NCBI GenBank assembly: GCA_905181985.1
Contig: CAJIZW010000064.1
Span: forward strand, 1 to 37,523
DNA length: 37,523 nt
Source of the DNA: an uncultured Paracoccaceae bacterium
Lineage (GTDB): Bacteria; Pseudomonadota; Alphaproteobacteria; Rhodobacterales; Rhodobacteraceae
Direction of reading: 5' to 3'
Shown piece after piece: positions 1-37,523 of this stretch (position 1 is its first letter; each line of letters starts with the position of its first letter). The position numbers and the translations under genes are program-made. Under the pieces are notes generated by a model that saw only the letters and a list, made by a program, of their open reading frames with translations, was not told the origin of the DNA and searched no databases.

Positions 1-81
1 TTCTGGGTAAACTTTTGAAATTTCTATAATAGTAAAAACGTAAAAACTATATATGGAGTTATGACATATATTTAATAGATA

Positions 82-1605
82 TTATGGTTTTGAATATAGG
101 TTTTTATATTGCTCCCGTAGCTGATTCTTTTGAACCTTCCCCATCGTATTTCTTGGTAAAGCATCTAAAATAATTAACTTACGCGGTCTCTTAAATGCTG
201 CCAAAGTATCTGATAATGCCTCTAAAATTGTAGCAGTTTCTAGGTTAAAACCTTCCTTACGGACCAAAAACCCAACTCCTGTTTCTCCAAAATCAGGGTG
301 AGGAACACCAACTACTGCGCTTTCTAAAACCCCCACTTGAAGATCAAGTAATAGTTCAATTTCTTTAGGGTAAATATTATATCCCCCAGATATTATCAGA
401 TCCTTATCACGACCAACTATTTCTATATAACCCTCTGAATCAATTAAACCCAAATCTCCTGTGATAAAAAACCCGTCTGCCTTTAACTCCTCTTTTGTTT
501 TTTCTTCCATTCCCCAATAACCTTTAAAAACATTAGGTCCTCTAACTTCAATTTGACCCACTTTATTCTTAGTTAAAGTTTTTCCAGTATCTGAATCTGT
601 TATTTTTATTTCTACACCTGGAAGAGGGAAGCCTACTGTTCCAGGCCTCCTTTCCCCACAATATGGGTTTGATGTATTCATATTTGTTTCTGTCATACCA
701 TAACGTTCCAGAATGTGGTGACCTGTAAGCTTTAAAAACCTTGTGTGGGTTTCAGATAGAAGAGGAGCACTACCCGAAATAAACAGGCGCATATGCTTTA
801 TAAGCTCTGAGGTTAACCTTTTATCTTCTAGCAAGCGAACATAAAAAGTTGGGACTCCCATCATTGTAGTTGCCCTTGGTAAGCTTTCTACAACTTCATC
901 TAAATCAAATTTATTTAGAAAAATCATAGAGCCTCCTGACAAAAGTATGACATTTGATGCAACAAAGAGACCATGAGTGTGAAAGATTGGTAAGGCGTGT
1001 AATAAGACATCTTGATCATCAAACTTCCAATAATCTTTTAATGTCTCAGCGTTTGACAATAGGTTTTCTTGAGTAAGCATAGCACCTTTTGATCTACCTG
1101 TAGTCCCCGAGGTGTACAGTATTGCTGCCAAGTCTTTGATATGACGGCTTACCGTAAGAAATTGATTAGGCATTGTGGCCGCTAACCCCCCAAAAGACCC
1201 TTGCCCGTCAAGACTTAAAGTTTTTAATAGTATTCCAAACTCGTCCTTTAAGTCTGTCAATGCTCCTTCATAGGCGGGGTCACAAATCAAAATTTTTGCC
1301 CCACTATCAGCTACAAAATAAGAAACCTCACTTGCAGTATAGGCGTTGTTTAAAGGCAAAAAGATAATACCAGATTGCATACACGCAGCGTATACCGCTA
1401 AACAGTAAGGGGACTTTTCAGCCTGTAGAACTAACCTGTCGCCTGTCAAAACACCTAAACTTGAAATAGCATTCGCCATTCTCCCCACTAAAAATAAAAA
1501 ATCTTTATGGGTAATAGTCTTTTCACCATACACGTGAATAAATGGTGTGTTTTTATTATCGTGATGCCCAAATAGGGAATCAAAAAGTGGGTTATTTAGG
1601 GTCAT
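82..1605 (-). CDS. matB: Malonyl-CoA synthetase (MatB-type acyl-CoA ligase)
   Basis: ATP-dependent ligase of the adenylate-forming family, expected to turn malonate and CoA into malonyl-CoA in the cytoplasm. The sequence shows the AMP-binding P-loop YTSGTTGRSKGA, the A5 motif with ERYGMTETNMNTSNPY, the A7/A8 region (GFFITGDLG, GRDKDLIISGGYNIYPKE) and the C-terminal catalytic lysine motif PRNTMGKVQKN. These closely match the Rhodopseudomonas MatB sequence as I remember it. The frame is open upstream to 1653, but the family start (short N-terminus before LFDSLF) fits the ATG at 1605, which has AAGG 10 nt upstream; the ATG at 1614 is an alternative. No malonate decarboxylase or transporter lies beside it. 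It diverges from glucokinase. A methylmalonyl-CoA synthetase role is possible, since family members accept both substrates. Confidence 0.9.
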   Translation of the reverse strand: MTLNNPLFDSLFGHHDNKNTPFIHVYGEKTITHKDFLFLVGRMANAISSLGVLTGDRLVLQAEKSPYCLAVYAACMQSGIIFLPLNNAYTASEVSYFVADSGAKILICDPAYEGALTDLKDEFGILLKTLSLDGQGSFGGLAATMPNQFLTVSRHIKDLAAILYTSGTTGRSKGAMLTQENLLSNAETLKDYWKFDDQDVLLHALPIFHTHGLFVASNVILLSGGSMIFLNKFDLDEVVESLPRATTMMGVPTFYVRLLEDKRLTSELIKHMRLFISGSAPLLSETHTRFLKLTGHHILERYGMTETNMNTSNPYCGERRPGTVGFPLPGVEIKITDSDTGKTLTKNKVGQIEVRGPNVFKGYWGMEEKTKEELKADGFFITGDLGLIDSEGYIEIVGRDKDLIISGGYNIYPKEIELLLDLQVGVLESAVVGVPHPDFGETGVGFLVRKEGFNLETATILEALSDTLAAFKRPRKLIILDALPRNTMGKVQKNQLREQYKNLYSKP

Positions 1606-1711
1606 ATTCGTCATACCTTTTTCGATATCAGACCATGAAAGCAAGTCCAACACTCATTTTATTAAACTCAACAACCTTTCTACTATATTATATCTATAAA
1701 CAGCTTAGTAA

Positions 1712-1742
1712 TTGGTGTAGTTTTATTTTACTCTTAGATAAT
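1712..1742 (+). promoter_or_regulatory. Weak candidate sigma70 promoter upstream of glucokinase
   Basis: The divergent gap between matB and glk holds TTGGTG at 1712-1717, followed after 17 bases by TAGATA, or after 19 bases by GATAAT ending at 1742. The fit to consensus is partial. The whole gap is AT-rich, so chance matches are likely. Confidence 0.25.
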
Positions 1743-1785
1743 TTAAAGGTTTGTTTCTAATAATTTTTTTTTATATGGATGGTAA

Positions 1786-2814
1786 ATGAGTTTTTTATTT
1801 GCAGATATGGGTGGCACAAATGTTAGGTTTGGTTATTCAAAAACTAAAAACTCTAGTATTATTTTTAAAGAAATTTACAAGGTTATAGATTTCCCAACTA
1901 TCGAAGATGCTATAAAATTGTATTGCTCTAACTATAGTATCTCGCCTCAAACGTTAAGCTTTTGCGTAGCAGCACCCACAAATAAAAACAGTATAATATT
2001 CACTAATAACCATTGGACGATGAAAAAAGATATGCTGCTAGATGCTTTAGGTTCCAAGAATATATTATGTATCAACGATTTTACCGCTCAAGCTTTGTCA
2101 CAAACTCCATACTTCAAAAGTGGGTCAGATAAAAAAATCCCTGATTTAACTACTAGTAGCACTTCTTTTATAAAAAAGTTCTCTGATGGGTCTCCAGACC
2201 AGGCATCACCCATTTTTGTTATTGGGCCTGGAACAGGTTTAGGTGCCTCCACACTAGTTTGTATTGATGACACATTTAAAGCTCTACAGGCTGAAGGGGG
2301 TCACACACACTTTTCTCCAACCAGTGAGATTGAATTAGAGCTTCTGATTTGGTTGCAAAAAAAACTTGGACCAGTTTCAACAGAAAATGTAATTAGTGGT
2401 TCTGGGTTAGAAAATATCTACCAATTTTTAAGTTACCAACAAAGCAAACCAGATGGGTCAAAAATTAGGGCAGAAAGAATTGGTACCTTAGCCTTAAAAG
2501 GTGACCCACTTTCATTGGAGGCTGTAAACGTGATGATGGGGGCCTTAGGTACTGCTACTGCGAATGGTGTATTAACTACAGGGTCTTTTAGAGGTGCTAT
2601 CATTTGTGGTGGTATTATTCCTAAGCTTTCAAAATTACTCTCTAAAAGCCCGTTTTATAAAAAATTCATTTATAACAAACCTAGCTATTCAAATTTATTA
2701 AGACAGGTACCAATATACATCTCTAATGATCCTTTTTCCGGTCTTAAGGGTTGTCAGCAAGCATTTCAAAACAAATTCTTAAAATCTGAAATCAATCGTT
2801 TTTCTTATGATTAA
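1786..2814 (+). CDS. glk: Glucokinase (Glk family)
   Basis: Phosphorylates glucose to glucose-6-phosphate with ATP in the cytoplasm. The N-terminal phosphate-binding motif ADMGGTNVRFG (residues 6-16), the catalytic-base motif INDFTAQ (Asp98), the adenosine-side motif IGPGTGLGAS (146-155) and the QAEGGH segment (168-173) all belong to the bacterial Glk family rather than the ROK family. At 342 residues it is about 20 longer than the E. coli enzyme; the extra length seems to lie in a serine- and lysine-rich stretch around residues 110-142, just before the IGPGTG motif. The start is an ATG with a GGATGG ribosome-binding sequence close upstream. It stands alone on its strand, 97 bp before the amidotransferase gene. 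No sugar transporter is adjacent. Confidence 0.9.
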   Translation: MSFLFADMGGTNVRFGYSKTKNSSIIFKEIYKVIDFPTIEDAIKLYCSNYSISPQTLSFCVAAPTNKNSIIFTNNHWTMKKDMLLDALGSKNILCINDFTAQALSQTPYFKSGSDKKIPDLTTSSTSFIKKFSDGSPDQASPIFVIGPGTGLGASTLVCIDDTFKALQAEGGHTHFSPTSEIELELLIWLQKKLGPVSTENVISGSGLENIYQFLSYQQSKPDGSKIRAERIGTLALKGDPLSLEAVNVMMGALGTATANGVLTTGSFRGAIICGGIIPKLSKLLSKSPFYKKFIYNKPSYSNLLRQVPIYISNDPFSGLKGCQQAFQNKFLKSEINRFSYD

Positions 2815-2911
2815 AAACAAAAAATAATTTATTAATGATTGCCTTTGTTGCAATAGAAATATTTATTACAGCTATAGTAACATTAAAGAAAGATTCTAAG
2901 GTCTTAATCAA

Positions 2912-3601
2912 ATGAAAATTGGTATACTAATAACCGGACACCCTCCTGAAAACCTTATCGAAGAGTTTGGTAATTATGGAGATATGTTTGCACATCTTTT
3001 AAAAGACAAAAAATTCACTTTTTCAACATACACTGTTCTCGAAAATACGTTTCCCAAATTAAGCGATTGCGATGGATACATTATTACTGGTTCAAAGTTT
3101 GGTGTATATGATGATTTAACGTGGATACCAAGATTAGAAGAGTTTATAAGAGATTGCTTCAACACAGCTATCCCAATTGCAGGGTTTTGTTTTGGTCATC
3201 AAATTATAGCTCAAGCAATGGGTGGAGTGGTTGAAAAATTTTCTAATGGCTGGGATGTCGGTTATAAAACGTATGCCTTAGAGAGTTCTTTAAAAAGTGA
3301 AAAGATTTCGGTAATGGCATGGCACCAAGATCAAGTTATTAAGAAACCAAAAAACTCTGAAATTATCGCTTCATCTGATTTTTGTAAGATAGCAGGTTTA
3401 GCTTATGGAAAAACAGGGTTAAGTTTACAATCTCACCCAGAGTATAATAGCTCTTTTCTCAAAGGTTTAATGCGCGAGCGCGGAAGTGTTTTACCAAAAA
3501 AAGCTAAAGAGGGGTTCTACGAAAATATAAATTTACCATTATCAACCGGCAGAGTTACAGATATGGTAAAAACTTTTTTTAAAGCGAATAAGAACGAGTA
3601 A
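2912..3601 (+). CDS. Class I glutamine amidotransferase-like protein (GMP-synthase-like); candidate gamma-glutamyl-amide hydrolase of the polyamine pathway
   Basis: A stand-alone triad glutamine amidotransferase domain of 229 residues. The nucleophile is Cys93 in the elbow GFCFGHQ, and the triad is completed by His175 and Glu177 in SHPE. There is no synthetase domain, so it probably works as a hydrolase of gamma-glutamyl amides. It sits 12 bp upstream of the aminotransferase and near two glutamine-synthetase-like ligases and a PuuB-like oxidase. From that context I infer removal of the glutamyl group from gamma-glutamyl-GABA or a related intermediate, the step done by PuuD in E. coli. The GFCFGHQ elbow and overall layout look more like the GuaA amidotransferase domain than like the C26-type PuuD family, so this would be a different lineage doing the job. 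The function is not proven by sequence. Confidence 0.75.
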   Translation: MKIGILITGHPPENLIEEFGNYGDMFAHLLKDKKFTFSTYTVLENTFPKLSDCDGYIITGSKFGVYDDLTWIPRLEEFIRDCFNTAIPIAGFCFGHQIIAQAMGGVVEKFSNGWDVGYKTYALESSLKSEKISVMAWHQDQVIKKPKNSEIIASSDFCKIAGLAYGKTGLSLQSHPEYNSSFLKGLMRERGSVLPKKAKEGFYENINLPLSTGRVTDMVKTFFKANKNE

Positions 3602-3613
3602 AAGGAAAAAAGT

Positions 3614-5011
3614 ATGGACAATATACCAAACCACTTGCCCACTGCTGAATTACAGGCGTTGGACGCGGCTCATCACTTGCACCCATTTACAGACGGCGAT
3701 GCACTCAAACAAAAGGGGGCTCGAGTAATTACTAGCGCATCTGGTGTCTATCTAACAGATTCTGAGGGGAACAAACTTCTTGATGCTATGTCTGGTCTTT
3801 GGTGTGTAAATATTGGTTATGGGCGTCATGAGTTAGCTGATGCTGCTCAATATCAAATGAAACAACTTCCTTATTATAACACTTTTTTTCAAACCAGCCA
3901 TCTTCCGGTAATTTCATTATCTAAAAAACTTTCTGAACTATCTCCTGAAGGTTTTAATAATGTTTTTTTTGCAAGCTCTGGTTCAGAAGCTAACGATACA
4001 AATATTCGAATTTGTCGACACTTCTGGGCAGCACAAGGAAAAGTAACAAAAAAAACTATAATAAGTAGACATAATAGTTACCACGGGTCGACTATGGGCG
4101 GGGCGTCTCTTGGTGGCATGGGATATATGCATTCTCAAGGAGGCATGCCCATTCCTGACATAACCCACATAGACCAACCCTATTGGTACGGTGAGGGTGG
4201 TGACAGTTCACCTGAAGAATTTGGACTTGAAAGAGCTCAGCAGCTAGAGTTAAAAATATTGGAATTAGGTGAAGAAAATGTTGCGGCCTTTATTGCTGAA
4301 CCCATTCAGGGCGCTGGTGGTGTTATTGTTCCACCTGAAACCTACTGGCCAGAAATTCAACGAATTTGTGATGCATACGAAATACTTCTAATAGCTGATG
4401 AAGTAATATGTGGGTTTGGTAGAACTGGGAACTTATTTGGGTCTGAAACTCTCAACATTTCACCAGATATTATGACAATAGCTAAAGGTCTTTCCTCTGG
4501 TTATGCTCCAATCGGAGGCTCATTAGTTTCTGACGAGATTGCTGATGTAATTAATAGTTCTGGAGAGTTTAGCCATGGCTATACCTACAGTGGCCACCCT
4601 GTTTCGTGTGCTGTCGCCTTAGAAAACCTGCGTATACTAGAAGATGAGAAAATTATTGAGACAGCCAGCCGTAACACTATGCCAAATTTAACAAAAAAAT
4701 GGTCTGAACTAATCCATCACCCCTTGGTTGGTGATGTGAATATATTAGGCTTTATGGGTTCAATTGCCCTAACTCCAGAGAAAGCCTCTAGAGCAAAATT
4801 TGCGTCACCCGAGGGGACTGTAGGTTTAATTTGTAGAGAACACTGTTTTTCAAACAACCTAGTTATGCGACACGTAGGTGATCGAATGGTCATATCTCCT
4901 CCCCTAATTATATCAAACGAGGAGATTGACATACTTATATCGCGAGTTACTAAGTCACTTGACCAAACACTTTTTGATATAAAAAAATTAGGCCTCTATA
5001 AAGCTAGTTAG
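3614..5011 (+). CDS. Class III aminotransferase, putrescine/polyamine-pyruvate type (SpuC-like)
   Basis: PLP-dependent fold-type I aminotransferase. The 465-residue sequence shows the class III features SSGSEAND (121-128, phosphate binding), NSYHGST (154-160), IADEVICGFGRTG (260-272, Asp262 for the pyridine nitrogen) and the Schiff-base lysine in MTIAKGLSSGY (Lys291). The N-terminal HHLHPFTD and SGLWCVNIGYGR segments are typical of omega-amino-acid/pyruvate aminotransferases, including the SpuC putrescine enzymes. The likely substrate is putrescine, another diamine, or a downstream omega-amino acid such as GABA. It follows the amidotransferase gene by 12 bp (same operon) and its 3' end overlaps the convergent agmatinase gene by 8 bp. 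The exact amine donor cannot be read from the sequence. Confidence 0.88.
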   Translation: MDNIPNHLPTAELQALDAAHHLHPFTDGDALKQKGARVITSASGVYLTDSEGNKLLDAMSGLWCVNIGYGRHELADAAQYQMKQLPYYNTFFQTSHLPVISLSKKLSELSPEGFNNVFFASSGSEANDTNIRICRHFWAAQGKVTKKTIISRHNSYHGSTMGGASLGGMGYMHSQGGMPIPDITHIDQPYWYGEGGDSSPEEFGLERAQQLELKILELGEENVAAFIAEPIQGAGGVIVPPETYWPEIQRICDAYEILLIADEVICGFGRTGNLFGSETLNISPDIMTIAKGLSSGYAPIGGSLVSDEIADVINSSGEFSHGYTYSGHPVSCAVALENLRILEDEKIIETASRNTMPNLTKKWSELIHHPLVGDVNILGFMGSIALTPEKASRAKFASPEGTVGLICREHCFSNNLVMRHVGDRMVISPPLIISNEEIDILISRVTKSLDQTLFDIKKLGLYKAS

Positions 5012-5972
5012 TGGTTTTTTGTGGTACGGCACCATTTTTTTGAGCCAATAGACACAACCAGTCGTGAGCAATAGTTGCTGCGGCTAATGCTGTTATTTCA
5101 GAGTGGTCATATGCAGGTGAGACTTCAACCAGATCCATGCCAACTAGGTTTAAACTACCTAATCCGCGGATTATTTCTAAAACTTGCCAACTAGCTAGAC
5201 CTCCTGAAACAGGTGTCCCAGTACCTGGTGCAAACCCTGGATCCAAAACATCAATATCAAATGAAACATATACCGGAGAGGTATCAGATCTCGATTTTAT
5301 AACGTTCAGAACTTCATCTACCCCATTCTTATGAACCCATGGTGAGGTCAAAACTTTAAACCCATAATCCTTATCATTATAGGTCCTAAGTCCAATTTGT
5401 GTTGACTTGCTTGTGTCTATTAGGCCTTCATTTACCGCTCGTGAAAACATTGTGCCATGATCAAAAGCGCTTCCATCATCTTCCCAAGTATCACAATGTG
5501 CATCAAACTGAACAAGAGCTATCGGCCCATACTGTTTTGCATGTGCTTTTAAAAGTGGATAAGAAACAAAATGGTCGCCCCCAAAAGTCAGCATTTTTGT
5601 TCCAGTTAGAATGACTTCGGCTGCATGTTTCTCAATTGAATTAATTATAGTTTCTGGGTGATGTGGGTCTACAAAACAATCTCCATAATCTACTATATTA
5701 AGATTTTCATAAAGATTGAAGCCAAAGGGGAAAGAATCTAAAGTAGCGAGTTCCGTCGATGCTTGACGAATTGCCCTTGGTCCAAAGCGGCTTCCTGAAC
5801 GGTTAGTTGCCGCCCCATCATAAGGAACACCACTAACAGCCACATCTACTCCATTTAGATCTCTTGAATAGCGTCTCCGTAAAAAGCTTAGTACACCTGC
5901 ATAGGCCATTTCTTTCCAATTACCGGTATTTTCAGACGACCTTACAGCAAAATCTCCTTGTTTTTTTGTCAT
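5004..5972 (-). CDS. speB: Agmatinase-type ureohydrolase
   Basis: Binuclear manganese ureohydrolase of the arginase/agmatinase family, expected to cleave agmatine to putrescine and urea. The metal-binding residues are all present: GGDH (His134), DAHCD (Asp157, His159, Asp161) and SFDIDVLDP (Asp239, Asp241). The N-terminal GVPYDGAATNRSGSRFGP segment is typical of agmatinases. The start ATG at 5972 has AAGGA 7 nt upstream, and the gene begins 12 bp after the glutamine-synthetase-like gene, so the two form an operon. A guanidinobutyrase or another guanidino-acid ureohydrolase is the main alternative; these differ in few residues, and the context supports polyamines in either case. Confidence 0.87.
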   Translation of the reverse strand: MTKKQGDFAVRSSENTGNWKEMAYAGVLSFLRRRYSRDLNGVDVAVSGVPYDGAATNRSGSRFGPRAIRQASTELATLDSFPFGFNLYENLNIVDYGDCFVDPHHPETIINSIEKHAAEVILTGTKMLTFGGDHFVSYPLLKAHAKQYGPIALVQFDAHCDTWEDDGSAFDHGTMFSRAVNEGLIDTSKSTQIGLRTYNDKDYGFKVLTSPWVHKNGVDEVLNVIKSRSDTSPVYVSFDIDVLDPGFAPGTGTPVSGGLASWQVLEIIRGLGSLNLVGMDLVEVSPAYDHSEITALAAATIAHDWLCLLAQKNGAVPQKTTN

Positions 5973-5984
5973 TAATTTTTCCTT

Positions 5985-7322
5985 TTATAACCTTCCAATA
6001 TAAGCATTATATTCCGCTGATGAAATGATATTCTCAAGCTGATCTTTTTCATTTCGCCTTAACGCTACATAAATATCGCGATACTCTTTTCCATAAATAT
6101 CAACAGCAAGCTCTGATATTTCAAAATTTTTGATTGCCTCAGACCAATTTGATGTCAATTTGTTTAATGGTGTTCTCTCTGAACTATCTATTCCTGGTGG
6201 CGGAAGGGTTTTATTCTCTATTCCATCTAATATACCACCTAAAACACCTGAAATTGCTAGGTATGGGTTTACGTCAGCGCCACATATTCGATGCTCTATT
6301 CTTGCAGCGTCAGTATTTAAGTCAGGCAATCGAATTGCTGCGTTTCGGTTATCTAAACTCCAATCTGGAGAGCATGGCGCAAAACTATTAGATCGAAAGC
6401 GGCGGTAAGAGTTTAAATGAGGCGCATAAATAGCTTGTAACTCATGCATAGTATTCAGTAGTCCACCAACTGCCCACTTAAGAGTGTCTGGTAGCCCTAC
6501 ATCGGATTTAAAAACATTCTCTCCAATTTCATTTAACATAGACACGTGTACATGCATTCCGTTGCCCGGAAATTCAACATATGGTTTGGCTATAAAAGTT
6601 GCTTCTTTACCATGATTTTCAGCAACTCCTCTCACAAGTCTACGAAAAAAAACTGCAGCATCTCCAGCATCTAAAACATTTTGTGTATGTCTAAAATTTA
6701 TCTCAAATTGCCCAGGCCCAAATTCTGCAATGATAGCATCAACGGGCAACCCAAGGGATTTTGATGCAGATTGCACCTCATTTAAAAAATCTTTGTTACG
6801 GTTTAAAACTTCAAGGTCATAATTTTGCGCTTTTGGGTCTCTGATTGGCGGTATGGGTGGATCACTTGGAGATGCTCTTTTATCAAATATATAAAACTCT
6901 AGCTCACAAGCTATAACAGGGTTTAATCCACAATCCCTTAAACGTTCCCAAGTTGAAGCCAATATACCTCTAGACGAAAGTGAGGAGACAGTACCCTCTT
7001 TAGAAGTCATTTCCACTAAAACTTGAGCAACATTATTTTTCTGCCAGGTTACTGGCTTTAGGGTATTAGGAATTGTAATAATTTTTCCATCTGGGTCACC
7101 TGCTACAATTCCATAACCAGTCTCTGCGACGTCTTCACCAAAAATATTTGGTACATATGTTGATATCGGCAAGCGAACAGCTCCTGAATCCAGCTTCTCA
7201 ATCTGGTCTGTAGGGTGCCACTTTCCACGTACGATCCCATTTAGATCACATAACATCAGTTCAATGTGGTCTGGTCTCCCAAATTGTTCACAGTACTTTT
7301 CAAATTCGTAGTAAAAACTCAT
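5985..7322 (-). CDS. Glutamine-synthetase-family ligase, PuuA-like (gamma-glutamylpolyamine synthetase candidate)
   Basis: ATP-dependent glutamate-amine ligase of the glutamine synthetase superfamily, 445 residues. The conserved core is present: ACELEFYIF (metal Glu), EFGPGQFEINF, GNGMHVHVS (ATP/metal histidine), NSYRRF, DNRNAAIRLP and RIEHRICGADVNPYLA. The N-terminal domain is short, as in PuuA/GlnT-type proteins. It is probably not the assimilatory GlnA, because it sits among polyamine genes. Likely reaction: glutamate plus putrescine or another amine giving a gamma-glutamylamide. The start ATG has GAGGT 6-7 nt upstream. It shares a 136-bp divergent promoter region with a second family member and is followed by the agmatinase gene. 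Confidence 0.85.
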   Translation of the reverse strand: MSFYYEFEKYCEQFGRPDHIELMLCDLNGIVRGKWHPTDQIEKLDSGAVRLPISTYVPNIFGEDVAETGYGIVAGDPDGKIITIPNTLKPVTWQKNNVAQVLVEMTSKEGTVSSLSSRGILASTWERLRDCGLNPVIACELEFYIFDKRASPSDPPIPPIRDPKAQNYDLEVLNRNKDFLNEVQSASKSLGLPVDAIIAEFGPGQFEINFRHTQNVLDAGDAAVFFRRLVRGVAENHGKEATFIAKPYVEFPGNGMHVHVSMLNEIGENVFKSDVGLPDTLKWAVGGLLNTMHELQAIYAPHLNSYRRFRSNSFAPCSPDWSLDNRNAAIRLPDLNTDAARIEHRICGADVNPYLAISGVLGGILDGIENKTLPPPGIDSSERTPLNKLTSNWSEAIKNFEISELAVDIYGKEYRDIYVALRRNEKDQLENIISSAEYNAYIGRL

Positions 7323-7365
7323 CGATACACCTCACATAAACCCCTATTTACCACTCAAAACCTAA

Positions 7366-7394
7366 TTGTCGACAGTCTATAAGAAAGATATAAT
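7366..7394 (+). promoter_or_regulatory. Sigma70-type promoter for the second glutamine-synthetase-like gene
   Basis: A -35 element TTGTCG (7366-7371) is separated by 17 bases from a perfect -10 element TATAAT (7389-7394), giving a leader of roughly 55-60 bases before the GTG start at 7459. An 8-bp palindrome TGTCGACA (7367-7374) overlaps the -35 box and could be part of an operator. The promoter lies in the gap between the divergent ligase genes. This is read from consensus match only. Confidence 0.55.
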
Positions 7395-7458
7395 CTGTGT
7401 TAGGTTGAGTTAAATGTTATGATAGCAATCTGTAACAACGTATTTGGAGTAATTAAAA

Positions 7459-8829
7459 GTGTCATCTCAAGAGAATAACTGGCAAAAAAACTTATCAAAA
7501 TCTTTCTTAGGTTTTCAAAAAAATAGACGCCTTGAGGAGGTTGAGTGCATTATACCAGATCTAGCGGGTATGTCTCGTGGAAGATCAATGCCTATTTACA
7601 AATTTACACCAGACACAACTTTTTCATTACCCATCTCCTTATTTTATCAGACTATATCAGGCGAGTATGTTGATATGGATATAGCTAACCAATGGATGGA
7701 AAAAGATATTGTTCTTCGCCCTGACATGGAAACAGCATCAGCTGTACCTTGGGCAGATGATGCCACACTTCAAGTTATAAATGATCTGGAATTAAGCGAC
7801 GGTGGCCCTCTCAAAATTGCTCCACGGAACATTTTAAAAAATGTATTAAGTCTTTATAAGAAAGAGAACCTAAAACCCATAATTGCACCTGAAATAGAGT
7901 TTTACCTAACTCAACCAAATACAGACCCAAATGAAGAGATTCTACCTCCTATTGGAAGAAATGGCCGCAAAGGTGTAAGACAGCAGGCTTATTCTATGGT
8001 CGCCGTGGATGAAATGGGATCCGTGATTGATACAATTTACGAGTACGCAGAAGCACAAGGCTTAAAAATTGATACTGTGATTCAAGAGGGTGGCGCCGGT
8101 CAAATAGAGATTAACTTAATGCATGGTGATCCCTTAAACTTAGCTGATCAAGTATTTTACTTTAAGCGTACAATCCGGGAGGCTGCCTTCAAACACAAAA
8201 TATTCGCAACATTTATGGCCAAGCCTATGAGAGATCAGCCTGGAAGTGCTATGCATATTCACCAGTCTGTTATTGACACGAAGACGGGTTTAAATATTTT
8301 TACAGGACCAAATGGATGCGAAACTGAAGCTTTCTATAACTTTATAGGTGGCTCGCAAAAGTACTTAATGAGCACAATTCCATTTTTGGCTCCTTATGTA
8401 AATTCATACCGTAGATTTGCTACTCAGGAAAGTTCTCCAAATACTCTTGAATGGGCTTATGATAATCGTTCCACAGGTATCCGGATACCAAACTCTAAGC
8501 CTGACGCTCGTCGTGTGGAAAATCGAATAGCTGGAAGTGATACAAATCCATACCTATCAATCGCAGCAAGTCTAGCCTGTGGTTACCTGGGAATAGTTAA
8601 TAAAATAAAGCCTCGAGACCCGGCAAGAGGCGAAGTAACTGAATCAGAAAATAATCTACCAGTAAGCTTAAGTCGTGCCTTAGATTTATTAGACGAGACT
8701 AAAGAAGTTCAAGATGTTTTAGGACGGGGGTTCTGTAAACTTTTTTCAGATATAAAAAGAGCAGAATTAGAGGAATATCAAAAGGAAATTTCTCCATGGG
8801 AACGTCAACACTTACTTTTAAACACCTAA
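7459..8829 (+). CDS. Second glutamine-synthetase-family ligase, PuuA/GlnT-like
   Basis: A 456-residue member of the glutamine synthetase superfamily, clearly different from its divergent neighbour. Core motifs: APEIEFYLT, QEGGAGQIEINL, GSAMHIHQS, NSYRRFA, DNRSTGIRIP and RRVENRIAGSDTNPYLS. The start is a GTG with GGAG about 10 nt upstream; no in-frame ATG precedes the conserved N-terminal segment. It lies 16 bp before the PuuB-like oxidase gene, so ligation and oxidation of a gamma-glutamylated amine are probably co-expressed. Having two ligases suggests two amine substrates (for example putrescine and a longer polyamine or monoamine), or consecutive steps. Which of the two is the functional PuuA equivalent cannot be decided here. 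Confidence 0.85.
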   Translation: MSSQENNWQKNLSKSFLGFQKNRRLEEVECIIPDLAGMSRGRSMPIYKFTPDTTFSLPISLFYQTISGEYVDMDIANQWMEKDIVLRPDMETASAVPWADDATLQVINDLELSDGGPLKIAPRNILKNVLSLYKKENLKPIIAPEIEFYLTQPNTDPNEEILPPIGRNGRKGVRQQAYSMVAVDEMGSVIDTIYEYAEAQGLKIDTVIQEGGAGQIEINLMHGDPLNLADQVFYFKRTIREAAFKHKIFATFMAKPMRDQPGSAMHIHQSVIDTKTGLNIFTGPNGCETEAFYNFIGGSQKYLMSTIPFLAPYVNSYRRFATQESSPNTLEWAYDNRSTGIRIPNSKPDARRVENRIAGSDTNPYLSIAASLACGYLGIVNKIKPRDPARGEVTESENNLPVSLSRALDLLDETKEVQDVLGRGFCKLFSDIKRAELEEYQKEISPWERQHLLLNT

Positions 8830-8845
8830 AATGATGGTCTAAATC

Positions 8846-10144
8846 ATGGATTTATTAACGGTCAACGATAAAGTCGGCGAATATCCTAGTTCATACTACG
8901 CTTGGAACTCAATGCTTTTACCACCTTTTGAAACTGCAAAAGGTGAATTAAAGTTTGATGTTTGTATTGTGGGCGCAGGTTATACCGGACTATCAGCAGC
9001 AATACACTTAGCTGAAAAAGGTTATAAAGTAATTGTTTTAGAAGCACAGCGAGTGGGCTTTGGCGCATCTGGCCGGAATGGTGGTCAAGTTGGAACAGGG
9101 CAGCGCGTAAATCAAATGGATTTAGAGAGCTTGGTCGGAAATGATCACGCCCATAGGCTTTGGGATATTTCACTAGAAGCTGTTGAGTTAGTAAAAAGCT
9201 TATCCAATGACATGCCGAACTGCACTTTTCAAAATGGCATAGTTAACGCCTCTCATAAAAAAAGTATTGTCTCAGGTGAACACCATTACGTTGATCATCT
9301 AAAAAAATATTATAACTACAAGAAAATACAAAAACTTAACAAAGAAGAGCTACAGAATATTATTAATACAGAAACTTATTTCGGAGGTTACCTTGATAAA
9401 GGTAGTGGCCATATTGACCCTTTAAACTTTGTCGTAGGTCTTGCAAAGAAAGCCCATTTAGCGGGAGTTAAAATCTTTGAAAAAACACGGGCTTTAGAAA
9501 TATTACAAGGGTCATCAACCGTAATAAAAACTCCACAATCTAAAGTTACTGCTAATTACGTGATTTTTGCATGTAATGGCTATCAAGGAGCCATAAACAA
9601 AAAAAACTCTAACTGGGTAATGCCAATCAATAACTTTATAATAGCAACACGACAGATGTCAGAAATAGAGCAAGAACGCTTAATAAAAAACAACTATGCT
9701 GTCGCTGACACTAAATTTATTGTTAATTATTTTCGGTTTTCTAAGGATAGACGTTTGCTATTTGGTGGCTCAGAATCATACGGCTATAAGTTTCCTAAAA
9801 ATATTGAGGAAAAAGTTCGAAAACCCATGTTAAACATTTTTCCACAACTCAAAGATGTTAAAATTGATTTCTCTTGGGGTGGCACTTTAGGGATTACCAT
9901 GAACCGAATGCCTTATTTTTCAAAAGTAGATAAAAATATCATTTCTGCTAGTGGCTATTCCGGTCACGGGGTTGCGATGGCTACGATGGGTGGAAAACTA
10001 GCCGCCATGGCTATCTCTGGACAGGCCGAAAAATTTGATTTAATGGCAAAAGTGCCAACTCCAAAATTTCCAGGAGGAGGGTCTTTTCAAAAACCATTAC
10101 TAGTTTTAGCTATGTTATGGTTCTCATTAAGGGACAAGTTATAA
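8846..10144 (+). CDS. puuB: FAD-dependent oxidoreductase, PuuB-like (gamma-glutamylputrescine oxidase candidate)
   Basis: A D-amino-acid-oxidase-type flavoprotein of 432 residues. It shows the dinucleotide motif VGAGYTGLSAAIHLAEKG (residues 42-59), the GFGASGRNGGQVGTGQ segment that is characteristic of the PuuB/OrdL group, and the C-terminal GYSGHGVAMATMGG flavin-contact motif. Expected role: oxidise the free amine end of gamma-glutamylputrescine to the aldehyde, with hydrogen peroxide formed. It follows the second ligase gene by 16 bp. The next step, aldehyde oxidation by a PuuC-type dehydrogenase, has no gene in this window. A secreted or membrane location is not indicated. Confidence 0.85.
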   Translation: MDLLTVNDKVGEYPSSYYAWNSMLLPPFETAKGELKFDVCIVGAGYTGLSAAIHLAEKGYKVIVLEAQRVGFGASGRNGGQVGTGQRVNQMDLESLVGNDHAHRLWDISLEAVELVKSLSNDMPNCTFQNGIVNASHKKSIVSGEHHYVDHLKKYYNYKKIQKLNKEELQNIINTETYFGGYLDKGSGHIDPLNFVVGLAKKAHLAGVKIFEKTRALEILQGSSTVIKTPQSKVTANYVIFACNGYQGAINKKNSNWVMPINNFIIATRQMSEIEQERLIKNNYAVADTKFIVNYFRFSKDRRLLFGGSESYGYKFPKNIEEKVRKPMLNIFPQLKDVKIDFSWGGTLGITMNRMPYFSKVDKNIISASGYSGHGVAMATMGGKLAAMAISGQAEKFDLMAKVPTPKFPGGGSFQKPLLVLAMLWFSLRDKL

Positions 10145-10210
10145 AAGTGTTATAAACAGCACCATACAAGAAAATAAAACACACCTGAATATAATAAATA
10201 AGGCTCAATT

Positions 10211-11005
10211 ATGAATGAAATCAAATCAAATATTCCAGCGGGTGTCTATGCTGAAAAAGTTACATCAGTTACGCATTATACTAAAAGTTTGTTCAAATTT
10301 AGAATTACTCGACCCACAAGCTTTAGGTTTAGATCTGGTGAGTTTGTAATGATTGGTCTGCCAAACTCTGAAAAGCCTATTTTTAGAGCCTACTCTATCG
10401 CAAGCCCATCTTGGGATGAGGAGATTGAATTCTACTCAATTAAAGTTGAGGGAGGCCCACTTACCGAACATCTCCAAAAAATTTCAGTTGGAGATACTGT
10501 GCTGATGCGACAAAAGTCTACTGGTACACTTGTTAACGACGCACTGTTACCTGGTAAAAGGCTTTATTTGTTCTCAACGGGAACCGGTATAGCTCCATTT
10601 GCAAGCCTCATTCAAGACCCAGAAACTTATGAAAAGTTTAGTCAAATTATACTTTGCCATACGTGTAGAAAAGTTAATGAACTTAAGTATGGCTCTGAGT
10701 TAGTAGAAAAAGTAAAATCAGACCCTCTAGTGGGTGGTTTCGCTAAAAAAAATCTAATTCATTACCCGACGGTTACGCAAGAGAACTACATAAGAATGGG
10801 TAGAATCACTAGTTTGATTGAGTCACAAGAGATCTTTAAGAACCTTGGGCTTCCAATAATGAACTCTGAAACAGATCGTGGAATGATCTGTGGCTCTATG
10901 GGTATGCTAAACGATACTAAATCCTTACTGGAAGGCCTAGGTTTAGATGAGGGCTCTAATAGCCGTCCATCAACTTTTGTTGTTGAAAGGGCATTTGTTA
11001 GCTAG
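10211..11005 (+). CDS. fpr: Ferredoxin-NADP+ reductase
   Basis: A 264-residue FAD flavoprotein that exchanges electrons between ferredoxin or flavodoxin and NADP(H) in the cytoplasm. Visible motifs are the FAD-binding RAYSIASP (59-66), the GPLTEHLQ segment, KSTGTLV, the NADP-binding STGTGIAPFASL (122-133) and HTCRKVNELKYG, which match alphaproteobacterial bacterial-type Fpr proteins. The start ATG has AAGG 8 nt upstream. It is 66 bp downstream of the PuuB-like gene, so it may be read from the same transcript, but its function is general and the link to polyamine oxidation is weak. A 9-bp inverted repeat follows the stop codon. Confidence 0.92.
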   Translation: MNEIKSNIPAGVYAEKVTSVTHYTKSLFKFRITRPTSFRFRSGEFVMIGLPNSEKPIFRAYSIASPSWDEEIEFYSIKVEGGPLTEHLQKISVGDTVLMRQKSTGTLVNDALLPGKRLYLFSTGTGIAPFASLIQDPETYEKFSQIILCHTCRKVNELKYGSELVEKVKSDPLVGGFAKKNLIHYPTVTQENYIRMGRITSLIESQEIFKNLGLPIMNSETDRGMICGSMGMLNDTKSLLEGLGLDEGSNSRPSTFVVERAFVS

Positions 11006-11007
11006 TT

Positions 11008-11032
11008 TTCTATTTTGTAAAGTAAAATAGAA
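11008..11032. repeat. Inverted repeat just after fpr
   Basis: Perfect 9-bp arms TTCTATTTT and AAAATAGAA with a 7-base loop lie directly after the fpr stop codon, between convergent genes. It could form an AT-rich hairpin and slow transcription from the left, but there is no run of T after the stem, so I do not call it an intrinsic terminator. Confidence 0.4.
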
Positions 11033-11074
11033 CCTGCCATTCTTGGTACTTACACTTGAATAAGTAATTGAGCA

Positions 11075-11770
11075 CTAGTGCTGTTCTAAATCACTCTCAA
11101 CCAGCTCTGAAGCCCCTGTAAGCCTACCTAATTTAACTCCAGGGGGGCGTGTTTTCCTTCTTTCTTCAACGATTGACGCCCGTGTTAGGGCAATTTCTGT
11201 TACTATATCAGCCTCGTCAGGTGATAAGGAGTAGACCCCCTCAGAATCTGCCAAAATCGCATTACCAGGAAGTACTGGGACACCACCACAGCTAACCGGT
11301 ACATGAATTCTACCGGCTAGATTAAGTAATCTAGTAGTAACTGGTGCAGTACCTCTACACCAAACAGGAAACCCCATTTCAGCTAGTTCAATAGAATCTG
11401 TGCAAGGACCGTCAATAATAGCACCAATTATACCCGAAAGACTTGCTGCTTTCGCTACTCCATCACCCAAACACGCATATTTATCATCCCCAAGCCTATC
11501 TATTACTAAAATATCTCCAGGACTGGCTAACTCGATTGCATGGTGCAAAATAGTGGAGTCTGGGCCGGGACACTGAACAGTAAGGGCACGACCGACTGTT
11601 CGGGGAGAAAACCCTTTATTAGCTTGAATGCCTCGATCCATACACCCCCAGTAAAGTATATGACCAAGCATAGGAGTATCCAACCTGTTCATTTTATTAA
11701 TAAGGCCTGTAGGTAAAGAACTAGGTTTTTTACCAATTGTATATCTTTTTGGTCGCGGTAATGGGTTCAT
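11075..11770 (-). CDS. RraA-family protein (HMG/CHA aldolase-like), with an altered active-site motif
   Basis: A 231-residue member of the RraA / 4-hydroxy-4-methyl-2-oxoglutarate aldolase fold. Many members are metal-dependent class II pyruvate aldolases or oxaloacetate decarboxylases that finish aromatic meta-cleavage pathways. The core is recognisable: TVGRALTVQCPG, SPGDILVIDRLGD, ACLGDGVAKAA and GIIGAIIDGPCTDSIEL. In the last motif, family aldolases usually have Arg-Asp; here it is Thr124-Asp125, so the metal Asp is kept but the substrate-binding Arg is replaced. The frame is open to 11836, but that would overlap the permease; the ATG at 11770 has AAGGAA 9 nt upstream and is preferred. 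It is the last gene of the ABC importer operon, 13 bp after the permease stop. Confidence 0.8.
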   Translation of the reverse strand: MNPLPRPKRYTIGKKPSSLPTGLINKMNRLDTPMLGHILYWGCMDRGIQANKGFSPRTVGRALTVQCPGPDSTILHHAIELASPGDILVIDRLGDDKYACLGDGVAKAASLSGIIGAIIDGPCTDSIELAEMGFPVWCRGTAPVTTRLLNLAGRIHVPVSCGGVPVLPGNAILADSEGVYSLSPDEADIVTEIALTRASIVEERRKTRPPGVKLGRLTGASELVESDLEQH

Positions 11771-11783
11771 CACTTTAGTTTCC

Positions 11784-12644
11784 TTATTTTTCTGAACGAA
11801 GCGTTGGGTCCAGTCTATCACGAACCCAGTCTCCAATTATGCTAATTGATAAGGCTAAGAAAAAAATAATTAACCCTGGAAATAGTGTAAGCCACCACGC
11901 TGTAAGCAAACGATCGCGACCCTCACTCATTATTTGACCTAAGCTTGTTAAGGGCGGCTGAACACCAAGCCCTAAAAAGCTTAACGCCGTTTCTAGTAAA
12001 ACCGTTAACGGTAAGTTTATCGTAAATTGTACTAAAACTATATTTAAAACATTAGGAAAAATATGACGGAAGTATATTCTAAAGGAAGAGGCGCCCAACG
12101 CACGAATTGCCATTACATATCCATGCTCTTTTGCCGAGAGTACAGCACCACGCATCAGGCGCGCGTAAACCTCCCAACCATTTAGACCCACAAGTAAAAG
12201 AAACAATGTAAAGCTACTATTAAAAACTGCTAACACGAATAGCGCGACAACAATAATTGGCAGTGACGCCTGAACATCTACAGCACCAATAATAAAGGCC
12301 TCTATAGGTCCCCTTTTTGCAGCCGCGATAATACCCAGCAACGAACCCAAAACGGCCCCAACCAGGGTTCCAACAATTGCCACAATTAGTGTTATTTGTG
12401 CTCCGACAGCTAAACGGACTAATAAATCTCTTCCCCTGCCATCTGTACCTAGCGGGTAAGTCCATGTTCCACCAAACCCAATCGGGGGTTTTAAACGGTC
12501 AAACAACGAAGTTGCCCGAAACTCGTGTGGCGACAAAAGTTGTCCGAAAAGAGCAAATAAAACAAATACGATAACAAAGCCTAAAGCTAACTTTACTACT
12601 ATTGGAGTCGAAAAACTCTTAAAATTTTTATCACAATCACTCAC
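11784..12644 (-). CDS. Dipeptide-type ABC transporter permease, DppC-like
   Basis: The second inner-membrane permease of a peptide/nickel/opine-class importer, 286 residues. It has an N-terminal membrane segment (about residues 15-37), the FGTDGRGRDLL-like segment (LGTDGRGRDLLVRLAVG), and several further hydrophobic helices. The cytoplasmic EAA-type loop around RAVLSAKEHGYVMAIRALGAS contacts the ATPase. The start is a GTG that overlaps the preceding permease stop in GTGA (12641-12644), a translational-coupling arrangement. The ligand cannot be told from a permease; the neighbours suggest it feeds the aromatic catabolic genes. Confidence 0.9.
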   Translation of the reverse strand: MSDCDKNFKSFSTPIVVKLALGFVIVFVLFALFGQLLSPHEFRATSLFDRLKPPIGFGGTWTYPLGTDGRGRDLLVRLAVGAQITLIVAIVGTLVGAVLGSLLGIIAAAKRGPIEAFIIGAVDVQASLPIIVVALFVLAVFNSSFTLFLLLVGLNGWEVYARLMRGAVLSAKEHGYVMAIRALGASSFRIYFRHIFPNVLNIVLVQFTINLPLTVLLETALSFLGLGVQPPLTSLGQIMSEGRDRLLTAWWLTLFPGLIIFFLALSISIIGDWVRDRLDPTLRSEK

Positions 12645-13564
12645 TGTACTCTAATCCGCGGATCTATGATTAAGTATAAGAAATCTACCAATAAGTTCGC
12701 AACAACCATGGTTCCCGCTATAGCCAATACAATAAATTGAACAGTCGCTATATCCCTAGTGGCAACAGATCGAACTAAAAGTTGGCCGACACCTGGCCAA
12801 GCAAAAACCTGTTCAGTTACAACAGACCCTGCTATGAGACCTCCTAAGGATAATCCAATTAAAGTAACTAGTGGTATTGCAGCATTCGGCATTGCATGAA
12901 AAAATAACCTTCTTGTCCTAGGAATTCCCCGCGCTTCGGCCGCCAGTAAAAAAGGTTTGTTTATGGTTTCTAATAGCGAAGATCTACTAAAACGCGCATA
13001 ACTACCGGTTGACGCTAAACCTAAAGTTAAGGCGGGGGGCAATACACCAACCCAAGATATTGATGCACCCTGACCACCCAAATAGGTCTGAAAGCCTAAA
13101 GCGCCAATAAGGATTACTGCAAGCCCAAAAAGAAAATTTGGCATCGCAAAGGCAAAAACTGAAAAAGCCATAACGCCTCTATCTAAAAAATTACCTCGGT
13201 TTAATGCCGCCACCGTTCCTAAGGAAATTCCTACCGTTAAAGCGATTAGTAAAGAAAACCCACCTAAGTATAATGTCGCTGGAAGTCTGTCTAAAAATAA
13301 ACTTACGGAAGATCTGCCAGAATCGACGGAATACCCAAAATCTCCCTTAACAATTTGGGCAAGGTAACTAGTATACTGAACCCAAAGAGGTTTATCCAAA
13401 CCCAGTTTTTCTGCATAATAGTCAATAACTTCTTGTGGTGCATCAGGAGGTGCCATTGCAGCGGCAGGGTCACCAGAAAACCTTATAAAAATAAACACAA
13501 GGCTCACTGTTAATAACAAAGTGATAAAAGCTCTTAATAGCTTTGATAAGATAAACCCTGTCAT
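12641..13564 (-). CDS. Dipeptide-type ABC transporter permease, DppB-like
   Basis: The first inner-membrane permease of the importer, 307 residues. It begins with the typical N-terminal membrane helix (about residues 9-29), followed by FSGDPAAAMAPPDAPQE, the periplasmic region typical of DppB/OppB proteins. Further hydrophobic helices follow, with a cytoplasmic coupling loop including FLLAAEARGIPRTRRLFFHAMPNA. The C-terminal YLIIDPRIRVQ is a common ending for this family. It overlaps the ATPase gene upstream by ATGA (13561-13564) and the second permease downstream by GTGA, so the three are probably translationally coupled. Confidence 0.92.
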   Translation of the reverse strand: MTGFILSKLLRAFITLLLTVSLVFIFIRFSGDPAAAMAPPDAPQEVIDYYAEKLGLDKPLWVQYTSYLAQIVKGDFGYSVDSGRSSVSLFLDRLPATLYLGGFSLLIALTVGISLGTVAALNRGNFLDRGVMAFSVFAFAMPNFLFGLAVILIGALGFQTYLGGQGASISWVGVLPPALTLGLASTGSYARFSRSSLLETINKPFLLAAEARGIPRTRRLFFHAMPNAAIPLVTLIGLSLGGLIAGSVVTEQVFAWPGVGQLLVRSVATRDIATVQFIVLAIAGTMVVANLLVDFLYLIIDPRIRVQ

Positions 13565-15168
13565 AGTGCTTCTCCCCCCTGGTAACCAGGAGCTGAAGAA
13601 AGAAGCATTTTTGTGTATTTAGCTTGTGGGTTCTTAAAAACTGAAGAGGTTGGTCCACTTTCAACAACTTGGCCATCCTTCATAACAATCACACTGTCAG
13701 AAATCGCCGCAGCTACATGTAAGTCATGGGTAATAAACACCATCGCAAACCCTAGTCTTTTTTGTAAATCCTCAAACAAGTCTAATATTTTAACCTGTAT
13801 CGAAACATCTAGCGCCGAAACGGCTTCATCTGCTATTAAAACTTCAGGTCGCATAATTAATGCTCTAGCTATACAAATGCGTTGGCGCTGCCCTCCAGAA
13901 AATTCTTGAGGATACCTCTCGGCTGACTGTGGTGTAAGTCCAACTAAAGATAACATTTCTATGGCACGGGAATTAGCTTCATCCCAAGACGATCCGTGAA
14001 TAATCGGACCCTCTGCTATTGCATCTATAATTTTAAACCGAGGGTCTAACGCCCCAAAGGGATCTTGAAGAACAACCTGAACCTTGGAACGAAAGTTTCT
14101 CAAATGGGCGCCCTTAAGATCCGCAATATCTTTTCCACGATAATAAATTTTGCCTGCATTTGTGTTTTCAAGGCGTAGTAAACATTTTGCAAGTGACGAC
14201 TTTCCTGAACCGCTTTCTCCTACAACCGCTAACGTACTACCAGCTGTTAAACTTAACGAAACCTTCTGAACGGCCTTAAATTTTGTTTGGTTAAAAAAGA
14301 AACCTTTTTTATAGGTTAATGAAATATTATCTGCCTTAAGTATCTCTTCCGTCTCTTTAAGTTTTTTCTTCGATGTATCGAGATTGGCAGCCTTTAATAA
14401 CCTTTGAGTGTACTCGTTTTGTGGGTTTTTTAAAACATTTTTTACACTTCCTTGTTCTAAAATTTTTCCATCTTTCATAACAGCAATCTGATCTCCAATC
14501 TCAGAAACAACTCCAAAATCGTGAGTAATAAACAATACTGATGTGTTAAACTCTACCTTTAGTTTAGTAATAAGTTCTAAAATTTCAGCTTGTGTTGTGA
14601 CATCTAGAGCTGTCGTTGGTTCGTCTGCAACCAAAAGAGATGGGTTTAATAACAAAGCACCAGCAATTACTATGCGTTGCGCTTGACCACCTGACATCTC
14701 ATGTGGGTAAGACCGGTAGGCACTCTCAGGGTTCGGCAAGAGTACCGCGCTAAGCATTTTTAAAACACGCGGCTTACGCTCTTTACGAGAAATCCCATGG
14801 ACAAGTAATATCTCTTCTAATTGGTGTCCAACTTTTTTAATTGGGTTCAAGCTTGCTACTGCATCTTGAAACACCATTCCCATTTTTACACTTCGTAACA
14901 AATTGAAACTTGGTGACCTTTGTTTAGGGATACTTTTTCCTAGAAGCTTTATTGTTCCTTCTTTTAATGGGAGCGCTGCAGGTAAAATACCCATAATTGC
15001 TTGTGCAATTACTGACTTTCCTGAACCACTTTCCCCAACAAGACAAAGCGTTTGTTGGGGAAGTATAGTTAATGAAATATCTCTTACTGCCCATTGTCGA
15101 TCAGCTCCTAACGGAAGACCTATACCGACATTGCTTAACTCTAGTATAGCAGCATTAGTATTTTTCAT
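13561..15168 (-). CDS. Fused double ABC ATPase of the dipeptide-type importer (DppD-DppF fusion)
   Basis: A single 535-residue protein carries both nucleotide-binding domains that power the importer at the cytoplasmic face. Domain 1: Walker A GESGSGKS (45-52), signature MSGGQ (158-162), Walker B LLVADEP (178-184). Domain 2: Walker A GESGSGKSS (317-325), signature FSGGQRQR (423-430), Walker B VLIADEA (443-449). Both have H-loops (FITHD). A linker of about 20 charged residues near 265-285 joins them. Fused forms are common in alphaproteobacterial peptide-type importers. The gene begins 19 bp after the binding-protein stop and overlaps the DppB-like gene by 4 bp. Confidence 0.92.
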   Translation of the reverse strand: MKNTNAAILELSNVGIGLPLGADRQWAVRDISLTILPQQTLCLVGESGSGKSVIAQAIMGILPAALPLKEGTIKLLGKSIPKQRSPSFNLLRSVKMGMVFQDAVASLNPIKKVGHQLEEILLVHGISRKERKPRVLKMLSAVLLPNPESAYRSYPHEMSGGQAQRIVIAGALLLNPSLLVADEPTTALDVTTQAEILELITKLKVEFNTSVLFITHDFGVVSEIGDQIAVMKDGKILEQGSVKNVLKNPQNEYTQRLLKAANLDTSKKKLKETEEILKADNISLTYKKGFFFNQTKFKAVQKVSLSLTAGSTLAVVGESGSGKSSLAKCLLRLENTNAGKIYYRGKDIADLKGAHLRNFRSKVQVVLQDPFGALDPRFKIIDAIAEGPIIHGSSWDEANSRAIEMLSLVGLTPQSAERYPQEFSGGQRQRICIARALIMRPEVLIADEAVSALDVSIQVKILDLFEDLQKRLGFAMVFITHDLHVAAAISDSVIVMKDGQVVESGPTSSVFKNPQAKYTKMLLSSAPGYQGGEAL

Positions 15169-15187
15169 ATATGGCTCAGATCTCTTT

Positions 15188-16759
15188 TTATTTTAAGTAC
15201 ATACTATCAAAAATAGTTACCGCAGAGTTTCCTGGATCCCAGTTAAGGTCTTCCCGAACTCCATAACTAACCACATTTCTCCAAAGATACATACCAGGGG
15301 TTATATCTTCCCATTCTGCTACAAGGTCTAAATAAGCTGCATTTCTAGAAGAAAAGTCTTGGGCTGCTGCAAATCTTTCACCAATTTCTAAGAATTTATC
15401 AGACGGGATCCAAGTTTTATGCTTAGCTCGAGTTCTACTAGAGAATGGTCCCCAATCTAACCATAATGGTCGGTAAGGGTCACCCGAAAACTCACTAGAC
15501 ATTGACATGTTTAGCATGTGAAATGGGCGTTTATACGCAAGGCCAAAATTATCCACAATCATCATGCGGACGTTAATTCCTATTTCTCGCCATTGCTCTA
15601 CCATAAATTCGGCAGCTACTTCATAGTTAGGATAAAAGCCTCTGGTAATATGCCAAATAAGTTCTTCACCATCATAGTTAGTTTTTGATAAAAACTCAGC
15701 AGCTCTCTTTGGATCATACGTATATACCGCTTTACGGTTAGGGTCATAGTAGTCACCATATTCTGGAAAATTAAAAGGAGCTGGCACATAAGTTGCATCA
15801 CCCCATAGAGCTTTTACGATCCCATCCCTATCAATTGCTGTGACCATCGCCTTACGCAAGTTAACATCCTTCAGAGGGTTGTTAGGTGTCTCTTCTGTAT
15901 CAAGGGTGTTAAAAGCAAACATAGGGTAATTTTCTATAGATTTCTCCATCACCTTAATACCGGCTGTTCCACTTACAGAAGCTACTTGGTCAGCAGGAAT
16001 ACTCACAATTACATCAAACTCTCCAGCTGCTAGGCCAGCATAACGTGTAGAAAATTCTGGAACTATCCTATATGTTAAGCTTGCTGCTGGCGCAGGGCCC
16101 TTCCAATAATCATCAAAAGCTATAGCAACAAGCTCAGCGGCTGAATCAAATGAAACTATTTTGTAAGGACCGGTGCCAATTGGTTTTTGACCAAACGCAT
16201 CGGTACCTACCTCATTATAATAATGTTTTGGTAGAACAAAACCTAACGGTGTTACCAAACGATATGCAAAACTTGGGTCTGGTGTAGCCGTTTCAATTTC
16301 AACCGTCAGCGGACCAGTAGCCTCAGATCTAACAATACCTGCTGCATACCTTTTTCCTCTTGGGGCCATTGGTTTCTTTGCCCATAAGCGTTCCTCAGAA
16401 ATTGAAAAGGCAACATCCTCTGCGTCCATTACGTGTCCATCGTGAAACTTCACACCTTCTCTTAAATGAAAAGTCCAGATTGTTGGCGTTGTTCTTTCCC
16501 AGCTAGTGGCTAACCATGGTACTAATTTGTTTCCATCTGGGTCTTCCCACCTATTTCTCCTTATTAATGTATCAAACACATTAGAGTGAACACGTGCCCC
16601 AGTGGTTGATATACCAATAACAGGGTCCATTGTTTTCCAAAGGTTATCAACAGCTATAACTAAATCAGGTCGCTCCTTGGCTGACAAAGAGATTGGCGAC
16701 ATAAATATTGTCCCAAACGCCAGTACTGTTGCAAGGAGTATTCGAACATTCGATTTCAT
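15188..16759 (-). CDS. Periplasmic substrate-binding protein of the dipeptide-type ABC importer (SBP family 5)
   Basis: A 523-residue solute-binding protein of the peptide/nickel family. It begins with a clear Sec signal peptide: positively charged start, hydrophobic core through about residue 20, and a likely cleavage after SLSA near residue 27. The mature protein has the family signature region (WKTMDPVIGIST, VHSNVFDTLIRR) and the VKFHDGHVMDAEDVAFS motif. The start ATG has AAAGGAAA 7 nt upstream. It is 53 bp downstream of the nitrilase gene and first in the importer set. Family 5 proteins bind peptides, sugars, opines or other compounds, so the ligand is open. Confidence 0.9.
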   Translation of the reverse strand: MKSNVRILLATVLAFGTIFMSPISLSAKERPDLVIAVDNLWKTMDPVIGISTTGARVHSNVFDTLIRRNRWEDPDGNKLVPWLATSWERTTPTIWTFHLREGVKFHDGHVMDAEDVAFSISEERLWAKKPMAPRGKRYAAGIVRSEATGPLTVEIETATPDPSFAYRLVTPLGFVLPKHYYNEVGTDAFGQKPIGTGPYKIVSFDSAAELVAIAFDDYWKGPAPAASLTYRIVPEFSTRYAGLAAGEFDVIVSIPADQVASVSGTAGIKVMEKSIENYPMFAFNTLDTEETPNNPLKDVNLRKAMVTAIDRDGIVKALWGDATYVPAPFNFPEYGDYYDPNRKAVYTYDPKRAAEFLSKTNYDGEELIWHITRGFYPNYEVAAEFMVEQWREIGINVRMMIVDNFGLAYKRPFHMLNMSMSSEFSGDPYRPLWLDWGPFSSRTRAKHKTWIPSDKFLEIGERFAAAQDFSSRNAAYLDLVAEWEDITPGMYLWRNVVSYGVREDLNWDPGNSAVTIFDSMYLK

Positions 16760-16783
16760 AACATTTCCTTTCTATAGTTCTTT

Positions 16784-16807
16784 GTTTAGTTTTTAGTTTA
16801 GTTTTTA
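16784..16807. repeat. Short tandem repeat between the nitrilase and binding-protein genes
   Basis: Two perfect head-to-tail copies of the 12-base unit GTTTAGTTTTTA fill much of the 53-bp gap. They may reflect replication slippage or act as a spacer or enhancer for the binding-protein message, which usually needs high expression. No known motif is recognised. Confidence 0.5.
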
Positions 16808-16812
16808 TTAAT

Positions 16813-17652
16813 TTAGCTTTTTTCATAAGAGAGCTTGTAAGCTCTCTCATTTTTTAGTGATGGAATTTGACCACGCACTCCTTCAACTTGAGATAAATCT
16901 AGGTTAACAACTCCAAAACCCGGCTCGCTACCACTCATCTCAAGTAAAATCTTTCCCCAAGGGTCTATCACCATACTATGACCATACGTTTGTCGGCCAT
17001 CATCATGTTTGCCTGCCTGTGCCACAGCTATTACAAAAGCACCGTTCTCTATTGCTCTCGCTCTTAACAAAACTTCCCAATGCGCTTCCCCTGTGGGAAC
17101 AGTAAATGCCGAAGGGATAAACATAATCGTTGCGCCACTTTTTGCATAATCCCTGTAAAGATGAGGAAACCTTAGATCATAACAAACAGACAAACCCCAA
17201 GGACCCCAAGGAGTGTCAACAACTTTGGCTTCGGTCCCCGGGTTATACCTATTAGACTCTCCAGTAGCTGGTCGTCCTTCTAAAAAAACATCAAATAAAT
17301 GAATTTTATCATATGTTGTAACTGTTTCTCCACTCATATTAATCAAATTAGTGTGGTTAAGAAATCTCCCATCCCCACTTGAAATGGGTGTAGAACCGTT
17401 ATGTATCCAAATTCCAGAAAACTTTGCTAATTTTTTACAAGCCAATATATAAGGATCGTCTGACTCAGTAGTAATCTGTGTACGGGCATCATCTCGGTCT
17501 TTATTCATCATCCCTGCGGCCTCAGGCAAGGCTAAAAGCTGACAACCCTCGTTCACTGCATGACGCACTGCTTTTTCAAGAAATTCTATATTTCCAGCAT
17601 GACGGTTCGTGGATGTCATTTGAGCCACACAAACACGAAGCTTATTATCCAT
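16813..17652 (-). CDS. Carbon-nitrogen hydrolase of the nitrilase superfamily (Nit1/amidase-like)
   Basis: A 279-residue cytoplasmic amidase with the Glu-Lys-Cys catalytic triad: Glu44 in LPEAAG, Lys116 in YDKIHLFD and Cys157 in SVCYDLRFP. The sequence around the Cys and the PSAFTVPTGEAHWEVLLRAR segment resembles Nit1-type deaminated-glutathione amidases and omega-amidases, which act on alpha-keto amides. The open frame extends to 17688, but the ATG at 17652 has AGGGAA 8-9 nt upstream and starts at the conserved VCVAQM strand. It is first in the minus-strand operon leading into the ABC importer and diverges from the LysR gene. Context suggests it releases ammonia from the imported compound or an intermediate; housekeeping metabolite repair is the alternative. 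Confidence 0.85.
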   Translation of the reverse strand: MDNKLRVCVAQMTSTNRHAGNIEFLEKAVRHAVNEGCQLLALPEAAGMMNKDRDDARTQITTESDDPYILACKKLAKFSGIWIHNGSTPISSGDGRFLNHTNLINMSGETVTTYDKIHLFDVFLEGRPATGESNRYNPGTEAKVVDTPWGPWGLSVCYDLRFPHLYRDYAKSGATIMFIPSAFTVPTGEAHWEVLLRARAIENGAFVIAVAQAGKHDDGRQTYGHSMVIDPWGKILLEMSGSEPGFGVVNLDLSQVEGVRGQIPSLKNERAYKLSYEKS

Positions 17653-17760
17653 ACTATATTGTTCCCTGTCTTCAGTTTTCACAATCAAGTTAGAACATCA
17701 TTTAAACAAAAAAAAGCAAAAAGTACTTGGAAGTCGTCTAAAAAACTAACATAAGGACAT

Positions 17761-18648
17761 ATGTCCAGCACATCTAGACTTCCTCCACTTAAAGCCCTTC
17801 GAGCCCTCGAAGCAGTTCACCGAACAGGATCAGTTACAGCCGCTGCAAATTTACTCAATGTGTCTCATTCCGCAGTAAGTCATCAAATGAAAGTTCTAGA
17901 AACTTGGGCACTCTACCCTCTTTTTACCCGCCATGGACGTGTAATAGGTTTAACATTAGCAGGAAAAAGCCTCGCTAGCGTAGCACATGAGGCTTTCGAT
18001 TCTATTAGGCATGAGGTGGACAGAATCCCTATGCGTGCTATGCGAAGCATAGGGATTGGTAGCCTACCGCTAGTCGCAACTAAGTGGGTAATGCCTCGGC
18101 TAAAAGAATTTCACATAAAGCACCCAGAAATAAATATTCATTTAAGTATGGCGCAAAATGATCGCCCTATAACACCATTGCCCGATATCGAGATTCTTTT
18201 CGCAAAAAAATCTCAACTTCTACCTGACGATATTGCTTTGTTTGAAGGAACAGCTGTTCCTGTATCTTCTGTATCTCTTTTAGAGACTTTTCACGGTGAT
18301 GTTAAGAAACTACTAGAAAATGGCCCCCTTATTCATGATGAGGATCTTAGGATGTGGCCACTTTGGTTTAATAATAATGTTGAATATACCAGATCAGAAG
18401 TGGAAACCTCCGGCTTAGTAGTCGAGGGCTCAGCTTTACTAAGGTCGGCCGCACTTAATGGGCATGGGGTAGCGCTGTGTAGAAGTTCTTTTTTAGATGA
18501 GGACGTTGCTGCAGATAACCTAGTCATTCTATCGAACAACAAAATCGATAATGACTGGTGTTACTTTATCCGTTGTGAGGCTGCTAAACGGGACGATGCG
18601 GGTGTCAATAAGGTCTTAAATTGGCTTATTCACGAAAACAAGAAATAA
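17761..18648 (+). CDS. LysR-family transcriptional regulator (GcvA-like)
   Basis: A 295-residue LysR-type regulator. The N-terminal winged helix-turn-helix covers about residues 8-65 (LKALRALEAVHRTGSVTAAA, then LNVSHSAVSHQMKVLE), followed by a linker helix and a periplasmic-binding-like effector domain (about 92-290). The SHSAVSHQMKVLE recognition region is of the GcvA/AmpR subgroup. It lies between the nitrilase-importer operon, from which it diverges across 108 bp, and the oxygenase operon, to which it is convergent. It probably senses a catabolic substrate or intermediate and controls one or both operons. The start ATG has AAGGA only 3 nt away, which is short. A perfect 11-bp inverted repeat lies within its coding sequence. 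Confidence 0.9.
   Translation: MSSTSRLPPLKALRALEAVHRTGSVTAAANLLNVSHSAVSHQMKVLETWALYPLFTRHGRVIGLTLAGKSLASVAHEAFDSIRHEVDRIPMRAMRSIGIGSLPLVATKWVMPRLKEFHIKHPEINIHLSMAQNDRPITPLPDIEILFAKKSQLLPDDIALFEGTAVPVSSVSLLETFHGDVKKLLENGPLIHDEDLRMWPLWFNNNVEYTRSEVETSGLVVEGSALLRSAALNGHGVALCRSSFLDEDVAADNLVILSNNKIDNDWCYFIRCEAAKRDDAGVNKVLNWLIHENKK
18024..18057. repeat. Perfect inverted repeat inside the LysR gene
   Basis: Arms AATCCCTATGC (18024-18034) and GCATAGGGATT (18047-18057) pair perfectly over 11 bp with a 12-base loop. The repeat falls at codons 88-99, at the junction between the linker helix and the effector domain. An mRNA hairpin or an internal regulator-binding site are both possible; coincidence cannot be excluded. 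Confidence 0.6.
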
Positions 18649-18677
18649 CTTATAACAACTAGTTTTCCAAAAATCCT

Positions 18678-20276
18678 CTAGGCCTTTGCCATTAAAGCCT
18701 GCATGATAGGTATTAAATCGTCTGTTTTTTCAAATGTTTTTGATGCCGCCACATATCTATCTCGTCTTAGTAAAAAAGTTCTGTTCATAAGTTTCTTGAA
18801 TGGTTTTTTTGAAAAAACTCTTTCACAATCTCGAAATATTGGGAAATAAGTAGATTTTGGGTTCATCCACTCTGGCGTTAAACCAATAACCTTAACATTT
18901 TCTTGTAAAATCTTTTCTACCATTTTAGCTGTAATATTTTTTTCGGGGCTTTCCGAAAATACTATTACCGTAAGTTTGTCTTTCAATATTTTATCTAAAA
19001 GAATCCGCTCACGATCAACCCCCTCAACAACAGGTTGAGGAAACATTTGACCGACGATATTCTCTGTATCCATACTCTGCCAGACTAATCCGTCCTTAAA
19101 CCTTGGTTTTGGTTTATAACGCATTTGTGAAAAGTAATCTTTTGCTGGAGGGTAAAGGCCTAAAACACGAAAACCCCCCCTAATCAAAGCCCCTTGAACC
19201 CTAGATGAAGGCATCATAATTTGACCCATGCGCAAAGCTAAGTTAATCATTGCAGCTGCGTGAGGCTTTCTTTCCGTTTCATAGCTATCAAGAAACCTAT
19301 CTGAAACATCTGAGCTCTGTAAAGCTTCTGATAGCTTCCAGGCTAGATTGTGAGCATCTCGCAAACCACTATTCATTCCTTGCCCTGCAAAAGGTGGCGT
19401 TAAGTGAGCGGCATCACCAGCCAAAAATATTCGTTTTTTTCTCCAGAACTCTGCAAGCCTTGCATGAAAAGTATAAACCCGCACTCGCTGAATTTCTTCA
19501 TTTTCGTCGTCCCCAACTAAACGCAAAAGCTTCCTTACATTACTTTCTTCAACTATCCGCTCAGGATCCTCACCTTTTCGAAGTTTAAATTCATATCTAC
19601 GAATTCCATATGGCCCAGGTAATGTTATACAAGAGCGGCTTGGGTCACACAGCACTTCGGTATGAAAACAACTGTTCTTTGTTGTTTTAAGGTCTACAAT
19701 TAACCAAGGCTCTTCGAAAGTTGTCCCTAGCATTTTAATTCCAAGTGCTTTTCGAGTTGCTGATTGCCCTCCATCACAGGCGATCATGTATCGAGATACT
19801 ATCTCATACTCATTTCCTTCATGAGGCTTAACTGAAGCAATAACTGTTTCTGAGTTATCCTTAAAACTAACCATCGTCGTTTTGAAAAAAAACTTAACAG
19901 ACTCAAAGCGCTTTAGTCCATTCAAAAGAAGTGACTCTAACCTTGGTTGTTGAAAAGCGTTTCGCTTGTCAAACCCAAACTCTTTAGAGGACGGCTTTAC
20001 CTCAGAAAAAACCTGCCCTGAGGGTCCTTTATAAATAGAACCATACCCACGAGTCACAATTTTTTCTACTTTGCTCGAAAGACCAGCCGCCTGTAAGGCC
20101 CGCATAGACTCATCATCAATGGAAACAGCTCTAGGCTCTTGAACTGTCCCGTCATTTCGTTCAATCACAACGGTCTCAACACCCATAGATCCAAGAAGGT
20201 TAGCCAACAGTAATCCAGTCGGGCCTGCTCCAACTATTAATACATCGGTCTTTGCTATGGTCTTACTTTTTGTCAC
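18678..20276 (-). CDS. FAD-dependent aromatic hydroxylase, MhpA-type flavoprotein monooxygenase
   Basis: A single-component class A flavoprotein monooxygenase of 532 residues that should hydroxylate a phenolic or heteroaromatic ring using NAD(P)H and oxygen. The three diagnostic motifs are present: GAGPTG (16-21), the DG motif CDGGQSATR (167-175) and the GD motif LAGDAAHLTPPFAGQGMNSG (from 285). The EPRAVSIDDESMRALQAAGL region is typical of MhpA (3-(3-hydroxyphenyl)propionate hydroxylase) relatives. The C-terminal thioredoxin-like domain seen in the PheA/MhpA group appears present in outline. The start is a GTG without a clear ribosome-binding site, 18 bp after the preceding stop, suggesting translational coupling. 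It is last in the three-gene oxygenase operon. The substrate is unknown. Confidence 0.87.
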   Translation of the reverse strand: MTKSKTIAKTDVLIVGAGPTGLLLANLLGSMGVETVVIERNDGTVQEPRAVSIDDESMRALQAAGLSSKVEKIVTRGYGSIYKGPSGQVFSEVKPSSKEFGFDKRNAFQQPRLESLLLNGLKRFESVKFFFKTTMVSFKDNSETVIASVKPHEGNEYEIVSRYMIACDGGQSATRKALGIKMLGTTFEEPWLIVDLKTTKNSCFHTEVLCDPSRSCITLPGPYGIRRYEFKLRKGEDPERIVEESNVRKLLRLVGDDENEEIQRVRVYTFHARLAEFWRKKRIFLAGDAAHLTPPFAGQGMNSGLRDAHNLAWKLSEALQSSDVSDRFLDSYETERKPHAAAMINLALRMGQIMMPSSRVQGALIRGGFRVLGLYPPAKDYFSQMRYKPKPRFKDGLVWQSMDTENIVGQMFPQPVVEGVDRERILLDKILKDKLTVIVFSESPEKNITAKMVEKILQENVKVIGLTPEWMNPKSTYFPIFRDCERVFSKKPFKKLMNRTFLLRRDRYVAASKTFEKTDDLIPIMQALMAKA

Positions 20277-20294
20277 ATCAGAGACTTGCGATAC

Positions 20295-21143
20295 TTATTC
20301 ACCTATTACCGGGTTAGCCAATATACCAAGCATACCAATTTCGACTTCAACCAAATCACCCGGGACCATATATACTGGTGGCTCTCGTTTATCTCCAACT
20401 CCACCAGGCGTTCCAGACACTATTACATCCCCAGGCGCTAATGGAGTAAACTGTGACACATAGCTTATAAGTCGTGGGATTGGAAAAATTAGGTCAGAAA
20501 GTGTTGCATCTTGCATTACCTCCCCGTTTAATCGCGTTTGAATAGGTAGTTTAGTATAATCTCCCACCTCTTCTCGGGTCACCATATATGGGCCAAATGC
20601 TCCAGTACCGGGGAATGTCTTTCCAGGCGTAAATTGGGAAGTGTGCCTCTGCCAATCCCTCACACTGCCATCATTATAGCACGCATAGCCCCCAACATGG
20701 CTTAATGCTGATTCCTCAGAAATATTTCGTCCACCTTGTCCAATAATTACAGCCATTTCTCCCTCATAATCAAACCTCTCAGTAGATTTAGGTTTAATAA
20801 GAGCCTGTCCGTGAGCTACTTGTGAGTCTGCGTATCGTACAAATATTGTTGGATACGCTACATCAGGGCGCTGTGTTTCCTTTCGGTGGTTTTCATAATT
20901 CAGACCTATACAGATAATTTTTGTTGGGTTAGGAATCACTGGTAAAAGTGTGACATCTGACATTGAAAAATTAGGTGGCCTATCTTCAATATAGTCCTCT
21001 ATAAACTCTAGAAGGTCCGATTCCATGGCTCCTTTAATTGTATCAACGCCATAATCTAATTGGTTAGTTAAATCTACAACTCCTCCGTCAACAAGTGCGC
21101 CGAAGCCAATATCTCCTAGTCGTGTAAAGCTAATAAGTCTCAT
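20295..21143 (-). CDS. Fumarylacetoacetate-hydrolase-family protein
   Basis: A 282-residue FAH-fold enzyme; relatives hydrolyse C-C bonds of diketo acids, hydrate 2-hydroxydienoates or decarboxylate oxaloacetate and meta-cleavage products. The metal site is visible as Glu127 and Glu129 in DYEGEMAVIIG and Asp158 in CYNDGSVRDWQ, and the family catalytic His is probably His86 in GLNYENH. The C-terminal GDVIVSGTPGGVG motif is typical. The frame is open to 21182, but the ATG at 21143 has AAAGGAAA 4-5 nt upstream and begins the standard N-terminal domain. It lies 11 bp after the dioxygenase stop and 18 bp before the FAD hydroxylase, so it most likely processes the ring-cleavage product. Confidence 0.87.
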   Translation of the reverse strand: MRLISFTRLGDIGFGALVDGGVVDLTNQLDYGVDTIKGAMESDLLEFIEDYIEDRPPNFSMSDVTLLPVIPNPTKIICIGLNYENHRKETQRPDVAYPTIFVRYADSQVAHGQALIKPKSTERFDYEGEMAVIIGQGGRNISEESALSHVGGYACYNDGSVRDWQRHTSQFTPGKTFPGTGAFGPYMVTREEVGDYTKLPIQTRLNGEVMQDATLSDLIFPIPRLISYVSQFTPLAPGDVIVSGTPGGVGDKREPPVYMVPGDLVEVEIGMLGILANPVIGE

Positions 21144-21154
21144 AATGTTTCCTT

Positions 21155-21994
21155 TCAAGAACGCAAAATAGCATTTCCCCATAAATTAAGTGTTCGTTCT
21201 GCTTGTGGCCAATCTCTTATTTCACGATCACAAACAACCTCTAACTCCGCTGAAACTTCTATCCAGTTGCCGTCGGGATCTTCAATAAATACAAATAAGT
21301 TATTACCTGGTCCATGACGCCCAGGACCCCACATCAAGCTGACATCATGGTCCGAAAAATGATCACACCAGTCCCTAATATAATCCCAACTACCAGCCTC
21401 ATATGAGTGGTGATCAACACCTTTCCGATCAGATTTGAAACACGCAATAGTGTGGTGTTCATGGTTAGACGTTGTAAAACAAGTAGCTAATGAACCGTCA
21501 TCATGTAAAACTTGGTCTGTTACTCTAAATCCAAGTTTACCACAATAAAAGTCTCTAAATCTTTCAACATCAAATGATGCAAACGTAAGGTGTTGTATAG
21601 GCCCCTTAATTGCTTTTCTTTTGTTGTCAGTAAACCTAGCAATCCCAAAGCATAGAAGGTTTCCGTCAGGGTCTTTTAAAGAAAATGCTCCATCTTCGAA
21701 ATAAGAAGAGCTACTATCTGAGATTTTAATGTTTTCACTAAGGACTCTAGACCTTAAGGCCTCTAAACCTTCCCTATCTCTACATGCCATGCCCGCATAG
21801 GCCATTTTCTTGTTTTCTCCAGGAACAAAAACCATGCGTCTTCCTGGTCCCTCACATCGCCACTCGGTATCAGACTGCTTGTTAAAATCCATATCCATAA
21901 CGTTTGAATAAAACAACGCCAAGCGCTCTGGGCACAAACTCTCAAAAGAGAGGTGATGAAGATAAAAGCCTGCTTGAACGGCAGTTAAAGTCAT
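21155..21994 (-). CDS. VOC-superfamily extradiol dioxygenase (catechol 2,3-dioxygenase-like)
   Basis: A two-domain type I extradiol dioxygenase of 279 residues. The N-terminal VOC domain (about 10-118) is the structural repeat, and the C-terminal domain (about 132-250) holds the iron ligands: His135 in PIQHLTF, one of His195/His196 in GVDHHSYE, and Glu246 in NWIEVSAE. The double occurrence of KDPDGN/EDPDGN shows the repeated fold. Expected role: meta-cleavage of a dihydroxylated ring. The start ATG has a strong AGGAG 7 nt upstream. It is the first gene of the oxygenase operon and shares a 240-bp divergent region with mutS, which contains a candidate operator. Confidence 0.85.
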   Translation of the reverse strand: MTLTAVQAGFYLHHLSFESLCPERLALFYSNVMDMDFNKQSDTEWRCEGPGRRMVFVPGENKKMAYAGMACRDREGLEALRSRVLSENIKISDSSSSYFEDGAFSLKDPDGNLLCFGIARFTDNKRKAIKGPIQHLTFASFDVERFRDFYCGKLGFRVTDQVLHDDGSLATCFTTSNHEHHTIACFKSDRKGVDHHSYEAGSWDYIRDWCDHFSDHDVSLMWGPGRHGPGNNLFVFIEDPDGNWIEVSAELEVVCDREIRDWPQAERTLNLWGNAILRS

Positions 21995-22056
21995 TAAAAT
22001 TCTCCTAAAGCGCTAAGTAGCTTCATTTACTTAAAGCCTAATGCCTCTAATCAATC

Positions 22057-22088
22057 TTTATTTGTTCATAACAAATAAACAGTATAAT
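22057..22088. promoter_or_regulatory. Inverted-repeat operator candidate with an adjacent -10 box, between the dioxygenase gene and mutS
   Basis: A perfect 10-bp inverted repeat, TTTATTTGTT and AACAAATAAA with a 3-base spacer (22057-22079), lies next to TATAAT (22083-22088) on the plus strand, toward mutS. A -35 match inside the repeat is imperfect in spacing (15-16 bases). The repeat is also suitably placed upstream of the oxygenase operon on the minus strand. It contains the AT-rich dyad form typical of LysR-type sites, but no second copy was seen near the LysR gene. The rest of the 240-bp gap shows nothing else recognisable. Confidence 0.45.
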
Positions 22089-22234
22089 ACACATGTATTT
22101 TTCTCTTACTTCAATATCTATTCTTTATAAAAATGCAACTGGTCAAAAATCATAAATAGTTTTAGTTTGTCTGTGACAAATTCTCCTTGAACTTTTCATT
22201 TGTAAATTTATTTAAAAACCTCTTAGGATATATC

Positions 22235-24886
22235 ATGGATGGAACAGTAAAAACAATAACCCCTATGATGGCTCAGTTCCTAAACATCAAAGAAGAGTAC
22301 AAAGATGCGTTGCTATTTTATAGAATGGGAGATTTCTACGAGTTGTTTTTTGAAGATGCCATTGTCGCATCGAAGGCTCTCGGGATTACACTTACAAAAA
22401 GAGGCCAGCATAGTGGAAAAGATATTCCAATGTGTGGTGTTCCTGCTCATGCCTCGGAGAGCTACCTACTAGAGCTAATAACTCAAGGTTTTAAAGTTGC
22501 CGTTTGTGAGCAAATGGAAAGCCCTGTAGAGGCAAAAAAAAGAGGTCCAAAATCTGTAGTAAACCGTGAGGTTGTTAGGCTTGTTACAGCTGGCACTCTA
22601 ACAGAAGAAAGCTTATTAGACTCCTCTAGTAATAATTTTTTGTTAGCTTTTTCTGAGATCAGATCAGAGGGTGCCATCGCTTGGGTAGATATGTCTACTG
22701 GCGAGCTCACAACAAGCCAGTGTGCTAGAACTAAATTAGCCGTTGAGCTGTCCAGACTTTCGCCAAGTGAAATTATAATATCTGAAGACATATATAACGA
22801 CATTAATCCACTTGCTACTGAAGCCGGCATTGTGCTCTCTCCACTTGGTAAAAGTAGCTTTGATAGCAGTTCCTCTGATAGACGTTTAAAAAAATTATAC
22901 AGTGTCTCTTCCCTCGACTCATTTGGAACTTTTACTCGGGCTGAGCTATCAGCAATGGGTGCGCTTATTGATTATCTAGATATAACTCAAAAGGGTCGTC
23001 TCCCTTTTTTAAAAACCCCAGTAAAAGAAAATAAGGAAAAAATATTACAAATTGATCCTGCTACTAGAAGAAATTTAGAAGTTTTACGGAACTTAAAAGG
23101 AGAAAAATCCGGCTCTCTACTGTCCACAATAGACAAAACACAAACATCTCCTGGTGCTAGGCTTTTAGAGAGATGGTTGTCGGGGCCCTCAACAGATTTA
23201 GCATTAATAGAGGGCAGGTTAGACTGTGTTAGCTTATTTTACAAAAATAAAGATCTTCGAGAACTTGTTCAAAACCTTCTTAAAGAAACTCCAGACCTTG
23301 GCCGTATACTGTCTCGTTTATCCATAGACCGTAGTGGACCACGTGATTTAAGCTCTATTAGAAATGGACTTGTTCAAGCTCAACATCTGAATCAACTGTT
23401 TTCCATTACAGATCTTCCAAACCTTATAAAAGAGAAAAACTATATGCTCATAGGGTTTTCAGAAACTATTTCATTGCTTAAAAATGCTTTAGACGAAAAT
23501 CCTCCGCAACTAATAAAAGATGGTAATTTTATAAAAAAAGGGTTCTCAAAAAGCTTAGATGAAAATCGGTTATTAAGGGATGATAACAAAAAAATAATAA
23601 GTCAATTACAGTCGAGCTATGTTGAAAAAACAGGTATTTCATCCCTAAAAATTAAATATAATAACGTTCTTGGTTATTTTATTGAAACAACGACTAATCA
23701 TAGCGAAAAAATGTTTTCTCAAGTTTTTTCTGATCTTTTTATTCATCGTCAAACTACAGCTAACTCTGTTAGGTTCACAACAGTAGAGCTCTCCAGCCTT
23801 GAAACAAAGCTATTAAACGCCACAAGTGCAATAAGTGGCCTAGAAAAAGAAATTTTTAGTAGGCTTAGGGATTCTGTCTTATCCAGTATTGTTCCGCTCA
23901 CCTACTTAGCATCAACATTGGCAGAAATTGATGTGTTTTGTAGTCTTGGATATCTTGCAAGTGATTCAGAATGGGTTAAACCGAAGTTAGATCATTCTCG
24001 GGACTTTAAAATAATTTCTGGAAGACACCCAGTAGTTGAACATTCAATTAACAGAGCAGGAAACACCCCGTTTGTCTCAAACTCATGTGACTTGTCAGCT
24101 GTTAAGGATGGGGCCAACATCTGGCTACTAACAGGACCAAATATGTCTGGGAAATCAACTTTTTTACGCCAGAACGCATTGATAGCAATCCTTGCTCAAA
24201 TAGGATCATATGTACCAGCGGTAGAAGCAAAAATAGGTCTATTTTCGCAAGTTTTTAGTAGAGTAGGTGCTTCTGATGACCTAGCAAGAGGGAGATCTAC
24301 CTTTATGGTAGAAATGGTTGAAACAGCTGCGATTTTAAACCAAGCTGATGACCGTGCTCTAGTTATTTTAGATGAAATAGGGAGAGGCACCTCAACCTAC
24401 GATGGCCTATCAATTGCTTGGGCTACTCTTGAACATCTACACTCAAAAAACAAATGCAGAGCTCTATTTGCTACACATTATCATGAATTAACAGCTACTA
24501 GTAAAACCCTTGAAAGTGTTCAAAACGCGACTGTAGCCGTGAAGGAGTGGGAAGGAGAAATAATTTTCCTACATACCGTAAAAAGCGGATCAGCAGATCG
24601 ATCTTATGGAGTGCAAGTGGCAAAACTTGCTGGTTTACCTTCGTCTGTCATTAAGAGAGCTCAGTTTATTCTAAGTTCTCTAGAAAACTCATCAAGGGAA
24701 AACAGTGTTACAGACAATCTTCCTCTTTTTTCTACTCCAGTCAACTACCCAAGGGGTATCAAAAAAATTGATCTACTCAGGGTTAAGTTAAGAAATAGTA
24801 ACCCTGACACCCTTTCTCCTAAGGATGCTCTGCAATTATTATATGAATTAAAAGATCTTCAAGGTGTTGATGAAACCCCAACCTGA
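22235..24886 (+). CDS. mutS: DNA mismatch repair protein MutS
   Basis: Recognises base mismatches and small loops and, with MutL, starts repair. At 883 residues it has full family length. The mismatch-contact motif is GDFYELF (Phe34, Glu36) in the N-terminal domain. The ATPase domain shows Walker A GPNMSGKST (about 634-642), DDLARGRSTFMVEM, Walker B LVILDEIGRGTST (about 708-720) and the ATHYHEL segment. The frame is open from a TTG at 22187, but the ATG at 22235 has AGGA 6 nt upstream and gives the usual TPMMAQF beginning, so I choose it. Its 3' end overlaps the convergent grpE gene by 28 bp. Confidence 0.97.
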   Translation: MDGTVKTITPMMAQFLNIKEEYKDALLFYRMGDFYELFFEDAIVASKALGITLTKRGQHSGKDIPMCGVPAHASESYLLELITQGFKVAVCEQMESPVEAKKRGPKSVVNREVVRLVTAGTLTEESLLDSSSNNFLLAFSEIRSEGAIAWVDMSTGELTTSQCARTKLAVELSRLSPSEIIISEDIYNDINPLATEAGIVLSPLGKSSFDSSSSDRRLKKLYSVSSLDSFGTFTRAELSAMGALIDYLDITQKGRLPFLKTPVKENKEKILQIDPATRRNLEVLRNLKGEKSGSLLSTIDKTQTSPGARLLERWLSGPSTDLALIEGRLDCVSLFYKNKDLRELVQNLLKETPDLGRILSRLSIDRSGPRDLSSIRNGLVQAQHLNQLFSITDLPNLIKEKNYMLIGFSETISLLKNALDENPPQLIKDGNFIKKGFSKSLDENRLLRDDNKKIISQLQSSYVEKTGISSLKIKYNNVLGYFIETTTNHSEKMFSQVFSDLFIHRQTTANSVRFTTVELSSLETKLLNATSAISGLEKEIFSRLRDSVLSSIVPLTYLASTLAEIDVFCSLGYLASDSEWVKPKLDHSRDFKIISGRHPVVEHSINRAGNTPFVSNSCDLSAVKDGANIWLLTGPNMSGKSTFLRQNALIAILAQIGSYVPAVEAKIGLFSQVFSRVGASDDLARGRSTFMVEMVETAAILNQADDRALVILDEIGRGTSTYDGLSIAWATLEHLHSKNKCRALFATHYHELTATSKTLESVQNATVAVKEWEGEIIFLHTVKSGSADRSYGVQVAKLAGLPSSVIKRAQFILSSLENSSRENSVTDNLPLFSTPVNYPRGIKKIDLLRVKLRNSNPDTLSPKDALQLLYELKDLQGVDETPT

Positions 24887-25413
24887 GCTGGCCTTAACAA
24901 TCGTTCTTTCAACGTAAAACCTTCAGCTAATACTTGAATTATATATCCTGCCTTCACATCTGAAGAGGGTGCTTCAAACATTGCCTGATGTTCTTGGGGA
25001 TCAAATTTATCTCCAACATCAGGTAAAATAGGTTCAATACCGTGCTTTCCAAAGACATGTATCAATTCCTTAAGCGTGAGCTCTATTCCTTCTATAACAG
25101 CCTTAGAGGATTCACGCTGTTCTTCCGTGACTACGTCTACAGCTCTACGCAAGTTATCATAAACTGCAAGCATATCTTTTGCTAATCTAGAGCCTCCATA
25201 CTCCTCTGCTTCTCTTCTATCTCGCTCTCCTCGCTTCCGAGTGTTCTCTAAATCTGCGAATGAGCGCAATAACCTATCTTGGAGGCTGTTTTTTTCTTCT
25301 TTAAGGCTTTCAATATCGTCTACTGCTTCAGGTTCCGTTAAATCTACATCTTCTTCTGCCAGTTTTTCTAAATGGTCTGTTTGAAAGTCATCTTCATCTT
25401 TTAATTTAGTCAT
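24859..25413 (-). CDS. grpE: Nucleotide exchange factor GrpE
   Basis: Co-chaperone that swaps ADP for ATP on DnaK during protein folding. The 184-residue protein has the standard layout: an acidic, disordered N-terminus (1-35), a long coiled coil (about 36-85, with LLRSFADLENTRKRGERDR) and a C-terminal beta domain with FDPQEHQAMFE and GYIIQVLAEGFTLKERLLRPAQVGV. It is co-transcribed with hrcA, whose stop overlaps its start in ATGA (25410-25413). The dnaK and dnaJ genes are not in the window. Confidence 0.96.
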   Translation of the reverse strand: MTKLKDEDDFQTDHLEKLAEEDVDLTEPEAVDDIESLKEEKNSLQDRLLRSFADLENTRKRGERDRREAEEYGGSRLAKDMLAVYDNLRRAVDVVTEEQRESSKAVIEGIELTLKELIHVFGKHGIEPILPDVGDKFDPQEHQAMFEAPSSDVKAGYIIQVLAEGFTLKERLLRPAQVGVSSTP

Positions 25414-26486
25414 TTTCTTCCTTTATCTATTTTAGATATTAATTTTCCGACCACCTGAGCAGTATAATCAACAATGGGAACAATTCTCCCGTAATTAAGC
25501 CTTGTTGGGCCGATAACACCAACTGCACCGATAATTTTTTTCTCTATATTCATATAGGGTGAAATAATCAAAGATGAACCCGAAAGTGAAAAAAGTTTGT
25601 TTTCTGATCCAATAAATATTCTGACTCCTTCTCCTTCATCTGTTAATTGTAGAAATTCCGCTATATCTCGTTTACGTTCTAAGTCGTCAAACAGGTTTTT
25701 TACTCTCTCAATTTCATGATCGTGTCGAGTCTCATCTAGCAAATTAGATCTACCTCTAACAATCAATCTTTCACTAGCAATATCTGCATTTTCCCAAACA
25801 GCTAAACCTAACTTTACAAGTTCAGTAGCTAAGACATCTAATTCACGTCTATTTTTTTTAATTTCTATTTGTATTTTTAATCTAATCTCCGACAGGGTGT
25901 GACCAATGCCAATGTTATTTAAAAAGTTTGCAGCTTCTCTCATTGACGATGGTGTCTGTCCCTTTGGTGGAACAAAAACCCGGTTTTCAACACTTCCATC
26001 TCCAAAAACTAATACTACCAATGTACGATCTTCAGCTAAGCTCACAAACTCTATATGCTTAATTGGCGCTTCTTGTTTAGGACAAAAGACCAGGCTTGCA
26101 CTTTGTGTTAACCCAGAAAGAGCTGTGCCTATACTATCTAATAATGATGTAACTGCTGATTGGCTCTCCCCAATAGTATCATCTATACGAAGTTTATCTT
26201 CATTGCTCGCTTGCCCAACCTCCAGTATCCCATCAACAAACATCCTTAAACCTAGTTGAGTAGGTATTCTGCCAGCAGAAATATGAGGGCTATCCAAAAG
26301 CCCCAAAAGCTCTAAGTCCTGCATTACATTCCGAACAGTCGCTGCACTAACTTTTTCTGATAATGTTTCTGTTAAAGCAGCAGAGCCCATTGGTTCACCA
26401 GTCGACAAATAGTTTTCTACTACTTGTTGGAAAACCTCTCGGCTCCTTTCACTCATTATACTTGTAATGTTTTTTGTAGAAGCCAT
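25410..26486 (-). CDS. hrcA: Heat-inducible transcription repressor HrcA
   Basis: Represses heat-shock chaperone genes by binding CIRCE elements, with GroEL controlling its activity. The 358-residue protein has an N-terminal winged helix (ERSREVFQQVVENYLSTGEPMGS, then SAATVRNVMQDLELLGLL and SAGRIPTQLGLRMFVD), followed by GAF-like and dimerisation domains. The C-terminal IISPYMN and GAVGVIGPTRLNYGRIVPIVDYTA are diagnostic. It is first in the hrcA-grpE operon and diverges from rph across 115 bp. I found no CIRCE sequence there, so its targets are probably elsewhere. Confidence 0.96.
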   Translation of the reverse strand: MASTKNITSIMSERSREVFQQVVENYLSTGEPMGSAALTETLSEKVSAATVRNVMQDLELLGLLDSPHISAGRIPTQLGLRMFVDGILEVGQASNEDKLRIDDTIGESQSAVTSLLDSIGTALSGLTQSASLVFCPKQEAPIKHIEFVSLAEDRTLVVLVFGDGSVENRVFVPPKGQTPSSMREAANFLNNIGIGHTLSEIRLKIQIEIKKNRRELDVLATELVKLGLAVWENADIASERLIVRGRSNLLDETRHDHEIERVKNLFDDLERKRDIAEFLQLTDEGEGVRIFIGSENKLFSLSGSSLIISPYMNIEKKIIGAVGVIGPTRLNYGRIVPIVDYTAQVVGKLISKIDKGRK

Positions 26487-26601
26487 AAAAAACCCTAATT
26501 CAGCATATTTGTTTACTAGTTTATTAACTCATTAGTCAATCGTACTTGCAAACTTCTTTAAAGAAAGCGTATTTGGTACGAATAAAGTAGGAGAAAACAT
26601 T

Positions 26602-27321
26602 ATGCGACCGTCTGGTAGAAGTTTAAACGAAATTAGAAATGTTTCCATTGAAACACACATTACTAAACATTCTGAGGGCTCATGTCTAATAAAGTGTGGA
26701 GAAACTCATGTTATTTGTACAGCCACTATAGATGAAAAAGTGCCCCCATTTTTAAGAAACTCTGGCTTAGGTTGGGTAACAGCTGAGTACGGTATGTTAC
26801 CTAGATCAACAAATACTAGAATGCGGAGAGAATCAAAAAATGGGCAATCCGGTCGGACACAAGAAATTCAACGCCTTATAGGGAGGTCACTTCGCGCTGG
26901 CATAGATCGTGTTTCATTAGGTGAAAGACAGATCATTATAGATTGTGACGTTATTCAAGCGGACGGCGGCACTCGTTGTGCCAGTATAACTGGTGGTTGG
27001 GTTGCTTTGAGACTTGCTATTAATTCACTATTAGAAAAAGGGGTTTTAAAAACTGACCCAATAACAGATCACGTTGCGGCTGTCAGCTGTGGAATATATG
27101 CGGGTCAACCTGTATTAGATTTAGATTACCAGGAAGATAGTGACGCGGGAACGGACGCAAATTTTGTACTAACTGGTGCAGGTAATCTTATTGAAGTTCA
27201 AGCATCTGCTGAAGGTGCGCCTTTTAGCCGTTCTGAGCTTGATGCCCTAATTACCTTAGCTGAAAAGGGTGTTAGTTCTTTAATCTCAAGCCAGAAAAAC
27301 GCTGTTACAATAAATGACTAA
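26602..27321 (+). CDS. rph: Ribonuclease PH
   Basis: Phosphorolytic 3'-to-5' exoribonuclease that trims tRNA 3' ends. The 239-residue sequence is full length, with MRPSGR at the start, the [16 protein letters not shown] segment, the [15 protein letters not shown] arginine-rich substrate and phosphate region, [19 protein letters not shown] and the [14 protein letters not shown]-terminal acidic motif. The start ATG has AGGAG 7-8 nt upstream. Its end overlaps rdgB by 8 bp. A 12-bp palindrome TTCTTTAAAGAA (26554-26565) in the upstream gap could be regulatory, but it is AT-rich and may be chance. Confidence 0.97.
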
Positions 27322-27922
27322 TTTACTAGGTGAAGAGCTCTTAATTGCAACCCATAATAAAGGAAAGCTGGAAGAAATTTCTGCACTTTTAGTTGGTTAT
27401 GATATAAAAATATCGTCAGCTAAAGATTATAATTTAATAGAGCCTGCTGAAACAGAAAATACCTTCGTTGGGAATGCTAGGATAAAAGCACACGCGGCCT
27501 CTAAGTCAACAGGGCTTCCAGCTTTGTCTGACGATAGCGGCGTAGAGGTTGATGCTCTAAACAACCTCCCAGGTGTATATACCGCCGACTGGGCAGAAGT
27601 TGATGGAGGCAGGGACTTCAATAAAGCCATGGAAAAGGTCCTTTATGAACTAAACTCTATCAAAGCTTCTTTTCCTCGGACTGCTCGGTTTTGTTGTACA
27701 CTTTGTTTGGCTTGGCCAGACGGAAGCGATAAAATTTTTTCGGGCGTAGTTCCCGGTGAAATTATCTGGCCAATGCGTGGGAAAAACGGGCATGGGTATG
27801 ATCCTATTTTTCAACCTGAAGGTCAAAACTTAACTTTTGGTGAAATGGATCGCTGGGAAAAAAATAATATGAGCCACAGAGCTAAAGCTTTCGAAAAATT
27901 TTTGCGTTATTTAGATGGTTAA
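27314..27922 (+). CDS. rdgB: Non-canonical purine NTP pyrophosphatase (Ham1/RdgB, dITP/XTP)
   Basis: Removes deaminated purine nucleoside triphosphates such as ITP, dITP and XTP from the nucleotide pool. Key motifs in the 202-residue sequence are [11 protein letters not shown] (nucleotide binding near the N-terminus), [33 protein letters not shown] and FGEM followed by [13 protein letters not shown]. It overlaps rph at its start and hemW at its end by 8 bp each, forming a tightly coupled rph-rdgB-hemW operon typical of Rhodobacterales-like genomes. Confidence 0.97.
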
Positions 27923-29072
27923 AAATTGGCAAAGAGCTGGTTTTGGCCTTTATATACATTGGCCCTTTTGTCAATCTAAGTGCCCATACTGCGATTTCAA
28001 CAGTCATGTTTCTTCAAACATTGATCAGGAAGCGTGGACTGAAGCTTACCTTTCAGAGATTAGTAACAATTACCACTTTTCTTCAGAAAAAGTTCTCAAC
28101 ACGGTTTTCTTTGGGGGTGGAACACCAAGCCTAATGCCATCTAAAACAATAGAAACAATTATCACTCACATATTATCCCTTTGGAAAACGTCAAATCAAC
28201 TTGAAATTACATTAGAGGCTAATCCCACCTCAATAGATGTTTCAAGGTTTAAAGAATACAGGTCAGCTGGAGTTAACAGGGTTTCTGTCGGAGTCCAGTC
28301 ACTCGATGACACGTCTTTAAAGTGTCTGGGAAGACTTCACACTGGTAAAGAAGCTATAATAGCCGTTCAGACAGCTCAGTCTGTTTTTGATCGTGTTAGT
28401 TTTGATCTTATTTATGCACGTCAAAACCAAACCATTAAAGCTTGGGAACAAGAACTGCTGTCTGCCTTATCACTCGGCACAAACCACATGTCACTTTATC
28501 AACTAACGATAGAAGATGGTACTGTTTTTGGGGACCGTGCAAAAATAGGCAAGCTTCCAGGATTACCTTCAGAGGACCTTTCTGCAGACATGTATACGCT
28601 TACCCAAGAAATTATGAGTAGTAATAGGTTGCCCCTGTATGAAGTATCAAATCACGCCTTTCCGGGGGAGGAATCTCGCCATAATTTAATTTATTGGCGC
28701 GGTGGTGATTTTATTGGTATTGGGCCTGGTGCCCATGGCAGATACTACCAAGGACCCAAACGAAAAGCTACGGTAATGACAAAAAACCCTAACAAATGGC
28801 TTTCTCAAATAAAAAGGTTAGGTCATGGCGCAGAACCTAGTACCGTATTATCAAAGTCTGACGAAGCATTAGAATATTTAATGATGTCAGCTCGATTAGT
28901 TGAAGGAACTGATTTAAAATTTTTAGATACATTAGATTTAAATCTATTAAATTACAATAATATCAAAGGCTTAAAAAAGTTGGGGTTGATATTTGTTAAA
29001 AACGAAAGAATGGTCGTGACGCCTGAAGGGCGACCAGTTCTTAATAGTGTTTTATCAGAATTAATTTCCTAA
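27915..29072 (+). CDS. hemW: Radical-SAM heme chaperone HemW
   Basis: A radical-SAM protein that binds heme and is thought to insert it into respiratory enzymes; older annotations call it oxygen-independent coproporphyrinogen oxidase-like. The cluster motif is C19-x3-C23-x2-C26 (FCQSKCPYCDFN), and the SAM-binding GGGTPS follows at 67-72. The HNLIYWRGGDFIGIGPGAHG segment is typical of HemW and of HemN relatives. At 385 residues it matches HemW length and is shorter than true HemN. It is third in the rph-rdgB-hemW operon and convergent to parB, with a 69-bp gap. Confidence 0.94.
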   Translation: MVKNWQRAGFGLYIHWPFCQSKCPYCDFNSHVSSNIDQEAWTEAYLSEISNNYHFSSEKVLNTVFFGGGTPSLMPSKTIETIITHILSLWKTSNQLEITLEANPTSIDVSRFKEYRSAGVNRVSVGVQSLDDTSLKCLGRLHTGKEAIIAVQTAQSVFDRVSFDLIYARQNQTIKAWEQELLSALSLGTNHMSLYQLTIEDGTVFGDRAKIGKLPGLPSEDLSADMYTLTQEIMSSNRLPLYEVSNHAFPGEESRHNLIYWRGGDFIGIGPGAHGRYYQGPKRKATVMTKNPNKWLSQIKRLGHGAEPSTVLSKSDEALEYLMMSARLVEGTDLKFLDTLDLNLLNYNNIKGLKKLGLIFVKNERMVVTPEGRPVLNSVLSELIS

Positions 29073-29083
29073 TAAGTTTGATA

Positions 29084-29103
29084 CTTAAAGAATCTGCTTT
29101 AAG
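29084..29103. repeat. Small inverted repeat between convergent hemW and parB
   Basis: Arms CTTAAAG (29084-29090) and CTTTAAG (29097-29103) surround a 6-base loop shortly after the hemW stop. The stem is AT-rich and no T-run follows, so a terminator role is only possible. Confidence 0.25.
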
Positions 29104-29141
29104 AGATGATGAAATTCTTCCCCCTCTGATGCTTTATCATT

Positions 29142-30047
29142 TTAAGATAAAATCTCACAAACTTTATCAAGCTCTGACAGACTATTGTATGATATAGTAA
29201 CTACTCCAACACCCGACGATGCTTTATGTTCTATTGTTACCTTAAGACCGGTGTTTAAACTTAACTGCTTTTCTAAATCTATTGTATCTGCAAGTTTTCT
29301 TTTATTATTCGTCTCCTTTAAGTTTAATCGCACACTTTTCTTTTTTGAACTTCCCCTTACTAACGCCTCTGTTTCCCGGACACTAAGGCCTAAATTCACT
29401 ATTTTTCTAGCGATTGAACTTGGGTTTTCTGTTGTAATAATTGCTCGCGCATGGCCAACCGACAGTGACCCATCTTGTATCCAATCGAGGACAAGGCCAG
29501 GCAACGTTAATAGCCTTAAAGCATTTGCAATATAACTCCTGCTCTTTCCTAGAGCTTGAGAAAGCTGCTCCTGACTTTGTGCAAATTTTTCTTGTAATTG
29601 CTGAAAACCTAAAGCTTCTTCAACTGGGTTCAAATCTGATCTTTGAATGTTCTCTATAATTGCAACCTCAAGAACCTCTAGATCAGTAAACTCTCCAACA
29701 ACAACTGGTACCTCGTGAAGTTGTGCCAGTTGTGCGGCTCTCCAGCGCCTCTCGCCTGCCACAATCTCGTATAAATCAGGAGCATCTGGGTCAGGCCTTA
29801 CTAGTATAGGTTGAAGAATTCCCTTAGATGCTATTGATACAGCCAGCTCCTCTAAAGGCTTTTTTGAGAATATTTTCCTAGGTTGGTTTTTATTGGGCTT
29901 GATTAACTCAATAGAAACCTGTTTTTTATTATCAGCTTTATCCGGACCTGAGCTCGAAAACTCTGCCGACAGTGCTGCGTTAGCCATTAATTCAGATAAG
30001 CCCCTTCCAAGAGCTCTCTTTGGCTTTAATTTCCCTAATTTTGTCAT
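29142..30047 (-). CDS. parB: Chromosome partitioning protein ParB
   Basis: Binds parS sites, uses CTP to slide and spread along DNA, and segregates the origin region with ParA. The 301-residue protein has an N-terminal ParA-contact segment (RALGRGLSELM, 11-21), the CTP-binding GERR motif (98-101) within IVAGERRWRAA, the ENIQRSDLNPVEEA segment, a helix-turn-helix about 150-190 (SQEQLSQALGKSRSYIANALRLL) and a C-terminal dimerisation domain. The start ATG has AGGAG 8 nt upstream, overlapping the spacer after the parA stop. It is last in the rho-to-parB operon. Two perfect parS sites lie upstream in the same operon. Confidence 0.97.
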   Translation of the reverse strand: MTKLGKLKPKRALGRGLSELMANAALSAEFSSSGPDKADNKKQVSIELIKPNKNQPRKIFSKKPLEELAVSIASKGILQPILVRPDPDAPDLYEIVAGERRWRAAQLAQLHEVPVVVGEFTDLEVLEVAIIENIQRSDLNPVEEALGFQQLQEKFAQSQEQLSQALGKSRSYIANALRLLTLPGLVLDWIQDGSLSVGHARAIITTENPSSIARKIVNLGLSVRETEALVRGSSKKKSVRLNLKETNNKRKLADTIDLEKQLSLNTGLKVTIEHKASSGVGVVTISYNSLSELDKVCEILS

Positions 30048-30057
30048 TTATCCACTC

Positions 30058-30849
30058 CTAGTTAACGTCATGTCTTGCTAAAATCTCTAATGCTAACGCT
30101 TTATAAGCAGATGCACCTTTAGATCTTGGTGAGTAATCAAAAATAGACTTTCCATATGATGGAGCCTCACTTAGCTTTACACTCCTTGGTATAACAGACT
30201 GATAAACAAGTCCCTTAAGGTTGTCTCGAACATCATCTTCAACCTGCCGACTAAGGTTATTCCTTTTATCAAACATTGTTAAGACAATTCCTTCAAACCT
30301 TAAGCCTGGGTTTGCTGTATCTCTAATTTCCTTAACGGACAACATAAGTTGGGAAAGCCCTTCAAGTGGAAGAAACTCAGCTTGGAGCGGAACAAGAACA
30401 GAGTCAGAGGCTACAAGAGCATTAATTGTTAAAAGGTTTAAAGAAGGCGGGCAATCAATTAATATATAGTCTAATTTGTTTTGACCAAAATCAATTGAAT
30501 TTATTTTATCTTTTAAAACAGTGACTTGATCAGATTTCTTCGATAAAATTAAGTCTGCTGAACTTAAGTCTACTGTTGCTGGTGCCAAAACGAGACCTTC
30601 AACACCCACCTTTACAAAAATAGAAAACAAATCACTATCACCCACCAAAAGGTCATACGTTGTTTTCAGCCTCTCTTGAGATTCCAACCCCAAAGCTGTT
30701 GAGGCATTCCCTTGTGGATCGAGATCTATGATACCAACGCTTTTTCCTTGCAAAGCCAAAGCAACACCCAAATTAATTGTCGTAGTGGTTTTCCCCACTC
30801 CTCCTTTTTGGTTTGTAACCGATATTACCCTTGGCCGCCTATACGTCAT
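30058..30849 (-). CDS. parA: Chromosome partitioning ATPase ParA (Soj)
   Basis: A deviant-Walker ATPase that binds DNA non-specifically when ATP-bound and drives ParB-parS complexes toward the opposite cell pole. Visible are the deviant Walker A QKGGVGKTTT (14-23, with signature lysine 15), GIIDLDPQGNAS (Walker A' region) and YILIDCPPSL (Walker B). The 263-residue length is standard for chromosomal ParA. Its ATG lies 1 bp after the rsmG stop codon. Confidence 0.97.
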   Translation of the reverse strand: MTYRRPRVISVTNQKGGVGKTTTTINLGVALALQGKSVGIIDLDPQGNASTALGLESQERLKTTYDLLVGDSDLFSIFVKVGVEGLVLAPATVDLSSADLILSKKSDQVTVLKDKINSIDFGQNKLDYILIDCPPSLNLLTINALVASDSVLVPLQAEFLPLEGLSQLMLSVKEIRDTANPGLRFEGIVLTMFDKRNNLSRQVEDDVRDNLKGLVYQSVIPRSVKLSEAPSYGKSIFDYSPRSKGASAYKALALEILARHDVN

Positions 30850-30850
30850 A

Positions 30851-31462
30851 CTATCTTTTCTCCAAATCTGATATTATTAACATTGCCGACAATGGGTTAG
30901 TGACGCTCTCTTTTATTTTAATGCTAAAACTCCAGCACTCAAGCGCTTCTTTAATTTCTTCTTTATAACTTTCGCCCTTTAAAAAAACACAAAACCCTCC
31001 TTTTTTTAAATGTCTATTTGAAAAAAATAAAAGTTTTTTCAATGGGGCCAATGCTCTAGCTGTAATTACATCGGAATTCATTTCAACGATATTTTCTACC
31101 CGATCTGACCAAACAGCCGAATTTAAACCAAGAACCCTTACTGTATCTCTTAAAAACACAGCTTTCCTTTGATCCGACTCTACCATTTCTACTTTCATTA
31201 GTGGGAGTTTTTCAGTGGCAACAATTGCCAATACCATTCCCGGAAAGCCAGCTCCAGAACCAAAATCTAAAAGTTTAGTTTGCCCTGTAGTAAGGGTTGA
31301 AAAAACCTGTGCAGAGTCCAAAAAGTGTCGACTCCAAATATCATCTGTACTTTTTTTTGAAATGAGGTTTATTTTTTTGTTCCACAGGAGAAGTCTCTCC
31401 TTGTAGGTCTCCAACTTATGAAATGTTTCACGTGAAACATCTAAATTATTCCAAAAATCCAA
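30851..31462 (-). CDS. rsmG: 16S rRNA (guanine-527-N7)-methyltransferase RsmG (GidB)
   Basis: Methylates G527 of 16S rRNA using SAM; loss gives low-level streptomycin resistance in several bacteria. The 203-residue protein has SRHFLDSAQV (44-53) and the SAM-binding LDFGSGAGFPG (65-75). Codons 8-13 (DVSRET) are encoded by a perfect parS palindrome, a feature also found at this gene in other bacteria. It lies between mnmG and parA in the origin-proximal operon. Confidence 0.96.
   Translation of the reverse strand: MDFWNNLDVSRETFHKLETYKERLLLWNKKINLISKKSTDDIWSRHFLDSAQVFSTLTTGQTKLLDFGSGAGFPGMVLAIVATEKLPLMKVEMVESDQRKAVFLRDTVRVLGLNSAVWSDRVENIVEMNSDVITARALAPLKKLLFFSNRHLKKGGFCVFLKGESYKEEIKEALECWSFSIKIKESVTNPLSAMLIISDLEKR
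31424..31439. promoter_or_regulatory. parS centromere site in the 5' end of rsmG
   Basis: The perfect 16-bp palindrome TGTTTCACGTGAAACA, the classical chromosomal parS, lies within codons 8-13 of rsmG. The flanking bases extend the dyad to 18 bp (31423-31440). It should load ParB, encoded about 1.4 kb downstream. Confidence 0.96.
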
Positions 31463-31481
31463 TTTTTTCCCTAATTTAACT

Positions 31482-33350
31482 TCAAGAAGCTTTCTTTATC
31501 CTAAGATTTGCAAGAATTAACGTGAGTGCTGCTGGTGTTATCCCATCTATCCTTGACGCTTGTCCTATATTCTCTGGCCGAGACATTGACAATTTTTGGG
31601 TCAATTCGTTAGAAAGCCCTGAAATATTATAATAGTCAAAATCTAAAGGAAGAACTACGCGCTCATCCCGTTTAAGGAGCTCTGCATCGCGCAGCTGTCT
31701 GCCGACGTAATTTGAGTACAAAGCATCTCGCTCTACCTGCTCTTTACACTCAGAGCTAATCTCAGAAAGCTCGGGTAGTGCCGTTAAAAAATAATCTACT
31801 TTTACATCAGGAAACGCTAACAACTCCATCATAGTCCTACGCTTTCCATCTTTTTTAACTTTTATATTATATTTACTAGCCTCTTGCGGACTCAGGTGGT
31901 GTTTACTTAACAATCGTTTGGCGTGACTTAGGCTTTCCATCTTCTCCCTAAACACCTTTTTTCTATCCTCTCCAACGCACCCCAATTTAAGACCATATTC
32001 AGTCAAACGTTGGTCAGCGTTGTCCGCTCGCAATGAAAGCCTAAACTCCGCCCTTGATGTAAACATTCTATAGGGCTCTTCTACCCCGCGTGTTACTAAA
32101 TCGTCTATCATTACTCCAATGTAAGAGCTTGAGCGTGTAAACTCGACCAAATCAAGGTCACGAACTTTGTTGGCTGCATTGAGACCAGCGACCAAACCTT
32201 GGGCTGCTGCCTCTTCGTATCCTGTTGTCCCATTAATTTGACCAGCCAAATATAAACCATGAACATTCTTTAGCTCCAAACTTTTCTTTAAAGCACGCGG
32301 ATCAACGTAATCGTACTCTATTGCATACCCTGGTTGTATTATACGCGCTCCCTCAAGTCCAACTATTGACTTTACATATCTATCCTGGACACTTTCCGGA
32401 AGAGATGTCGAAATTCCATTTGGATATACTGTATGGTCATTTAAACCTTCTGGTTCAAGAAAAATTTGATGTTCGTTCTTGTCTGGGAAACGTACAACCT
32501 TATCCTCAATTGACGGGCAGTATCTAGGGCCGATGCTATCAATTTTCCCACCATAAATCGCTGATTTATCTAGATTTTCTCTAATTATATCGTGTGTCTT
32601 GTTGTTTGTGTGCGTTACCCCACAAGAGACTTGCCTTAAAGAAGGTTGCTTTGATAAAAAGGAAAACATGCTAGGGTCACTATCGCCAGGCTGAGATTCT
32701 AACACTGACCAATTTATAGTTCGCCCATCCAGTCGGGGCGGTGTGCCCGTTTTAAGTCGTCCAAGCGGAAGCTGGAAGGTTTCCATGCGCTCTGCAAGTG
32801 TAATAGAGGGCTGGTCACCAAAGCGACCACCAGAAGTTTTTTGTTCACCGACATGCATAACACCTCTTAGAAAAGTTCCAGTTGTTAAAATAACAGCTTT
32901 ACTCTTGATAATAGACCCATCTTTCAGCTTAACCCCTAGAACAGTGTCCTTACTCACACAGAAGTCTGCAACTTCGCCCTCTAAAACTGAAAGGTTTTTT
33001 TGAAAATTAAGAAGTTTTTGAACACTAAGCCGATAAACATTTCGATCAGCTTGTGCCCTAGGACCCTGTACTGCTGGTCCCTTACCTCTGTTTAAGAGTC
33101 GAAATTGTATTCCAGCCTGGTCTGCAGCAAGCCCCATTATTCCACCCATAGAATCAATTTCTCTAACCAGGTGTCCCTTCCCAAGGCCACCTATAGCTGG
33201 ATTACAAGACATAACACCAATCGTCTCTACTTTATGAGTAATTAGAAGGACCTGAACTCCCATGCGCGCCGCAGCATGCGCTGCTTCCGCACCCGCGTGA
33301 CCCCCGCCAACAACTATTACATCAAACTGTTCTTGTTTCACGTGAAACAT
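31482..33350 (-). CDS. mnmG: tRNA uridine 5-carboxymethylaminomethyl modification enzyme MnmG (GidA)
   Basis: FAD-dependent partner of MnmE that modifies the wobble uridine of several tRNAs. The 622-residue sequence carries [19 protein letters not shown] (13-31), the [20 protein letters not shown] motif, [15 protein letters not shown] and [10 protein letters not shown], all diagnostic. A perfect parS palindrome encodes its first six codons (MFHVKQ). The ribosome-binding sequence AGGAG ends one base before the ATG, because the mnmE stop TAG is inside it; this is unusually close. An alternative downstream start would remove part of the FAD motif, so I keep this one. Confidence 0.97.
33334..33349. 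promoter_or_regulatory. parS centromere site at the start codon of mnmG
   Basis: A second perfect TGTTTCACGTGAAACA, overlapping the mnmG start codon and codons 2-6. It is 1.9 kb from the other parS and about 3.3 kb from the candidate origin, which fits the usual origin-proximal centromere cluster. Confidence 0.96.
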
Positions 33351-33354
33351 TCTC

Positions 33355-34635
33355 CTATTTACCTAGACAAAAATTCGAAAATATTTCGTCTAATAAATCC
33401 TCTACACCAACGCTACCCACCATACTTTCTAGGGCCATAACACTAGACCGCAACTCTTCTGCAGCAATCTCTGAACGAACTACGTCCCTTTGTAACTCTT
33501 TTTTACAATTTTTTAAAGTGCCAACAGAGATTATCATTGCTCTTCTGTGTCTCTCGTTTGTTGCTATTCCAGCTCCCAACGCCATCTTTGTTAATTTTTC
33601 TGATACTAAATCAATGAGTTCTGGTATTCCGTAACCCGTTAACCCTGAAACACCTACACCAGAAAGGTCACCCTTTGACGCAATTTCTATATCTAACTCT
33701 TGTTTAACAATAAACTCTTTGAGGGGTTTTTCTTCCGTTAAGAAAATTCGCAAGTCTGCAGTTTCAGCGCGATCTCGTGCCCTCTTAATACCAAGGATCT
33801 CGACCTCATTTTTTGTTTCTCTTAGACCTGCGGTATCCAAAAAAGTAACTGGTAATCCATTTAAGTCCATACGAACCTCAATTACATCCCGTGTAGTCCC
33901 TGCGATTTTTGATGTTATAGCTGCTTCTCGACCTGCTAAGGCATTAATGAGAGTTGATTTGCCAACGTTTGGGGCGCCTATAATTGCTACCTCAAACCCT
34001 GATCTAACTCTTTCTGATAATTTAGTTGACTCAATCTCTTTTTCTAATTCCATGATAATTTTTGTTACTAGCTCTGATACTCTTCCAAGAAGCCCTAGTG
34101 GTATGTCTTCTTCGGAAAAATCTATTGTAACCTCAATAAGAGACCCGGCCTCTATTAAGGAGGCACGCCACTCTTTTACTTTTCTTCCAATAGAGCCGTC
34201 GAAAACCCTTACTGCTTGCTTCCTCTGCGCTTCTGTCTCTGAATTGATAAGGTCTGCCAAACCCTCTATTTGAGTAATATCTAAGCGATTGTTCTCTAGC
34301 GCGCGACGAGTAAACTCACCTGGCATCGCTTCTCTATGGTTGGTCTGTAAATTGAGTTCGCCTAATAGTTTACTTATTACAGCTATACTGCCGTGCAAAT
34401 GATACTCAACGACGGTCTCCCCAGTAAAGCTTGCACCTGCTTCAAAAAACAAAATTAACGCTCTATCAATTAGTTCGCCATTTTGATCTTTAAGCCTCCT
34501 TAACGCTGGCTGACCTATACACGGTTTAAACCCAGCTATCTTTTTACAAGAATCTGCCGCTGCTTTTCCCGAAACACGGATAACAGATATACCCGCCTTA
34601 CCGTAGGCTGTTGATAAAGAAAAAATTGTGTCCAT
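33355..34635 (-). CDS. mnmE: tRNA modification GTPase MnmE (TrmE)
   Basis: GTPase that works with MnmG on wobble uridine modification, using formyl-tetrahydrofolate. The 426-residue protein has an N-terminal folate domain (1-116), a helical domain with an inserted G domain, G1 GAPNVGKST (220-228), G2 IAGTTRD (244-250), G3 DTAG (267-270), and the conserved C-terminal FCLGK with Cys423. The G4 position reads SKGD (320-323) rather than NKxD. It lies 4 bp upstream of mnmG and 23 bp after rho. Confidence 0.97.
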
Positions 34636-34658
34636 AGTTTTTTAAGTTATTGATTTTA

Positions 34659-35930
34659 TTAAGTATTCATTGAGTCAAAAAATTCAGTATTATTCTTTGT
34701 TTGTTTTAACTTTCCTATTAAAAACTCTATCGCATCAGTGGTGCCCATAGGGTTTAAAATTCTTCTGAGAACGAACGTTTTTTGTAAATCACCTTTGCTT
34801 ACTAGTAGCTCTTCTTTTCTGGTGCCTGACTTTAAAATATCCATAGATGGATAGACACGCTTATCAGCAACTTTTCTATCTAGAACTATTTCTGAGTTAC
34901 CTGTTCCTTTAAACTCCTCAAAAATAACTTCATCCATACGAGAGCCAGTATCTATCAGTGCGGTAGCAATTATAGTAAGTGATCCCCCTTCTTCGATGTT
35001 TCGAGCAGCACCAAAAAATCTTTTTGGCCTTTGCAAAGCATTTGCATCTACACCACCAGTTAAAACTTTTCCCGATGAAGGAACAACTGTGTTAAAGGCC
35101 CTTCCTAGACGAGTTATTGAATCTAGAAGTATGACGACGTCTCTTTTATGTTCTACAAGCCTTTTAGCTTTTTCTATAACCATTTCTGACACACCAACGT
35201 GTCTGGTTGCCGGCTCATCAAAAGTAGAGCTTACAACCTCCCCTTTTACAGATCTTTGCATATCTGTAACTTCCTCTGGCCTCTCATCAACAAGTAAAAC
35301 TATTAAAAAACACTCAGGGTGATTTTTTTCAATTGAATTCGCTATGTTTTGAAGCAAAACTGTTTTACCAGTCCTAGGTGGTGCTACAATTAAGCACCTT
35401 TGACCTTTCCCTATAGGGGCTACTAAGTCTATAATTCTAGCAGACCGGTCTTTAATTGTAGGGTCTTCTACTTCCATTATTAAACGTTCATCCGGGTATA
35501 ACGGTGTCAAGTTATCAAAACTAACTTTATGTCGAGACTTTTCAGGCTCTTCAAAATTGATTCTTGTTACCTCTGTCACTGTAAAGTATTTTTCATTCTC
35601 AACTGGGGAGCACATAACTCCCTCAACAGTGTCACCTGTCCTCAAAGAAAAGTTTCTGATCATATCGGGTGATAGATATATATCATCTGGGCCCGGTAAG
35701 TAATTTGCTTCTGGTGATCTTAAAAATCCGAAACCATCTTGTAAAACTTCCAGTACCCCATCACCAGAAATAACCCAACCATCCTCTGCTCTCTCTTTTA
35801 AAATAGAGAACATCAAGTCGCCTTTTCTCATCGTGGATGCATTTTCTATTTCTAAATCTTTTGCCATACTGACAAGATCCGCAGGCGTATGTTTTTTTAG
35901 CTCAACAAGGTTAAGACTGTTATCAGCCAT
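34659..35930 (-). CDS. rho: Transcription termination factor Rho
   Basis: Hexameric RNA helicase that ends transcription at Rho-dependent sites. The 423-residue sequence has an N-terminal helical domain (about 8-48), a cold-shock-like RNA-binding domain (about 52-125, [21 protein letters not shown]), Walker [12 protein letters not shown] (183-193), [31 protein letters not shown] and the R-loop region [20 protein letters not shown]. It is first in the rho-mnmE-mnmG-rsmG-parA-parB run and 98 bp downstream of hemJ. I see no convincing promoter or autoregulatory structure in that gap. Confidence 0.97.
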
Positions 35931-36028
35931 AGGGTTTATCCTTTTGTGAAAGTTTTTTTTGATAATATACTAACCGGACGGTAGTATTTTTCGTGTTACT
36001 TCTATTTTAAAGCTAAGTCAATTTTTCT

Positions 36029-36481
36029 TTAGAACGGCTTTATAATAACACTCAAAACTATTATAATTAATAGTATAGTCGGAACCTCATTCAAAATTCT
36101 AAAATAGCGACCGGTTTTAACATTATTAAAGTTTAGAAAGTTTTTATAAGTAATACTTAAATAAAAATGATAATAAGTGAGTGCTCCTAAGGATACTAAT
36201 TTAACCCAGGGCCAATACAAACTCCAATCTACTATACCAGGAGTAAGACCTAACAAAACACCAAATAACCATGAGGAAACCATCGCTGGTCTCATTATAT
36301 AACGTAATAAATTCATTTCCATAGTTAAGAATGTATTATACTGATCAGATTTTATTTTTGAGGATTCAACGTGGTAAACAAATAATCGTGGTAAATAAAA
36401 AAGGCCAACCATCCAACAAATAACAGATATAATATGAGCAGACTTAATCCATAAATAATACTCTATTAGAGTAGTGCTCAT
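36029..36481 (-). CDS. hemJ: Protoporphyrinogen IX oxidase HemJ (UPF0093 membrane protein)
   Basis: Membrane enzyme that oxidises protoporphyrinogen IX to protoporphyrin IX in heme synthesis. About 150 residues with four hydrophobic segments (roughly 9-28, 58-80, 84-105 and 126-148). The first helix holds WIKSAHIISVICWMVGLFYL followed by PRLFVYH, the diagnostic HemJ block with the conserved His. The second conserved region is MEMNLLRYIMRPAM. The frame also allows a GTG start at 36490; I prefer the ATG at 36481. It lies on the left edge of the candidate origin and is transcribed away from it. Confidence 0.9.
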   Translation of the reverse strand: MSTTLIEYYLWIKSAHIISVICWMVGLFYLPRLFVYHVESSKIKSDQYNTFLTMEMNLLRYIMRPAMVSSWLFGVLLGLTPGIVDWSLYWPWVKLVSLGALTYYHFYLSITYKNFLNFNNVKTGRYFRILNEVPTILLIIIVLSVIIKPF

Positions 36482-36805
36482 TTTTTTCACTTTCTTTCTT
36501 AATATTACTTAATAAATATATTTATATATAAAAGATAGTAGTGGATGTTGGTATTGTGGATAAGAGGGATAAAACATTTATACACACACTTATCAAACAC
36601 ATATAAATGAAAAAATGACTATAGTGTAAGGTTAAAGACTTGATATGTTAAAAGTACTCAGAGCCTGTTAGTTAAAAATATGAACAATCTAAAAACTTAT
36701 TATAACTAAAAGACTATTGTGAATAACTACAAGCTTATTAAGCAGACACCGTGATCATCTTCTTTATACACAAATAAAACATTATTATTACTACAGGTTA
36801 TTAAC
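36482..36805. other. Candidate replication origin (oriC) between hemJ and maf
   Basis: A 324-bp non-coding region containing four matches to the DnaA box TTATNCACA: TTATCCACA on the minus strand (36555-36563), TTATACACA on plus (36578-36586), TTATTCACA on minus (36718-36726) and TTATACACA on plus (36764-36772). An AT-rich tract at about 36495-36540 is a plausible unwinding element. The flanking genes are divergent, and rho, mnmE-mnmG, parAB and two parS sites are within 8 kb, as near known alphaproteobacterial origins. No TTAA-N7-TTAA CtrA site and no GANTC methylation site was seen in the gap. Confidence 0.75.
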
Positions 36806-37408
36806 ATGAGCACAGATATCATATTAGCATCCGGCTCCCTTATTAGATCAAAATTATTACAAGATTCTGGTGTGGTTTTCCATGTAAAAAAACATAAAAT
36901 AGATGAAGAAGAGGAAAAAAAAACCTTAATTAAAAATAATATTGAACCAAAGAAGATATCGATCAATCTAGCAATTAAAAAGGCAATGGATGTTTCTAAA
37001 TCGTATAAAAATTCATTTATTATAGGCTGTGATCAAGCTCTTGTTTTTAATAACGTAGTTTTTTCTAAAGCAAAAAGCCCGGAAGAACTAAGACAACAGC
37101 TCCTACTACTTAAAGGAAAAAACCATAAGTTGTATTCGTCTTGTGCTGTTTTGTACCAAGAAAAAATAGTCTGGTCCTATACCGCAGAAATTGTTTTACT
37201 TATGAGGGATATAAATCAAAGAGAAATAAATACTTATGTTGATAAAAACTGGGAAAGAGTAAGAAATAGTGTTGGAGGTTATCTTATAGAATCAACTGGT
37301 AAGAGGTTATTTAAGACTATAAAAGGAGATTACTTTTCTGCTCTAGGTTTACCTATAATGGAGTTACTAGATTTTCTAATTTTAAAAAAAGTTGTAAACA
37401 TCGTTTAA
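36806..37408 (+). CDS. maf: Maf-family nucleotide pyrophosphatase
   Basis: Hydrolyses canonical or modified nucleoside triphosphates to monophosphates, and is linked to septum and division control in some bacteria. The 200-residue protein has the N-terminal substrate motif ILASGSLIRSKLL (6-18), the catalytic-Asp region IIGCDQALVF and the C-terminal GGYLIESTGKRLFKTIKGDYFSALGLP motif. Its start ATG lies 33 bp after the last DnaA box and has only a weak ribosome-binding sequence (CAGG about 9 nt away). It is 24 bp upstream of coaE. Confidence 0.92.
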   Translation: MSTDIILASGSLIRSKLLQDSGVVFHVKKHKIDEEEEKKTLIKNNIEPKKISINLAIKKAMDVSKSYKNSFIIGCDQALVFNNVVFSKAKSPEELRQQLLLLKGKNHKLYSSCAVLYQEKIVWSYTAEIVLLMRDINQREINTYVDKNWERVRNSVGGYLIESTGKRLFKTIKGDYFSALGLPIMELLDFLILKKVVNIV

Positions 37409-37432
37409 AAGAATAAGAAAGCTTTTTAATTT

Positions 37433-37523
37433 ATGGGAAAATTAATAAAAATAGGTCTAACTGGTTGTATAGGTATGGGTAAAAGCACGACTTTGAAAAT
37501 GTTTCAAAACGAGGGTGTTTCAA
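37433..37523 (+). CDS. coaE: Dephospho-CoA kinase CoaE, partial (5' end only)
   Basis: The window ends after 30 codons. The translated start includes the family P-loop GLTGCIGMGKST (residues 8-19), which is typical of CoaE, the last enzyme of coenzyme A synthesis. It lies 24 bp after maf on the same strand, and the maf-coaE pairing is the usual order beside alphaproteobacterial origins, often with aroE between them and dnaQ after. The rest lies beyond the window. Confidence 0.88.
   Translation, partial: MGKLIKIGLTGCIGMGKSTTLKMFQNEGVS

Follow-up and report, generated by a model that had tools for sequence, protein, structure and literature searches.

The 327-bp intergenic region between the divergent genes hemJ and maf is, on the evidence of its sequence and of the orthologous loci in relatives, almost certainly the chromosomal replication origin (oriC) of this uncultured Paracoccaceae bacterium. 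The initial annotation had proposed a compact candidate oriC between these two genes, and the proposal is supported by a cluster of DnaA boxes that is unique in the draft genome, by conservation, by a match to a family profile, and by GC skew in relatives. The window, that is, the whole stretch of 37,523 nucleotides analysed, is contig C64 of a draft genome (G000) of 1,702,895 bases in 140 contigs that is 78% complete. The genus is represented by four drafts (G000–G003, 74–97% complete). Two congeners, G001 and G002, carry the hemJ/maf locus, with HemJ 82% identical to that of the window, while the genus-level relative G003 gave no HemJ match and no maf match nearby, so that the origin region is unseen there. 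The region and its gene neighbourhood are laid out as follows.

29142-31462, minus strand: rsmG, parA (30058-30849) and parB (29142-30047)
31424-31439, unstranded: parS TGTTTCACGTGAAACA, exact 16-mer
31482-34635, minus strand: mnmE (33355-34635) and mnmG (31482-33350)
33334-33349, unstranded: parS TGTTTCACGTGAAACA, exact 16-mer
34659-35930, minus strand: rho
36029-36478, minus strand: hemJ (UPF0093/PF03653), flanking the region
36479-36805, unstranded: hemJ-maf intergenic region, the proposed oriC of 327 bp, set apart by its flanking genes, a TTATNCACA cluster unique in the draft and a skew switch at the orthologous locus of relatives
36806-37408, plus strand: maf (PF02545), flanking the region
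37434-37523, plus strand: apparent start of coaE (read by eye), cut by the contig end; in a congener, CoaE is encoded immediately downstream of maf

Four exact matches to TTATNCACA lie within 218 bp of the region, in the alternating orientation (minus, plus, minus, plus) originally described, and the flanking genes diverge as described, with hemJ on the minus strand from 36478 and maf on the plus strand from 36806. The elements of the region are listed here in order.

36490-36540, unstranded: weakest duplex of the window by duplex energy, candidate DNA unwinding element; both congeners have 36513-36532 unchanged
36515-36594, plus strand: stretch matching the family hemJ/maf origin profile (nhmmer E 0.005)
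36536-36541, plus strand: TAG TAG (two 3′-GAT-5′ repeats), candidate DnaA-trio separated from box 1 by 13 nt
36555-36563, minus strand: DnaA box 1, TTATCCACA, exact; unchanged in G001 and G002
36564-36572, minus strand: weak box-like word TTATCCCTC, differing from TTATCCACA at three positions and forming a tandem with box 1; both congeners retain the GGATAA core of this word, which aligns to TGTGGATTA of the family profile
36578-36586, plus strand: DnaA box 2, TTATACACA, exact; TTATRCACA in both congeners
36718-36726, minus strand: DnaA box 3, TTATTCACA, exact in the window; not conserved
36764-36772, plus strand: DnaA box 4, TTATACACA, exact; unchanged in both congeners
36798-36806, plus strand: TTATTAACA, one mismatch, overlapping the maf start; same in both congeners, and in some other family members a box such as TTATCCACA or TTTTCCACA is found there

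A chance cluster of DnaA-like words in AT-rich DNA is an explanation that must be weighed. The genome-wide density of boxes is in its favour, since the 59 exact TTATNCACA matches in the draft do not exceed the 63 matches to a reversed control pattern, and single boxes therefore mean little. Likewise, the window holds only five exact matches (the fifth at 15549) and is not enriched in matches with at most one mismatch (45 seen, 44.0 expected), so the signal resides in the cluster and not in the count. The hemJ/maf cluster is the only four-box cluster among the 59 exact matches; at the observed density, 4e-6 clusters of four within 218 bp are expected genome-wide, and when the intergenic region was dinucleotide-shuffled 2000 times, no shuffle reached four boxes (mean 0.05, maximum 2). 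Three of the four boxes are also conserved: boxes 1, 2 and 4 are exact in both G001 and G002, while box 3 has one mismatch in G002 and is degraded in G001. A chance origin of the cluster is consequently next to impossible.

The 20-bp AT tract TAAATATATTTATATATAAA (36513-36532) is identical in the window, G001 and G002, and a TAGTAG repeat lies between it and box 1 in both congeners. Duplex strength was computed from nearest-neighbour energies. Among all 30-bp and 50-bp stretches of the 37.5 kb, the weakest lie in the AT-rich tract noted earlier, where they start at 36500 and 36490, respectively, and adjoin box 1; at 100 bp, weaker duplexes occur at three places in the window, of which one overlaps at 36441. 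In the equivalent scan of contig G002:C2, the orthologous tract is second-weakest, with one other place weaker.

The order of elements resembles that of the Bacillus subtilis oriC. According to passages of PMC8287927, the basal unwinding system consists of a DnaA box, a spacer whose length peaks at 10–13 nt, and 3′-GAT-5′ repeats. The hemJ/maf region similarly has a DnaA box with a weaker tandem neighbour, a spacer of 10–13 nt, 3′-GAT-5′ repeats, and then the AT tract; unlike the B. subtilis system as set out in those passages, the window has only two clean trios (the congeners have three), and the likeness is one of sequence only. The congeners carry GAT-GAT-GAA 10 nt from box 1 on the AT side. 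A rule that, as we read it, asks for three or more NAN trios no farther than 16 nt from a DnaA box describes G001 and G002, while the window has two GAT trios followed by AGA. A search for DnaA-trios was rejected as evidence: it returned matches in 8 of 15 family-genome regions, four of which contain no GAT at all, and it returned nothing in the window. In AT-rich DNA such a pattern carries little weight as evidence, and the trio motif at box 1 is offered as a suggestion.

DnaA-ATP would bind boxes 1 and 2, with their weaker neighbours, and box 4 near maf, in a sequence of steps drawn from general knowledge of DnaA. A DnaA filament would then grow from box 1 leftward onto the strand bearing the TAG repeat, the weak AT tract at 36490-36540 would open, and the helicase would be loaded there. 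Two forks would depart, one through hemJ-rho-mnmEG-parAB and the other through maf-coaE, and ParB bound at the two parS sites 3–5 kb away would segregate the new origins.

The nearby parS and parAB of the initial annotation are indeed present: parB and parA occupy the positions listed above, and two exact copies of the 16-mer that we take to be the parS consensus start at 31424 and 33334. This parABS neighbourhood is also found in both congeners, each of which has two parS sites. The two sites are separated by 1910 bp, close to where the called rsmG and mnmG frames begin, and the same spacing of 1910 bp is seen in both congeners. Because parAB genes are nearby, it could be proposed that the region is the origin of a chromid or plasmid instead of the chromosome. 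This is highly improbable given the core-gene neighbours (rho, mnmE, mnmG, rsmG, mutS, hrcA, grpE), and given that the order maf-hemJ-rho-mnmG-parB recurs among the named loci listed. In G002, the order after maf is CoaE, an exonuclease-domain protein, and SecB, and this right flank has 89–90% identity to contigs C93 and C86 of the source draft. The dnaA gene (PF08299) was found in G002 and G003 and was not found in G001 or in the window's own 78%-complete draft.

A further explanation is that the boxes titrate DnaA or regulate a promoter between the divergent genes, the true origin being elsewhere. The location of the boxes between divergent genes and the box-like word over the maf start are compatible with such a role. 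GC skew bears directly on this question, and a skew minimum elsewhere in the chromosome had been named at the outset as the observation that would speak against an origin here. The window's contig ends 718 bp past the hemJ/maf region, leaving only the left side of the region in the window, so skew was tested on relatives; the switch falls at the hemJ/maf pair in all three (G002, G006 and G016).

For contig G002:C2 (146.5 kb), the third-position GC skew of 125 open frames was fitted with gene-strand and replichore terms. The three best switches fall before the frames at 87,656, 87,078 (maf) and 86,356 (hemJ), with residual sums of 182, 185 and 186, versus 375 without a switch; the best switches thus span 86.4–87.7 kb, and the hemJ/maf gap lies at 86.8–87.1 kb. 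Skew rises across the switch from −0.045 to +0.220 in plus frames (a shift of +0.27) and from −0.248 to −0.006 in minus frames (+0.24), and the window's left-side values (−0.084 and −0.212) resemble those of the left side in G002. The raw cumulative GC skew of G002:C2 was set aside; it has a broad low at 84–108 kb, lowest at 96–108 kb, 10–20 kb to the right, and the orientation-corrected third-position skew is sharper. In G006, a single-contig chromosome sampled in 40 stretches of about 20 kb, skew is negative in 16 of 19 stretches before the locus and positive in 16 of 21 after it, the stretch holding the locus (+0.002) being counted as before. The exceptions are five negative stretches after the locus and three positive ones before it, two of the latter at 3.28–3.34 Mb. 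The lasting sign change occurs at 3.46–3.48 Mb, with hemJ/maf at 3.4777 Mb. In G016, samples before the locus are negative in 10 of 10 cases and those after it positive in 9 of 10. Both G006 and G016 are closed chromosomes, and in each the sign of the sampled skew flips no more than about 20 kb from hemJ/maf. The skew switch in three relatives, the weakest duplex at the hemJ/maf region, and a core profile common to the family (below) make a titration site or promoter with the origin elsewhere very unlikely, and favour the hemJ/maf region as oriC.

The same arrangement is widespread among relatives. From at least 586 confirmed named HemJ loci, 80 were kept; the named relatives among the matches listed are mainly Rhodobacteraceae and allied Rhodobacterales, with some Rhodospirillales, Acetobacteraceae, and others. 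A maf match was present in 68 of the 80 named loci listed, and the 12 without one were left out of the synteny counts. The window has the family arrangement, in which a few hundred base pairs separate the divergent hemJ and maf, and rho, mnmG and parB lie beyond hemJ. The sequences inspected were the hemJ/maf regions of 12 further family genomes and the first 170 bases of the 68 named regions listed. By eye, most share a common order, in which the hemJ start is followed by an AT tract, a GATGATG-like repeat, a TGTGGAT-type box or a pair of them oriented towards the repeat, and further boxes; regions in which this order is not clear include L119, L153 and L169.

A profile was built from 71 hemJ/maf regions with the genus excluded, comprising 60 named loci among those listed and 11 other family regions. 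Eight of the 68 named regions were dropped (six of at least 540 bp, plus L103 and L169), as were four of 15 family-genome regions (the three of the genus, plus G027, which was taken as L104). The 71 regions are not all independent, as L130 and L141 represent different strains of a single species and further overlaps may exist. The consensus reproduces the order seen by eye. When both strands of the window, G002:C2 and G001:C6 (213 kb) were searched with this genus-free profile, its best match was at 36515-36594 of the window (E 0.005) and its second-best at the orthologous locus of G002 (E 0.048), the next being at E 7.4. The best match is modest, its composition bias term exceeding its score (18.6 versus 12.7 bits), and the profile gave no match below E 10 in the orthologous region of G001, which speaks against its sensitivity. 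The alignment places the main TGTGGATTA box of the family on the weak word at 36564-36572 and a box-like word just before it on box 1. Box 1 and the 36564-36572 word both align to box-like words of the family, and are thus a tandem pair.

In the relatives analysed, the divergent hemJ and maf are separated by about 400 bp, in which the AT tract, a GAT-rich repeat and a TGTGGAT box follow in that order. The genus differs from the 12 other family regions in its exact TTATNCACA boxes (three or four, versus none or one), in a shorter region of lower GC content (23–26%, versus 36–58%), and in its repeats (TAG, versus GATGATG). At the maf start, the window and both congeners share AGGTTATTAACATG (36795-36808) without any change, and a box-like word is present there in some other family members, e.g. 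TTATCCACATG in G030; a link between maf expression and DnaA is possible. One IHF match is present in the window region and none in the congeners, and no IHF site is claimed. Within 36000-37523, promoter-like sites are no more frequent than in shuffles and no terminator-like site was found, and no Rfam family was matched in the window.

The literature searched yielded no paper joining hemJ with oriC and, judged by titles and the openings of abstracts, none on the genus; DoriC entries for relatives may exist. In passages of PMC6699656, the chromosomal oriC of 101 Rhodobacteraceae strains was located with Ori-Finder. The hemJ/maf region is recognized by the same signs, namely skew, DnaA boxes and parAB; the flanking genes are unnamed in those passages. 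The corresponding parts of PMC1914354 place the origin in Caulobacter and Rickettsia between hemE and COG1806. Like the Caulobacter crescentus Cori described there, the hemJ/maf region combines DnaA boxes and an AT-rich tract within a few hundred base pairs, and it occupies the same place by synteny with G045, a member of another family that has hemE as well as COG1806 between hemJ and maf. Unlike Cori in that description, the window region lacks flanking hemE and COG1806, a CtrA-like site, and GANTC, and CtrA was not found in the genus.

The initial observation that hemE is not seen beside the region holds, in that neither hemE nor COG1806 flanks it, and the absence is not peculiar to this genome. 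Among the named loci listed with a maf match, hemE is no longer between hemJ and maf in 62 of 68 and is retained there in six (L103, L146, L154, L169, L171 and L173). In all 12 other family genomes, hemE is on another contig or lies 663 kb (G006) or 579 kb (G016) away. COG1806 (PF03618) was found in none of the seven family genomes searched and is present in G045; by eye, a COG1806-like protein is encoded in the hemJ/maf gap of L146, L154, L171 and L164. In the last of these (Rubricella aquisinus), a COG1806-like gene remains between maf and hemJ while hemE is gone, from which hemE may have left before COG1806. The region is very probably an ordinary origin at the ancestral site, in the same place as in its relatives. 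The sequences suggest an ancestral alphaproteobacterial origin that has lost hemE and COG1806 from its flanks: the origin stayed while its classical neighbours departed, with hemE alone having left in L164. Within the genus, hemE (PF01208) was not found in the G000, G001 and G002 drafts (78, 93 and 97% complete), which have HemJ; ferrochelatase is present in all four drafts, and G003 has hemE and no HemJ match. The missing hemE in three drafts is either a heme-synthesis gap or assembly loss.

The initial annotation also held that recognizable CtrA sites are absent and that this would imply simpler control than in Caulobacter. No TTAA-N7-TTAA match with at most one mismatch occurs in the window region (shuffle mean 3.1) or in that of G002 (3.4), and G001 has one, counted on both strands (4.5); GANTC is likewise absent from the window region. 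None of the four genus drafts has a CtrA match above the 350-bit cut-off of model NF045991 (at most 133 bits in G000–G003), versus genes of 418–434 bits in all four comparison genomes (G006, G016, G021 and G045). Family-wide, 138 of 149 genomes have a CtrA match at E 1e-75, 136 of them above the cut-off, and the 11 without a match include G000 and G002; for G009 and G011, in which 18 of 37 and 18 of 30 CtrA candidates, respectively, were scored, absence is uncertain. ChpT (PF10090) was found in none of the four genus genomes, versus four of four comparison genomes, while GcrA was found in all eight, including the four genus drafts. The lack of a CtrA-like site in the window region, together with the failure to find CtrA and ChpT in any of the four genus drafts, strengthens the suggestion of simpler control, and CtrA control is probably absent in the genus. 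It is conceivable, at somewhat less than even chances, that the genus lost CtrA and ChpT but kept GcrA, its origin being a pared-down form of the ancestral alphaproteobacterial origin that is licensed by DnaA without CtrA. The idea that the fuller set of boxes is tied to the loss of CtrA was dropped, as G032, which has no CtrA match, has a single exact box; AT-richness may explain the boxes instead. G032 is 97% complete, all nine of its CtrA candidates were scored without a match, and its hemJ/maf region is about 500 bp long.

These results place a replication origin for a genus seen here only as drafts. The hemE-based rule fails in this case, since the origin stayed and its neighbours left, and the hemJ/maf gap consequently offers a simple means of locating oriC from sequence alone in many relatives. 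The setting, probably one without CtrA, is what might interest a specialist in this locus. If the loss of CtrA is real, the genus would be a natural case of an alphaproteobacterial origin operating without its best-known repressor, and thereby a natural test of the contribution of CtrA at the origin, with G032 as a second case in which origins without CtrA could be studied.
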